From: Yersinia frederiksenii ATCC 33641
GTDB lineage: Bacteria > Pseudomonadota > Gammaproteobacteria > Enterobacterales > Enterobacteriaceae
Direction: 5' to 3'
Assembly (NCBI RefSeq): GCF_000754805.1
Contig: NZ_KN150731.1
Coordinates: 3,645,886-3,709,885, forward strand
Length of the DNA stretch: 64,000 nucleotides
In this document: positions 1 through 64,000 of the stretch, one piece after another
How positions within the stretch are numbered: the first letter of the stretch is position 1
How the letters are laid out: each line of letters opens with the position of its first letter
Notes under the pieces: model-generated
Told to the model about the DNA's origin: nothing
Seen by the model: the letters and a program-made list of their open reading frames with translations, nothing else
The model's database searches: none
Position numbers and translations under genes: made by a program

Positions 1-129
1 GAAGTTGGTGGGGATACACACTTCCCTGATTATGAGCCAGATGAGTGGGAAAGTACCTTTAGTGAATTCCATGATGCTGACGAAGTTAATTCGCATAGCT
101 ACTGTTTTGAGATTTTGGAACGTCGCTAG
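1..129 (+). CDS. folA: Dihydrofolate reductase, C-terminal 42 residues (cut by window start)
   Basis: Frame 1 is open from the first base to a TAG at 127-129. It encodes the FolA tail, with [11 protein letters not shown], a FHDAD segment and the terminal [11 protein letters not shown] that closely matches the end of E. coli FolA (159 residues). The enzyme reduces dihydrofolate to tetrahydrofolate in the cytoplasm with NADPH and is the trimethoprim target. The catalytic N-terminal half lies outside the window. In E. coli folA also lies next to apaH, so the position supports the call; here one small exported-protein gene lies between them. Confidence 0.95.
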
Positions 130-162
130 AAGTGAATTGATATATATTCTATTTTCGCTTGA

Positions 163-188
163 AGGCCCATTTTTATGGGCTTTTTTTA
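163..188 (+). terminator. Intrinsic terminator of folA
   Basis: GCCCAT (165-170) and ATGGGC (175-180) form a six-pair stem with a four-base loop, followed by seven T residues (181-187). It lies 33 bases after the folA stop codon. Confidence 0.85.
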
Positions 189-337
189 TTTATTACTCAC
201 GGGGAAACGTATTAATTAATAGTGTTAATTAGTTATTTTTTAAGGTTTTTGACTTTCTACTCTAATGTTACGCTCTGCTCGTTACACATGAAAATATATT
301 TATTTAACTTTAAATTATATTATCTATGGAGTGTGAA

Positions 338-844
338 ATGGGAAAGATAAAATACATCGTCACCTGTGGATTACTTTTATTATCACCTTTGGCTTCGGCA
401 ATTGAAATAACCGCATGTCCAGAATCGAATGAAATTAGTCGAGTAATGAGTACGTATATATCGGACAATCAACGTTGGCATGGCTCTGCTCAAGGCGCTG
501 AAAATAAAGGCGATACAGTCCGTTTTCTTGAGGCATTTTACTACCCGCATGGGGTAAATGACCGAGCTTTAGGGGTATTGGTACAATGTAGTTATCAGCT
601 TGATGTCGGTATTCTACAAATGAAACTAAGAGACAACAAAGCGTTGGTTAATAATGGGCTATATATCTCTATAGTAGATAAGCCTGCCTGGATTAAGAAT
701 GAAGAAACTGCACCTTATATTAGTTATACTTGTCGAGCAGATAAGGCGAAAGATTGCTCATTTAATCGGGTGTCAGACCTCGCTATTGCTGCGATAACAT
801 CAGACATTCAGGTTGTTTTACCCCAAATGGCTTCAGAAAAATAG
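338..844 (+). CDS. Small exported protein of unknown function, DUF3757-like
   Basis: 168 residues from ATG 338. An in-frame ATG at 326 is also possible, but the GGAG at 328-331 sits six bases before 338 and overlaps the first ATG, so 338 is preferred. The N-terminus has a short basic end (MGKIK), a hydrophobic stretch and an LASA cleavage site, giving a secreted protein that starts near IEITACP. The mature part has four cysteines (ACP, QCSY, YTCR, DCSF), enough for two disulfides. The CP...W.G...F..A...C.Y...C...C.F spacing resembles the DUF3757 family of small Yersinia exported proteins; that assignment is from memory. No function can be given. The gene stands alone, with its own terminator, and the region is AT-rich compared with its neighbours. 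Confidence 0.75.
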   Translation: MGKIKYIVTCGLLLLSPLASAIEITACPESNEISRVMSTYISDNQRWHGSAQGAENKGDTVRFLEAFYYPHGVNDRALGVLVQCSYQLDVGILQMKLRDNKALVNNGLYISIVDKPAWIKNEETAPYISYTCRADKAKDCSFNRVSDLAIAAITSDIQVVLPQMASEK

Positions 845-892
845 TGTTTGATAGTCATCAATTAAGTAAGAAATAACTGTCTTATATAGATT

Positions 893-928
893 AAAATAAA
901 GGCACCGATGAATGGGTGCCTTTATTTT
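893..928. terminator. Bidirectional terminator between the exported protein and apaH
   Basis: AAAATAAAGGCACC (893-906) and GGTGCCTTTATTTT (915-928) form a 14-pair palindrome with an eight-base loop. It has T-rich and A-rich flanks on both sides, so it can end transcription from both converging genes. Confidence 0.9.
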
Positions 929-935
929 AATATGA

Positions 936-1814
936 TTATAAGTAATTAGGCGGGTCTTCTGATATATCAGAAGGCCCATCAATCTGATTTATGGTGGCTT
1001 CAACACTGAATGCATGCTGGGTAAAGTAACGTTTATCTTCCCAGCGGAGTAGGGTTAAATTGCCTCCCCAGCAACAGCCTGTATCCAGCCCATAAATACC
1101 CTCGGGAACACCTTTACCTTCCAGTGAAGCCCAGTGGCCAAAGATAATCGAATACTCAGGATTAACTAAGCGTGGTAAGTCAAACCAGGGTTTGAGTGGT
1201 GCCGGAGCATTTTCTGGTGTGTCTTTACAGATCATATCCAACTGCCCGTTAGGGAAGCAAAAGCGCATACGGGTCAATGCGTTAGTACTAAAGCGTAAAC
1301 GCGCTAGCCCTGTCAGTTCGGGTGACCAGTTATTCGGCATATCGCCGTACATTGCATCCAGAAAGAGTGGATAGCTGTCACTGCTTAAGACGGCTTCGAC
1401 TTCACGGGCACACATCTGGGCGGTTTCGACATCCCACTGTGGGGTGATACCCGCGTGAGCCATGATCAACTTTAGCTCATCATCAACTTGCAAAACTGGC
1501 TGGCGACGTAACCAATTAATCAACTCATCAGCATCAGGGGCTTCCAGTAGTGGAGTAATACGATCTTTGGGTTTATTACGGCTAATGCCCGCATAAACTG
1601 CCAGTAAATGCAGGTCATGGTTACCCAAAACCATACGTACCGCAGGCCCCAATGAACGAACATAACGTAAAACATCCAGTGAAGCTGGGCCACGAGCAAC
1701 TAAATCACCCGTCAGCCACAGAGTATCGTGCTGCGGGTCGAAGTTTACCTGCGCTAATAGCGCCAGCAATTCATCAAGGCAGCCATGAACATCGCCAATA
1801 AGATAAGTAGACAT
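936..1814 (-). CDS. apaH: Diadenosine tetraphosphatase (symmetrical)
   Basis: 292 residues; E. coli ApaH is about 280. It splits Ap4A and other dinucleoside polyphosphates to nucleoside diphosphates and, in E. coli, also removes NpN caps from RNA. The metallophosphatase signature is complete: GDVHG at 7-11, GDLVARG at 36-42 and GNHD at 64-67, with a downstream H-A-G and a GHW near the C-terminus supplying further metal ligands. It is the last gene of the lptD-surA-pdxA-rsmA-apaG-apaH operon, 14 bases after apaG, and ends at the terminator 893-928. Confidence 0.97.
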
Positions 1815-1828
1815 AATTGAGGTCAGGG

Positions 1829-2206
1829 TTAGTGGATCAGCGCTGGGATCGCTAAGCGGAAGACCGGAATCGCAGTACGGAAGGCCTGACCGAGGTGATC
1901 AACCATCTCATAATGTCCTTCCATGGTACCCAGCGGAGTTTCTAAAACAGCACCGCTGGTGTATTGGAACTCATTACCTGGCAGGATCAACGGCTGCTCA
2001 CCAATGACCCCTTCGCCCTGAACTTCAGTCTGCCGACCATTGCTATTAGTGATTAACCAGTAGCGGCCGATTAGCTGCACATTTGAACGGCCCAAATTAC
2101 GAATCGTCACAGTATAGGCAAAGACGAAACGTTCTTCGTCGGGTATCGATTGGGTTTCTACATAGATACTTTGCACCTGTACACAAACGCGGGGCTGTTC
2201 AATCAT
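1829..2206 (-). CDS. apaG: ApaG protein (DUF525)
   Basis: 125 residues, the same length as E. coli ApaG and similar along its whole length ([15 protein letters not shown] near the N-terminus, GRYWLITN in the middle, [13 protein letters not shown] near the C-terminus). It is a single beta-sandwich domain resembling fibronectin type III folds. The biochemical role is not established; in enterobacteria it is always co-transcribed with apaH. Thirteen bases separate it from rsmA upstream. Confidence 0.96.
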
Positions 2207-2219
2207 AATGTGCTCCTGC

Positions 2220-3038
2220 TTATTCTTGCGGTGTCGATTGAGCTGAAAGCCAATTAGCCAGCTTACAGTATTGCGCTACCGAAATATTCTCTGCCCGCAA
2301 AATCGGGTCAATACCTAATTCGATTAACTGCTCTGGGGTGAATAAGTCACCCAAGCTGTTGCGCACTGTTTTCCTACGTTGATTAAACGCTTGCGTAGTA
2401 ATACGGCTAAGCATACGCACATCGCCCACTGGGTTCGGCATTTGTACGTGAGGAATCAAACGCACCACAGCTGAATCAACTTTTGGGGCTGGAGTAAACG
2501 CGGTTGGCGGTACTTCCAGCACCGGGATGACATTGCAATAGTATTGCGCCATAACCGTCAGACGGCCATAAGCTTTACTGTTCGGCCCAGCCACCAAACG
2601 GTTAACCACCTCTTTTTGCAACATGAAATGCATATCGCGTATTGCATCAGTATAGCTGAAAAGATGGAACATCAGCGGGGTCGAGATGTTGTATGGCAAG
2701 TTGCCAAACACCCGTAATGGCTGCCCTGCAAGCTTGGCCAACTCAGAAAAATTTACTTTCATCGCATCTTCTTGATGGATGGTTAGCTTGTCTTTCAGTT
2801 GAGGATGGCTTGCCAAACGAGCGGCTAAATCACGGTCCAACTCAATGACAGTCATGTGATCCATGCGAGCAGCGACCGGTTCGGTCAATGCACCTAAACC
2901 GGGGCCAATTTCAACGACCGCTTCACCAGGGACGGGATGGATCGCGGAAACAATACTATCGATGACAAACTGATCATTTAAAAAGTTTTGTCCAAAGCGT
3001 TTGCGGGCAAAATGCCCTTGGTGGACTCTATTATTCAT
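2220..3038 (-). CDS. rsmA: 16S rRNA A1518/A1519 dimethyltransferase
   Basis: 272 residues. It dimethylates two adjacent adenines in helix 45 of 16S rRNA late in 30S assembly; loss gives kasugamycin resistance. The N-terminus carries the RKRFGQNFL hallmark, followed by the SAM-binding motif [11 protein letters not shown], the acidic ELDRDLA strand and the NLPYN catalytic motif of N6-adenine methyltransferases. The start codon overlaps the end of pdxA by eight bases, which implies translational coupling. The old name is ksgA. Confidence 0.97.
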
Positions 3039-4026
3039 TGCTGTTATTTATCATTTTAATGGCTAAGTTTAATGCCGTAATGAAACTGCCAACGTCGGCA
3101 GAACCGGTTGCGGCGAGTTCTAAAGCGGTACCGTGGTCTACTGATGTGCGGATAAAAGGCAAGCCGAGAGTGATATTGACTGCTCGACCAAACCCTTGGT
3201 ACTTCAGCACGGGTAGCCCTTGATCATGATACATCGCGAGAACAGCATCTGCATGCTGCAGATATTTGGGCTGAAATAATGTATCTGCCGGTAGAGGGCC
3301 GATAAGATTTACCCCTTGCTGACGCAGTGCATCGAGCGCAGGAATAATTGTATCGATCTCTTCATGGCCCATATGGCCACCTTCACCCGCATGAGGATTA
3401 AGCCCACACACATAAATCTGTGGCTGGCGAATACCAAATTTAGTTTTCAGGTCATTATCAAGGATAGTGATCACTTCATGCAGACTGGCTTGTGTAATTG
3501 CCCCCGGCACGGCCAGCAAAGGCAAGTGGGTGGTCGCCAGAGCAACACGCAGTTCTTGTGTCGCTAACATCATCACCACTCGTGGGCAGTGGCTGCGGTC
3601 AGCAAAAAACTCGGTATGCCCAATAAAAGGGATACCCGCATCATTGATAATACTCTTTTGTACCGGGCCGGTAACCAATGCAGCAAATTCGCCGCTGATG
3701 GCACCATCACAGGCTTTAGCTAGAGTCTCAACAACATAGTGGCTGTTATTGACGTTGAGCTTGCCTGGCGCCACCTCAGTGGCTGTTTTTACGGGCAAGA
3801 TGGTGAGCGTCCCAGCTTGTTGCGCCAATGGTGGCAGGTCTGGCTGATACTCACGTAATTGCAAGGGCAGGTTAAGCTGACTGGCGCGCGCAAGGAGTAA
3901 GGCCGGATCCGCGCACACCACTAACTCAACAGGCCAATCCTGTTGAGCCAAGGCGACGACTAAATCCGGCCCAACCCCGGCAGGCTCGCCGGGGGTAATA
4001 ACAATTCGTTTATTGTGGTTGTGCAT
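3031..4026 (-). CDS. pdxA: 4-hydroxythreonine-4-phosphate dehydrogenase
   Basis: 331 residues from ATG 4026. This enzyme of vitamin B6 synthesis oxidises 4-phosphohydroxy-L-threonine with NAD, feeding Pdx[12 protein letters not shown] opens the protein. The metal and substrate ligands lie in [10 protein letters not shown]-type and [13 protein letters not shown] segments and near the [11 protein letters not shown]-terminal motif. In-frame starts at 4035 (ATG) and 4038 (TTG) exist. I chose 4026 because GATGG lies five bases upstream and MHNHN matches, from memory, the annotated Yersinia protein. The start lies inside surA. Confidence 0.95.
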
Positions 4027-5314
4027 TACTACCATCAAGAATTTTTACATAAGCAGCAGCACGCTGCTCTTGCATCCAGGTTTGAGCTTCTTCAGCAAAT
4101 TTACGGCTAAAGAGCATACGGTACGCCCGATCTTTCTGGGCGGCATCAGTTTTGTCTACCTGACGGTTATCAATCACCTGAATCAAGTGCCAACCGAAAG
4201 AAGAATGAACCGGTGCACTGATTTCACCTTTTTGCAGCTTCATGACGGCATCACGGAACGCGGGGTCATAAATGTCTGGCGATGCCCAACCAAGATCACC
4301 GCCTTGCATTGCAGAACCAGGGTCCTGAGAGATCTCTTTGGCAATAGTAGCGAAGCTGGATTTCCCACTTTTAATATCGGCAGCCGCCGCTGATAACTTG
4401 GCGCGAGCTTGCTCGTCAGTCATCACTGGTGACGGTTTTAGCAAAATGTGGCGTGCATGAATCTCTGTGACTGAAACGGTTTTATCAGCACCACGGATAT
4501 CATTAACTTTCAAAATGTGGAAACCCACACCAGAACGAATCGGGCCGACCACATCACCTTTGTTCGCCGATTGCAGTCTTTCAGCAAACAAAGAAGGTAA
4601 CTCCTGTAATTTCCCCCAGCCCATTTGGCCGCCTTTCAGCGCCTGAGAGTCTGCGGAGTTTGCAATCGCCAGTTTACCAAAATCAGCGCCACCTTTAATG
4701 TCAGACACTAATTTATTAGCCAGATCTTCAGCTTGATCAACTTGCTGCTGGGATGGATTCTCTGGCAATGGGATCAGAATATGGCTGAGGTTAAGCTCTG
4801 CATCACCGCTAGTTTGATTGCCAATTTGCTTAGCCAATGACTCAACTTCTTGCGGCAGGATAGTTATCCGGCGGCGCACTTCGTTATTACGTACTTCGGA
4901 CGTTAGCATTTCTTTGCGGATCTGCTCGCGGTAAGTATTGTAATTCAGACCATCAGCGGCCAGACGGCTGCGCATCTGATCCGGTGTCATACGGTTTTGC
5001 GCGGCGATATCAGCAATGGCTTTATCCAATGCTTCATCACTGACGGTAATCCCCATCTTCTTGGCCATCTGCAATAGGATATTATCCATGATCAGACGCT
5101 CAAGCACTTGATGACGCAATGTTCCATCATCTGGAACTTGTTGCCCTGCCTGCTGTGCATTCAGCTTTACTGACTGTAACAGGCCGTCGACATCACTTTG
5201 CAGAACTACACCGTTATCAACCACAGCGGCAACTTTATCAACTTCTTGTGGTGCTGCGAACGCGGTATTGGCACAGACAACCAATCCGAGAATAAGCGTT
5301 CTCCAGTTCTTCAT
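4010..5314 (-). CDS. surA: Periplasmic chaperone and peptidyl-prolyl isomerase SurA
   Basis: 434 residues; E. coli SurA has 428. A signal peptide of about 20 residues ends in AFA before APQEV. An N-terminal chaperone domain comes next, then two parvulin domains (each recognisable by HIL...P and GGxxGW motifs: GGQMGWG and GGDLGWA) and a short C-terminal helix that completes the chaperone core. SurA escorts unfolded outer-membrane porins and LptD to the Bam complex, so its place directly after lptD is functionally meaningful. The gap to lptD is 67 bases. Confidence 0.97.
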
Positions 5315-5381
5315 ACCTTTTCCATTTATGTAATCCGCTTTTGCGGGTTAAAATTCACTGTATTCAGTGTGTTACACAGTA

Positions 5382-7745
5382 TCAGAATGCACTTTGATAA
5401 GGCAGGATACCTGAACCAAGCATTTGTGCGGTACCTAAGCTATGGTCGCTGCTCAGACCACGTAATTCGATGTTGAAGCTAACTCTGTTGTCATATTTAC
5501 TGGTTTCATTCTGTGAATTCCAGCCAGTGATTTTCCGTTCATAGCCCAAGTTAATCGCCCAGCAACAGGTATTGTATTGAATGCCAACCAATTGACTGGC
5601 TGGTTGATTCGCTTTGGTATCGTAGTAATAAGCACCGACCAACGCCCAACGGTCAGCAATCGGCCAACTGGCGGTGGTCCCCACCTGAGAAATACCCTGC
5701 TGATAGCCAGGACTTTTCACGTTCGATACTGCTGCCTGAATATATTCTGGGCTGGCATAGCGATAATTCAATTGAATCATACGCTCTGAGTCTTTTCTAT
5801 ACTCCATTACCGCATTACCGAGGGTTAGACTCCCCAGGCGAGTATCATACTGTGCGCCGCCTTTCAGGCCCAGTTGATCACTAATGCGCCAGAATGTATC
5901 ACCAGCCCAAACCAGGCTGCCAGTGTCATTACTGTTATCAATTGTCTCGCTTTTACCCGTACGGGAACGACTGAAGTAATAGATTTGACCTACTGAAACG
6001 TTAAAACGTTCAACCAGCGCATCATCATATATGCGAGAAGTTAAACCGGTAGACACTTTGTTGGCCGAAGCGATGCGGTCCAAGCCACTATAGGTACGGT
6101 CACGGAATAGGCCGGAGTAGTCCGACTGCATCAGCGTGGTGTCGTAAATATAGATATCATCCTGATTCCGGTAAGGAACATAGAGATACTGGGCGCGCGG
6201 TTCCAAGGTTTGAGTAAAACCTGTTGCCCAATCCATTGGCCGATCAAATACGACTTTACCATCCACTTTAAACTGCGGCATCACTCGATCAACCGAGTCT
6301 TTCAAATTAGGTGCAGTTTCACCATTATTAGCACCGGAAAAGTAGCTGGCAAAACCTTGCGGAATATCTTGCTGATAGTGTGTTGCCAGTAATTTTGCTT
6401 CTGTATTGAGGCTACCCCACTCGTTGGATAACGGCAGGTTGATCGATGGTTCAATGTGGAAACGGCTAGCTTCCGGATTATCCGGATTAACACTGGTGAA
6501 TTTGGCCGCCTGACCATAAACATGCATATCAAACAGACCGATATCATTTTTATAGTAGTTCATGTCCAACTGTGGTTGGGCACGATAAGCATTACTGTTA
6601 CCAGCATTCGTAAATACTTGGAACTGTTTGGATGCTAAGGTGGCATCCCAGTTCTGATCCGCATAACCAACACTGAAAATCTGTGTGGCATAGCCATCAG
6701 TGGTAGAGCCGTATTGTGATGTTAAATCAGTAAAATAGTTCGGATCACTGACTCGGGTATAGTTGACATTGAAACGCCAAACTTTATCCATCACACCTGA
6801 ATGGCCCCAGTAGTACAACCAACGGGTCGGATCTTGCTCTGTGCCATCAACCCCTTTGTATAGGCGGTCACTCGGTAGCCAGTCCAACGCCATAGTACCC
6901 GAGCCCGGTGCCAGCAAGTAGCGGAACTCATTTTGCCACTGCATACCACGTCGTTCCATATAATGTGGCGTAATGGTGGCATCGAAGTTTGGTGCAATAT
7001 TCCAGTAATACGGCAACATAAATTCCAAGCCGTTATTACTGGTGTATTTAGCGTTAGGGATCAAGAAACCAGAGCGGCGTTTGTCACCGACTGGTAACTG
7101 CATATACGGGCTGTAGAACACCGGGACTTTGCCAATTTTAAACCGGGCATTCCAGATTTCAGCCACTTGCTCTTCACGGTCGTGGATAACTTCAGTACCC
7201 ACCACACTCCAGCTATTATCACCTGGCAAGCAAGAGGTAAACGTCCCGTTTTCCAGAATGGTATAGCGGTTTTGACCGCGTAATTTCATTAAATCTGCAT
7301 CACCACGCCCCTGACGGCCGACCATCTGATATTTGCCTTTATCCATATCAGTGTCTTTGGTATTCAGGTTTGACCAAGCTGTCGGGCCTTTCAGCTTGAT
7401 TTGCGGATCGTCGTAATTTACATCACCGGTCGCTGTTACAGTACGAACCGGGATAGCTTCACCCGATTTTTGTACTTGGGTTAGTTTGACCTGATCGGCG
7501 GTTAGGGTGCTATTGCCTTGCTGGACAATGACATTGCCAGTGAACAGGGCATTATCCGGGTAATTAGCTTCGGTTTTATCCGCATTAATGCGAACCGGTA
7601 GCTGATTCGGATCGCCTGTGACCAGTGGCTGGTCATAGGTAGGTACACCGAGCATACATTGCTCAGCAAGGTCTGCCAGAGTGTGCTGGCTATAGAGTGC
7701 CGTCCATATTAATGTGGCCAGCAGTGTTGGGAATCTTTTTTTCAT
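5382..7745 (-). CDS. lptD: LPS-assembly outer-membrane protein LptD
   Basis: 787 residues from ATG 7745; the frame is open a little further upstream, but [12 protein letters not shown] begins a clear signal peptide that ends near TLA before DLAEQC, so 7745 is the start. The mature protein has an N-terminal beta-jellyroll (LptA-like, roughly residues 50-200) and a C-terminal 26-strand barrel. The cysteines needed for the paired disulfides are present: one just after the signal peptide (EQCML), one in the FTSCLPG segment and the adjacent CC pair in NTCCWAINL. With LptE it places LPS in the outer leaflet. It is the first gene of the operon and is divergent from djlA. Confidence 0.97.
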
Positions 7746-7929
7746 ACGCGGTTTTGGTGTTCCGTCATCGGGTGGCATCATGCCGGCAAACGGTCTGAGA
7801 CTATATTACTCATCACAGTTGCGCTAGTGTTAAATCCGGCCGCTTACACGTCTCGCTGTTAGGCGCTGAGCTGAATGCCGAGTATGATAATGCAAATTTT
7901 GACTGACGGCATGATGAATTGAGGAGTAT

Positions 7930-8760
7930 ATGCAGTATTGGGGAAAACTGCTCGGTCTGGTACTGGGCTTTATGTCCGGTGGAGTCTGGGGTGCGATACT
8001 AGGGTTGCTTGTCGGCCATATGGTCGACAGGGCGCGCAGCACAAAGCGCCGCGGCTTTTTTGCCGATCAACAAACACGACAATTAATTTTTTTCCGAGCG
8101 ACTTTTCAGGTCATGGGGCATTTGACCAAGGCGAAAGGGCGGGTTACGGAGGTTGATATTCAGCTTGCCAGTCAATTGATGGATAGAATGCAATTGCATG
8201 GCGAGGCCCGAACAGCGGCACAGCAAGCATTTCGTGAAGGGAAAGAGAGTGGATTCCCATTACGTGAAAGGCTGCAAGAATTACGCGGTGTTTGCTTTGG
8301 TCGTTTTGATCTGATTCGGATGTTTCTGGAAATTCAGCTACAAGCTGCATTTGCGGATGGCTCTTTACATCCTAATGAGCGTCAGGTGCTGTATGTGATT
8401 GCTGAAGAGCTAGGAATCTCTCGCGGTCAGTTTGATCAGTTCCTAAGCATGATTGAAGGGGGACGCCAGTTTGGTGGCCAGGGTGGTTGGCAGGGGCATC
8501 AGGGAGGATATTCTCAGGGAGGCTACCAGCAAGCATCAAATGGCCCGACACTGGAGGACGCCTGCAAAGTGCTCGGGGTAAGTAGCTCTGATGATAGTGT
8601 GACCATCAAGCGTGCTTATCGTAAGCTTATGGGTGAGCACCATCCGGATAAATTGGTGGCGAAAGGTTTACCGCCTGAAATGATGGACATGGCGAAGCAA
8701 AAGGCCCAAGAGATTCAAGCTGCGTATGATTTGATCAAACGTGAGAAAGGATTTAAGTAA
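7930..8760 (+). CDS. djlA: Membrane-anchored J-domain co-chaperone DjlA
   Basis: 276 residues (E. coli 271). A single glycine-rich N-terminal membrane span (residues about 5-31, with SGG and GxxxG-type spacing) anchors it in the inner membrane. A TerB-like helical domain follows, then a Gln/Gly-rich linker ([20 protein letters not shown]) and a C-terminal J domain containing the HPD triad at 238-240. It stimulates DnaK, and in E. coli its overproduction activates the Rcs envelope-stress pathway. It is transcribed divergently from lptD. Confidence 0.96.
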
Positions 8761-8765
8761 CACTG

Positions 8766-8804
8766 AGCGAAAGATGTCTGGTATTTGACCTCTTTCGCTT
8801 TTTA
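8766..8804 (+). terminator. Intrinsic terminator of djlA
   Basis: AGCGAAAGA (8766-8774) pairs with TCTTTCGCT (8791-8799), and a short T run follows (8799-8803). It lies just after the djlA stop codon. Confidence 0.8.
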
Positions 8805-8824
8805 TTGAAATGCTGAAAGTAGTT

Positions 8825-9823
8825 TTAAAGTATTAATGTATGCATAATTAAGGCTGCTTCTGGCATGATTGACTGACTGCCAAGACTTGGTGGTTCTACA
8901 CTATGTTCATCTACATTGAAGGTAGCAATAGCATCAAGTAATAGATTATTTTCGGTTAAGGGCACTGGACTGGTATTATTTCCTGCTATTATTGGTGACG
9001 GGTATTTATAATGTGCTTCTTTAAAATTATCAAAACTGACTTTAGAGTCACTAAGACCCTCTTTATTCTTCTGCTGAGCAGCATAAACACCATATTTACT
9101 ATAAAACTTCGTCGAATCTGAAGCTCCAAAGGGGGTGTCTCGTTGGAATATTAGTTCATCATCAACTGAGATCTTAATCGATGGATGATCCCGGTGCATG
9201 ATTATATCAATTTTTATATTATAATATTTCCCCAGTTCAAGTTTATTTAGCGGTATATTTTCGTTTTGGAAAGTATTACTACTAAATTCAGTGGGTAAAA
9301 TGTGTTGATTGACGCTGTTGAATGAGCACATTAACGTCCCATCATGTTTTATACGTAAGGCAAAAGAAGGACGGTCTCCTCCCAATGTATGCATACTCCC
9401 TTCAAGCTCTCTTATTTGATATATAATCAAGTCGTTAGGTACTGATATAGGTTTAAAGTCAAATGAGTAGGATGACTCTGAATCTATTTTTATCGCGCCA
9501 GGAGCTGAGATTTCACTACGATAGTTACCCTTTTCTTTAGGTAAATAAAAAGTGATTTCTTTATCGTTTTCATCTGATTCTTCTTTCTGCTGGATAGCGA
9601 TATTTTGCGATTCAAGAGCCTTTTTTTTCTCTCTTTCCGCTTCGGTTGGTGTGGTGTTTTCCCGCTGGTGCCAGTTTTGTGAGTGAGTATTCATACTAAC
9701 TGAATACCCTGCCAATGCGTCAATGCCACCTTGATCAAACCGATGGGTACGGCTTCTTATTTTTTCGCCTTTAATACTTTCTGAATTAATAGAGTTTTCT
9801 AAGCTAGTTTCTATTGCTGACAT
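8825..9823 (-). CDS. Orphan protein with heparin-lyase/polysaccharide-lyase-like fold, no signal peptide
   Basis: 332 residues; not recognised as a named protein. Residues 1 to about 95 are polar and low in hydrophobics (Ser, Asn, Glu, Lys rich), with no signal peptide or membrane segment. Residues about 105-275 show the pattern of concanavalin-like polysaccharide lyases (PF14099 type): an early RSEI, SYSFDF, a strand with YQIREL, PSFALRIKHDGTL, then LGKYYNIKIDI, an inner-sheet strand IKISVDDELIF, YGVYAAQ and a closing VSFDNF strand. The fold assignment is inference from this pattern, and lyase activity is unproven. Base composition is much more AT-rich than the flanking djlA and rluA, which suggests acquisition. 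E. coli has the unrelated yabP/yabQ in this slot. The 168 bases upstream are AT-rich and presumably hold its promoter. Confidence 0.7.
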   Translation of the reverse strand: MSAIETSLENSINSESIKGEKIRSRTHRFDQGGIDALAGYSVSMNTHSQNWHQRENTTPTEAEREKKKALESQNIAIQQKEESDENDKEITFYLPKEKGNYRSEISAPGAIKIDSESSYSFDFKPISVPNDLIIYQIRELEGSMHTLGGDRPSFALRIKHDGTLMCSFNSVNQHILPTEFSSNTFQNENIPLNKLELGKYYNIKIDIIMHRDHPSIKISVDDELIFQRDTPFGASDSTKFYSKYGVYAAQQKNKEGLSDSKVSFDNFKEAHYKYPSPIIAGNNTSPVPLTENNLLLDAIATFNVDEHSVEPPSLGSQSIMPEAALIMHTLIL

Positions 9824-9991
9824 AATATCATTCCATTATTTTATACAATGAATGGATGATTATTATTCAACTTATTGCTTTTGTATTTATTTGCAATGTG
9901 AAAATATTATATTTATTCTCTTATCATTAATAGAGGAATAATGAGGCCGCCCCTAAATTAAGAAGATGCAGCTCATTACGATTAATAAATA

Positions 9992-10648
9992 TTAAAAAGG
10001 GGCTTCACATTTAAAATGCATTACTGTTCCAAATTCTGGATGAGTAATACATAGTTCCTGTGCATGTAGCTGTAATCGGGATGCCATCGCTTTAGCCTCC
10101 GGATGCGCATAAAAGCGATCACCCAGAATGGGGTGGCCTATGGCGAGCATATGAACCCGTAGTTGATGTGAGCGACCGGTAATGGGGGATAATTTCACTC
10201 GCGTACTGCCGTCAGTATCACGTGAAAGCACCAGATATTCAGTTTGTGAAGATTTTCCGGTTTCATAACAGACTTTCTGTTTTGGCCGATTCGGCCAATC
10301 GCAGATTAAAGGCAGGTCGATCAAGCCTTCGTCTTGCGCCAGATGGCCCCAGACTCGTGCAACATAAGACTTTTTAGGCTCACGTTCGCGAAATTGGCGT
10401 TTCAGTTCACGTTCGGCCGCTTTCGTCAGCGCCACCACAATCACACCACTGGTCGCCATATCCAACCGATGCACAGACTCAGCATGAGGAAAATCGGCTT
10501 GGATGCGAGTCATTACACTGTCTTTATTTTCTGGTGCGCGGCCAGGCACGGAAAGTAACCCGCTAGGTTTATTGACCACCATGATGTGCTCATCCTGATA
10601 GAGGATGTGTAGCCAGGGGTCGCGTGGGGGGTTGTAAGGTTCCATCAT
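9992..10648 (-). CDS. rluA: Dual-specificity 23S rRNA U746 / tRNA U32 pseudouridine synthase
   Basis: 218 residues from ATG 10648; a TTG at 10657 is in frame but less likely. RluA isomerises U746 of 23S rRNA and U32 of several tRNAs. The catalytic motif HRLDMATSG holds the active-site aspartate at about residue 63, and the GRSHQLRVHM motif of the RluA family lies in the C-terminal half. The protein matches E. coli RluA closely over its full length. Its likely Shine-Dalgarno (GAAGGG, about ten bases upstream) is part of the terminal repeat of the adjoining ERIC element, so the repeat supplies the leader of this gene. Confidence 0.95.
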   Translation of the reverse strand: MMEPYNPPRDPWLHILYQDEHIMVVNKPSGLLSVPGRAPENKDSVMTRIQADFPHAESVHRLDMATSGVIVVALTKAAERELKRQFREREPKKSYVARVWGHLAQDEGLIDLPLICDWPNRPKQKVCYETGKSSQTEYLVLSRDTDGSTRVKLSPITGRSHQLRVHMLAIGHPILGDRFYAHPEAKAMASRLQLHAQELCITHPEFGTVMHFKCEAPF

Positions 10649-10654
10649 AGTTTC

Positions 10655-10781
10655 CAATACCCTTCATCTTTCACGCCGCAGCGGTGTTGGCTGCCATCAC
10701 TCACCCCAGTCACTTAGTGAACTAAGCTCCTAGGGATTCTCTCAGTTGCCGTCTTGCTGCAACGCGAAATCTATCGGGTTT
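10655..10781. repeat. ERIC element
   Basis: About 127 bases. The centre carries both conserved ERIC blocks: CTCACCCCAGTCACTTA at 10700-10716 and CTAAGCTCCTAGGGATTCTC at 10722-10741, which correspond to the two classic ERIC primer sites. The left end (AATACCCTTCATC) adjoins rluA. A partial ERIC-like half with GTAGCAGTGTTGGCTACC follows at about 10805-10825, so this gap may hold a second, decayed copy. Confidence 0.85.
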
Positions 10782-10867
10782 TATTTGTTTTCTTCATTTT
10801 GTACGTCGTAGCAGTGTTGGCTACCAGGGCTAAGACTATCGAGTCTTATTGTGTTCATAAAATGGAT

Positions 10868-10894
10868 AAAAGAGCCGAATGATTTTCGGCTCTT
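10868..10894 (-). terminator. Terminator of rapA
   Basis: AAAGAGCCGAA and TTCGGCTCTTT form an eleven-pair stem with a short loop. On the minus strand the stem is followed by a short T-rich tail. It lies 16 bases after the rapA stop codon. Confidence 0.8.
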
Positions 10895-10909
10895 TCTGAC
10901 ACGAGAGAA

Positions 10910-13816
10910 TTACTGGTGTGTGACCACAACCAGACGAATAGCATCTAAACGCCAGCCCGCCTGATTCAAGTTTTCCAGCACCATTTTGCGATTGTGCTCC
11001 AATGTTTCTATTTCGTCATCGCGAATATTGGGGTTTACCGCTTTCAGGGCTTCCAGGCGCGCCAGCTCGGTGCTCAGCTTATCGTCAGCTTCATGCTTGG
11101 CCGCCTCAATCAAGACGCGTGCTTGTTCTTCAACCAACGCCTCTGCTTGCTGCAGCATGGTGTGAACTTCTTGCTGAACGGCGTTGACTAATTTGCTGGA
11201 AGTATGGCGATTGACTGCATTAAGCTGACGGTTGAAACTTTCAAATTCAACCTGTGCCGCCAGATTAGTCCCATTACGATCCATAAGCATCCGCACTGGC
11301 GTTGGTGGCAAGAAGCGGGTCAATTGCAGATGTTTCGGCGCTTGTGCTTCTACCACATAAACCAATTCGGCCAGCAGAGTACCCACAGGCAATGCCTTGT
11401 TTTTCAACAGAGAAACAGCGCAGCTGCCAGTATCGCCGGACAAGATCAGATCCAAACCATTGCGGATGATTGGGTGTTCCCAACTGACAAACTGAGCATC
11501 TTCTCGCGATAAAGCTTGTTCGCGATCGAATGTCACTGTGCAGCCATCCTGTGGCAAGCCCGGGAAGTCCGGAACCAGCATATGGTCAGAGGGTGTCAGC
11601 ACGATCAAGTTGTCACTGCGATCTTCTTGATTGATACCCACAATATCAAATAGATTGAGCGCAAAACTGACCAAGTTAACATCATTGTCTTGGTCGGCAA
11701 TGATTTGTGCCAGCTCTTGTCCATGCTCACCACCATTGGAATGCATTTCCAACAGGCGGTCACGACCCTGCTCCAACTGGAGTTTTAGCCCTTCATGCTG
11801 TTGACGGCAGGTGTGGATGAATTCATCCAAGCCTTCCTGTTCATTCGGGGTTGCCAGATAGCCAATCAGTTCTTGATAGCCACTATCATAAATGGTGCGG
11901 CCAGTCGGGCAGGTGTGCTCAAAAGCATCCAAACCTTCGTGATACCAACGCACCAATATGGCTTGGGCGGTATTTTCCAGATACGGCACCATTATCTGGA
12001 TTTCACGGTTCTGACCAATCCTGTCCAGACGGCCAATACGCTGTTCCAGCAAGTCCGGATTAAATGGCAAATCGAACATCACCAATTGGCAAGCAAACTG
12101 GAAGTTACGCCCTTCAGAGCCGATTTCTGAACACAGCAACACCTGTGCACCATCTTCTTCAGAGGCAAAGTAGGCGGCTGCGCGGTCACGTTCAATCAGA
12201 GACAAACCTTCATGGAACACTGCCGCACGGATAGCTTCGCGCTCACGTAGCACTTGCTCAAGTTGCAAAGCCGTGGCGGCTTGCGCACAGATAACCAGCA
12301 CTTTCTCATTGCGATTAGCAATCAGATAGTTAAGCAACCACTCAACGCGAGGATCGAAGTTCCACCAGGTGGCGTTTTCACCCTCAAATTCTTGGTAGAT
12401 TTGCTCAGGATAAAGCATATCTTTGGCACGAGCTTCCAGTGTCTTCTTCGCGCCCATAATCCCGGACACTTTAATCGCTGTTTGATACTGCGTCGGCAAT
12501 GGCAACTTAATCTGGTGCAAGACGCGATGCGGGAAACCCTTCACGCCATTACGGGTGTTGCGGAATAAGATGCGGCTGGTGCCATGTCTGTCCATCAGCA
12601 TGGTCACCAACTCTTGGCGCGCGGCTTCGCTATCTTCACTTTGGCTATTTGCGGCTTTCAGCAATGGCTCAATATCTTGCTCATTAATGAGTTCACCAAG
12701 TAGGTTCAGCTTATCATCCGCTAAACGTTCGCCACTCAGCAACAGTGTCACTGCATCGGCAATTGGTCGATATTTCTGCTGCTCATTGACGAACTCTTCG
12801 TAATCGTGAAAGCGATCTGGATCCAGCAAACGCAGACGGGCAAAGTGACTCTGTTGGCCTAATTGTTCTGGTGTTGCGGTCAGCAGTAAGACACCGGGAA
12901 TATGTTCGGCCAGTTGTTCAATTACTTGATATTCGCGGCTTGGTGCCTCTTCGCTCCAGGCCAGGTGGTGCGCTTCATCCACCACCAACAGATCCCAAGA
13001 GGCATCAGCCAACTGTTCCAGGCGCTGCTTATTACGGCGCACAAAGTCTAGTGAGCAAATCACCATTTGTTCGGTTTCAAACGGATTGGTGCTATCGAGC
13101 AACGCTTCGGAATAACGGCTGTCATCAAACAGGGAGAAACGCAGATTGAAGCGGCGCAGCATTTCGACCAGCCACTGGTGCTGCAGGCTTTCCGGTACCA
13201 CAATGAGTACGCGCTCAGCGCGGCCAGCCAGCAGTTGCTGGTGGATTATCATCCCGGCTTCGATGGTTTTACCCAATCCTACTTCATCAGCCAGCAATAC
13301 ACGCGGTGCATGGCGTTGGCCCACTTCATAAGCGATATGTAATTGGTGCGGGATTAAGCTGGCACGGATACCGCGCAGCCCGCTCCATGGCAGACGGAAT
13401 TGTTCACTCTGATACTTCCGGGCACGAAAACGCAGGGCAAAGCGATCCATACGATCGATTTGGCCGGCAAATAACCGATCCTGTGGTTTGCTAAAAGTCA
13501 GTTTGCTATCGAGCAAAACTTCACGCATTGAAACGCCGGTTTCCTCAGTATCCAAACGGGTGCCAATATAGGTAATCAACCCATTTTCTTGAGTCACTTC
13601 TTCCACTTTCAGCTGCCAGCCTTCGTGGTTGGTGATGGTATCGCCCGGATTGAACATTACTCGGGTGATTGGCGAATCATTTCTGGCGTAAAGGCGGTTT
13701 TCACCGGTTGCGGGAAACAGTAAGGTGACCATGCGTACGTCAATGGCAACGACCGTACCCAATCCAAGTTCGCTTTCTGTGTCGCTGATCCAGCGTTGAC
13801 CAAGTGTAAAAGGCAT
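10910..13816 (-). CDS. rapA: RNA polymerase recycling ATPase RapA (HepA)
   Basis: 968 residues, the same length as E. coli RapA. This Swi2/Snf2 translocase binds RNA polymerase and frees it from post-termination complexes. N-terminal Tudor-like domains (about 1-107) precede the helicase core. The core has GLGKT (180-184) in the ATP loop, DEAH (280-283), a TATPEQ motif III and, in the second RecA lobe, [11 protein letters not shown] (motif VI). The C-terminal part is the family-specific spacer and coiled region. It is a single-gene unit downstream of polB on the same strand, with a 261-base gap between them. Confidence 0.97.
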
Positions 13817-13930
13817 AAATTATCGGCTCGATTTTTTTGTTGGACAGTTATTGGTAGATAATATTTTGGTAAATAATCACTTATAGACATCAATAATCAA
13901 GTTACTGGCAATAGTTTACCGTCCCCGTAA

Positions 13931-14086
13931 GCTGCGTGGCTAACGAGTCTGTCTGAAAAAGCACGCATAGACAGAATTCGGGTCGGTGATGTAAATGTGA
14001 TTGATGCGAATTTTGGCAAGGGCGCTATGGTAATGGAAGGAGAGCGCTTCGTCACCTTTAAAACAACCCAATTACGATTAAAATAA
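13931..14086 (+). pseudogene. Coding-like fragment without a clear start, tail-to-tail with polB
   Basis: The plus-strand frame from 13931 to the TAA at 14084-14086 is open for 51 codons and reads like real protein: ...SEKARIDRIRVGDVNV and then GKGAMVMEGERFVTFKTT. A stop lies just upstream (13928-13930) and no ATG occurs until residue 40, so it looks like the C-terminal remnant of a lost gene. I do not recognise the family. It overlaps the polB stop region by nine bases. The alternative is chance, which the sensible amino-acid mix argues against only weakly. Confidence 0.3.
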
Positions 14087-16450
14087 CCCCATCTGACCGG
14101 TTATCAGTGTTGTAAAGTCGTCGTGCATAAAGGGAAGTATAGCGTCTGCCACCGGTTGCAGCTGGCGAGTGAGGTAGTGATCGTAATCGATAGGGGATTG
14201 TCGGATTTCTAATGGTTCAGGTCCCGCAGTGGTCATGACATAGCTTATCCAGCCGCCATTTTGGTATTGCAACGGGCGGCCGAGCTTACGGTTGTATTCA
14301 TCAGCCAGACGTGCGGCTCTGGCATGTGGCGGGACATTGCGCTGATAATCATCTAGCCGTCGGCGCAGGCGCTTACGATAAATGAGCTGCTCATCCAATT
14401 CACCTTTTAAGGTACGGGCCACATAGTCGCGCACATAGTCTTGATAAGGCTGCTGTTGGAAAATGCGTAGATACAGCTCACGCTGGAATTGCTGGGCCAG
14501 CGGTGTCCAGTCAGTACGAACCGTCTCCAGCCCTTTGTATATCATCTGATCGCCGGTCGGGGTTGAAATTAGTCCGGCATAGCGTTTTTTACTGCCTTGC
14601 TCCGCTCCGCGAATGGTGGGCATCAAAAAGCGCCGATAATGAGTTTCAAACTCCAGTTCCAGTGCACAGGGTAAATCATAAGTTTGCCGAATATGCGCCT
14701 GCCACCATTGATTGACATGCTGTACCAGCGCTTTGCCAATACGGGATGCTTGCGTCTCACTATGTGCACTTTTCAGCCAGACAAAGGTTGAGTCCGTATC
14801 GCCATAAATTACCTGATAGCCCTGTGCTTCAATCAATTCACGGGTTTGGCGCATGATATCGTGGCCGCGCAAGGTGATTGATGAGGCCAGTCGGGGATCA
14901 AAAAATCGGCAGCCACTGGAACCCAAGACGCCATAAAAGGCATTCATGATGATTTTTAATGCTTGTGATAATGGTTTATTTTGCTGGCGTTTCGCGGCTT
15001 CTCGCCCCTGCCAGATTTGGTTAACGATGGCGGGTAAGCAATGTTTTTCGCGTGAGAACCAGGCACCGCGAAAACCGGGTACCGAATGCTTTTCATCCGG
15101 CTGGGACATGCCCTCCACTAAACCGACCGGATCAATCAAAAAGGTGCGAATAATTGATGGATACAGGCTTTTGTAGTCCAACACCAGCACTGAGTCATAT
15201 AAACCGGGCTGGGAGTCCATTACAAATCCACCAGGGCTGTGCTCTTCCGGTAACTCACCTAAATTGGGGGCAACATAGCCGATACGGTGCATCCGTGGCA
15301 GATAAAGATGGGTAAATGCGGCAACGGATCCGCCACTGCGATCAGCCGCCAGCCCGGTGACTGTCGAGCGCTCAAGCAAGAAACTGAGCAGCTCGGTTTT
15401 GGCAAAAATCCGCGTTACCAGTTCACAATCTTTCAGGTTATAGCGGGCCAGCGCCGGTTTATCATGGGCGAAACGCTGGTTGATTTCATCCATCCGCTGA
15501 TAGGGGCTATCACTGGCTTTGCCTTCACCCAGCAAGGTCTGTGAGACAGATTCCAGACTAAATGAGGGGAAATTCCAGGTGGCGGATTTGAGTGCTTCAA
15601 TGCCATCAATAATCAGCCGACCCGCAGCGGAGGCAAAGAAATGCCCTTGCTTAAAACCATGCTCCCGCCACTCCAGCAGATTACCTCCACGACCAAAGCG
15701 CAGTGGAATCTGATAGCGATCAGCATGTTTTTGTAATACTCGTAAATCAAACTGCACCAGATTCCAGCCAATAATGGCATCAGGATCATGCTCTGCCAGC
15801 CACTGATTCAATTTCTCTAGTAGTAGCGGGCGGCTGGCGACATATTCCAGTTTAAAATCCAATGCGGCTTCATCCGCTGCATTGCCATTCGGCGGGCCGA
15901 GCATGTAAACCTGGCGCTGACCACAACCTTCCAAACCAATACAATAAAGCTCGCCATTTTCACTGGTTTCGATATCCAGCGACAGCAGTTTCAGGGTAGG
16001 ACGATAGTCATCAGCGGGTTTCATTTGGCTATTAAGTAGCGGGCCATTGCCATTTTCTTCACCACTAAACCATACCGGTGCAGTAATGAAACGCTCCATC
16101 AGGAATCGTTCTGGCGGACGAATATCACCTTCATAGACATTCACACCGCTTTCTCTGAGCAGTTTTTCCAAGCGGATTAATTGGCGATGTTGGCTACAAT
16201 ATAGCCCCAGAACCGGGCGTTGATGGAAGTCGGTGAGTTCAAGAGGGCGCAATTGCCAGCGGCGTTCATTACGCAGCACGGTTTCGGCCCGTTGGCGTTG
16301 TTCGGCCGGGATAAAAGCCACCGAGGGTTGAGGGGGTAACCTCACTTGTTGTGGCCCCTCATCGGTTGCTAACCAGAATTCAACTTCGGTGCCGGCCTGC
16401 GTGTCGCGCCAGTGGCGAGTGAGCAGGAAGCCCTGACGGGTTTGACCCAC
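14078..16450 (-). CDS. polB: DNA polymerase II
   Basis: 790 residues (E. coli 783). This family-B polymerase is SOS-induced in E. coli and used in replication restart and lesion bypass. Exonuclease motif I (LDIET, with D159 and E161), polymerase motif A ([10 protein letters not shown]), motif B (KIIMNAFYG) and motif C (YGDTDSTF) are all intact, so both proofreading and synthesis should work. A clear LexA box is not visible in the 352 bases upstream; only a degenerate half ending TATACAG occurs near 16638. The E. coli ara operon that adjoins polB is absent. Confidence 0.97.
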
Positions 16451-16516
16451 GAAACTACCTTAATAAGAAAAATGATTAAACTATGTATAGGCTATTTTAT
16501 TTGTCATTTTGAACTG

Positions 16517-16575
16517 GGGCAGTGATCGAAATCCTCACGTACTTGTGTACGCTGCGGTTTCTGCGCGCTGTCCGC
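16517..16575. repeat. Dispersed hairpin repeat, copy A
   Basis: The block from GGGCAGT through TCGAAATCCTCACGTA, then TGTGTACG and GCGGTTTCTGCG to GCTGTCCGC, recurs nearly identically at 21167-21242. Its middle folds as CGTAC-TTGT-GTACG. It lies in the polB-dedA gap and is not an ERIC element. The family name is unknown to me. Confidence 0.7.
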
Positions 16576-16651
16576 ATCCAAACTGACTGCAACAATAACG
16601 CCTGAATGTCTGAGATCTTTATTATGGTTATTTATACAGTAATTGTCTATT

Positions 16652-16679
16652 TTAATGGTTTTCCCATTAATTTTTTTTT
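16652..16679 (+). terminator. Orphan intrinsic terminator in the polB-dedA gap
   Basis: TTAATGG (652-658) pairs with CCATTAA (664-670), and nine T residues follow (671-679). Its direction is plus, but no protein gene lies upstream on that strand between polB and this point; polB itself runs the other way. It could end a small RNA starting in or near repeat copy A, or block antisense entry into dedA. The rest of the gap up to dedA (16680-16802) shows no gene. Confidence 0.55.
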
Positions 16680-16802
16680 GGCTAAAGCCATTGGCGTTGC
16701 AGCTAGAATCCTAGCGCTTCATGGATGAAGGGGTGAATTGATGATTGACTCATTTGTCGGTGGGCTGGACAATCCACTCGTTGTTAACTGACGGACACAT
16801 TT

Positions 16803-17570
16803 ATGGAAGCCTATTTATTACATTTACTGACACAATCTCTGGCTTTCACGCTATTTGTCGTCATGTTAGTCACTTTTCTTGAATCTTTAGCGCTGGTGGG
16901 CATGTTATTGCCCGGCACGGTGATGATGACCAGTGTGGGTGCACTGATTGGCAGTGGGGAAGTCGGGTTTTATTCGGCCTGGGCCGCCGCGACAGTGGGT
17001 TGCCTGATGGGAGATTGGGTTTCCTATTTTATTGGCCGCCGTTTCAAAGAGCCACTGCACCGCTGGTCTTTTCTGAAAAAACATAAATCAATGCTGAATA
17101 AAACCGAACATGCGCTGCACAATCACAGCATGGCGACGGTACTGCTGGGGCGCTTTATTGGCCCGGCGCGGCCTATTGTTCCGATGGTGGCGGGAATGCT
17201 AAACCTGCCGCCAATAAAATTCGCATTACCGAATATTATCGGTTGCCTGACATGGCCGCCAATCTATTTCTTCCCCGGCATATTGGCAGGGGTGGCGATT
17301 GATATTCCACCAAGTGCTAATAGCTATATGTTCAAGTGGCTATTATTTGTGGTCGTGGTGCTGATTTGGCTGGCATTGTGGTTGTCATGGCGCTGGTGGC
17401 GTTTTGGTAAACGTAGCCCGGACCGCCTGAATCAATGGCTACCTCTGGCCCGTTTGCGCTGGGTGACTGCATTGACCATTGTTGCGGCTATCGCCAGTTT
17501 TGTGTGGTTACATATGCAGCCACTTATGCCGGTGTATCGGCATTTGTTGTGGAAGGTTCTGGCCGGATAA
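16803..17570 (+). CDS. dedA: DedA-family inner-membrane protein (YabI type)
   Basis: 255 residues; E. coli YabI has 254. The family signature LLGRFIGPARPIVPMVAGM lies mid-protein, and the arginines in GRFIGPARP are those required for DedA function. An early ELxG-like MLLPGTVMM re-entrant segment and several membrane spans, including two near the C-terminus, are present. DedA proteins act as undecaprenyl-phosphate or phospholipid translocases and maintain proton motive force; which lipid this member moves is not known. The position next to thiQ matches E. coli yabI, so yabI would be the strict ortholog name. The stop codon is also the first base of an ERIC-like repeat. Confidence 0.92.
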   Translation: MEAYLLHLLTQSLAFTLFVVMLVTFLESLALVGMLLPGTVMMTSVGALIGSGEVGFYSAWAAATVGCLMGDWVSYFIGRRFKEPLHRWSFLKKHKSMLNKTEHALHNHSMATVLLGRFIGPARPIVPMVAGMLNLPPIKFALPNIIGCLTWPPIYFFPGILAGVAIDIPPSANSYMFKWLLFVVVVLIWLALWLSWRWWRFGKRSPDRLNQWLPLARLRWVTALTIVAAIASFVWLHMQPLMPVYRHLLWKVLAG

Positions 17571-17712
17571 ATACCCTTCGTCCTTGGCGTCGCAGGGGTG
17601 TTAGCTGCGCTCACTTACCCGAATCATTTACTTGTAGTTGGCCCTATTTGAACCGGCTCATCGGGATGCATTCACTTGCTGCCTACCTGCAACACCAATG
17701 ACTTTAGGTATT
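17570..17712. repeat. ERIC-like palindromic repeat
   Basis: 143 bases bounded by AATACC and GGTATT. Inside are GTGTTAGCTGCGCTCACTTA, an ATCATTTACTT core, ATCGGGATG and TTGCTGCC...CTGCAA, in the same order as in the ERIC at 10655-10781 and the element at 43099-43222. It begins inside the dedA stop codon and fills the convergent gap to thiQ, so it forms the 3' end of both transcripts. Confidence 0.75.
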
Positions 17713-17728
17713 GACCATAATTCAACCA

Positions 17729-18433
17729 CTACTGATGGATAGCAATACCCAGCACGCTGGCTTCTTGGGCACTGCCGCTTACCAGTGCTTGTGTTGGGCC
17801 GTCGTAGTAAATTCGCCCATCGACCACCAATAAGGTGCGCTCGGCGATACGGGCGGCATCATCCAGATTATGCGACACCATCAATAACGTCAGTTGGCGC
17901 TGAGTGCAGACTTGGTTAACTAATTGCAGCATTTCATTACGCAGGGCCGGATCCAGCGCGGAAAACGGCTCATCCAGCAGCAGAATAGGTTGGCTGCGTA
18001 CTAGGCAACGTGCCAATGCGGCTCGTTGGCGTTGACCACCGGAGAGCTGCGCCGGTAGCCGGTCGAGGCACTCTTCCAATCCCACTTGTTGAGCAATTTG
18101 GCGTAACAATAACTTTTGCTCATGATTGAGTTTCAGCCCCGGATGTAAACCCAGCCCAATATTCTGTTCGACAGTTAAATGTGAAAACAGATTATTTTCC
18201 TGAAACAGCATAGATACCGGCCTTTGGGCAGGCGCGGTTTGAGTGTGATCTTGATTGTTCAGCAGCATTCGGCCACTGACTGGCTGTAAAAAACCGGCAA
18301 TCAAGCTCAGCAGGGTACTTTTGCCTGCGCCACTGGGGCCAAGGATAGCCACTCGCTCACCGGGTTGAACGCGCAAATCAAAACGCATTGGTAAGTGGTC
18401 ATACAGGTAGGTGATTTTCTCAAGCTTTAGCAT
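17729..18433 (-). CDS. thiQ: Thiamine ABC transporter, ATPase
   Basis: 234 residues from ATG 18433 ([18 protein letters not shown], as in E. coli). Walker A is GPSGAGKST (32-40), the ABC signature LSGGQ (130-134), Walker B LLLDEP (151-156) and the switch histidine lies in MVSHN. It powers uptake of thiamine and its phosphates through ThiP. The start lies inside the end of thiP, so translation is probably coupled. It is the last gene of thiBPQ. Confidence 0.96.
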
Positions 18434-20027
18434 GGCGGCTCGGCAGTCGTTCAATAAGAGTAAACAGTAGGAAACAGAGCAATAGCAACAGCAAGGCAGT
18501 GACTGCGGCATCATTGCTGCGATAAGAACCTATCTGCTGATAAAGATAAAATGGCAAGGTGCGGAAGTGTTCATTACCAAACAGCGCCACGACGCCAAAA
18601 TCGCCGATGGAGAGAACACTGGCAAAGGCCAGCGCCTGAGCGAGCGGGCGTTTCAGCGCACTTAACTCAATATGGCGTAAACGGTGCCAACCACGAATAT
18701 CCAGTGATAAGCATAGTGGTGTGTAGCGCTCGGCCAAGTCACGCATTGGGTTATCCAACACTTTCAAGGCATAGGGTACCGCCATCAGTGCATTGGTCAA
18801 AATCACCAGAGCATAGGGGGATTGCGGTAAGCCAAAAGTATCGTTGAGCAATAAGAAAAAGCCCGTCGCCAGTACAATACCCGGCATTGCCAGAATCACC
18901 ATGCCACTGACTTCCAATGCTTGCCCGTAAGCAGCACGTTGGCGTAGCTTTAGCTCCCGGCTACTCCATAGCAGCATCATGGTCAAGGTGACACACAATA
19001 ATCCGGCACCAATGGCGATGACCAGAGAGGTGAAGAAAGCTTGCCACAGTGCGGGTTGTTGCAACACTGTCAGTATCGTTTTATTGCTGCCATCAACCAC
19101 GACAGCGAGCAATGGCGGCACCATCAATAATAATGCGGCTCCAATTAACACAGTGTCGCTGATGCGCGACCAGGCGCTATCTTGTGGGTTGCGCCAAATT
19201 TGCCCGTGAGTATTTCCCACTGCCAATACTGAGCTTAGCCGCTGGCTTAGCACCACCAATCCCAGGCAGCAGCCCAGTTGGATCAGTGCCAGTAATGCGG
19301 CGCGACCGAGATCATAGTCATAGCTAAGCGCCTGATAAATAGCTAATTCGATCGTGGTGGCTTGTGGTCCGCCCCCCAGAGATAGCACAGTGGCAAAACT
19401 GGCAAAACAGAGCATGAAAATCAGCGCGCCAGTGGGCAAAATTTGGCGGCGTAGATAAGGCCATTCGACCAGCCGAAAATTCTGCCAGCCGTTCATGCCC
19501 AGTTGTGCGGCTAATTGGCGCTGCTCCACTGCAATGCTTTCCAATGACTGCAATAACAGGCGAGTCGCCAGTGGCATATTAAAGAAGATATGTGCCAGCA
19601 AAATCCCCTGTAAGCCATAAGGAGAGAAACGATAATTCACTCCCAGCCAGCCAAATAACCCTGCTAGCCAGCCTTGGCGGCCATAAACCGTCAGGATGCC
19701 AAAGATGGCAACTAACACCGGGAGTACCAGTGTCATCGCGCATAATCGCAGCATCAGTTGACGGCCGGGAAAACGGCGGCGATATAAGGCGCGGGCCAGA
19801 AAAATCGCAGGTGTTACCGACAGCAGTGCAGAGAGAAACGCCTGCCAGAAGGTAAAGCGGATCACATGCCACAGATAGCTATCCTGCCAGATACCGTGCC
19901 AGTCTGCGGTGGGGGCATGGAGCCAGATAGCGGTGAACGCCAGTAGCGCGACACCGACTATCAGTCCGGCAGCCAATAGCCCCGGCCACAACCATGTTGG
20001 GATCAGCGGCTGACGGCGGATTGCCAT
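18420..20027 (-). CDS. thiP: Thiamine ABC transporter, permease
   Basis: 535 residues (E. coli 536) from ATG 20027. It is a double-length permease with about twelve membrane spans and two copies of the permease/ATPase contact loop, in keeping with one gene doing the work of a homodimer. The start [14 protein letters not shown] matches the E. coli start and lies 25 bases inside thiB, the same overlapping arrangement as in E. coli. Confidence 0.96.
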
Positions 20028-20992
20028 GCCTGAGTCCATTTAGCGCGATGATCAGCCACCTCTTTAGCATCAAATTGCAATGCTTTTTGTGGCACCGTGA
20101 GTGTTTCAAATCCAGCCGGTAGTGTCATTTTGATCACCGGATACATCCAGTTGCCGGTCGGAATATTGTCCTGGAAGGCGGGAGTAACAATAAATTGCAT
20201 AAAGCGTTGCGCCAGTTCTGGCTGCTTGCTTGAGGCAACCTGACCTGCGACCTCAACTTGCAGATAGTGACCTTCGCTAAAATCAGCTGCGGCATAGTTG
20301 CTTTTCTTCTCTTCAATCAGATGATAAGCCGGAGAGGTGGTGTAGCTCAGGACCAAATCCCCTTCACCTTTCAGGAACAGGCCGTAAGCTTCACTCCAGC
20401 CTTTGGTGACAGTGACGGTTTTCTTCGCCAATTGTTGCCATGCTTGTGGGGCTTTATCGCCATATACTTTTTGCATCCACAACATTAAGCCAAGGCCAGG
20501 GGTACTGGTGCGCGGGTCTTGATAAATTATTTTCCACGGCTCTTTGCTGTCGACCAATTCCTGCAAGCTTTTTGGCGGGTTTTTCAATTTGTCTTTGTTA
20601 TACACAAAGGCAAAATAGCCATAATCATAAGGGACGAAGGTTTTATTTTGCCACTTTTCCGGCAAAGTAAGGTGGCTGGTGTCTACCTGACTTGGGGCGA
20701 ACAATCCGGTTTGCTCCGCCGCCTGTACCAGGTTGTTATCTAAGCCTAAAATCACATCGGCCTGACTGTTTTTTCCTTCCATTCTCAGACGGTTTAGCAG
20801 TGACACGCCATCTTCCAGCGCCACAAATTTAAGTTGGCAATCGCACTCGGCTTCAAAGGCTTTTTTAATTGCCGGCCCTGGCCCCCAGTCGGCAGCGAAG
20901 GAGTCATAGGTATAGACCGTCAGTGTCGGTTTATCAGCAGCAACAGCGGCTGCAGACAGTAAGAACAAGCAGGGAATAATGCGTTTAAACAC
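20003..20992 (-). CDS. thiB: Thiamine-binding periplasmic protein
   Basis: 329 residues from a GTG start at 20990-20992. The frame is open upstream through the riboswitch, but AAGGAGT lies five bases before this GTG and a signal peptide follows immediately (VFKRIIPCLFLLSAAAVAA), so the upstream extension is not translated. The mature protein keeps the E. coli TbpA sequence, including LTVYTYDSFAADWGPGP, DYGYFAFVYNKDK and the TGNWMYPV ligand region. It binds thiamine, TMP and TPP for ThiPQ. A hairpin (20997-21018) can pair the ribosome binding site, matching control by the riboswitch. Confidence 0.96.
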   Translation of the reverse strand: MFKRIIPCLFLLSAAAVAADKPTLTVYTYDSFAADWGPGPAIKKAFEAECDCQLKFVALEDGVSLLNRLRMEGKNSQADVILGLDNNLVQAAEQTGLFAPSQVDTSHLTLPEKWQNKTFVPYDYGYFAFVYNKDKLKNPPKSLQELVDSKEPWKIIYQDPRTSTPGLGLMLWMQKVYGDKAPQAWQQLAKKTVTVTKGWSEAYGLFLKGEGDLVLSYTTSPAYHLIEEKKSNYAAADFSEGHYLQVEVAGQVASSKQPELAQRFMQFIVTPAFQDNIPTGNWMYPVIKMTLPAGFETLTVPQKALQFDAKEVADHRAKWTQAWQSAVSR

Positions 20993-21071
20993 TTTGCACT
21001 CCTTAAAGATAAAGGTGGCAAAGGTATCTGAGGCGGTAGCTAACAGCAGTATCCGTGGGGTACCAGTGTTA

Positions 21072-21158
21072 TCTTTCTCAAATCCCTCCGCCGGTGTTAA
21101 CCGGATCAGGTTCGACGGGTTTGCTCTCAGCAAAAACGTGCTGCGCCGTGGTTGATAC
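21072..21158 (-). promoter_or_regulatory. TPP riboswitch (THI element) of thiBPQ
   Basis: Read on the minus strand, the leader holds GCTGAGAGC, ACCCGT, GAACCTGATC, a GGTTAACACC stem and GGCGGAGGGA, the conserved core of TPP-sensing RNA. P2 can form from ACGG and CCGT. The usual GGGGTGC 5' strand is altered to GGCGCAGC, a departure from consensus. The aptamer ends about 80 bases before the thiB start; an SD-masking hairpin (20997-21018) and the absence of an intrinsic terminator suggest control at translation initiation. Confidence 0.92.
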
Positions 21159-21166
21159 AGTGTGTT

Positions 21167-21242
21167 GGGCAGTACTCGAAATCCTCACGTAGTCATGATT
21201 TACAAGGTCATGTGTACGTTGCGGTTTCTGCGTGCTGTCCGC
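21167..21242. repeat. Dispersed hairpin repeat, copy B
   Basis: It has the same flanking blocks as copy A (GGGCAGT, TCGAAATCCTCACGTA, GCGGTTTCTGCG, GCTGTCCGC) but with a longer hairpin in the middle, where CACGTA and CATGA pair with TCATG and TACGT. It lies between thiB and sgrR, just upstream of the riboswitch. The remaining stretch to sgrR (21243-21370) shows no gene. Confidence 0.7.
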
Positions 21243-21370
21243 CACTGTCTGAACCCGGTTCGCTGTGTTTTTAACACTCACGACACTGGGTAAAACCTGG
21301 CTAGCGATATTCTTGCACCCCGTTGAGACGGCGCTATTGTAGAGATTAATCTGGGCGGGTGAAAGTGACT

Positions 21371-23032
21371 TTATCCCTCTGGTGGTGTGAACCAAGCCGA
21401 TTTGAAATCAAACCAGCCGAGGGTATTCATGCGCACCCCGCGCATACTGTGCTGTCCATATAACTCAAGCCAGTGATGGAACAGCGGATGGAATTGATTC
21501 TGACTGACCAGTCGCTGGCTCCAATCGGCCATTGGCAAAGCATTATTCCGCCATAATTCAACATCGTGATGCAGTTCTTCATCCAGGCAATATTGCAGCA
21601 GCGGCAGTTCATACAAGGTCGCAAACAGGGAAAACTCCAGCGGCAGATAGAAATTTGCGCTGCCAAGCCAGATATCACTCTGCGCATCACCCTGATACCA
21701 CTGGGTGTAATCCAACACCTGTGTTTTTAAGGTGACACCATGGGCTGCCAGCAGTTGGGTTAACGTTTGGCTGATGGCATCAAATTCAGAATGGTCGCTG
21801 TAAAAAGTCAGTGTCAGTTCAGTTAGCCCGGCGGGTTTCGGCTCCAGTGCGGTGAGCCGGTTGTGATGCCAGCGCGGTAACATGCCATAAGCGGGTGACC
21901 AGTAACGTTGATAAAAGGGATCGGCAAAGCTGAGTAGGGCGACTGGCGTGATCAATTCACATAGCCAGCGGCGGATCTCTGGATGGCAGGTTTGGGGCGA
22001 GCGCTGGTCAAATAACAAAAAATAGCAGCCCTCTTCCAACCGGCTTTCCAGTTCATTTTTACTGGTGTCATCAGCCTGCAGCTGGACTCCGGTGTAAATC
22101 AGCTCATCAGACAGATCGGGTAGTACCCAGATATTGACCTCATCAATTAATGCACGAAAGCCAAAATAGTTATCGAAGGCCTGAATTTTCAATTGGCTAT
22201 GGTGATTACGAATTACGGAATAGGGGCCAGTACCAATAGGATGCCGACGAAAATCCGGCTGATTTTCCCACTCTTGCGGCAAGATCATGGCGTGCGCACT
22301 GCCCAACAACCACGGCAACCAGCTATCTGGGGTGCTGAGATGCACATCAAGCACATAGGGTGTCGGTGAGCGCACCGCCGTAATATGCGAAAACAGCGGC
22401 TGAGGGATTAATCGCGTCAGGCTGGTAATCACATCATTCATTTCCAGTTCACGACCATGGTGAAAATGAATCGCTGGGCGTAAATAAAAGCGCCAATGCA
22501 AAGGACTAATGGCCTGCCAGTGATGAGATAAGTCCGGTTCCAGTTCCCCATTTTCCTCATTTATCCGGGTCAGACCGTTAAAAATCTGCCGCACCATATG
22601 GGTTTCTGAACGACGCAGCGCGGTGCCGGGTAATAAGTTTTGTAGTGGGCGATAATAGAGCACCCGTAGGATATGTTTACCTTGCCGAAAGCTGCGCCCT
22701 AGCTGGGATAGCAGCATTTGGCGTACAGCTTTTTTATCTCCAACCAGTTGTACTAATTGGTCAATATGGTCTTGTTCCAGCAACTCTTCGGCCCGTTGCT
22801 GTTGCAATGCTAACCCGGAATAAAGGAAAGTCAGTTGTGAGCGCTTACCTCGGCCAGCTTCCGCTTGCCAGCTTAGCCAGCCCTCTTGCTGCATGCTACC
22901 TAGTAAGGAACGAACATGGCGGCGCGAGCAACAAAGCACTTCGGCCAGTTCCTGTAAGGTGGTTTCTGTGTGTTGACCATTAAAACGTTGCCAGAGGCGA
23001 ATAAACTGTTGTTGCAAGCGTGAGGCAGACAT
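21371..23032 (-). CDS. sgrR: Transcriptional activator of the sugar-phosphate stress response
   Basis: 553 residues from ATG 23032 ([15 protein letters not shown], as in E. coli SgrR). An N-terminal winged helix domain (to about residue 110, with SRRHVRSLL as recognition helix) is joined to a large solute-binding-protein domain of the oligopeptide-binding type that senses the stress signal. In E. coli SgrR activates the divergent sgrS and setA. Here the divergent neighbour is the glycyl-radical activase, 125 bases away, so that promoter is the one it is placed to control. Confidence 0.95.
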
Positions 23033-23157
23033 AAAAGAGGAACTCCGCAGCAAATTTCATCAATTTTTCTTTCCCTATATTACGCAGATACTGGTTACCA
23101 ATGAAAGTGAATAGTCACAGCGATGCCAGTGCAGTCACAGCGAATGGGAGGGGTAAG

Positions 23158-24057
23158 ATGATTTTTAATTTACAGCGTTATTCCACTCATGACGGCCCCG
23201 GTATTCGCAGTGTGGTTTTCCTGAAAGGCTGCTCGCTAAGCTGCCGCTGGTGCCAAAACCCAGAAAGTCGCTCACGCAAACCTGAGGTGCTATTTGATCC
23301 TCGCCTGTGTTTATCCGGTTGTGATTTATGCCATCAAGCTTGCCCGCAAGCGATTCAGCGCGTTGATAATCAAATTGTTATTCATCGCCAGTTGTTGGCA
23401 GAAAATGATATTCAGGCGCTGGCGGTTAGCTGCCCCAGTGGCGCTTTGACGCAGTGCGGCAACCCGATTGATATTGATGCCACCATGGACACATTATTGC
23501 GCGACTTGCCATTTTATCGGCGCAGTGGCGGCGGCGTGACGTTATCCGGCGGTGAACCTTTCATGCAACCCGAAGTGGCTGCAGAATTATTGCAGCGCTG
23601 TCATAAGCTTGGTATCCATACTACGGTTGAGTCTTGCCTGCATACGCCGTGGCGCTATATCGCCCCCTCTTTACCGTGGCTTGATTTGATGTTGGCGGAT
23701 TTAAAACATACCGATGAAAACCGTTTTCAGCAGTGGACCGGCGGTTCAGCCAAACGCGTCATGGATAACTTTCGCCAATTAGCCGCCGCAGGCACCAATA
23801 TCACGGTACGGGTGCCGCTAATCCCGGATTTCAATGCTGATAACCACTCGGTGCAAGGAATTGTTGATTTTGCCGCCGATGAAATTGGCGCGAAAGAGAT
23901 TCACTTTTTGCCTTATCACACACTGGGTATCAATAAATATTCACTGCTGGGTGAAAAATATCTGGCAGCCAGTACCCCTTTAGACTCTCCTGACCTGCTG
24001 GCCTTCGCGGAAAGTTATGCCCGTGACAAGGGCCTTACCGCAATTTTAAGAGGATGA
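23158..24057 (+). CDS. pflE: Glycyl-radical enzyme activase (radical SAM), YbiY/PflE type
   Basis: 299 residues from ATG 23158, chosen because GGGAGGGG lies four bases upstream and [15 protein letters not shown] matches the E. coli start; an ATG at 23101 is in frame but has no good ribosome site. The radical-SAM cluster motif is CSLSCRWC (C25, C29, C32). A ferredoxin-like insert follows with C51, C55, C58 and C62 and more cysteines near [13 protein letters not shown], as in activases of the two-cluster class. It installs the glycyl radical on the next gene product, four bases downstream. It functions only without oxygen. Confidence 0.93.
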
Positions 24058-24061
24058 CGCA

Positions 24062-26494
24062 ATGACCACTCTCGATTTGGTAACCTTAAGCGAACGGACA
24101 AAACAGCATAAAAACGCGCTAATTCACATTGTAAAACCGCCAGTTTGTACTGAGCGAGCGCAGCATTATACCGAAGCTTATCAACAGCATCAGGATAAAC
24201 CTTTACCTGTCCGGCGCGCGCTGGCTCTGGCCCATCACTTGCAGCAACGTACGGTGTGGATTAAAAATGATGAGCTGATTATTGGTAATCAGGCTAGCCA
24301 ATTACGCGCCGCGCCGATTTTCCCTGAATATACCGTCAGTTGGATAGAAAATGAGATTGACGAATTAGCCGACCGTCCCGGCGCGGGCTTCTCGGTCAGC
24401 GAACAAGATAAAGCGGTATTGCACCAGATATGCCCGTGGTGGCGTGGTCAAACAGTGCAAGATCGCTGCTATGGCATGTTCACCGATGAACAAAAGGCGC
24501 TGCTGGCAACCGGCATCATCAAAGCGGAAGGCAATATGACCTCCGGTGATGCGCATTTAGCGGTTAACTTCCCGCTGTTGTTGGAAAAAGGGCTGGATGG
24601 CTTACGCGCTAAAGTGACCCACCGTCGCTCTCGTCTGCAACTCACAGACTGGAGCGACCTGCATAAAGAACAATTCCTGAAAGCGATTGATATTTCGCTG
24701 GTGGCATTGAGCGAACATATTGAGCGCTATGCTGCAGTTGCGCGGCAAATGGCAGCGGAAGAAACTCGCGAATGGCGGCGGATTGAGTTGCAAACTATCG
24801 CCGTAAACTGTGACTTAATCGCCCATCAGCCGCCGCAGACTTTCTGGCAAGCTTTGCAATTGTGCTATTTCATTCAGCTAATTCTACAAATTGAATCCAA
24901 TGGCCATTCAGTCTCATTTGGTCGTCTGGATCAATATTTGTATCCGTGGTATCGCCGTGATGTTGAGCTGGAAAACACCCTGAGCCGCGAGAAAGCGATT
25001 GAGATGCTACATAGCTGCTGGCTGAAACTGCTGGAAGTGAACAAAATCCGCTCAGGCTCGCACTCCAAAGCTTCGGCGGGCAGCCCGCTGTATCAAAACG
25101 TCACTATTGGTGGGCAAAAACTGGTGCAGGGCAAGGCCATTGATGCCGTCAACCCACTCTCTTATGCGGTGCTGGAATCATGCGGGCGCTTAAGATCAAC
25201 TCAGCCTAACCTCAGTGTTCGCTACCATGCCGGAATCAGCGATGACTTCCTTGATGCTTGTGTACAAGTGATCCGCTGTGGGTTTGGTATGCCGGCCTTT
25301 AACAATGACGAAATTGTTATTCCAGAATTCATCAAGTTGGGTGTCGAGCCACAAGATGCCTACGATTATGCCGCCATTGGTTGCATTGAAACCGCGGTCG
25401 GCGGCAAGTGGGGCTATCGCTGCACCGGTATGAGTTTCATTAACTTTGCCAGAGTGATGCTGGCGGCCTTGGAGCAGGGCCGAGACGCAACCTCCGGGCA
25501 GGTATTCTTGCCGCAGAAGCAGGGGCTATCGAAGGGGAACTTCGCTGATTTTTCTCAAGTGATGGCGCAATGGGACGAACAGATCCGTTATTACACTCGC
25601 AAATCCATCGAAATCGAGTGTGTGGTGGATACCGTGCTGGAAGAAAACGCCCACGATATCGTCTGTTCCGCGCTGGTGGATGACTGTATTGAGCGCGGGA
25701 AAAGTATCAAACAAGGTGGCGCGCGCTATGACTGGGTTTCTGGTTTGCAAGTTGGGATTGCTAACTTGGGGAACAGTTTGGCGGCGGTACGTAAGTTGGT
25801 TTTTGAGCAACAACTTATTGGTCAGCAGCAACTGGCAACCGCATTAGCCAATGATTTTGCAGGTCTGAATGGCGAGCAACTGCGCCAGCATCTAATTAAT
25901 TCAGCACCTAAATATGGCAATGATGTTGATGATGTCGACCAACTGTTAGTGCGTGCTTACCAGACTTATATTGATGAATTGAAGCAATATCATAATACCC
26001 GATTTGGTCGTGGACCTATCGGCGGCACCTATTATGCCGGAACATCATCAATTTCTGCCAACGTTCCCTTTGGGGCTGCAACCATGGCAACACCGGATGG
26101 TCGCAAGGCTCACAGCCCACTGGCAGAGGGCGCAAGCCCAGCGTCTGGTACTGACCATTTAGGACCAACGGCGGTGTTTAACTCACTGTCGAAACTGCCG
26201 ACAGCCTCTATTCTGGGGGGCGTACTGCTCAATCAGAAGCTGAATCCATCGACACTGGATAACCCGCGGGATCGTGAAAAACTGATGATGATGCTGCGCA
26301 CCTTCTTTGAGGAGTATCTGGGCTGGCACGTGCAGTACAACATTGTATCGCGCGAGACCCTACTTGATGCCAAGCAGCATCCCGATCGTTACCGTGACTT
26401 AGTGGTTCGGGTTGCCGGTTATTCGGCCTTCTTCACCGCGCTATCTCCAGATGCGCAGGACGATATTATCGCCCGAACCGAACATACCCTGTAA
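24062..26494 (+). CDS. pflF: Glycyl-radical enzyme, YbiW/PflF type (probable 1,5-anhydroglucitol-6-phosphate lyase)
   Basis: 810 residues, the same length as E. coli YbiW, with near-identical blocks throughout. The radical glycine is G786 in RVAGYSAFF and the catalytic cysteine is C441 in AAIGCIE, followed by GGKWGYRC. It lacks the double cysteine of pyruvate formate-lyase, so that old annotation is misleading. From memory, E. coli YbiW was shown to open 1,5-anhydroglucitol-6-phosphate to 1-deoxyfructose-6-phosphate, which FSA aldolase then cleaves; transfer to this protein is inference from overall similarity. No fsa gene is in the window, unlike the E. coli operon. Its stop codon is followed directly by the SgrS-like RNA. 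Confidence 0.9.
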   Translation: MTTLDLVTLSERTKQHKNALIHIVKPPVCTERAQHYTEAYQQHQDKPLPVRRALALAHHLQQRTVWIKNDELIIGNQASQLRAAPIFPEYTVSWIENEIDELADRPGAGFSVSEQDKAVLHQICPWWRGQTVQDRCYGMFTDEQKALLATGIIKAEGNMTSGDAHLAVNFPLLLEKGLDGLRAKVTHRRSRLQLTDWSDLHKEQFLKAIDISLVALSEHIERYAAVARQMAAEETREWRRIELQTIAVNCDLIAHQPPQTFWQALQLCYFIQLILQIESNGHSVSFGRLDQYLYPWYRRDVELENTLSREKAIEMLHSCWLKLLEVNKIRSGSHSKASAGSPLYQNVTIGGQKLVQGKAIDAVNPLSYAVLESCGRLRSTQPNLSVRYHAGISDDFLDACVQVIRCGFGMPAFNNDEIVIPEFIKLGVEPQDAYDYAAIGCIETAVGGKWGYRCTGMSFINFARVMLAALEQGRDATSGQVFLPQKQGLSKGNFADFSQVMAQWDEQIRYYTRKSIEIECVVDTVLEENAHDIVCSALVDDCIERGKSIKQGGARYDWVSGLQVGIANLGNSLAAVRKLVFEQQLIGQQQLATALANDFAGLNGEQLRQHLINSAPKYGNDVDDVDQLLVRAYQTYIDELKQYHNTRFGRGPIGGTYYAGTSSISANVPFGAATMATPDGRKAHSPLAEGASPASGTDHLGPTAVFNSLSKLPTASILGGVLLNQKLNPSTLDNPRDREKLMMMLRTFFEEYLGWHVQYNIVSRETLLDAKQHPDRYRDLVVRVAGYSAFFTALSPDAQDDIIARTEHTL

Positions 26495-26500
26495 TTTTCT

Positions 26501-26619
26501 GTTTTAGTTGATGTAGTTAAGTGTTGTGAGTCTGCTGTAGTAGTGAGAAAACCTGTACTAAAATTTCTGAGTAATGGTGTGTTTCACCAGCCAGTGGGCT
26601 AGCCTGCTGGCTTTTTTTC
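26501..26619 (+). ncRNA. sgrS: SgrS-like small RNA (3' core clear, 5' end unresolved)
   Basis: The recognised part is 26567-26619. CTGAGTAATGGTGTG (26567-26581) matches the E. coli SgrS pairing region for ptsG (CTGAGTATTGGTGT) except for one base. CACC follows, then a terminator with AGCCAG (26589-26594), CTGGCT (26607-26612) and seven T residues, the tail Hfq needs. SgrS ends the same way in E. coli. Position supports it: between sgrR and setA, directly before setA. No SgrT reading frame is visible. The promoter is not evident; the RNA may start inside the end of pflF or be cut from its 3' end. The coordinates given start just after the pflF stop. Confidence 0.65.
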
Positions 26620-26749
26620 TTTTTTCTCTGCGTCCTTAACACCACAGCGTTGTTAGCGGCTGCAATATTTGGGTATAGAATCTATTCGGTTTTTCTATTT
26701 ATTTCTGTAGCATGATCGGCAATAGCTGTTTCTGGCGTTGGAGCCTGGA

Positions 26750-27931
26750 ATGAAATCTGCATTAACCTTTTCCCGTCGTATTAACCCGGTTTTTCTCGCG
26801 TTTTTTGTAGTGGCCTTTCTTTCCGGTATTGCTGGGGCTTTACAAGCACCGACGTTAAGCTTGTTTCTCAGCACCGAAGTGAAAGTGCGCCCGCTGTGGG
26901 TTGGGCTGTTTTACACCGTCAATGCCATCGCCGGGATCAGCGTCAGTTTTGTGTTGGCAAAGCGTTCAGATTTGCGCGGCGATCGCCGCAAACTTATTTT
27001 GGTCTGCTATTTGATGGCGGTGGGAAACTGTCTGTTATTTGCTTTTAATCGTGATTACCTGACATTAATCACTGCGGGTGTGCTGCTTGCCGCTGTCGCC
27101 AACACCGCAATGCCACAGATTTTTGCCTTGGCGCGCGAGTATGCCGATAACTCGGCCCGTGAAGTAGTGATGTTCAGCTCGATTATGCGTGCTCAGTTAT
27201 CATTGGCCTGGGTTATTGGCCCACCGCTGTCATTTATGCTGGCGCTAAATTATGGCTTTACCCTGATGTTCTGCATCGCCGCCGGTATTTTTGTGCTCAG
27301 TGCCTTGGTGGTGTGGTTTATTTTGCCTTCAGTGCAGCGGGTGGAGCCAGTGGCAGATACGCCAGCCATTGCTCAGGGTAGCTTATTTGCCGATAAAGAC
27401 GTCTTGCTGCTGTTCATTGCCTCAATGTTGATGTGGACATGCAATACCATGTATATCATTGATATGCCACTCTATATCACGGCGAGCTTGGGGTTGCCTG
27501 AGCGGTTGGCGGGCTTATTGATGGGAACCGCCGCCGGGTTGGAAATCCCTATTATGCTACTGGCGGGCTATTCGGTTCGGCGTTTTGGTAAGCGCAAAAT
27601 TATGCTCTTCGCGGTACTGGCTGGCGTGCTGTTTTACACCGGACTAGTACTGTTTAAATTCAAATCTGCGTTAATGCTATTACAGATTTTTAATGCCATC
27701 TTTATTGGTATCGTCGCCGGTATTGGCATGCTCTATTTTCAGGATTTAATGCCGGGCAGGGCGGGGGCCGCTACCACTTTGTTTACCAATAGCATTTCTA
27801 CCGGGGTGATTCTGGCTGGGGTGCTACAAGGGGTCTTGACGGAGACTTGGGGGCATAATTCGGTCTATGTGATGGCGATGATCCTGGCTATTATCTCACT
27901 GATCATTTGTGCGCGGGTAAGAGAAGCTTAG
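26750..27931 (+). CDS. setA: Sugar efflux transporter SetA
   Basis: 393 residues (E. coli SetA 392) from ATG 26750, with GGAG six bases upstream. This major-facilitator protein has twelve spans; GALQAPTLSLFLS, LAKRSDLRGDRRKL (loop 2-3 signature) and FQDLMPGRAGAATTLFTNS match SetA. SetA exports glucose analogues and lactose, and in E. coli it is transcribed downstream of sgrS as part of the glucose-phosphate stress response. SetB is the close alternative, but the position next to the sgr genes favours SetA. Confidence 0.92.
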   Translation: MKSALTFSRRINPVFLAFFVVAFLSGIAGALQAPTLSLFLSTEVKVRPLWVGLFYTVNAIAGISVSFVLAKRSDLRGDRRKLILVCYLMAVGNCLLFAFNRDYLTLITAGVLLAAVANTAMPQIFALAREYADNSAREVVMFSSIMRAQLSLAWVIGPPLSFMLALNYGFTLMFCIAAGIFVLSALVVWFILPSVQRVEPVADTPAIAQGSLFADKDVLLLFIASMLMWTCNTMYIIDMPLYITASLGLPERLAGLLMGTAAGLEIPIMLLAGYSVRRFGKRKIMLFAVLAGVLFYTGLVLFKFKSALMLLQIFNAIFIGIVAGIGMLYFQDLMPGRAGAATTLFTNSISTGVILAGVLQGVLTETWGHNSVYVMAMILAIISLIICARVREA

Positions 27932-27951
27932 CGCCCCGCAGGGCGCTTGTT
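27928..27951. terminator. Hairpin between convergent setA and mtr
   Basis: AGCGCCC and GGGCGCT pair with a four-base loop at 27930-27947, between two convergent stop codons. The T run is short (CTTGTTAT), so termination strength is uncertain. Confidence 0.6.
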
Positions 27952-27959
27952 ATCGGATT

Positions 27960-29222
27960 TTAATAGGTCGGCAACAGGTTGAAGCTGGACAGAATATGGG
28001 CGATGGCATTAATCGCCCCAAACAGTAAAATCAATACAATCAATGGAGTGCCGCCCCAAACGCGATACAGCGGGCTACCAAAGCGCTTACGGGAAGCTCG
28101 GGCCAACAGTGCTGGCACAATGGCGGCCCAGACAGTGGCAGCCAGCCCGGCATAGCCAATGGCGTAAATAAAGCCATCTGGATATATCAACCCACCCAAT
28201 ATCGGCGGCAAGAATGTTATGACAGCCGTTTTCCCCCGGCCAAAGCGGCTGTCGTCAAATTTAAATAAATCAGCAAGATAATCAAATAATCCTAATGTCA
28301 CGCCTAGGAATGAACTGGCAACGGCGAAGTTTGAAAACACCGTCAGTAGCAGATCCATCGACGAGCTTTGTAAGATCCCGCCCAAGGCACTCACCAGCAC
28401 ATCAATATTTCCGCCCTGACTGGCTATTTCGCGAAATTGTGGTCGCGGAATATTCCCCATGGTGCCGACCAACCAGATGATATAGAGCGTCAGGGCGAGC
28501 AGCGTACCAATCAGCAGACAGTTGCGGATGCGGCGGGGATTTTTGCCGTAATACTTCATCAGGCTGGGGACGTTACCGTGATAACCAAATGAGGCCAGAC
28601 AAAATGGTAGAGTCATCAGCAGGTAGGGCAGGTAGCTGGGGTTGGCTTCACTGAGATTGAACAATTTCACCGGCTCGACGTGCCCTAACAACCCACCAAA
28701 GGTCATAAAGAAGGTGAGGATCTTGGCACCCAGCACAATGGTAGTCATTCGGCTTACCGCGGTGGTACTGAGCCAAACAATAAAAGCGACGAATAATGCA
28801 AAGAATAGACCGCCAAGCCGAGCCGGAAAGTCTATTCCCATTCCGCGCAGGGTATGTTGAATCACTGAGCCGCTGGCAGAAATATAGGCGTAAGTCAGAA
28901 TATAGAGCACAAAGGCGACAGTCAGGCCATTGACGATATTCCAGCCGTTACCCAGTAAATCTTTGGTGATGGTGTCGAAACTGGCACCGGTGTGGTAGTT
29001 GAGGTTGGCTTCGAGGATCATCAATCCGGAATGAAGCATACAAAACCAGGTGAAAACCAGAACAGCAATAGACCAATAAAACCAGATCCCTGACATAACA
29101 ACGGGTAATGAAAACATCCCTGCGCCGACGATGGTGCCGGCAATAATCATTGCACCACCGAGCAGAGAAGGATTTTTAATTTTTGCGGCTGTGACCTGAT
29201 CTTCTAGTGTAGTTTGGGCCAT
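27960..29222 (-). CDS. mtr: Tryptophan permease, Mtr type
   Basis: 420 residues with about eleven membrane spans (hydroxy/aromatic amino-acid permease family). It is clearly closer to E. coli Mtr than to Tna[40 protein letters not shown] and [11 protein letters not shown] match Mtr blocks. It imports tryptophan and indole. It lies 108 bases after tnaA on the same strand, in the place TnaB holds in the E. coli tna operon, so it probably supplies tryptophan for tryptophanase here and would be induced with it. Confidence 0.92.
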
Positions 29223-29281
29223 AGTAGGGTGTCCTCGTGTGGTTTTACCACTTATAGAGGTAGCAATTTGGTCGCTGTATT

Positions 29282-29305
29282 CCCCCTGTCTGTGCGGCAG
29301 GGGGC
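29282..29305 (-). repeat. Intercistronic hairpin between tnaA and mtr
   Basis: CCCCCTG (29282-29288) pairs with CAGGGGG (29298-29304). No T run follows on the minus strand, so it is more likely an mRNA-stabilising or attenuating hairpin within the operon than a terminator. Confidence 0.5.
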
Positions 29306-29330
29306 GTGCTCTTGGAGTCGCGGTTGCCGA

Positions 29331-30731
29331 TTATTCGATTGGTTTTAATCGAGCAACAAAGTGGCGCAGAACAGGAGGTTCGTAGGTGAAGGTGAGGCCT
29401 TTGATTTCCTCGGCCCGTGATTTGAGTGAAATCAGGGCATCGGCAATATAGTCCATGTGGTCATTGGTGTAGACTCGACGCGGGATAGTCAGGCGTAGCA
29501 GTTCCAATGGGGATGGTTTTTGTTTGCCGGTTTCTGGATCTCGACCTAATAGCAATGAACCGATTTCAACACTGCGAATACCGGCTTCCAGATACAATGC
29601 ATTGTTAAGCGCCTGTGCCGGGAATTGCTCAGCCGGAATATGCGGCAGCAAAAGTTTGGCATCAACAAACACCGCGTGGCCGCCAGTAGGGTACTGAATA
29701 GGAATGCCCCCAGCGCGCAGACGTTCGCCCAGATACTCCACTTGACCGATACGGTAAGTCAGGAAGTCTTCATTCATCCCTTCTTCCAGCCCGATGGCCA
29801 GTGCTTCCATGTCGCGACCCGCCAGGCCACCATAAGTTACAAAGCCTTCCATAGGGACACAACGGATGCGAACGTCGTTGAACAAGTCCTCATCAGTGCG
29901 GAAACAACACAAACCGCCAATATTAACCATCGGATCTTTTTTGGCTGACATGGTCAGCATGTCACCATACTGGTACATCTCCAGAATGATCTCTTTGATC
30001 GATTTATCGCCATAACCCGGTTCACGTTGCTTAATAAACCAGGCGTTTTCACAGAAGCGGGCTGAGTCAATGACCACCGGAATATTATGCTGCTGAGCGA
30101 TACGATACACTTCGCGCATATTACTCATTGATATCGGCTGTCCACCGGAGCTGTTACAGGTGACGGTGGTAATAATAGACACCACGTTTTCAGCACCATG
30201 TTCTGCAATGGTGGCTTTCAGCTGATCTAAGTCGAAATCGCCTTTCCAGTCATAATAAGAGACGGTATCAAAGGCTTTTGGTGTGACCACGTTAATGGCT
30301 TTGGCGCCATTCATCTCGACGTGGGCGGCAGTGGTATCAAAGTGGAAGTTAGAAATAAATACCGGCTTCTTACCGCCACCTGCTTTTTGTTTTTTTGCAA
30401 TCAGGCAAGGGAATAGGATTTGCTCTGCACCACGGCCTTGGTGTGTCGGGATAGTAAATGGGTAGCCAATTAGTTTTTTCACTTGGTCACACAAGTGATA
30501 ATAGTTACGTGAACCGGCATAGGCTTCATCACCCATCATTAATCCAGCCCACTGACGGTCACTCATGGCACCGGTGCCTGAGTCAGTCAGTAAATCAATA
30601 TAGACATCTTCGCTAGGCAGTAAGAATGGGTTATAACCTGCCTCAATTAATGCTTTCTCACGATCTTCCCGGTTGGTCATCCGAATATTTTCTACCATTT
30701 TAATACGGAAGGGTTCAGGAATGCGTTTCAT
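29331..30731 (-). CDS. tnaA: Tryptophanase
   Basis: 466 residues (E. coli TnaA 471). This PLP enzyme splits tryptophan to indole, pyruvate and ammonia. The PLP lysine is the second lysine of MSAKKD (K265). Tyrosine phenol-lyase is the close relative, and three specificity positions separate the two: TPL has Thr124, Arg381 and Phe448, while this protein has Asp132 (FDTT), Ile390 (RSVEIGS) and His457 (LRHF), the tryptophanase residues. The tnaC leader upstream and Mtr downstream agree. A good ribosome site (GGAG) lies ten bases before the ATG. Confidence 0.93.
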
Positions 30732-30884
30732 GGCTTATTACTCCAAATATTATTTTTTTGGGTATAGTTATGCCGTGGATAATAAGAACCGTTAAAATAA
30801 GAAATAACAGTTCGTATTGCCCATGATGGCAATAAAAATAAAAGAAATGAGTTTTTCAGCCGAAGCTGAATAAGCAGCAGGAAA

Positions 30885-30983
30885 CTAGCGAGGGAAATCG
30901 TTGGCGAGGCGGTAATCTATATTAAACCAAGCTCGGCTATCGCCGGAGATGCGTGCTTCATAACGCAAGGTAATGCGTGTCAT
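30885..30983 (-). CDS. tnaC: TnaC leader peptide (tryptophan-sensing arrest peptide)
   Basis: 32 codons from ATG 30983, with GAGGG six bases upstream. It contains WFNID with Trp19, Asp23 and Pro31: the Trp-to-Asp (+4) and Asp-to-Pro (+8) spacing is the same as Trp12, Asp16 and Pro24 of E. coli TnaC. One residue (Arg32) follows the proline before TAG, whereas E. coli ends at the proline. In E. coli, free tryptophan stalls the ribosome at this proline, which blocks Rho and lets polymerase reach tnaA. The 153-base spacer to tnaA is pyrimidine-rich, as a Rho loading region needs, and has a UUCG hairpin at 30855-30870. There is only one Trp codon. Confidence 0.92.
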   Translation of the reverse strand: MTRITLRYEARISGDSRAWFNIDYRLANDFPR

Positions 30984-31007
30984 AAGGCGCCCTCTAGGAG
31001 TGGATGA

Positions 31008-31058
31008 TGAGTTGACAGCATAGCGTTGTTTAAGAAATAAAAAGTGACCGTCAGCACA
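31008..31058 (-). promoter_or_regulatory. Putative CRP-dependent promoter of tnaC-tnaA-mtr
   Basis: On the minus strand a -10-like TATGCT (31022-31017) lies before tnaC and lacks a good -35 element. A CRP-like site AGTGA-N6-GCACA (31043-31058) is centred near -41 from the expected start point, giving a class II arrangement and a leader of about 26 bases to tnaC. Catabolite control fits a tryptophanase operon. E. coli tna has its CRP site further upstream, near -61. Confidence 0.5.
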
Positions 31059-31221
31059 AAATACAATCAATATAAACTATATTAGAGTGGCTAATATGTA
31101 TGTAAACTAATGGCTTGCCGTTCTGTTATATAACAGATTGATTGTGCGGATATTTATATTTTTGAGTGATAAAGGAAAGGAAATGGGAGATATATTTGAT
31201 TAATATTCTAGGCGGGTTTTA

Positions 31222-31256
31222 ATTGTTGGGTCAGGATGACCTCTGACACCAACAAT
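31222..31256. repeat. Inverted repeat between leuD and the tna promoter
   Basis: ATTGTTGG (31222-31229) pairs with CCAACAAT (31249-31256), extended by TCAG with CTGA. There is no T run on either side, so it is not a standard terminator, although it may mark the leuD 3' end. Confidence 0.55.
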
Positions 31257-31302
31257 ATACTCACAGAATGGGTTAGCGTAATATCGCCAACCTTAAAGAT
31301 AA

Positions 31303-31905
31303 TTAACGCAGAAACTCTGGTTGTTGTTTTTCGTAAGCTGAAATATTACTTTCGTGTTGTAACGTCAAGCCAATACTGTCTAAACCGTTAATCATGCAAT
31401 GGCGGCGGAAGCTATCTATTTCGAAAGAATAACTTTTTCCACCGGCATTAACGGTTTGTTTTTCCAAATCGACAATAAACTCAATGCCTTCATTCTCTTT
31501 AACCAACTGGAATAAAGTATCAATATCCGCTTCGCTTAATGTTACCGGTAATAACTGGTTATTAAACGAGTTGCCATAAAAGATATCGGCAAAGCTTGGC
31601 GCGATAACAACTTTAAAACCAAAATCGGTCAAAGCCCAAGGCGCATGCTCACGGGATGAACCACAGCCGAAGTTCTCGCGTGCTAACAAAATGCTCGCGC
31701 CCTGATAGCGGGGTTGATTCAGCACAAATTCAGGGTTTGGCTCTTTGCCGGCATCGTCGAGAAAGCGCCAGTCATTAAACAGGTGTTGACCAAAGCCGGT
31801 GCGAGTCACTTTCTGCAAAAACTGTTTTGGGATAATTGCATCAGTATCGACATTCGCCGCATCCAACGGAGCGACCAAACCGACGTGTTGAGTAAATTTT
31901 GCCAT
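31303..31905 (-). CDS. leuD: 3-isopropylmalate dehydratase, small subunit
   Basis: 200 residues (E. coli 201). It pairs with LeuC to isomerise 2-isopropylmalate to 3-isopropylmalate in leucine synthesis. The swivelling-domain hallmarks of the aconitase family are visible: [12 protein letters not shown] near the N-terminus, the [13 protein letters not shown] loop and the GNSFNN segment. It is the last gene of leuABCD, 14 bases after leuC. Confidence 0.97.
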
Positions 31906-31919
31906 GGTGGTGTCTCCGG

Positions 31920-35990
<4,071 letters not shown>

Positions 35991-36030
35991 TGGATATTCC
36001 TTGTCGTGTTTACATTTGCGCTTTGCGGGT

Positions 36031-36059
36031 AAAAAAAAACCCGCGCATTTGCGCGGGCT
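36031..36059 (-). terminator. Attenuator terminator of the leu operon
   Basis: CCCGCGC and GCGCGGG (36040-36057) form a strong GC stem with a four-base loop, followed on the minus strand by nine T residues (36039-36031). It lies between leuL and leuA, where the leucine attenuator terminator must lie. Confidence 0.93.
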
Positions 36060-36079
36060 TGTTAATCTTGATGACTGAA

Positions 36080-36163
36080 TCAGTTCTGATTTCCGTCCAC
36101 CAACATACCGCGCAAGAGAGATGCGTTAAGTAGTAGGCCTAGTAGACGGGTTGAGTAGAACAT
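36080..36163 (-). CDS. leuL: leu operon leader peptide
   Basis: 27 codons from ATG 36163 to TGA 36080. It is rich in leucine: CTA CTA, glycine, CTA CTA CTT, then CTC TTG and a further TTG. The rare CTA codons sit where stalled ribosomes would sense low leucyl-tRNA. LLNAS.LRG and the V.G.Q tail resemble the E. coli LeuL. Stalling here would favour an antiterminator over the hairpin at 36031-36059. Confidence 0.93.
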
Positions 36164-36206
36164 AATTTTTCAGTTTCTCATCAGTTAAATTATTGCGTTG
36201 CCTAAA

Positions 36207-36235
36207 TTGATACGTGAATTCTATGGGTATGTCAA
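36207..36235 (-). promoter_or_regulatory. Sigma-70 promoter of leuLABCD
   Basis: Minus-strand TTGACA (36235-36230), a 17-base spacer and TATCAA (36212-36207). The predicted start near 36200 gives a leader of about 37 bases to leuL. Confidence 0.8.
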
Positions 36236-36249
36236 TATTTGTTTAAAAT

Positions 36250-37099
36250 GGCGTGTTCAACTGGTTTGGTAGAGACTTGATTCCATGGAGTGGCATAAAA
36301 GTCTTAAAAGTTAAAATTTTTAGTATTTAATTCTAAATAATCAAGCGGTTGATTTTGCTTTGTTTGGTATAATGCTCGGAATATGGATTATTGTGCTTTT
36401 TAACGACTTTATGAACCCGTAGACTGTTTACTTCCTGTTGATGACTCTGTTAGAAGATTTGCCCTCAGCTTTATCGAAGGGCGGAAAACAATAGCCTTTA
36501 TAGATTAATCGTTAGACAGATGAACAACAGGAGATTTTATTTTAATTTATACATACAATATATTTATATATTAATTATTTTTCCTTAGTAGCCAATTTCA
36601 TTCTTTATTTTTATGCTTTATAGTTTTTGTCGCTAATTATAATTAAATAAAATGAGATATTTGATTTTATTTGTGTTCTTTTAAATGTAATTAAGGGTTG
36701 GTAAGTTTTAAATGAAGAATTTATTATTCATTAATGCCATAGTTGTTAATCTTCTCATCTTGTGATGTGATCATATCGTGAGTCTTATTATTGATGCTTA
36801 TGATGTGCCGTCTTGGTATTGATAATGTAAATTGGTTATATTTATGATGCAAAATACTTTGCATATTTTTCTTGTTTATATTTTTATCTATGGGTGTTGA
36901 CTGAATCACCAAATGCATTGAGTGTGGTTTATATTTCACACTTATACAAGGATGAGACTCGATTTTACCTCGTCGAGGTATTAAAGAGAATATTGGCATC
37001 ATTAATAATAAGTATTCAAAGATATTTTGAAGTCACAATAAGTATCTGTGAGGTTTTTTATTAATCACGCCATCTGCATAAAGCTTAGTGGAGTTAAGC
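36250..37099. promoter_or_regulatory. AT-rich leuO upstream region
   Basis: About 850 bases between the leu promoter and leuO with no convincing gene. The stretch is extremely AT-rich from 36290 to 37070, the composition H-NS favours. In E. coli the same interval is silenced by H-NS and relieved by LeuO. No specific operator was recognised here. Confidence 0.5.
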
Positions 37100-38056
37100 A
37101 TGTTTGAACACAACTTAGTAACCGACAATCAAGTCACTAAAAAGGAAGGCAATGATGTTCATTTACGCAGTGTCGACCTCAATTTATTAACTGTTTTCGA
37201 TGCTGTGATGCAAATGCATAATGTGACACGCGCAGCACAGTCACTTGGCATGTCTCAACCGGCCGTCAGTAATGCGGTTGCTCGCCTAAAAGTGATGTTT
37301 AATGATGAACTATTTGTCCGTTATGGCAGAGGTATTCAGCCTACCGCTAGAGCGCGTCAACTTTTTGGCCCAGTTCGACAGGCTTTGCAATTAGTACAAA
37401 ATGAGTTACCAGGCGCGGGGTTTGAAGCCAAAAACAGTGGGAGAATATTTAATTTATCTATTTGTAGTCCATTAGATATCAGGCTGACTGCGCAAATTAT
37501 ACAGCGTGTTAAACAATCAGCACCTCATGTTCAGCTCATTATCAAGTCTTATCTTAATGAAAATATTGAACATCAATTACGTTATCAAGAAACCGAATTT
37601 GTTATAGGCTATACCAAGTTCGAACGTCCCGATTTTCATGATATATCGCTCTCGAATGATGAGTCAGTTTTGGTTGTTGCTAAAGATCACCCGCGTATTG
37701 ATAATTTAATTACTCAAGAGCAACTCCTTGCAGAGTTACATGCGGTAGTATCATTAGATAAAGTAGGTTCTTTTAGTGAACTCTATTATGCCTCCGCCAT
37801 AAATGCTCAAACTATTGCTTACGAAAGTACGGATATGAATAGCATACTGAATATCGTATCTCAAACTTGCTTTGTCGCAATCGCCCCCCGCTGGTTAGCT
37901 CAAATATACAGTGAAACCCTTAATATAAAAATGATCCCGCTACCTTGGGAAGAAACATGTCGTCCATGCTATCTCACTTGGCACGAATCTACCGATAGGG
38001 ATAAGGGACATCAGTGGATGAAAGAGCAACTCAGCCAACTTAGTATTTCGTCTTAA
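37100..38056 (+). CDS. leuO: LysR-type regulator LeuO
   Basis: 318 residues from ATG 37100, with GGAG six bases upstream; a GTG at 37088 is in frame but overlaps that site. The N-terminal winged helix ([12 protein letters not shown], then [20 protein letters not shown] as recognition helix) matches E. coli LeuO almost exactly. The ligand domain is more divergent but keeps [13 protein letters not shown] and the GHQWM..QL end. LeuO is an H-NS antagonist that switches on silenced stress and virulence genes. Confidence 0.95.
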
Positions 38057-38069
38057 TTTTTTGTTAAGT

Positions 38070-38104
38070 CCTGCTACTGAAATCGTATTTTGATCAGTAG
38101 CAGG
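38070..38104 (+). terminator. Strong hairpin after leuO
   Basis: CCTGCTACTGA (38070-38080) pairs with TCAGTAGCAGG (38094-38104), an eleven-pair perfect stem. No T run follows, so it may act with Rho or as a stabilising 3' end. The rest of the gap to 38465 shows no gene. Confidence 0.55.
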
Positions 38105-38465
38105 CAAGAACTTAATCTGAATTCAGCATTGGATTTATTATTTGTTTTCTATCCCATTCGGCAAAAAACGATTATCTACTTTAACTCCTTCCTCATTGCT
38201 CCCAATTGCTGTGTTTTTCATCAAAATCGATTTCAGCTCACACTTCTACGCTGAATTTTATTTGCCATAACCGATAGAGTGGGTAGACTGCGCGAAAAAA
38301 AGTGAACGCATGTAAGCTGAATGCTAATAGGTAAAAAGTAGCGGTCCACTTAATGAATAATCTATACCCGATGGATTTCATGATGCAGGGAAGGGCTAAG
38401 TTACTGAGCACCACTACCGCACTTGTGACTTGAAAGATAAAGGGTATATAGCGAGCGGCAATTTT

Positions 38466-40265
38466 ATGATCCCCACATTAGACCAATATCACCTTGTGCG
38501 CCGTTTGCGCCAACAAATAGACCAGAGAACTGACCATATTGCTTTTCGTGAATGGTCTCCAGAAGGCGAAAAGCAACTGAACTGGCGACAAGTTGACACT
38601 CATGTCACGCGGATTTCAGCAGCGCTGTTAGCGTTGGGCGCAGCAATCCAAGAGCGTATTGGGATTTTTGCCAATAACAGTATGGCCTGGTCATTGGCTG
38701 ACTTAGCCATTTTACAATTGCGCGGCGTGAGTGTGCCGTTGTATGCCACCAATACCGTAGCTCAGGCCGCTTATGTAATTAATGATGCCGATGTACGTAT
38801 TTTATTTGTTGGCGGGCAAACTCAATTTAATATTGCCATCACGTTAAAAACGTTATGTCCGCAATTGACTCATATTATTGTGTTAGATCCGGCAGTAGAT
38901 CTGTGTGGTTGTGAATATGCACAGCATTTGGCCGATTTCGAGCAGCAGCCCGATGAAGTACAGCAGCATCTTTTAACCGCACGAATCGAAAGCTGTGATT
39001 TAAACGATTTATTCACGCTGATTTATACTTCTGGGACTACGGGTGAGCCTAAAGGTGTGATGTTGGATTACCGTAATATGGCAGCCCAACTCTATTTGCA
39101 TGACCAGCGCCTAACCCTGACAACAGAAGATGTTTCTCTGAGCTTCCTGCCATTATCTCATGTGTTTGAACGGGCCTGGAGTTTCTATGTGATGCATACC
39201 GGTGCGCAAAATGTGTATATCAGCAACACTGATTGGGTGCGTGCAGCGATGCAGGCCACAAAACCAACCGTCATGTGTGCGGTTCCCCGCTTTTACGAGA
39301 AAGTTTTCAGTGCCATCCATGACAAAGTTGCGTTAGCAAAATGGCATCGCCGCCTGTTGTTCCGTTGGGCTATTGGGTGTAGTGAGCGCCAGTTCCAAAG
39401 TCTGCAAAATGGGCAAACATTGTCACCGCTTTCCAGGCAGATGTATAAGCTGGCAGACCGTCTGGTATTGAGCAAGTTGCGCGGGATATTGGGTGGCAAA
39501 GTGCGCTTCTTACCGGCAGCTGGCGCGCGATTAGATGACAATATCATTCTGTTTTTCCAGTCTATTGGTATCAATATTAAATACGGCTACGGCATGACTG
39601 AAACTTGTGCCACGGTCTCTTGCTGGGAAGAAAAAGACTTCTGCTTTGGGTCTATTGGTAAACCATTACCAGGGATTGAGGTGCGTCTTGGGGCCGAAAA
39701 CGAAATTCAGGTACGCGGCCAGATTGTGATGCGCGGCTATTTTAATAAGCCACAAGAGACAGCAGAATCCTTCACCGAAGATGGTTGGCTCAAAACCGGT
39801 GATGCGGGTGCATTGGATACTCAGGGTAATTTGTTCATCACCGAGCGCTTGAAAGATCTAATGAAAACTTCTGGTGGGAAATACATTGCGCCGCAAATGA
39901 TCGAGGGCACGCTGGGTCAGGATCGTTTTATCGAGCAGATCGCCATTATTGCTGATACCCGCAAGTTTGTTTCGGCGCTGATTGTTCCGTGTTTCGAATC
40001 ACTGGAAGAGTACGCCCGCTCGATAAATCTGAAATATCACGACAGATTAGAGCTATTGCGTCATAGCCATATTGTCGCTTTGTTCGAACAGCGGCTAAAA
40101 GATATGCAAAAAGAGTTGGCGAAATTCGAGCAAGTGAAGCGTTTTACCCTCTTGCCACAGGCATTTACTATGGAAACCGGCGAGCTAACGCCAACCATGA
40201 AATTACGCCGTAAAATCATTCTCCAGCGTTATCAGAATGAAATTGACTCTATGTACCGCGATTAA
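38466..40265 (+). CDS. AMP-forming long-chain acyl-CoA synthetase
   Basis: 599 residues from ATG 38466; the frame is open to a TTG at 38430 but homology starts at MIPTLDQYHL. The ANL-family motifs are in order: ATP loop YTSGTTGEPKG at 187-197, YGYGMTE near 360, DGWLKTGD near 425 and the catalytic lysine region LMKTSGGKYIAPQ near 455. It activates a carboxylic acid, probably a fatty acid, to the CoA thioester through an acyl-adenylate. It resembles the long-chain ligase HI0002 of Haemophilus more than E. coli FadD. E. coli has no gene between leuO and ilvI. The true substrate is unknown. Confidence 0.85.
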   Translation: MIPTLDQYHLVRRLRQQIDQRTDHIAFREWSPEGEKQLNWRQVDTHVTRISAALLALGAAIQERIGIFANNSMAWSLADLAILQLRGVSVPLYATNTVAQAAYVINDADVRILFVGGQTQFNIAITLKTLCPQLTHIIVLDPAVDLCGCEYAQHLADFEQQPDEVQQHLLTARIESCDLNDLFTLIYTSGTTGEPKGVMLDYRNMAAQLYLHDQRLTLTTEDVSLSFLPLSHVFERAWSFYVMHTGAQNVYISNTDWVRAAMQATKPTVMCAVPRFYEKVFSAIHDKVALAKWHRRLLFRWAIGCSERQFQSLQNGQTLSPLSRQMYKLADRLVLSKLRGILGGKVRFLPAAGARLDDNIILFFQSIGINIKYGYGMTETCATVSCWEEKDFCFGSIGKPLPGIEVRLGAENEIQVRGQIVMRGYFNKPQETAESFTEDGWLKTGDAGALDTQGNLFITERLKDLMKTSGGKYIAPQMIEGTLGQDRFIEQIAIIADTRKFVSALIVPCFESLEEYARSINLKYHDRLELLRHSHIVALFEQRLKDMQKELAKFEQVKRFTLLPQAFTMETGELTPTMKLRRKIILQRYQNEIDSMYRD

Positions 40266-40283
40266 TCTATTCACATGTTAACG

Positions 40284-40321
40284 GCGACGGCATGTATCGG
40301 TCTGACGATATGCACCGTCGC
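40284..40321 (+). terminator. Hairpin after the acyl-CoA synthetase
   Basis: GCGACGGCATGTATCG (40284-40299) pairs imperfectly with CGATATGCACCGTCGC (40306-40321) around a six-base loop. Only a weak pyrimidine tail follows. It probably ends the synthetase transcript. Confidence 0.6.
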
Positions 40322-40711
40322 TGCCTTTCTGAGCAATCCGCCTAATTCTTACCTCTTTCTGTGTAGTTGTTACCGTTTTACTGTAACCAAGGTGTAAAAA
40401 CCCTTAGCCTGATTTAGTTCTATAATTAGCGACCGCTACGGTGTGAAGAACAAGATTATATCCATCTGGGTAGTGTTTTATTTTTGTGAAGTGGGAAAAT
40501 TCAGTGGGTGTGGTGCAAGATTGCCTTTAGTGCAGAGAATTGCTGTTTGCCTGCCAGAAATTCTGACGTTATGTTAATAAGTTAGTTACGTTAATAAACA
40601 TTCGAACTATAACAAAGAATAGGAATATGGGGCGTCGTGCCTTTCCTACAGGATCGCGTGGAAATGATTTCCCGTTATCCAATGAGCAAACTAAGTCTGG
40701 AGGCAAAACCC
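40322..40711 (+). promoter_or_regulatory. ilvIH upstream region
   Basis: 390 bases without a gene. In E. coli the ilvIH promoter lies in such a region, with many Lrp sites and activation by Lrp that leucine relieves. I see AT-rich blocks (for example 40560-40630) but could not define Lrp boxes or the start point by eye. Confidence 0.45.
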
Positions 40712-42439
40712 ATGGAGATGTTGTCAGGAGCCGAGATGGTGGTCCGATCGTTAATCGATCAGGGCGTTAAGCATGTATTCGGTTATCCCGGCGGGGCCGT
40801 ACTTGATATCTACGATGCCCTGCACACGGTCGGAGGCATCGATCACGTGCTGGTACGCCACGAACAAGGTGCGGTTCACATGGCCGATGGTTATGCGCGA
40901 GCCACTGGCGAAGTGGGCGTAGTGCTGGTGACGTCTGGCCCCGGTGCAACCAATGCGATTACCGGTATTGCGACGGCCTATATGGATTCAGTGCCCATGG
41001 TGGTGCTTTCTGGTCAGGTACCGAGCTCACTCATTGGCTACGATGCTTTCCAGGAATGTGACATGGTGGGTATCTCCCGCCCGGTCGTCAAACACAGCTT
41101 TCTGGTCAAACGTACCGAAGATATTCCGAGTGTATTGAAAAAAGCTTTCTATCTGGCCTCTACTGGCCGCCCAGGCCCGGTGGTTATCGACTTACCGAAA
41201 GATATTGTTGGCCCTGCGGTAAAAATGCCTTATGCCTATCCTGACCAGGTTAGCCTGCGCTCATATAATCCGACGGTGCAGGGCCATCGCGGGCAGATCA
41301 AACGCGCGTTGCAAACCATTCTGGCCGCGAAAAAACCTATCATGTATGTCGGTGGTGGAGCGATTAACTCAGCCTGTCATGCGGAGTTACTGACACTGGC
41401 TGAGCAGCTTAATTTACCTGTGACCAGTTCTTTGATGGGATTGGGCGCTTTCCCCGGAACACATCGCCAAAGTGTTGGCATGCTGGGGATGCATGGGACG
41501 TTTGAAGCCAATATGGCCATGCATAATACCGACCTTATTTTTGCTGTTGGTGTGCGCTTTGATGACCGTACCACCAATAATTTGGCGAAGTATTGCCCGG
41601 ATGCGACTGTATTGCACATTGATATCGACCCAACTTCAATATCCAAAACCGTTACGGCGGATATCCCGATTGTTGGCGATGCCAAGCAAGTACTGACGCA
41701 GATGTTAGATCTGCTGTCTCAAATTGATTGCGTACAAGATTTTGATAGCTTACGTGACTGGTGGCAATCCATTGAACAGTGGCGCGCCCGTGATTGCCTG
41801 AGTTACAGCAAAGACAGTGGCAAAATCAAACCACAAGCGGTGATTGAAACACTGCACCGCCTGACGAAAGGTGATGCATACGTCACATCTGATGTTGGCC
41901 AACATCAGATGTTCGCGGCACTTTATTATCCATTTGATAAACCGCGCCGTTGGATCAATTCAGGTGGACTTGGCACTATGGGCTTTGGTTTACCGGCAGC
42001 TTTGGGGGTGAAATTGGCTCTCCCGGATGAAACGGTGGTTTGTGTCACGGGGGATGGTAGCATCCAGATGAATATCCAGGAATTGTCTACCGCTCTGCAA
42101 TATAACTTGCCGGTATTGGTTCTGAATCTGAATAACCGTTACCTCGGTATGGTGAAACAGTGGCAGGATATGATCTATTCGGGTCGACATTCACAATCTT
42201 ATATGGATTCTCTACCTGATTTCGTCAAATTGGCAGAAGCCTATGGCCATATTGGTGTTTCTATCCGCACGCCGGATGAGTTGGAAAGCAAACTCGCCGA
42301 GGCATTGACACAATTATCCGAGACCAATCGTCTGGTATTTGTGGATGTGACTGTCGATGAAACCGAGCATGTTTACCCGATGCAGATTCGCGGTGGTGGC
42401 ATGGACGAAATGTGGCTTAGTAAAACGGAGAGGACATAA
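40712..42439 (+). CDS. ilvI: Acetolactate synthase III, large subunit
   Basis: 575 residues (E. coli 574) from ATG 40712, with GGAGG seven bases upstream; the frame is open 75 bases further but without homology. It condenses two pyruvates, or pyruvate and 2-oxobutyrate, for valine, leucine and isoleucine synthesis. The [15 protein letters not shown] segment, the catalytic glutamate in [13 protein letters not shown] and the thiamine-diphosphate motif GDGSIQMN...LNNRYLG are intact. Co-transcribed with ilvH. Confidence 0.96.
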
Positions 42440-42441
42440 TT

Positions 42442-42936
42442 ATGCGCCGCCGGATTTTATCAGTTCTGCTGGAAAACGAATCAGGGGCCTTATCAAGAGT
42501 GGTAGGCCTGTTTTCTCAGCGCGGTTATAACATTGAAAGTTTGACGGTTGCGCCGACCGACGATCCAACACTGTCTCGCATGACTATTCAAACCGTGGGT
42601 GACGCCAAAGTTCTGGAACAGATTGAAAAACAGCTGCATAAGCTGGTGGATGTGTTACGTGTCAGTGAATTGGTTTCTGGCTCACACGTTGAGCGCGAAA
42701 TCATGCTGGTGAAACTACAGGCTAGCGGTTACGGGCGTGAGGAAGTGAAGCGCTGCGCTGAAATCTTCCGTGGGCAGATTGTTGATGTTACCGCCACGCT
42801 TTATACCGTCCAACTTGCCGGTACGAGCGACAAACTCGATGCATTCTTAAATGCTGTGCGGGAAGTGGCCGAAATTGTTGAGGTTGCTCGCTCCGGTATT
42901 GTCGGTGTGTCTCGTGGTGACAAAATCATGCGTTAA
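42442..42936 (+). CDS. ilvH: Acetolactate synthase III, regulatory subunit
   Basis: 164 residues (E. coli 163). An N-terminal ACT domain ([25 protein letters not shown]) binds valine and confers feedback inhibition, and the C-terminal domain contacts IlvI. It starts two bases after the ilvI stop codon. Confidence 0.97.
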
Positions 42937-42972
42937 CCATGGTGATTAATACTGGCTAATCTCCAATTATCA

Positions 42973-43002
42973 GGCTCAGCAGGTATGTTGAGCTTTTTTT
43001 TT
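42973..43002 (+). terminator. Intrinsic terminator of ilvIH
   Basis: GCTCA (42974-42978) pairs with TGAGC (42989-42993), followed by nine T residues. It lies 37 bases after the ilvH stop codon. Confidence 0.8.
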
Positions 43003-43098
43003 CTTATTTTTTAACCTGTATAGCGTTATATGACAGTTAAAGCGGTTGCTCAATAGTGAGTTCTGCTGTTAGATCATATCCATGGTTAAACTATGTCT

Positions 43099-43222
43099 AT
43101 ACCGACATTTTTCAAGTTGCTGATGGTTGGTTGCTCTCGGGTACCGGAATGATTTACTTAATGTAAGTTTATCGGGATTTTCTCGTTTGCTGCCTTTCTG
43201 CGAGATGACGTTCATTCGGTAT
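43099..43222. repeat. ERIC-like palindromic repeat
   Basis: 124 bases bounded by ATACCGA and TCGGTAT. The middle holds GGTTGCTCTCGGGTACC, a TTACTTA-ATG-TAAGT palindrome, ATCGGGATTTTCTC and TTGCTGCCTTTCTGC, the same order of blocks as the elements at 10655 and 17570. It lies between ilvH and cra. Confidence 0.7.
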
Positions 43223-43274
43223 ATCAGTTGGTCTAGCCTACAACATCATTTTTTTAGGTTTATAAGGGGATAAT

Positions 43275-44279
43275 GTGAAACTGGATGAAATCGCGCGCCT
43301 TGCGGGTGTTTCGCGCACAACGGCCAGTTATGTCATTAATGGCAAAGCGAAACAGTACCGGGTCAGCGATAAAACAGTAGACAAAGTTATGGCGGTTGTT
43401 AGGGAACATAACTATCACCCAAATGCTGTTGCGGCAGGACTGCGCGCGGGTAGAACTCGCTCGATCGGTTTGGTGATCCCCGACCTGGAAAATACCAGCT
43501 ACACCCGAATTGCTAATTATCTGGAACGTCAGGCTCGTCAGCGTGGTTACCAGCTGCTGATTGCCTGTTCTGAAGACCAGCCAGATAATGAAATGCGCTG
43601 TATTGAGCACTTGTTGCAGCGCCAGGTTGACGCCATTATTGTTTCCACGGCTTTACCGCCAGAGCACCCTTTCTACCAGCGCTGGGCCAATGATCCGTTG
43701 CCAATCATTGCCTTGGATCGCGCGCTTGATCGGGAGCATTTCATCAGTGTCGTAGGGGCGGATCAAGAAGATGCCCTGATGTTGGCGCAAGAACTACGTT
43801 CTTTCCCCGCGGAGTCCATATTGTATCTGGGGGCATTACCCGAGCTGTCAGTTAGCTTCTTGCGGGAGATGGGGTTCCGTGAAGCGTGGAAAGATGACCC
43901 ACGCAAAGTGGATTACCTGTATGCCAATAGCTATGAGCGCGAGGCTGCCGGTGCACTGTTCGCCGAATGGTTGAAGACTCACCCAATGCCGCAGGCATTG
44001 TTCACCACCTCATTCCAGCTATTACAGGGCGTTATGGATGTCACTTTAAAACAAAATGGGCGTCTGCCGAGTAATCTGGCGATTGCCACTTTTGGTGATA
44101 ACGAACTGTTGGATTTCCTTGAGTGTCCAGTGCTGGCTGTGGCGCAACGTCATCGGGATGTTGCCGAACGAGTGTTGGAGCTAGTATTAGCCAGTTTGGA
44201 TGAGCCGCATAAGCCAAAACCGGGGCTGACCCGAATTCGGCGTAATCTGTTCCGGCGCGGTAGTTTAAGCCGAAAATAG
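43275..44279 (+). CDS. cra: Catabolite repressor/activator Cra (FruR)
   Basis: 334 residues, the same length as E. coli Cra, and likewise starting with GTG. A LacI-type helix-turn-helix ([19 protein letters not shown]) and hinge precede a periplasmic-binding-type effector domain that binds fructose-1-phosphate or fructose-1,6-bisphosphate. Cra sets carbon flow by repressing glycolytic and activating gluconeogenic genes. Confidence 0.97.
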
Positions 44280-44302
44280 ACAGTAAAACGAGTTTCATAA
44301 CG

Positions 44303-44333
44303 AATCAGGGCGCACTAAGCGCCCTGATTGTTT
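44303..44333. terminator. Bidirectional terminator between cra and alaE
   Basis: AATCAGGGCGC (44303-44313) pairs with GCGCCCTGATT (44319-44329), a perfect eleven-pair stem with a five-base loop and T-rich flank (GTTTTGG). It lies between two convergent genes. Confidence 0.85.
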
Positions 44334-44379
44334 TGGTCTGGATATATTTTTGTTCCCTCATACAAAGATGAAGGGAATA

Positions 44380-44820
44380 TCAGACATAGCCCGCGACGCG
44401 GAACAGCCTGCGGCAGTATTCCAAAAAGTAACCATAAGCCACGCCCATTGCCATTGAAACCAAAGCATTACTGGTAACCGCTGTGGTTATCTGTTCTATA
44501 TCCGCCCCAACAGACCATAAAATCATGGCATAAACTGGCGACTGAAAAGTGACATAAGCCAGTAAGTCGGCCAGATTCTTCGCCCAAAAATGCTCACCCG
44601 CATGGCGCTGGGCAAAACGGATGAATGCATCCCGATACACACCGTAAGGCCAGGCAATCAGGATGTTGACTGGAATTGAGACCAGCCGAGAAGAGAGCGA
44701 CTGCTGGAATGTCATTCCTGAAATCACTATTTCAATTAGCATGCCGATGACAAAACAATACACCACGAGCGCAAAAGTATCGGCTGCGGCACTACGCAGA
44801 CGGGACCCAGTTGAAAACAT
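44380..44820 (-). CDS. alaE: L-alanine exporter AlaE
   Basis: 146 residues from ATG 44820; an ATG at 44826 is also in frame, three bases after the GGGAG site, so either could be used. It is similar to E. coli YgaW/AlaE along its length, including [33 protein letters not shown] and [15 protein letters not shown] small inner-membrane protein with about four spans, it exports excess alanine. In E. coli alaE is elsewhere on the chromosome; here it sits alone between cra and mraZ. Confidence 0.92.
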
Positions 44821-44826
44821 TGTCAT

Positions 44827-45654
44827 TAACTCCCTAATTGGGGGAAAAATCTGTTAAATCGCCTAGCATTGAAATTAATGATAGGGTTTATGTATTGCTC
44901 ATCATTTAACTTGCAGGTGATTGTATTGTGATATTGCTTTTTGTGTAGTTTACAGTGCTATTGTTTGTAATATAACCAGCTTAAAATTTTTATTTTTAAC
45001 ATTTGCCTGATTTTTATACTTTGTACTGCAAGGAATTGAGCTTTTCGTGGTTTTTTAAATGGTGATGTAAGCCTTTTTTATTTAAAAACAAAATGTTACG
45101 TTTCCTTGTGCGCTAACTGAGGAAAACTGCTTCGCTTAAGCCAAATTTAAAATAACAGGTAAGAAAAATACTAATTTGCAGTATTTTCCTAATTTAAGAT
45201 TTATCTGTCTGAAGATATTCATATTTCAGTGATGCTCGGAAATATGTCTCAATAATTTATTTCAAAATAGATTAATCCCAACCGGTTAATTGAAGTAAAA
45301 TGTCCCATCAGTAACACTCATTGTTCCAAAGGGTATTATTGTATTGACGTGGTTTTTGCGGTCGTTATCCTCAGCTCTTCCTTAGGAAACGCCAGTTTCC
45401 GCGGGTTTTGTGCTCGGGCTGTCTAATTTTGAACCGTACAATTTTCATACTAGAAATGAGACATTCCTTGCAGAAGGAAATAATGGGTCAATTAATTGAC
45501 AATTTATTATTTATTTAAGTTGCTGGAATTACTGGCGGAAAAATAGCCCGTTTATCATGACGTTAATTTCTATTCCAACCGCGAAAATAGCCTCTTATAC
45601 GAGATATATCTCAAAAACAGCCCATAAATATTGTCAAAGCGCATCCGCTCTGGC
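44827..45654. other. Long AT-rich intergenic region between alaE and mraZ
   Basis: About 830 bases with no credible gene. The only structure noted is a GGAAAC-GCCA-GTTTCC hairpin at 45385-45400. The last part leads into the mra promoter. Confidence 0.5.
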
Positions 45655-45725
45655 TTGACAAGGTTTTCATACCATCCGTAAACTCTTTAATGTGGGGATT
45701 TGTGGGATAAAGTGGCGAATTGGGT
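45655..45725 (+). promoter_or_regulatory. mra promoter with MraZ operator repeats
   Basis: TTGACA (45655-45660), an 18-base spacer and TAAACT (45679-45684). Just downstream are MraZ-type boxes at ten-base spacing: GTGGGG (45692), GTGGGA (45702), GTGGCG (45712) and a weaker TTGGGT (45720). MraZ binds such GTGGGN direct repeats to repress its own cluster. The boxes overlap the expected start site. Confidence 0.88.
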
Positions 45726-45745
45726 CATGAAGAGGTAACTCAGTC

Positions 45746-46204
45746 ATGTTTCGTGGGGCAACGATGGTTAACCTCGACAGCAAAGGGCGGCTTGCCGTAC
45801 CTACCCGTTATCGGGATTTGCTGAACGAGGAATCGCAAGGGCAGATGGTCTGTACTATAGACCTTCACCAACCATGCCTGTTGCTTTATCCACTTCCTGA
45901 GTGGGAAATCATTGAACAAAAGCTATCCAAGCTGTCGAGCATGAACCCAGCTGAACGTCGAGTTCAGCGTTTGCTGTTAGGGCATGCCAGTGAATGTCAG
46001 ATGGATGGCGCTGGGCGCTTATTGATTGCGGGAACATTGCGTCAACACGCCGGGCTGAATAAAGAAGTGATGCTGGTTGGACAGTTCAATAAGTTTGAAC
46101 TGTGGGATGAACAGACCTGGTATCAACAAGTCAAGGATGATATTGACGCAGAACAGTCCACTCAGGAACCTTTATCTGAGCGGCTACAGGACTTATCGCT
46201 ATAA
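45746..46204 (+). CDS. mraZ: Transcriptional regulator MraZ
   Basis: 152 residues, the same length as E. coli. It has two SpoVT/AbrB-type domains with the repeated [13 protein letters not shown] and [13 protein letters not shown] motifs, which assemble into a ring that reads the GTGGGN repeats upstream. It is the first gene of the division and cell wall cluster and represses that cluster. Confidence 0.97.
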
Positions 46205-46206
46205 GC

Positions 46207-47169
46207 ATGGTAGATGATAAAAACGTGGTTGATAACAACTACAAACATACAAGCGTATTACTGGATGAGGCGGTTAATGGCCTGAACATCCGTGATAACG
46301 GTATCTATATTGACGGAACTTTTGGCCGTGGTGGCCACTCGCGTCTGATTTTGTCCCAACTTGGGCCAGAAGGGCGCTTGATAGCAATTGATCGTGACCC
46401 ACAAGCTATTGAAGCTGCAAAATCTATTACAGACCCACGGTTTTCTATCGTGCACGGTCCCTTTTCTGATTTGGCGCATTATGTGCGGGAACTGGATTTA
46501 GTCGGTCGTATTGACGGCGTGCTGTTGGATCTGGGCGTTTCATCGCCTCAATTGGATGATCCTGAACGCGGATTTTCTTTCATGCGTGACGGGCCGTTGG
46601 ATATGCGGATGGACCCAACCCGTGGGTTATCTGCTGCCGACTGGCTAATGAAAGCGAGCGCCGATGATATCGCGTGGGTGCTGAAAACCTTTGGTGAAGA
46701 GCGTTTTGCTAAACGTTTAGCCAAGGCTATTGTTGAGCGTAACCTCACACAGCCTATGACTCGCACCAAAGAACTGGCTGATTTGATCGCTAACGCCAGC
46801 CCATTCCGTGAAAAACACAAGCATCCGGCAACGCGAAGCTTCCAGGCTATCCGCATCTATATCAACAGTGAATTGGAAGAGATAGAGCGTGCACTTGATG
46901 GTGCACTTGAAGTTTTGGCACCTGAAGGCCGTTTGTCTGTTATCAGTTTCCACTCTCTTGAAGACCGTATTGTGAAAAACTTTATTCGTCATCACAGTCG
47001 GGGCCCGCAGGTTCCAGCGGGGCTGCCATTGACGGAAGCACAGTTACGTAGCATGGGTGGGCGCAGCTTGAAATCTGTCGGCAAGATGATGCCCCCGGAT
47101 GCCGAAGTGGCTGAAAACCCACGCGCGCGCAGCTCGGTATTGCGTTTTGCCGAGAGGCTTAAAGCGTGA
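46207..47169 (+). CDS. rsmH: 16S rRNA C1402 N4-methyltransferase
   Basis: 320 residues (E. coli 313). The SAM site [14 protein letters not shown] lies near the N-terminus, followed by [19 protein letters not shown] and PLDMRMD, and the C-terminal [13 protein letters not shown]. It methylates N4 of C1402 in the ribosomal P site. It starts two bases after mraZ. The old name is mraW. Confidence 0.97.
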
Positions 47170-47486
47170 TAGGCAACGAACGCCACGGTCTGGTGGGGGT
47201 TATCGGCGGGGATTTACTCCGTAATGCGAAAATCCCATTGATTCTACTGACTGCGGTGTTGGTGTCGGCCATTTTTGTTGTGACCACTGCCCACCGTACA
47301 CGTTTGCTGACTGCAGAACGTGAGCAGTTGGTACTGGAGCGGGATGCGCTGGATATTGAATGGCGCAACTTGATTCTGGAAGAAAATGCCTTGGGTGACC
47401 ACAGCCGTGTCGAAAGTATCGCAACCGACAAGCTGAAAATGCAACATGTTGATCCATCACAAGAAAATATTGTGGTTCAGCAATAG
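47166..47486 (+). CDS. ftsL: Divisome protein FtsL
   Basis: 106 residues; E. coli FtsL has 121, with a longer N-terminal tail. The GTG start overlaps the rsmH stop codon (GTGA). One membrane span (about residues 20-42) is followed by a leucine-zipper-like periplasmic coiled coil, nearly identical to E. coli from [19 protein letters not shown] onward. With FtsB and FtsQ it signals septal wall synthesis to FtsWI. Confidence 0.96.
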
Positions 47487-47546
47487 GTTTTTCTAATAAA
47501 TAAAGGAATTTGTCGCCACCATGACTCGTAGTAGCCAAGGTAACGC

Positions 47547-49310
47547 ATGAAAGCAGCGCGCCCCGGGAAGTTAAAGCGCCAAGAAGAACAAGCCAGCTTT
47601 GTAAGCTGGCGTTTTGCGTTGCTGTGCGGCTGTATTTTGCTGGCATTGGTTGGGTTGATGCTGCGTACCGCCTATCTGCAAGTGATTAACCCCGATAGGC
47701 TGGTGCGTGAGGGAGATATGCGCTCACTGCGGGTACAGGAAGTGCCGACGGCTCGTGGCATGATAAGTGATCGTTCCGGTCGTCCTTTGGCTGTTAGTGT
47801 TCCGGTGAATGCGGTTTGGGCCGATCCGAAAGAGCTAATCGAACGCGGTGGGATTACGCTAGATACTCGCTGGAAAGCTCTGTCGGATGCTCTGGAAATC
47901 CCGCTGGATCAACTGGCTACCCGCATTAATGCCAACCCGAAAGGGCGTTTTGTCTATCTGGCTCGTCAGGTTAACCCCGCGATAGGCGACTACATCCACA
48001 AGCTGAAATTACCCGGTATTTATTTGCGTCAGGAATCTCGCCGTTACTATCCGGCAGGTCAGGTGATGGCGCATATCATCGGTGTGACCAACATCGACAG
48101 CCAAGGTATTGAAGGTGTAGAAAAAAGTTTTGACCGCTGGCTTACTGGGCAACCTGGCGAGCGTACGGTACGTAAAGATCGCTATGGCCGCGTCATTGAG
48201 GACATCTCCTCGGTAGATAGTCAGGCGGCGCACAATCTGGTGTTGAGCGTCGATGAGCGCTTACAGGCGCTGGTATATCGCGAACTGAACAATGCCGTCG
48301 CCTTCAACAAGGCTGAATCGGGTACCGCAGTGCTGGTTGATGTTAATACTGGCGAAGTGCTGGCGATGGCGAACAGCCCATCGTATAACCCGAATAACTT
48401 AACCGGTACCCCGAAAGACGCCATGCGTAACCGGGCAATAACCGATATTTTTGAACCCGGCTCGACAGTTAAGCCAATGGTAGTAATGACGGCATTGCAG
48501 CATGGCGTAGTGAAAGAAAACAGCGTGCTGAATACCTTGCCGTACTTTGTAAACGGTCACCAAATTAAAGACGTGGCCCGTTACGCAGAGCTATCCGTGA
48601 CCGGGATCTTGCAGAAGTCGAGTAACGTCGGTGTTTCTAAGCTGGCGTTAGCGATGCCATCCTCAGCCTTGGTAGATACTTACTCAAGGTTTGGGTTTGG
48701 GAAAGCGACCAATTTGGGGTTGGTCGGAGAAAGCAGTGGCTTATATCCTAAAAAACAACGGTGGTCTGACATAGAGAGGGCCACCTTCTCTTTCGGCTAC
48801 GGGCTAATGGTAACACCGTTACAACTAGCGCGAGTCTATGCAACCATCGGCAGCATGGGGATTTATCGCCCGCTGTCGATAACCAAAGTTGACCCGCCAG
48901 TGGCAGGTGAACGCGTCTTCCCTGAACCGCTGGTACGTACCGTGGTTCATATGATGGAAAGCGTGGCATTACCTGGCGGCGGGGGCACCAAAGCTGCCAT
49001 CAAAGGCTACCGGATTGCCATCAAAACCGGTACAGCCAAAAAAGTCGGGCCAGATGGTAAATATATCGACCGATACCTCGCTTACACCGCTGGCGTAGCG
49101 CCCGCGAGTAACCCTAGATTTGCTCTGGTTGTGGTCATCAATGACCCGCAGGCAGGGAAATATTACGGTGGTGCGGTTTCTGCACCGGTGTTTGGTGCCA
49201 TCATGGGCGGCGTATTACGCACCATGAACATTGAGCCAGATGCATTACCCACTGGTGATAAAAGCGAATTAGTGATTAATACAAAAGAGGGTTCAGGTGG
49301 CAGATCGTAA
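47547..49310 (+). CDS. ftsI: Septal peptidoglycan transpeptidase (PBP3)
   Basis: 587 residues (E. coli 588). A short cytoplasmic tail and one membrane span precede a pedestal domain and the penicillin-binding domain. The active-site triad motifs are SxxK in GSTVKP, SSN and KTGTA. It cross-links septal peptidoglycan together with FtsW. AAGG lies six bases before the ATG. The 3' end overlaps murE by 14 bases. Confidence 0.97.
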
Positions 49311-50784
49311 CTTGCGCGACTTACTCGCTCCTTGGGGGCTAGACGTCCCGGAGCGTGCGCTACGGGAAATGACATTAGACAGCCGTGTTGCCGCTGCCGG
49401 GGATTTGTTTGTCGCTGTTGTCGGCCACCAAACGGATGGGCGTCGTTATATCCCACAAGCCATCGCACAAGGTGTGGCGGCAGTGGTCGCTGAAGCTGAT
49501 GGTGTCGCACCTGATGCTAGTATGGCTGAGATGCATGGTGTTCCGGTTATTTATCTGCGTAATTTGAATCAACACTTATCCAAATTAGCGGGGCAGTTTT
49601 ACCATCAGCCGGGTGCGGCATTACGTTTGGTTGGCGTGACCGGAACTAACGGCAAAACCACCACCACCCAACTGTTGGCGCAGTGGGGTCAGGCGCTGGG
49701 CGAAACCAGTGCGGTGATGGGAACTGTGGGTAATGGTTTGTTGGGGCAAGTTATCCCAACGGAAAATACCACGGGCTCAGCCGTAGATATCCAGCATTTA
49801 TTGCGAAACTTGGTTGACCAGGGTGCCACTTTTGCGGCGATGGAAGTTTCTTCCCACGGTTTGATTCAAAACCGTGTTGCTGCATTGCCGTTTGCTGCCG
49901 CAGTGTTCACTAACTTGAGCCGCGACCATCTGGATTACCACGGCAATATGGCGAGTTACGAAGCGGCGAAATGGCTGCTGTTCTCTACCCATCAATCTGA
50001 ACACAAAATTATTAATGCTGATGATGAAGTGGGCCGCCGCTGGTTAAGCCAGTTGCCGCAAGCTGTTGCTGTCAGCATGGAAAACAATGTTCCCGCTGGC
50101 TGGAAAGGCCCGTGGTTATCGGCCACTCAGGTCGACTATCACGACAACGGTGCCAGCATCTCCTTTGATTCAAGCTGGGGCCAAGGTCAATTCGAAAGCC
50201 GCCTGATGGGGGCATTCAACGTCAGTAATCTGTTGGTGGCACTGTCAACATTGCTTTCTCTGGGTTACCCGCTGGCCCAGCTATTAGCTGCTGCACCTCA
50301 GTTGCTGCCGGTGTGTGGGCGGATGGAAGTGTTTAACGCGCCGGGTAAACCGACGGTGGTGGTGGATTATGCCCACACTCCAGATGCGTTGGAAAAAGCA
50401 TTGGCGGCAGCTCGTTTACATTGTAAAGGTCAACTGTGGTGTGTATTCGGTTGCGGTGGCGATCGAGACAAAGGTAAGCGCCCACTTATGGGCGGTATCG
50501 CGGAACAACTGGCTGACCGTGTCGTGGTCACCGACGATAACCCACGCAGCGAAGAGCCACAGGCGATTGTGGCTGATATTCTCAGTGGCTTGTTGGATGC
50601 TGGGCATGCGCAGGCCATTCATGGCCGTGCCGAGGCCGTCACCAGCGCCATTATGCAAGCCAAAGAAGACGATGTGGTGGTCATTGCGGGTAAAGGACAT
50701 GAAGATTATCAATTAGTGGGAAACCGCCGTCTGGATTACTCCGATCGTGTCACTGTCGCCCGCTTGTTGGGGGTGATGGCATGA
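49297..50784 (+). CDS. murE: UDP-MurNAc-L-Ala-D-Glu:meso-diaminopimelate ligase
   Basis: 495 residues, the same length as E. coli. GTG start inside the end of ftsI. The ATP loop is GTNGKTTT (116-123), and the DNPR motif (about 414-417) selects meso-diaminopimelate over lysine, as expected for a Gram-negative wall. It adds the third residue of the peptidoglycan stem peptide. Confidence 0.97.
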
Positions 50785-52157
50785 TTAAGGTCTCCCTGCA
50801 TTTTTTGTCCACGCTGCTTAACGCTGAATATGTTATGGGCGATAAAGCGCACGATAACGTCGATATCACTGAAGTGACCATTGATACCCGTCAGGTCACT
50901 GCGGGGTGTTTGTTTGTTGCGCTAAAAGGCGAGCGTTTTGATGGACATGACTTTGCAGAAGATGCTGTTGCCGCTGGAGCCGGAGCTTTGCTGGTAAGTA
51001 AACGCTTACTGGTGGGGGCTCCACAATTAGTGGTTAAAGACACTCGTCTGGCATTGGGGCAATTTGCTGCCTGGGTACGCCAGCAAGTGCCAGCTCGGGT
51101 GGTTGCATTAACCGGCTCATCAGGTAAAACCTCAGTAAAAGAAATGGTTGCGGCGATTTTGCGCCAATGTGGCAATGTGCTGTATACCGCCGGTAACTTC
51201 AATAATGACATCGGCGTGCCACTGACTCTGCTGCGTTTGACGCCAGAACATGACTTCGCGGTCATTGAGTTGGGTGCCAATCATGTGGGTGAAATTGCCT
51301 ACACCACAGATTTAAGCCGCCCGGAAAGTGCCTTGGTAAACAACTTATCTGCCGCACATCTGGAAGGATTTGGCTCATTGGCGGGTGTCGCGCAAGCTAA
51401 AGGTGAGATTTTTGCCGGATTGCCTGCAAACGGTACTGCAATTATCAATGCTGATAGCCACGACTGGCCGCATTGGCAGGAAACTTTGCATAACAAACGA
51501 GTCTGGCGTTTTTCACCCCATGCCGCAGAAGATATCGATTTCTATGCCAGTGACGTGCGTATTACGCCACAAACGACGTATTTCATTCTGCATTCCCCCT
51601 TCGGCATTGTGGATATTGAATTGCCTTTGCCGGGGCGACATAACATTGCCAATGCGTTAGCCGCCGCGGCGTTAGCCATGTCAGTTGGCGCTGATTTAGC
51701 CGCCGTCCGTCAAGGGCTGACTCAGCTACAGGCTGTTCCGGGCCGCTTATTCCCCATTCAACTCGCCGCAGGTAAGTTGCTGCTGGATGACAGCTACAAC
51801 GCCAATGTGGGTTCGATGACTGCCGCAGCCCAAGTGCTGGCTGAGATGCCGGGCTATCGGGTGATGGTGGTCGGCGATATGGCTGAACTGGGCGATACCG
51901 CAGTCGATTGCCACCGTCAGGTGGGTGAAGCGGCAAAACAAGCTGGCGTTGATAAAGTGCTGAGTGTTGGCACCTTGAGCCTGGCTCTGAGTGATGCAAG
52001 CGAATGTGGCGAACATTTTCAGGATAAGAGTGCAATAGTCACCCGTGTGAGTGAATTGCTGCTCGAACATCCGGTTATCACTGTTTTAATTAAAGGTTCA
52101 CGTAGCGCCGCCATGGAAAATGTCGTGCGTGCGTTACAGGAGAAGGCATCATGTTAG
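50781..52157 (+). CDS. murF: UDP-MurNAc-tripeptide:D-Ala-D-Ala ligase
   Basis: 458 residues (E. coli 452). The ATP loop is [11 protein letters not shown], followed by [13 protein letters not shown] and [13 protein letters not shown], all Mur-ligase landmarks. It adds D-Ala-D-Ala to complete the pentapeptide precursor. The start overlaps the murE stop codon (ATGA). Confidence 0.97.
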
Positions 52158-53233
52158 TTTGGTTGGCTGAATACTTAGTAAAATTTTACTCAGGCTTTAA
52201 CGTCTTTTCTTATTTGACGTTCCGCGCCATTGTTAGTCTGTTGACGGCATTAGTGATTTCATTGTGGATGGGGCCGCACCTGATTTCTTACTTGCAGAAA
52301 TTACAGATTGGTCAGGTTGTACGTAATGATGGGCCAGAGTCTCACTTCAGCAAGCGCGGTACGCCAACCATGGGCGGCCTGATGATTCTGTTCTCCATCA
52401 CTATTTCAGTTCTAATGTGGGCTTATCCCTCTAATCCTTATGTCTGGTGTGTGTTGTTCATTCTTGTCGGTTATGGGATTGTCGGCTTTATTGATGACTA
52501 TCGCAAAGTGGTGCGTAAAGACACTAAAGGTCTGATTGCTCGCTGGAAGTATTTCTGGCAGTCAGTGATTGCGCTGGCGGCTGCCTTCGCTATGTACAGT
52601 ATTGGTAAAGATACCCCGGCAACCGAGCTGGTGGTGCCCTTCTTTAAAGACATCATGCCGCAGTTGGGGCTGCTCTATATCCTGCTAGCTTACTTCGTGA
52701 TTGTAGGTACCAGTAACGCGGTCAACTTGACTGACGGGCTGGATGGGCTGGCAATAATGCCAACGGTTTTCGTCGCGGGTGGTTTTGCATTGGTGGCCTG
52801 GGCGACGGGTAACGTGAACTTCGCGGCATATCTGCATATTCCTTATTTACGCCACGCTGGCGAACTGGTCATTGTCTGCACCGCGATTGTCGGGGCCGGT
52901 TTAGGCTTCTTGTGGTTTAACACCTATCCAGCCCAAGTATTTATGGGCGATGTTGGCTCGTTGGCATTGGGCGGTGCGCTGGGCACTATTGCGGTATTGC
53001 TGCGCCAAGAGTTCTTATTAGTGATTATGGGCGGAGTATTTGTGGTTGAAACGCTGTCGGTAATCTTGCAAGTCGGCTCCTTTAAGTTACGTGGGCAGCG
53101 AATTTTCCGCATGGCCCCGATTCACCACCATTACGAACTTAAAGGCTGGCCAGAACCACGGGTGATTGTGCGCTTCTGGATTATTTCGCTGATGCTGGTG
53201 CTGATTGGCCTGGCGACGCTGAAGGTGCGGTAA
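52151..53233 (+). CDS. mraY: Phospho-MurNAc-pentapeptide translocase (lipid I synthase)
   Basis: 360 residues, the same as E. coli, with ten membrane spans. The catalytic loops carry [17 protein letters not shown] (Mg-binding aspartates) and [13 protein letters not shown] (the HHH motif). It moves phospho-MurNAc-pentapeptide to undecaprenyl phosphate on the inner face of the membrane. The start overlaps murF by seven bases. Confidence 0.97.
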
Positions 53234-53235
53234 TT

Positions 53236-54552
53236 ATGGTTGATTATCAGGGTAAAAAAGTCGTCATTATCGGGCTAGGGCTAACCGGCCTTTCCTGCGT
53301 TGATTTCTTTATGGCTCGTGGTGTTACACCGCGTGTTATGGATACCCGTATCAATCCTCCGGGCCTGGATAAGCTCGCTGAAAGTGTCGAGCGCCATGTA
53401 GGTGATCTCAATCAGCAGTGGTTGCTAGAGGCTGATTTGATTGTTGCCAGCCCCGGCATTGCTCTGGCGCATCCCGCGTTGAGTGATGCGGCGGATGCCG
53501 GTATCGAGATTGTCGGTGATATCGAGCTGTTCTGTCGTGAGAATCAAGCCCCCGTGGTCGCCATTACCGGCTCTAACGGTAAAAGTACTGTGACCACGCT
53601 GGTTGGCGAGATGGCAAAAGCAGCTGGCTGGCAGGTTGGTGTTGGCGGCAACATCGGTGTCCCGGCTCTCACGCTATTGAAACAAGAAAACCAACTGGTG
53701 GTGTTGGAGCTGTCCAGCTTCCAGTTAGAAACGACCTCCAGTTTACGGGCTAGCGCTGCCACCATACTGAACGTCACGGAAGATCACACTGACCGTTATC
53801 CATTCGGTTTGCAGCAATATCGTGCAGCCAAACTGCGGGTTTATGAAAACGCTAAAGTTTGTGTCGTGAATGCCGATGACGCGCTCACCATGCCGGTACG
53901 TGGTGCTGATAGCCGCTGTATTAGTTTTGGTGTGGATGTCGGTGATTATCATCTGAATAAGCAACAGGGCGAAATCTGGTTGCGCGTACGTGGCGAGAAA
54001 GTACTGAATACCCGAGAGATGAAATTGAGTGGGCGTCATAACTACACCAATGCACTGGCAGCCCTCGCGCTGGCTGACGCTGTTGGTATTCCGCGCTCAT
54101 CAAGTTTGAAAGCATTGACGACCTTTACTGGCCTGCCACACCGTTTCCAATTGGTGTTCGAGCACAATGGTGTGCGTTGGATTAATGATTCCAAAGCCAC
54201 CAATGTGGGTAGCACCGAAGCGGCACTGGATGGATTACAGGTCGATGGCACTTTGCATCTGTTGCTGGGTGGCGACGGCAAATCCGCTGATTTCTCTGGT
54301 TTGACTCGCTTCTTGCAAGGCGAGCATATCAAGATTTATTGCTTTGGTCGTGACGGTGAGCAACTGGCTGAACTTCGTCCTGAAGTCTCGCAACTGACAG
54401 AGACAATGGAACAGGCCATGGTGCTACTGGCAAAAAATTTAGCGCCGGGAGATATGGTTTTACTCTCACCAGCTTGCGCCAGTTTGGACCAGTTCCGCAG
54501 CTTTGAGCAGCGCGGTGATGAATTTGCTCGTTTGGCAGAGGAGTTGGGCTGA
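53236..54552 (+). CDS. murD: UDP-MurNAc-L-Ala:D-glutamate ligase
   Basis: 438 residues, as in E. coli. An N-terminal Rossmann fold ([17 protein letters not shown]) binds the UDP sugar, the ATP loop is [11 protein letters not shown], and NDSKATN and GLPHRFQ mark the C-terminal substrate site. It adds D-glutamate to the stem peptide. Two bases separate it from mraY. Confidence 0.97.
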
Positions 54553-55754
54553 TGCGCATGCCGGGGCTGGGGCTGTTTAATACCCTAAAGCATTTTGTGA
54601 TGGGATCGCGGGAGAGCGATACCACCAGTATGGTGCTTTACGACAGAACCTTGCTGTGGCTGACATTCGGTTTGGCGATTATCGGTTTCGTGATGGTGAC
54701 CTCTGCGTCAATGCCAATTGGTCAGCGTCTGGCCAGTGACCCGTTCCTGTTTGCCAAGCGTGATGCATTATATCTGACGTTAGCATTCGGTTTGTCGTTG
54801 GTAACTCTACGTATCCCGATGGAAATCTGGCAGCGCTACAGTAATATTATGTTATTGATTTCAATAGTGATGCTGTTGGTTGTATTAGTGGTGGGGAGTT
54901 CGGTAAACGGGGCATCCCGCTGGATTGCACTGGGGCCACTGCGTATTCAGCCTGCGGAGCTCTCCAAGCTGTCACTGTTTTGCTATCTGGCCAGCTATCT
55001 GGTGCGCAAAGTTGAAGAGGTCCGCAGTAACTTTTGGGGCTTCTGCAAACCGATGGGCGTGATGGTTATTCTGGCGGTATTACTATTGGCTCAGCCTGAC
55101 CTAGGTACCGTGGTGGTGCTGTTTGTCACTACGCTGGCGATGTTGTTCCTCGCGGGAGCAAAAATGTGGCAGTTTCTGGCCATCATTGGCTCCGGTGTCT
55201 TTGCCGTGTGTTTGTTGATTGTTGCCGAACCATACCGTATGCGCCGTGTGACATCCTTCTGGAACCCATGGGCTGATCCGTTCGGCAGTGGTTACCAGCT
55301 AACCCAATCACTGATGGCGTTTGGTCGCGGTGAGTTATGGGGACAAGGACTGGGGAACTCGGTGCAGAAATTAGAGTATTTGCCGGAAGCGCATACCGAC
55401 TTTATTTTCTCGATTTTAGGTGAGGAACTCGGGTATTTCGGTGTGGTTCTTGCATTGTTAATGGTATTCTTCGTCGCTTTTCGTGCTATGTCCATTGGGC
55501 GCCGCGCATTAGAGATAGATCAGCGATTTTCTGGCTTTTTAGCCTGTTCGATTGGCATCTGGTTTAGCTTTCAGGCGCTGGTTAACGTTGGGGCTGCTGC
55601 CGGGATGTTGCCAACCAAAGGTTTGACATTACCACTGATAAGTTACGGTGGTTCGAGCCTGATTATTATGTCAACCGCGATAGTGCTGTTGTTACGTATT
55701 GATTTTGAAACACGTTTGGCAAAAGCCCAAGCGTTTGTAAGGAGTGCCAGATGA
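54552..55754 (+). CDS. ftsW: Septal peptidoglycan polymerase FtsW
   Basis: 400 residues (E. coli 414) with about ten spans of the SEDS family. [23 protein letters not shown] and the catalytic aspartate in a large periplasmic loop near [11 protein letters not shown] are conserved, with GGSSLIIM at the end. It polymerises septal glycan from lipid II with FtsI as partner. The ATG overlaps the murD stop codon (TGATG). Confidence 0.96.
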
Positions 55755-56818
55755 GTGGCAAGACCAAGCGTTTAATGGTGATGGCGGGTGGCACTGGGGG
55801 ACATGTCTTTCCCGGTTTGGCCGTTGCACATCATCTAATAGCGCAAGGCTGGCAGGTGCGTTGGTTAGGCACCGCAGACAGAATGGAAGCGTCATTGGTA
55901 CCCAAGCACGGCATTGAAATTGATTTCATTCAGATTTCTGGTTTACGTGGTAAGGGGCTGATGGCCCAGTTGACTGCCCCAGTGCGCATTTATCGCGCGG
56001 TGTGTCAGGCGAAGAAAATCATGCGTGATTACCAGCCAGATGTGGTGCTGGGGATGGGCGGTTATGTATCTGGCCCAGGTGGTTTGGCTGCGTGGCTATG
56101 TGGTATCCCGGTGGTTCTGCATGAGCAAAACGGGATTGCGGGTTTGACTAACCGCTGGCTAGCCAAAATCGCGAAAAAGGTTTTACAGGCATTCCCAGGC
56201 GCATTTCCTCATGCAGAGGTGGTAGGGAATCCGGTTCGAACCGACGTATTAGCATTGCCATTACCAGCTGAGCGCCTCAGTGGCCGTGAAGGGCCGATTC
56301 GTGTGCTCGTTATCGGTGGTAGCCAGGGTGCGCGGGTACTGAACCAAACTCTGCCACAAGTTGCTGCCACACTGGGTGAGCAGATTACTGTCTGGCATCA
56401 AGTGGGGAAAGGCGCTTTACCAGATGTATTAGAAGCTTACCAGCAAGCAGGGCAGGGCGGTAAACATCAGATTGTCGAGTTTATCGATGATATGGCTGCG
56501 GCTTATGCTTGGGCTGATGTGGTGGTCTGTCGCTCCGGTGCTTTGACAGTCAGTGAAGTGGCAGCCGCAGGGTTACCGGCGATTTTTGTGCCTTTTCAGC
56601 ATAAAGACCGGCAGCAATATTGGAATGCACTACCGCTAGAGAAGGCGGGCGCAGCCAAAATTATTGAGCAACCACAGTTTACTGCGCAGGCCGTGAGTAA
56701 CCTACTCGCACAGTGGGACCGCGACACTTTATTGGCGATGGCTGAGCAGGCAAGACAGGTAGCCATTCCTGATGCAACTGAACGTGTGGCCGCCGAAGTG
56801 GTTGCCGCCAGTAAGTAA
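55751..56818 (+). CDS. murG: Lipid II synthase (UDP-GlcNAc transferase)
   Basis: 355 residues, as in E. coli. The GT-B family signatures are [14 protein letters not shown] near the N-terminus, [18 protein letters not shown] and the UDP-GlcNAc site VIGGSQGA and RSGALTVSE. It adds GlcNAc to lipid I at the inner membrane face. The start overlaps the ftsW stop codon. Confidence 0.97.
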
Positions 56819-56888
56819 AATAGATAATGAATGGCTGGCAGTTAATGCGGGCTGTGAATATGCAACAGATAAAAAAGTGAAGAGAAAC

Positions 56889-58364
56889 GTGAATACACAA
56901 CAATTGGCGAAACTACGTACTATCGTGCCCGAGATGCGTCGCGTCCGGCACATTCACTTTGTTGGCATCGGTGGTGCTGGCATGGGTGGTATCGCTGAAG
57001 TGTTGGCAAACGAAGGTTATCAGATTAGCGGTTCAGATTTGGCACCCAACCCGGTAACTCAGCATTTGGCTTCATTGGGCGCACAGATTTATTTCCACCA
57101 CCGTCCAGAAAATGTATTGGATGCCAGTGTGGTCGTGGTTTCGACCGCAATTTCTGCGGACAACCCGGAAATTGTTGCCGCTCGCGAGGCACGTATTCCA
57201 GTGATCCGCCGTGCAGAGATGTTGGCAGAATTGATGCGTTATCGCCATGGGATTGCAGTTGCAGGCACACACGGTAAGACAACCACCACAGCAATGGTCT
57301 CCAGTATTTATGCTGAAGCGGGTCTGGATCCAACGTTTGTTAATGGTGGTTTGGTGAAAGCTGCCGGTACCCATGCTCGTCTGGGTTCCAGCCGTTACCT
57401 GATTGCGGAAGCTGATGAGAGTGATGCGTCATTCTTACATTTACAGCCGATGGTGGCGATTGTCACCAATATCGAAGCCGACCATATGGATACCTATCAG
57501 GGCGACTTTGAGAATTTAAAACAGACATTTATTAATTTTTTGCACAACTTACCGTTTTATGGCCGTGCCGTAATGTGTATCGATGACCCTGTGGTGCGTG
57601 AGTTATTACCGCGCGTGGGCCGCCATATCACCACTTACGGCTTCAGCGATGACGCTGATGTGCAGATTGCCAGCTATCGTCAGGACGGTCCGCAGGGGCA
57701 CTTTACCCTGAAGCGTCTGGATAAGCCGTTAATGACAGTGACCTTGAATGCACCGGGCCGCCATAACGCACTAAATGCGGCAGCGGCGGTGGCGGTGGCA
57801 ACCGAAGAAGGTATTGCAGACGATGACATCCTGCGCGCGCTGGCAGGATTCCAGGGAACAGGTCGCCGTTTTGATTTTCTTGGTAACTTCCCACTGGCAC
57901 CGGTTAACGGCAAAGAGGGTAGCGTGATGTTGGTCGATGACTATGGTCATCATCCGACAGAAGTGGATGCCACAGTTAAAGCGGCGCGCGCGGGCTGGCC
58001 GGATAAACGTATCGTGATGGTTTTCCAGCCGCACCGTTATACCCGTACTCGTGATCTGTATGACGATTTTGCCAATGTGTTATCGCAGGTTGATGTTTTA
58101 CTGATGCTGGATGTGTATGCCGCCGGTGAGCCGCCGATCCCAGGGGCTGATAGCCGGTCGTTGTGCCGTACCATTCGTAATCGTGGCAAGTTGGACCCGA
58201 TTTTGGTTTCAGACAGCGAGACCGTACCCGAAGTATTGGCGCAAGTGCTGAATGGTAATGACCTAATTCTGGTTCAGGGCGCAGGCAACATTGGTAAAGT
58301 TGCCCGTAAATTGGCTGAGCTTAAATTGCAGCCACAGAGAAAAGACGAGGAACATCATGGCTGA
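56889..58364 (+). CDS. murC: UDP-MurNAc:L-alanine ligase
   Basis: 491 residues, the same as E. coli, from a GTG at 56889-56891 ([17 protein letters not shown] follows). The frame is open upstream into murG without homology. The ATP loop is GTHGKTTTT, with [10 protein letters not shown] at the nucleotide-sugar site and [10 protein letters not shown] at the C-terminal domain. It adds the first stem-peptide residue. A 70-base gap after murG is the only notable spacer in this part of the cluster. Confidence 0.96.
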
Positions 58365-59277
58365 GAAAGTCGCGGTACTGCTGGGTGGCACCTCTGCTGA
58401 ACGTGAAGTGTCATTGCTTTCAGGTCAGGCTGTTTTAGCGGGCTTAAGAGAAGCGGGTATTGATGCTCATGGCGTTGATACTAAAGACTCTCCCGTCACT
58501 CAGCTGAAAGAACAGGGTTTTGATAAAGTCTTTATCGCTCTGCATGGCCGTGGCGGTGAAGACGGTACGCTGCAAGGTGTGTTGGAGTTTTTGCAACTGC
58601 CTTATACCGGCAGCGGCGTGATGGCTTCAGCGCTGACGATGGACAAATTACGCACTAAATTGGTGTGGCAAGCTTCAGATTTGCCGATTTCGCCTTATGT
58701 CGCACTAAATCGTCAACAGTTTGAAACACTTTCGTCAGAGGAATTGTCGGCATGTGTCGCTAAGCTTGGCCTGCCCTTAATTGTTAAGCCCAGCCACGAA
58801 GGCTCGAGTGTCGGGATGAGCAAGGTTGACCAAGCCAGTGAGTTGCAGGCTGCCTTGGTTGAAGCTTTTCGCCATGATACAGATGTATTGATTGAGAAAT
58901 GGTTGAGCGGGCCGGAATTCACGGTCGCTATTCTGGGTGACGAAGTTTTACCGTCTATTCGGATTCAGGCTCCCGGCGTGTTTTATGATTATGAAGCGAA
59001 ATATCTGTCTGACGAGACCCAGTACTTCTGCCCAAGTGGCTTGAGTGCCGAGTTGGAACAACAGTTGGCAGAATTGGCATTACAGGCTTATCAGGCGCTG
59101 GGTTGTAGTGGCTGGGGGCGGGTTGATGTCATGCAAGACAGCGATGGCCGTTTCTATCTGCTTGAAGTGAATACTTCTCCGGGTATGACCAGCCACAGTT
59201 TAGTGCCGATGGCTGCACGCGAGTCAGGGTTGAGTTTCTCCCAACTGGTGGCCCGAATTCTGATGTTGGCTGACTGA
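58357..59277 (+). CDS. ddlB: D-alanine:D-alanine ligase B
   Basis: 306 residues, as E. coli DdlB, from ATG 58357 ([19 protein letters not shown]). This ATP-grasp enzyme has the Y-loop and EGSSVGM glycine-rich region and the DVMQD...EVNTSPGMT metal site. It makes the D-Ala-D-Ala used by MurF. The start overlaps the murC stop by eight bases. Confidence 0.97.
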
Positions 59278-59278
59278 T

Positions 59279-60136
59279 ATGTCGCAAGCTGCCCTGAATG
59301 CGCGTGAACGTGCGGCTGAAAATAGCGTAGCCCGGCGCAGTAACGGAGGCCAATTAGCAGGGTTGATTTTCCTGCTGATGGTGCTGGGGACCATCCTCTG
59401 GGGTGGATGGGTAGTTGTGGGGTGGATGAAAGATGCCAGCCGACTACCACTGTCAAAATTGGTGGTGACGGGTGAGCGCCATTACACCACCAATGATGAT
59501 ATTCGCCAGGCGATTCTGGCATTGGGCGCTCCGGGTACTTTTATGACGCAGGATGTCAATATCATCCAGCAGCAGATTGAAAGATTACCCTGGATTCAGC
59601 AGGCCAGTGTGCGTAAACAGTGGCCGGATGAGCTGAAAATCCATCTGGTAGAGTATGTGCCCTTTGCCCGCTGGAATGATTTGCATATGGTTGATGAACA
59701 GGGGCGTTCATTCAGCGTACCGTCTGAGCGAGCCGGAAAGCAGCAATTGCCATTACTGTATGGCCCGGAAGGTAGCGAACAGGATGTTCTGGAAGGTTAC
59801 CGGGCAATGAGCAAGGTGTTAGCGGCCAATAAGTATCAGCTAAAAATGGTGGCGATGAGCGCCAGACATTCTTGGCAGTTGGCCTTAGATAATGATGTTC
59901 GGCTGGAGCTGGGACGAGATGACCGGATGGGACGTTTGCAGCGTTTCATCAAGTTATATCCGATGTTGCAACAGCAGCCAGATAAACGGGTCAGTTATGT
60001 TGATTTGCGATATGAGACAGGGGCTGCAATAGGTTGGGCTCCGGTATTTATCGGCAGTCAGGGTGGTGAACCACCAATAAATGGCCAGCAGAACAGTAAT
60101 CAGCAACAGAATCAGGCACAGGCAAAACAACAATGA
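59279..60136 (+). CDS. ftsQ: Divisome protein FtsQ
   Basis: 285 residues (E. coli 276). A cytoplasmic tail and one membrane span (about 28-50) precede a POTRA domain (beginning [14 protein letters not shown]) and the beta domain that binds FtsB. The C-terminal tail, from about residue 265, is Gln/Asn-rich and of low complexity. It bridges early and late divisome proteins. Confidence 0.96.
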
Positions 60137-61389
60137 TCAAGTCGACGGACAGAAAATTGGTAGTAGGTCTTGAGATCGGAACGGCAAAGGTCTCCGCATT
60201 GGTAGGGGAAGTTCTGCCCGATGGCATGGTCAATATTATTGGGGTTGGCAGTTGCCCATCCCGTGGCATGGATAAGGGTGGGGTTAACGATCTTGAATCG
60301 GTAGTGAAATGCGTTCAGCGCGCTATCGATCAGGCTGAGTTAATGGCTGATTGCCAAATTTCATCTGTCTATCTGGCATTGTCGGGCAAACATATTAGTT
60401 GCCAGAATGAAATAGGGATGGTTCCTATTTCAGAAGAGGAAGTAACTCAGGAAGATGTAGAAAACGTAGTGCATACCGCGAAGTCGGTGCGTGTGCGTGA
60501 TGAGCATCGAATCTTGCATGTTATTCCGCAGGAATATGCCATCGATTATCAGGAAGGTATTAAAAATCCTGTAGGTCTTTCTGGTGTGCGGATGCAGGCC
60601 AAGGTACATCTGATTACCTGCCATAACGATATGGCAAAGAATATTGTTAAAGCGGTAGAACGTTGTGGTCTGAAAGTGGACCAACTGATTTTCGCCGGTT
60701 TGGCCGCAAGTTATGCAGTATTGACCGAAGATGAACGTGAGCTGGGTGTCTGTGTCGTCGACATCGGCGGTGGCACCATGGATATGGCGGTTTATACCGG
60801 TGGGGCATTGCGCCATACCAAAGTTATCCCTTACGCCGGGAACGTGGTCACCAGCGATATAGCTTATGCCTTCGGGACACCGCCAACAGATGCGGAAGCG
60901 ATTAAAGTTCGACACGGCTGTGCGCTCGGGTCGATAGTCAGCAAGGACGAAAGTGTAGAAGTGCCAAGTGTTGGCGGACGCCCTCCTCGTAGTCTGCAAA
61001 GACAGACACTCGCTGAGGTTATAGAACCACGCTACACCGAGTTGCTGAATTTGGTTAATGACGAGATTTTACAATTGCAGGAGCAATTACGTCAGCAAGG
61101 CGTGAAGCATCATCTGGCAGCCGGTATCGTGCTGACGGGGGGAGCGGCACAAATTGATGGTTTGGCGGAATGTGCTCAACGGGTGTTTCATGCCCAAGTG
61201 CGTATCGGTCAACCGCTCAATATCACCGGGCTGACGGATTATGCACAGGAACCTTATTACTCCACTGCTGTTGGGTTGTTGCACTATGGTAAAGAATCTC
61301 ATCTCAGTGGTGAGTCAGAAGTAGAAAAACGTGCCTCAGTGGGCAATTGGTTTAAACGTATCAATAGCTGGCTGAGAAAAGAGTTTTAA
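60133..61389 (+). CDS. ftsA: Divisome actin-like protein FtsA
   Basis: 418 residues (E. coli 420). Actin-fold nucleotide motifs are [11 protein letters not shown] near the N-terminus, VDIGGGTMD and [10 protein letters not shown]. The C-terminal amphipathic helix ([16 protein letters not shown]) tethers it to the membrane, and it anchors FtsZ filaments. The start overlaps the ftsQ stop codon. Confidence 0.97.
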
Positions 61390-61461
61390 TGTTTCAACAA
61401 AGAGATCATGCTGAACATATTTTTTGATCTCGAAGCGACAGGCACAAAACGGAGAGAAACT

Positions 61462-62613
61462 ATGTTTGAACCTATGGAACTAACCAATGACGCGGTGATT
61501 AAAGTCATCGGCGTCGGTGGTGGCGGTGGCAATGCCGTCGAACACATGGTGCGCGAGCGCATCGAAGGTGTTGAATTCTTCGCCGTTAATACAGACGCTC
61601 AGGCGCTACGTAAGACGGCTGTTGGCCAAACTATCCAAATTGGTAGCGGTATTACCAAAGGTTTGGGTGCTGGCGCAAACCCAGAAGTGGGCCGTACTTC
61701 GGCTGAAGAAGACCGTGAAGCTCTGCGTGCAGCCCTTGAAGGCGCAGACATGGTGTTTATCGCCGCAGGTATGGGCGGTGGTACTGGTACTGGAGCTGCT
61801 CCTGTTGTTGCAGAAGTGGCAAAAGAACTGGGTATTCTGACAGTTGCTGTGGTTACCAAGCCTTTCAATTTCGAAGGCAAGAAACGCATGGCATTTGCTG
61901 AGCAGGGTATTGCTGAACTGTCCAAACATGTGGACTCACTGATCACTATTCCGAACGATAAGTTGCTAAAAGTTCTGGGTCGTGGCATCTCTTTACTGGA
62001 TGCATTCGGTGCAGCTAACGACGTATTGAAAGGCGCTGTTCAGGGTATCGCCGAGCTGATTACCCGCCCAGGCCTGATGAACGTCGACTTCGCTGACGTG
62101 CGCACTGTGATGTCCGAAATGGGTTATGCCATGATGGGCTCGGGTGTTGCTTGTGGTGAAGATCGTGCTGAAGAAGCAGCAGAAATGGCTATTTCTAGCC
62201 CATTACTGGAAGATATCGACCTGTCTGGTGCCCGTGGCGTTCTGGTTAACATCACGGCTGGTTTCGACTTGCGTTTGGATGAGTTTGAAACTGTGGGTAA
62301 CACTATCCGTGCATTCGCGTCTGATAATGCGACCGTGGTTATCGGTACATCATTAGACCCGGAAATGAACGATGAACTGCGCGTAACTGTTGTTGCGACC
62401 GGCATCGGCATGGACAAACGCCCTGAAATTACGCTGGTTACCAACAAGCAAACACAGCCTGTTATGGACCACCGTTACCAGCAGCATGGTATGTCTCCTT
62501 TACCTCAGGAAGTTAAACCTGCGGCTAAAGTGGTCAATGATCCAACTGCTCAAACAAATAAAGAGCCCGATTATTTGGATATTCCGGCATTTTTGCGTAA
62601 GCAAGCCGACTAA
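61462..62613 (+). CDS. ftsZ: Cell-division tubulin homologue FtsZ
   Basis: 383 residues, as E. coli, from ATG 61462 ([14 protein letters not shown]); an in-frame ATG at 61408 adds a tail without homology. The GTP-binding tubulin signature GGGTGTG lies at 105-111, the T7 loop [11 protein letters not shown] in the second domain, and the C-terminal peptide [14 protein letters not shown] binds FtsA and ZipA. A variable linker precedes that peptide. Confidence 0.98.
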
Positions 62614-62625
62614 TTTCCGAAAAAA

Positions 62626-63634
<1,009 letters not shown>

Positions 63635-63636
63635 GC

Positions 63637-64000
63637 TTATTTATCACTTTTGGTTGCGTTGGCACTCTCTCCGGCCAACGCAGCCAATCGTTCCAATATT
63701 GTCCTCAGTTTTTCAGGGCTACGGCTCGCTAATCCTCTTAATTCCTTAGCACTTTCTAAGCTTAAATGACGTAATGGCGGCGATTTCTCAGAATTTTGCG
63801 CAGATTTTGCGACATCTTGCGTAATGTTATGACCCTTAGCCATTAACGACGGATTAATCCTGATGTCGATTGAAGACAATGATGGTAGAATTTGCGCTCG
63901 TAGTGCAGAGAGTAGAGCGGGCTGTTCATAACGTAGTCGCATTAACCAACTGGCGTTCGCGGTCTCTAGCACTAAAACACTCTGTCGATAGTTAGCGACA
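63637..64000 (-). CDS. dciA: DciA-family (DUF721) protein, N-terminus beyond the window
   Basis: The frame is open from the TTA stop at 63637-63639 to the window edge, passing a GTG at 63970-63972 that is unlikely to be the start because ...VANYRQSVLVLETANASW continues upstream. The L-V-ET..ASW..RLRYE..ALLSAL stretch matches the core of DciA, the ancestral replicative-helicase loader partner. The lpxC-dciA-secM/secA neighbourhood is where many gammaproteobacteria carry it. Its C-terminal half (to 63637) is low-complexity and Ala/Ser/Lys-rich. Enterobacteria use DnaC for helicase loading, so its role here is open. It converges on lpxC. Confidence 0.75.
   Translation of the reverse strand, partial: VANYRQSVLVLETANASWLMRLRYEQPALLSALRAQILPSLSSIDIRINPSLMAKGHNITQDVAKSAQNSEKSPPLRHLSLESAKELRGLASRSPEKLRTILERLAALAGESANATKSDK

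Follow-up and report, generated by a model that had tools for sequence, protein, structure and literature searches.

The sgrR-setA locus of Yersinia frederiksenii

The glucose-phosphate stress locus of Escherichia coli K-12 consists of sgrR, sgrS/sgrT and setA, without pflEF. In Y. frederiksenii, an operon encoding a glycyl-radical enzyme and its activase lies between sgrR and an SgrS-like RNA, which raises the question of how it came to stand there and whether it has become part of the response controlled by SgrR. The gene order and coordinates reported in an earlier note on this DNA hold on re-check within the window, that is, the whole stretch of 64,000 nucleotides that was analysed, and so does the 125-base gap between sgrR and the activase gene, counted from the sgrR ATG to the pflE ATG at 23158, a start aligned with residue 1 of E. 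coli YbiY. The following features make up the locus:

21371-23032, minus strand: sgrR, glucose-phosphate stress response transcription regulator (NCBIfam NF010149, 1049 bits, cut-off 476)
23033-23107, plus strand: ancestral sgrR-sgrS promoter block, 75 nt, which now precedes pflE
23100-23157, plus strand: predicted pflE 5' leader, carrying the ribosome-binding site GGGAGGGG
23158-24057, plus strand: pflE (ybiY type), radical-SAM activase for a glycyl-radical enzyme, 299 aa (TIGR02494, 337.8 bits)
24062-26494, plus strand: pflF (ybiW type), probable 1,5-anhydroglucitol-6-phosphate lyase, 810 aa
26495-26566, plus strand: variable spacer from the pflF stop to the SgrS seed, 72 nt in the window
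26567-26618, plus strand: SgrS functional 3' end (seed, hairpin, terminator and U tract)
26567-26579, plus strand: SgrS seed CTGAGTAATGGTG
26576-26588, plus strand: SgrS hairpin GGTG/CACC
26589-26612, plus strand: SgrS terminator stem, followed by the U tract
26750-27931, plus strand: setA, sugar efflux transporter (TIGR00899, 531 bits, cut-off 522.3)

The sgrR product also matches the Pfam domain SgrR_N (4.3e-45), and SetA is 70% identical to E. coli SetA. The note had placed the operon between sgrR and the SgrS-like RNA, which stands but calls for a correction: as read from the sequence, pflEF occupies the inside of the sgrS gene, with the sgrS promoter on one side and the functional SgrS 3' end on the other, where sgrT would be expected.

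Identity and substrate of the enzyme pair

PflF is 85% identical to E. coli YbiW across 810/810 residues, and PflE, a PFLE_PFLC-type activase, is 64% identical to YbiY in an alignment starting at YbiY residue 1. In phmmer searches, PflF scores 1589-1595 bits against three YbiW-type chains (PDB 8id7, 8yjn and 6xs4), compared with 547 bits for glycerol dehydratase, so that the enzyme groups with YbiW, as the note's interpretation requires. Assignments as a PflD type (484 bits, against 1595 for the YbiW structures) or as a pyruvate formate-lyase (only 137 bits) were rejected. PflF contains the Pfam Gly_radical domain (5.3e-31) as well as the glycyl-radical and thiyl motifs RVAGYSAFF and GCIE. The longest pflE reading frame, starting at 23101, was also discarded, as this position falls on the inferred transcription start and the homologues begin at 23158. 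The pflF frame is open in all 21 pflEF-bearing Yersinia, whose PflF proteins are 96-99% identical, with four-fold sites differing in 46% of comparisons.

Lyase activity of E. coli YbiW on 1,5-anhydroglucitol-6-phosphate (AG6P) is described in a passage of PMC12441222, which also states that YbiW-type pathways allow E. coli to grow on 1,5-anhydroglucitol (1,5-AG); AG6P is thus not simply the dead-end analogue that the note had assumed. The note had also included SetA as an efflux pump; according to a passage of PMC4021124, experiments on whether SetA exports alpha-methylglucoside did not support this. PflE and PflF probably act in vivo on AG6P or a like hexitol phosphate.

The 3' end of SgrS and the question of its promoter

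The Rfam model RF00534 finds no match in the window at its gathering threshold. In a 301-base stretch, it aligns over model positions 96-232, with the 5' part cut off, at 23.7 bits of the 37 of the gathering score (E 9.4e-5), a shortfall expected of a 5'-truncated copy. Seed, hairpin and terminator directly follow pflF in 21/21 pflEF-bearing Yersinia; the seed is invariant across them, and the terminator varies in sequence while staying paired. The seed is complementary to the ribosome-binding site of ptsG of the same genome at 13/13 positions (one G-U), matched by 0/5000 shuffles; duplex energy was equalled or bettered by 35/300 shuffles, a test that is uninformative because the U tract probably pairs freely. 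For the terminator, the covariation score, the number of cells paired and the number of cells changed on both sides were each reached by 0/500 shuffles. Three of its pairs changed on both sides, compared with a shuffled mean of 2.4 (212/500 shuffles reach 3), and the level of further pair types was reached by 35/500.

One unlikely explanation is that SgrS is served by a separate promoter, situated in the 3' part of pflF or in the spacer, with only pflEF using the old sgrS promoter. It would fit passages of PMC4021124 and PMC4585118, which describe a distinct SgrS RNA of about 85-140 nt in deep-sequencing data from Y. pestis and Y. pseudotuberculosis. Against it, no promoter-like site was found in 26250-26780, and the distance from the pflF stop to the seed ranges from 104 down to 32 nt across the 21 Yersinia, in a spacer that is not conserved. 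Nor is there synonymous constraint over the last 15-60 codons of pflF, and synonymous variation at its 3' end is not lowered (the last 20 codons rank 404th lowest of 803 windows). A second sgrS-type promoter ahead of the seed was looked for and not seen. In the spacer of the window (26495-26566), neither a promoter-like site nor a terminator was found.

The promoter block ahead of pflE

The 75-nt block is identical to its counterparts at 64/75 positions in Y. nurmii, 65/75 in genome G021 and 53/75 in E. coli, with shuffle maxima of 32-34, and it lies at the ancestral offset from sgrR in 21/21 pflEF-bearing Yersinia (19 together with loci L127 and L128). As the block also contains the sgrR promoter, part of this conservation may serve sgrR. 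By homology with E. coli sgrS, whose start was taken from annotation and lies 68 nt from the sgrR ATG, pflE transcription is placed to start at about 23100, and a -10-like GATACT can be recognised by eye at 23087-23092. Activator-dependent promoters are often missed by consensus scans, and such a scan returned no sigma-70 promoter in the block. Within the predicted pflE leader (23100-23157), no YciT-like or FNR-like box rises above shuffle level. The position of the ancestral sgrS promoter block directly upstream of pflE makes control of pflEF by SgrR likely. The note's interpretation of regulator, enzyme, RNA and pump as one functional unit is supported in part, by this block and by the grouping of the enzyme with YbiW.

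Distribution of the arrangement

Judged from the listed coordinates, pflF is directly beside sgrR in 21/25 Yersinia genomes, and for this reason the adjacency is not due to chance; it was seen in 0/101 other YbiW-bearing genomes checked. The latter come from a sample of the family with YbiW (E <= 1e-250) in 107/295 genomes. Among the matches listed, which do not include G287, G434 and G448, sgrR lies at most 4 kb from YbiW in 3 genomes, all of them Yersinia, on the same contig and at least 228 kb away in 36, and on another contig in 65, where a contig break between neighbours is possible; the 36 and the 65 make up the 101. Two order-wide samplings had each taken in 16/197 genomes, few of them with these genes, and were then repeated on the family. 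No paper linking sgrR/sgrS with pflEF or ybiYW was found in one open-licence library, which does not include the SgrS survey of Horler and Vanderpool (2009).

A placement inside sgrS by accident, with pflEF serving the catabolism of 1,5-AG together with a fructose-6-phosphate aldolase (FSA) encoded elsewhere in the genome and SgrR playing no part, appears slightly less probable still than a separate SgrS promoter. FSA is encoded in 24/25 Yersinia (about 70% identical to FsaA), which would allow the pathway to operate in trans, and a pathway of this kind supports growth of E. coli on 1,5-AG (a passage of PMC12441222). Nevertheless, the operon stands directly behind a conserved promoter block, without the YciT-like and FNR-like boxes of its old site, and it has been kept intact at sgrR in 21/25 genomes.

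Absence of SgrT

No match to an SgrT ORF was found in this genome. SgrT homologues occur in 3/25 Yersinia, all early-branching, which coincide with the three genomes lacking YbiW, and in 0/22 of the others; some early-branching Yersinia thus retain SgrT. Elsewhere, loci of Serratia sp. Ag1, Erwinia, Pantoea, Edwardsiella and Rouxiella also seem to have lost sgrT, although they carry no pflEF, judging from short seed distances, and its absence alone is therefore no sign of functional replacement. Some known SgrS homologues without SgrT are mentioned in a passage of PMC4021124, and the truncated, SgrT-less SgrS of Yersinia is stated as a fact, with no cause given, in review passages, among them ones of PMC4021124 and PMC4585118. 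An insertion of pflEF into sgrS would account for this form and offers a concrete reason for the short, SgrT-less SgrS of most Yersinia.

Origin of the operon at sgrR

Serratia-type relatives have pflEF flanked by fsaA on one side and yciT on the other. A divergent fsaA next to pflEF was found in 13/15 loci with 1.5-kb flanks and in 6/6 longer loci. The sgrR-setA locus of Y. frederiksenii has no neighbouring fsaA; FSA is encoded elsewhere in the genome, adjoining a YciT-like gene. The same adjoining fsaA-yciT pair, without pflEF, is found in 19/20 pflEF-bearing Yersinia that have FSA. In G014 (L154), a search next to FSA turned up no YciT-like gene, and in G002 (Y. aleksiciae by its sgrR coordinates), which has pflEF, no FSA match was obtained; both genomes count against the best explanation. 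In 7/7 loci, the fsaA-pflE gap carries a YciT-like box (11-13 of 13) and an FNR-like box (9-10 of 10). These boxes are kept at fsaA-yciT in 19/19 Yersinia, the FNR-like one being weaker, and fall to shuffle level in the sgrR-pflE gaps of 21/21. On the scanned strand, the YciT-like box as defined here reaches only 9 of 13 in E. coli; anaerobic expression of E. coli ybiYW and its binding by YciT are described in passages of PMC12132413 and PMC8464067. The absence of an FNR-like box at the new site of an oxygen-labile enzyme is odd and counts against the best explanation.

In the tree, the sgrR-linked copies form one clade (support 1.000) next to the Serratia-type, fsaA-linked copies (0.982). Taken with the two forms of the fsaA-yciT site, with and without pflEF, this suggests that the operon was probably relocated from there into sgrS, leaving the YciT-like and FNR-like boxes behind. 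Its arrival by horizontal transfer, after loss at the old site, is improbable to much the same degree as a separate SgrS promoter. Early-branching Yersinia do have FSA and lack YbiW, with no YciT-like gene found beside FSA, and Y. similis illustrates that E. coli-type ybiYW-fsaA cassettes get acquired, since its YbiW is 89% identical to that of E. coli and belongs to this type by tree position. Transfer agrees less well with the clustering of the sgrR-linked copies with Serratia-type ones, as descent predicts, and with an old site that retains fsaA, yciT and the boxes without pflEF.

Y. similis, which is related to Y. pestis and Y. pseudotuberculosis, has neither sgrT nor an sgrR-linked pflEF. 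Its leader after the promoter block resembles the pflE leader of the other Yersinia, exceeding the maximum of 200 shuffles for 14/21 species, mostly in the same register, and for 0/2 early-branching Yersinia; for its 3' flank, only 1/21 comparisons rose above the null. The leader match would fit either a loss of pflEF or a pre-insertion stage, and support for the placement of Y. similis in the species tree is low (0.307 and 0.804). As this relative carries no insertion, the SgrS of Y. pestis and Y. pseudotuberculosis, neither of which is among the named Yersinia loci, may have limited bearing on the pflEF-bearing species.

Proposed regulatory mechanism

The preferred reading, held with a probability of roughly 0.7, is that pflEF was relocated into sgrS and that an SgrR-dependent promoter drives a pflE-pflF-SgrS transcript with SgrS as a 3'-end RNA. 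The move would have taken place in an ancestor of most Yersinia, from the fsaA-yciT site to a point downstream of the SgrR-dependent sgrS promoter and upstream of the SgrS 3' end that pairs with its target, at the former position of the SgrT coding part. Upon accumulation of glucose-phosphate analogues, SgrR would fire the old sgrS promoter and produce the pflE-pflF-SgrS message. RNase E, acting at the A/U-rich AAAAUUUCUG, is the most likely agent to release SgrS from the 3' end of this message. The freed SgrS would block ptsG translation, and PflE and PflF would remove AG6P or a like hexitol phosphate in the absence of oxygen. More tentative, and given somewhat less than even odds, is the notion of an sgrS/sgrT gene rebuilt as a whole, with its promoter making a detoxifying-enzyme mRNA, SgrS cut from the 3' end of that mRNA and the enzyme replacing SgrT.

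If this holds, one SgrR signal would bring about removal of the analogue by PflE/PflF, arrest of uptake through the action of SgrS on ptsG and, as a product of read-through, SetA. Most work on the SgrR signal has used artificial analogues, and AG6P would be a candidate natural inducer. The locus would also provide a natural case of a stand-alone small RNA turned into a 3'-end small RNA through operon insertion.

Comparison with known systems

The SgrR-SgrS/SgrT-SetA locus of E. coli K-12 shares with that of Y. frederiksenii an sgrR divergent from the promoter block, the SgrS seed, hairpin and terminator, and setA as the next gene; the latter differs in having pflE-pflF instead of an SgrT ORF, with about 3.4 kb from promoter to seed. 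The YciT-bound ybiYW-fsaA cassette of E. coli agrees with it in both enzymes and in their order (85% and 64% identity), whereas Yersinia pflEF stands apart from fsaA and the YciT-like and FNR-like boxes, behind the sgrS promoter block. CpxQ, SdhX and SroC are Hfq-dependent small RNAs derived from 3'UTRs, and RNAs of this type have in common with Yersinia SgrS a conserved seed and a Rho-independent terminator after a variable spacer following the stop codon, closing an mRNA that in the case of SgrS is predicted. The difference lies in the origin of Yersinia SgrS, an old stand-alone small RNA gene that would have become an mRNA 3' end by insertion, with processing predicted.

Locus layout

The pair pflE and pflF (pflEF), coding for an activase and a glycyl-radical enzyme of the ybiY/ybiW type, had been placed in the earlier note between sgrR and an SgrS-like RNA, 125 bases from sgrR, and both gene order and coordinates are borne out. 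The window carries, in order:

21371-23032, minus strand: sgrR
125 bases: gap between sgrR and pflE
23158-24057: pflE
24062-26494: pflF
72 bases: spacer from pflF to the SgrS seed
26567-26618: SgrS seed and terminator
26750-27931: setA

The host is close to Y. alsatica, with 99% identity in both SgrR and PflF. Between setA and leuD lie genes for a tryptophan permease and tnaA (27960-30731), the permease holding this position in only part of the fetched Yersinia loci. A TPP riboswitch upstream of tbpA (21066-21160) and a leucine operon leader (36033-36179) are above the Rfam gathering score. The same genome encodes a second SgrR-like protein (G000:C1:1550656-1552452; 605-codon frame, ~50% identical over the N-terminal part), whose gene is convergent with that of the main SgrS target, ptsG (1549157-1550587); a match of this type is listed in 17 of 25 Yersinia genomes. 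A third SgrR-like protein, 29% identical, is found at 4111747-4113417.

Both ends of sgrS flank the operon

In E. coli, sgrS starts 68 bases from the sgrR ATG. The same promoter block, at unchanged distance from sgrR, now stands ahead of pflE in all 21 pflEF-bearing Yersinia. Over its first 75 bases, the window block is identical at 64 positions to Y. nurmii and to the early-branching genome G009, at 65 to G021, another early-branching genome, at 62 to Y. similis, and at 53 to E. coli, the maxima for shuffled sequence being 32-34. Downstream, TTTCTGAGTAATGGTG, which contains the SgrS seed, is invariant in 21/21 of these Yersinia; from the pflF stop to the start of the seed there are 32-104 bases. 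The base pairs of the upstream hairpin are invariant, and the terminator still pairs in 96.7% of its pair cells and has three pairs changed on both sides. Its paired cells, doubly changed cells, and covariation score lie above all 500 shuffles; the count of doubly changed pairs, reached by 212/500, is not above shuffle level. The seed is complementary at 13/13 positions, counting one G-U, to the ptsG ribosome-binding site in its own genome, a match found in 0/5000 shuffles. Since promoter block, seed, hairpin, terminator, and ptsG pairing are all retained, both working ends of sgrS persist and, as read from sequence, pflEF is inserted inside this gene.

The flanking gaps vary. In Y. rohdei, short tandem repeats (GATTGTTTATCAAAG) stretch the sgrR-pflE gap to 261 bases. 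Palindrome-like repeats (CACCCGAATCACTTACTTGAGTAAGCTCATCGGGATT and variants), multicopy in some cases, occupy the sgrS-setA gap of seven loci (L004, L005, L006, L008, L010, L032, and L048), and in Y. thracica two small ORFs with, by eye, a RelB/RelE-type toxin-antitoxin look lie 3' of the SgrS terminator, before setA.

The enzyme

Across all 810 residues, PflF shares 85% identity with E. coli YbiW; PflE shares 64% with YbiY. The best PDB matches of PflF are YbiW-type chains (1589-1595 bits), followed by glycerol dehydratase (547) and PflD (484), so that its assignment to YbiW, and not to another glycyl-radical family, holds. YbiW is reported to cleave 1,5-anhydroglucitol-6-phosphate (1,5-AG6P) anaerobically to 1-deoxyfructose-6-phosphate, and YbiW-type pathways to enable E. 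coli growth on 1,5-anhydroglucitol (PMC12441222); PflF probably catalyzes the same reaction. The pflF frame is open in all 21 copies. Identity of the remaining 20 proteins to that of the window is 96-99%, whereas at four-fold sites 46% of pair comparisons show a difference, which suggests strong purifying selection on the enzyme.

Distribution

The operon lies between sgrR and setA in 8 of 80 named SgrR-anchored loci, all 8 from Yersinia; these 80 are the best of 378 matches, with more distant genera under-sampled. Fetched flanks of up to 9 kb lack it in two Yersinia, Y. similis and Y. nurmii, and in 70 loci from other genera. The genus sample shows the arrangement in 21/25 Yersinia genomes. 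In the family sample, 107 of 295 genomes have YbiW, with sgrR within 4 kb in 3 (all Yersinia), on the same contig at least 228 kb away in 36, on another contig in 65, and not among the matches listed in 3.

Origin of the operon

Two Serratia-type loci (L131, L132) show the order rnb, CstA-like transporter, fsaA (fructose-6-phosphate aldolase, FSA), divergent pflE-pflF, yciT-like gene, aldolase-like gene, and pyrF, where rnb, CstA, aldolase, and pyrF were identified by eye; the fsaA, pflEF, yciT arrangement is common to L133-L136. The window genome has the same neighborhood without pflEF, with 159 bases from fsaA to the YciT-like gene. These two genes are adjacent (144-378 bases) in 19 of the 20 pflEF-bearing Yersinia where FSA was found (exception: L154); one further pflEF-bearing genome, G002, gave no FSA match, and the 4-kb FSA stretches of Y. 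similis and the three early-branching genomes yielded no YciT-like gene.

In 7/7 loci, the gap between fsaA and pflE contains two boxes, TTTCATTCGAAAG (11-13 of 13) and the FNR-like box TTGATNNNNATCAA (9-10 of 10), and both are retained in the 19 fsaA-yciT gaps (12-13 and 8-9). The 21 sgrR-pflE gaps reach best scores of only 8-9 and 6-7, where shuffled sequence averages 7.7 and 6.5. The E. coli fsaA-ybiY gap has the FNR-like box at 9 of 10 and the TTTCATTCGAAAG box at only 9 of 13 on the strand scanned. The boxes are putative YciT and FNR sites, respectively. E. coli YciT is reported to bind near ybiV, ybiY, and fsaA (PMC8464067), and ybiYW, near whose start YciT is enriched, to be expressed under anaerobic conditions (PMC12132413).

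All 21 sgrR-linked pairs fall into a single clade of the PflE+PflF tree (1.000), with the Serratia-type pairs as neighbors (split 0.982). A single relocation within the lineage is the simplest account; it is also possible that pflEF was lost and then transferred in from a close relative. The Y. similis pair groups with E. coli (1.000) and is evidently a separate acquisition. It belongs to a cassette of E. coli type, fsaA-ybiYW plus a gene for a DeoR-type regulator (L086, G022:C29), adjoining ORFs that resemble, by eye, a contractile injection-type tail cluster.

Absence of SgrT

Yersinia SgrS has been described as 5'-truncated, ~85-140 nt long, and devoid of SgrT, the small protein encoded in sgrS (PMC4021124, PMC4585118, PMC3493969, PMC4202721), whose place in Y. 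pestis might be taken by an unknown redundant system (PMC3493969). SgrT homologues occur in 3/25 Yersinia genomes, the early-branching G009, G016 (Y. nurmii), and G021, which carry full-length SgrS with the SgrT ORF and lack YbiW. A simple replacement of SgrT by pflEF is weakened, because the seed-promoter distance is too short for the SgrT ORF also in Serratia sp. Ag1 and in Erwinia, Pantoea, Edwardsiella, and Rouxiella loci, where pflEF is absent at sgrS.

Proposed mechanism

The old sgrS promoter would drive pflE-pflF, with the transcript running through to the SgrS terminator and SgrS being cut out of the message. Two observations favor read-through: the stretch from pflF to the seed yielded neither a promoter-like site nor another terminator, and synonymous variation is not reduced at the pflF 3' end, whose last 20 codons rank 404th lowest among 803 windows and whose last 15, 30, 40, and 60 codons are equally unremarkable. 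PflF would work only without oxygen, and SgrS would act on ptsG with or without oxygen. Because 1,5-AG6P, unlike glucose-6-phosphate, cannot be isomerized, it is a candidate natural signal for the same stress as alpha-methylglucoside-6-phosphate; literature searches turned up no test of this idea. The promoter position strengthens, but does not prove, the function shared with the SgrR-SgrS stress locus that the earlier note had proposed. The more telling result is structural: where E. coli K-12 has sgrS with sgrT, followed by setA, a metabolic operon here splits this dual-function small RNA gene, whose promoter and regulatory end are kept.
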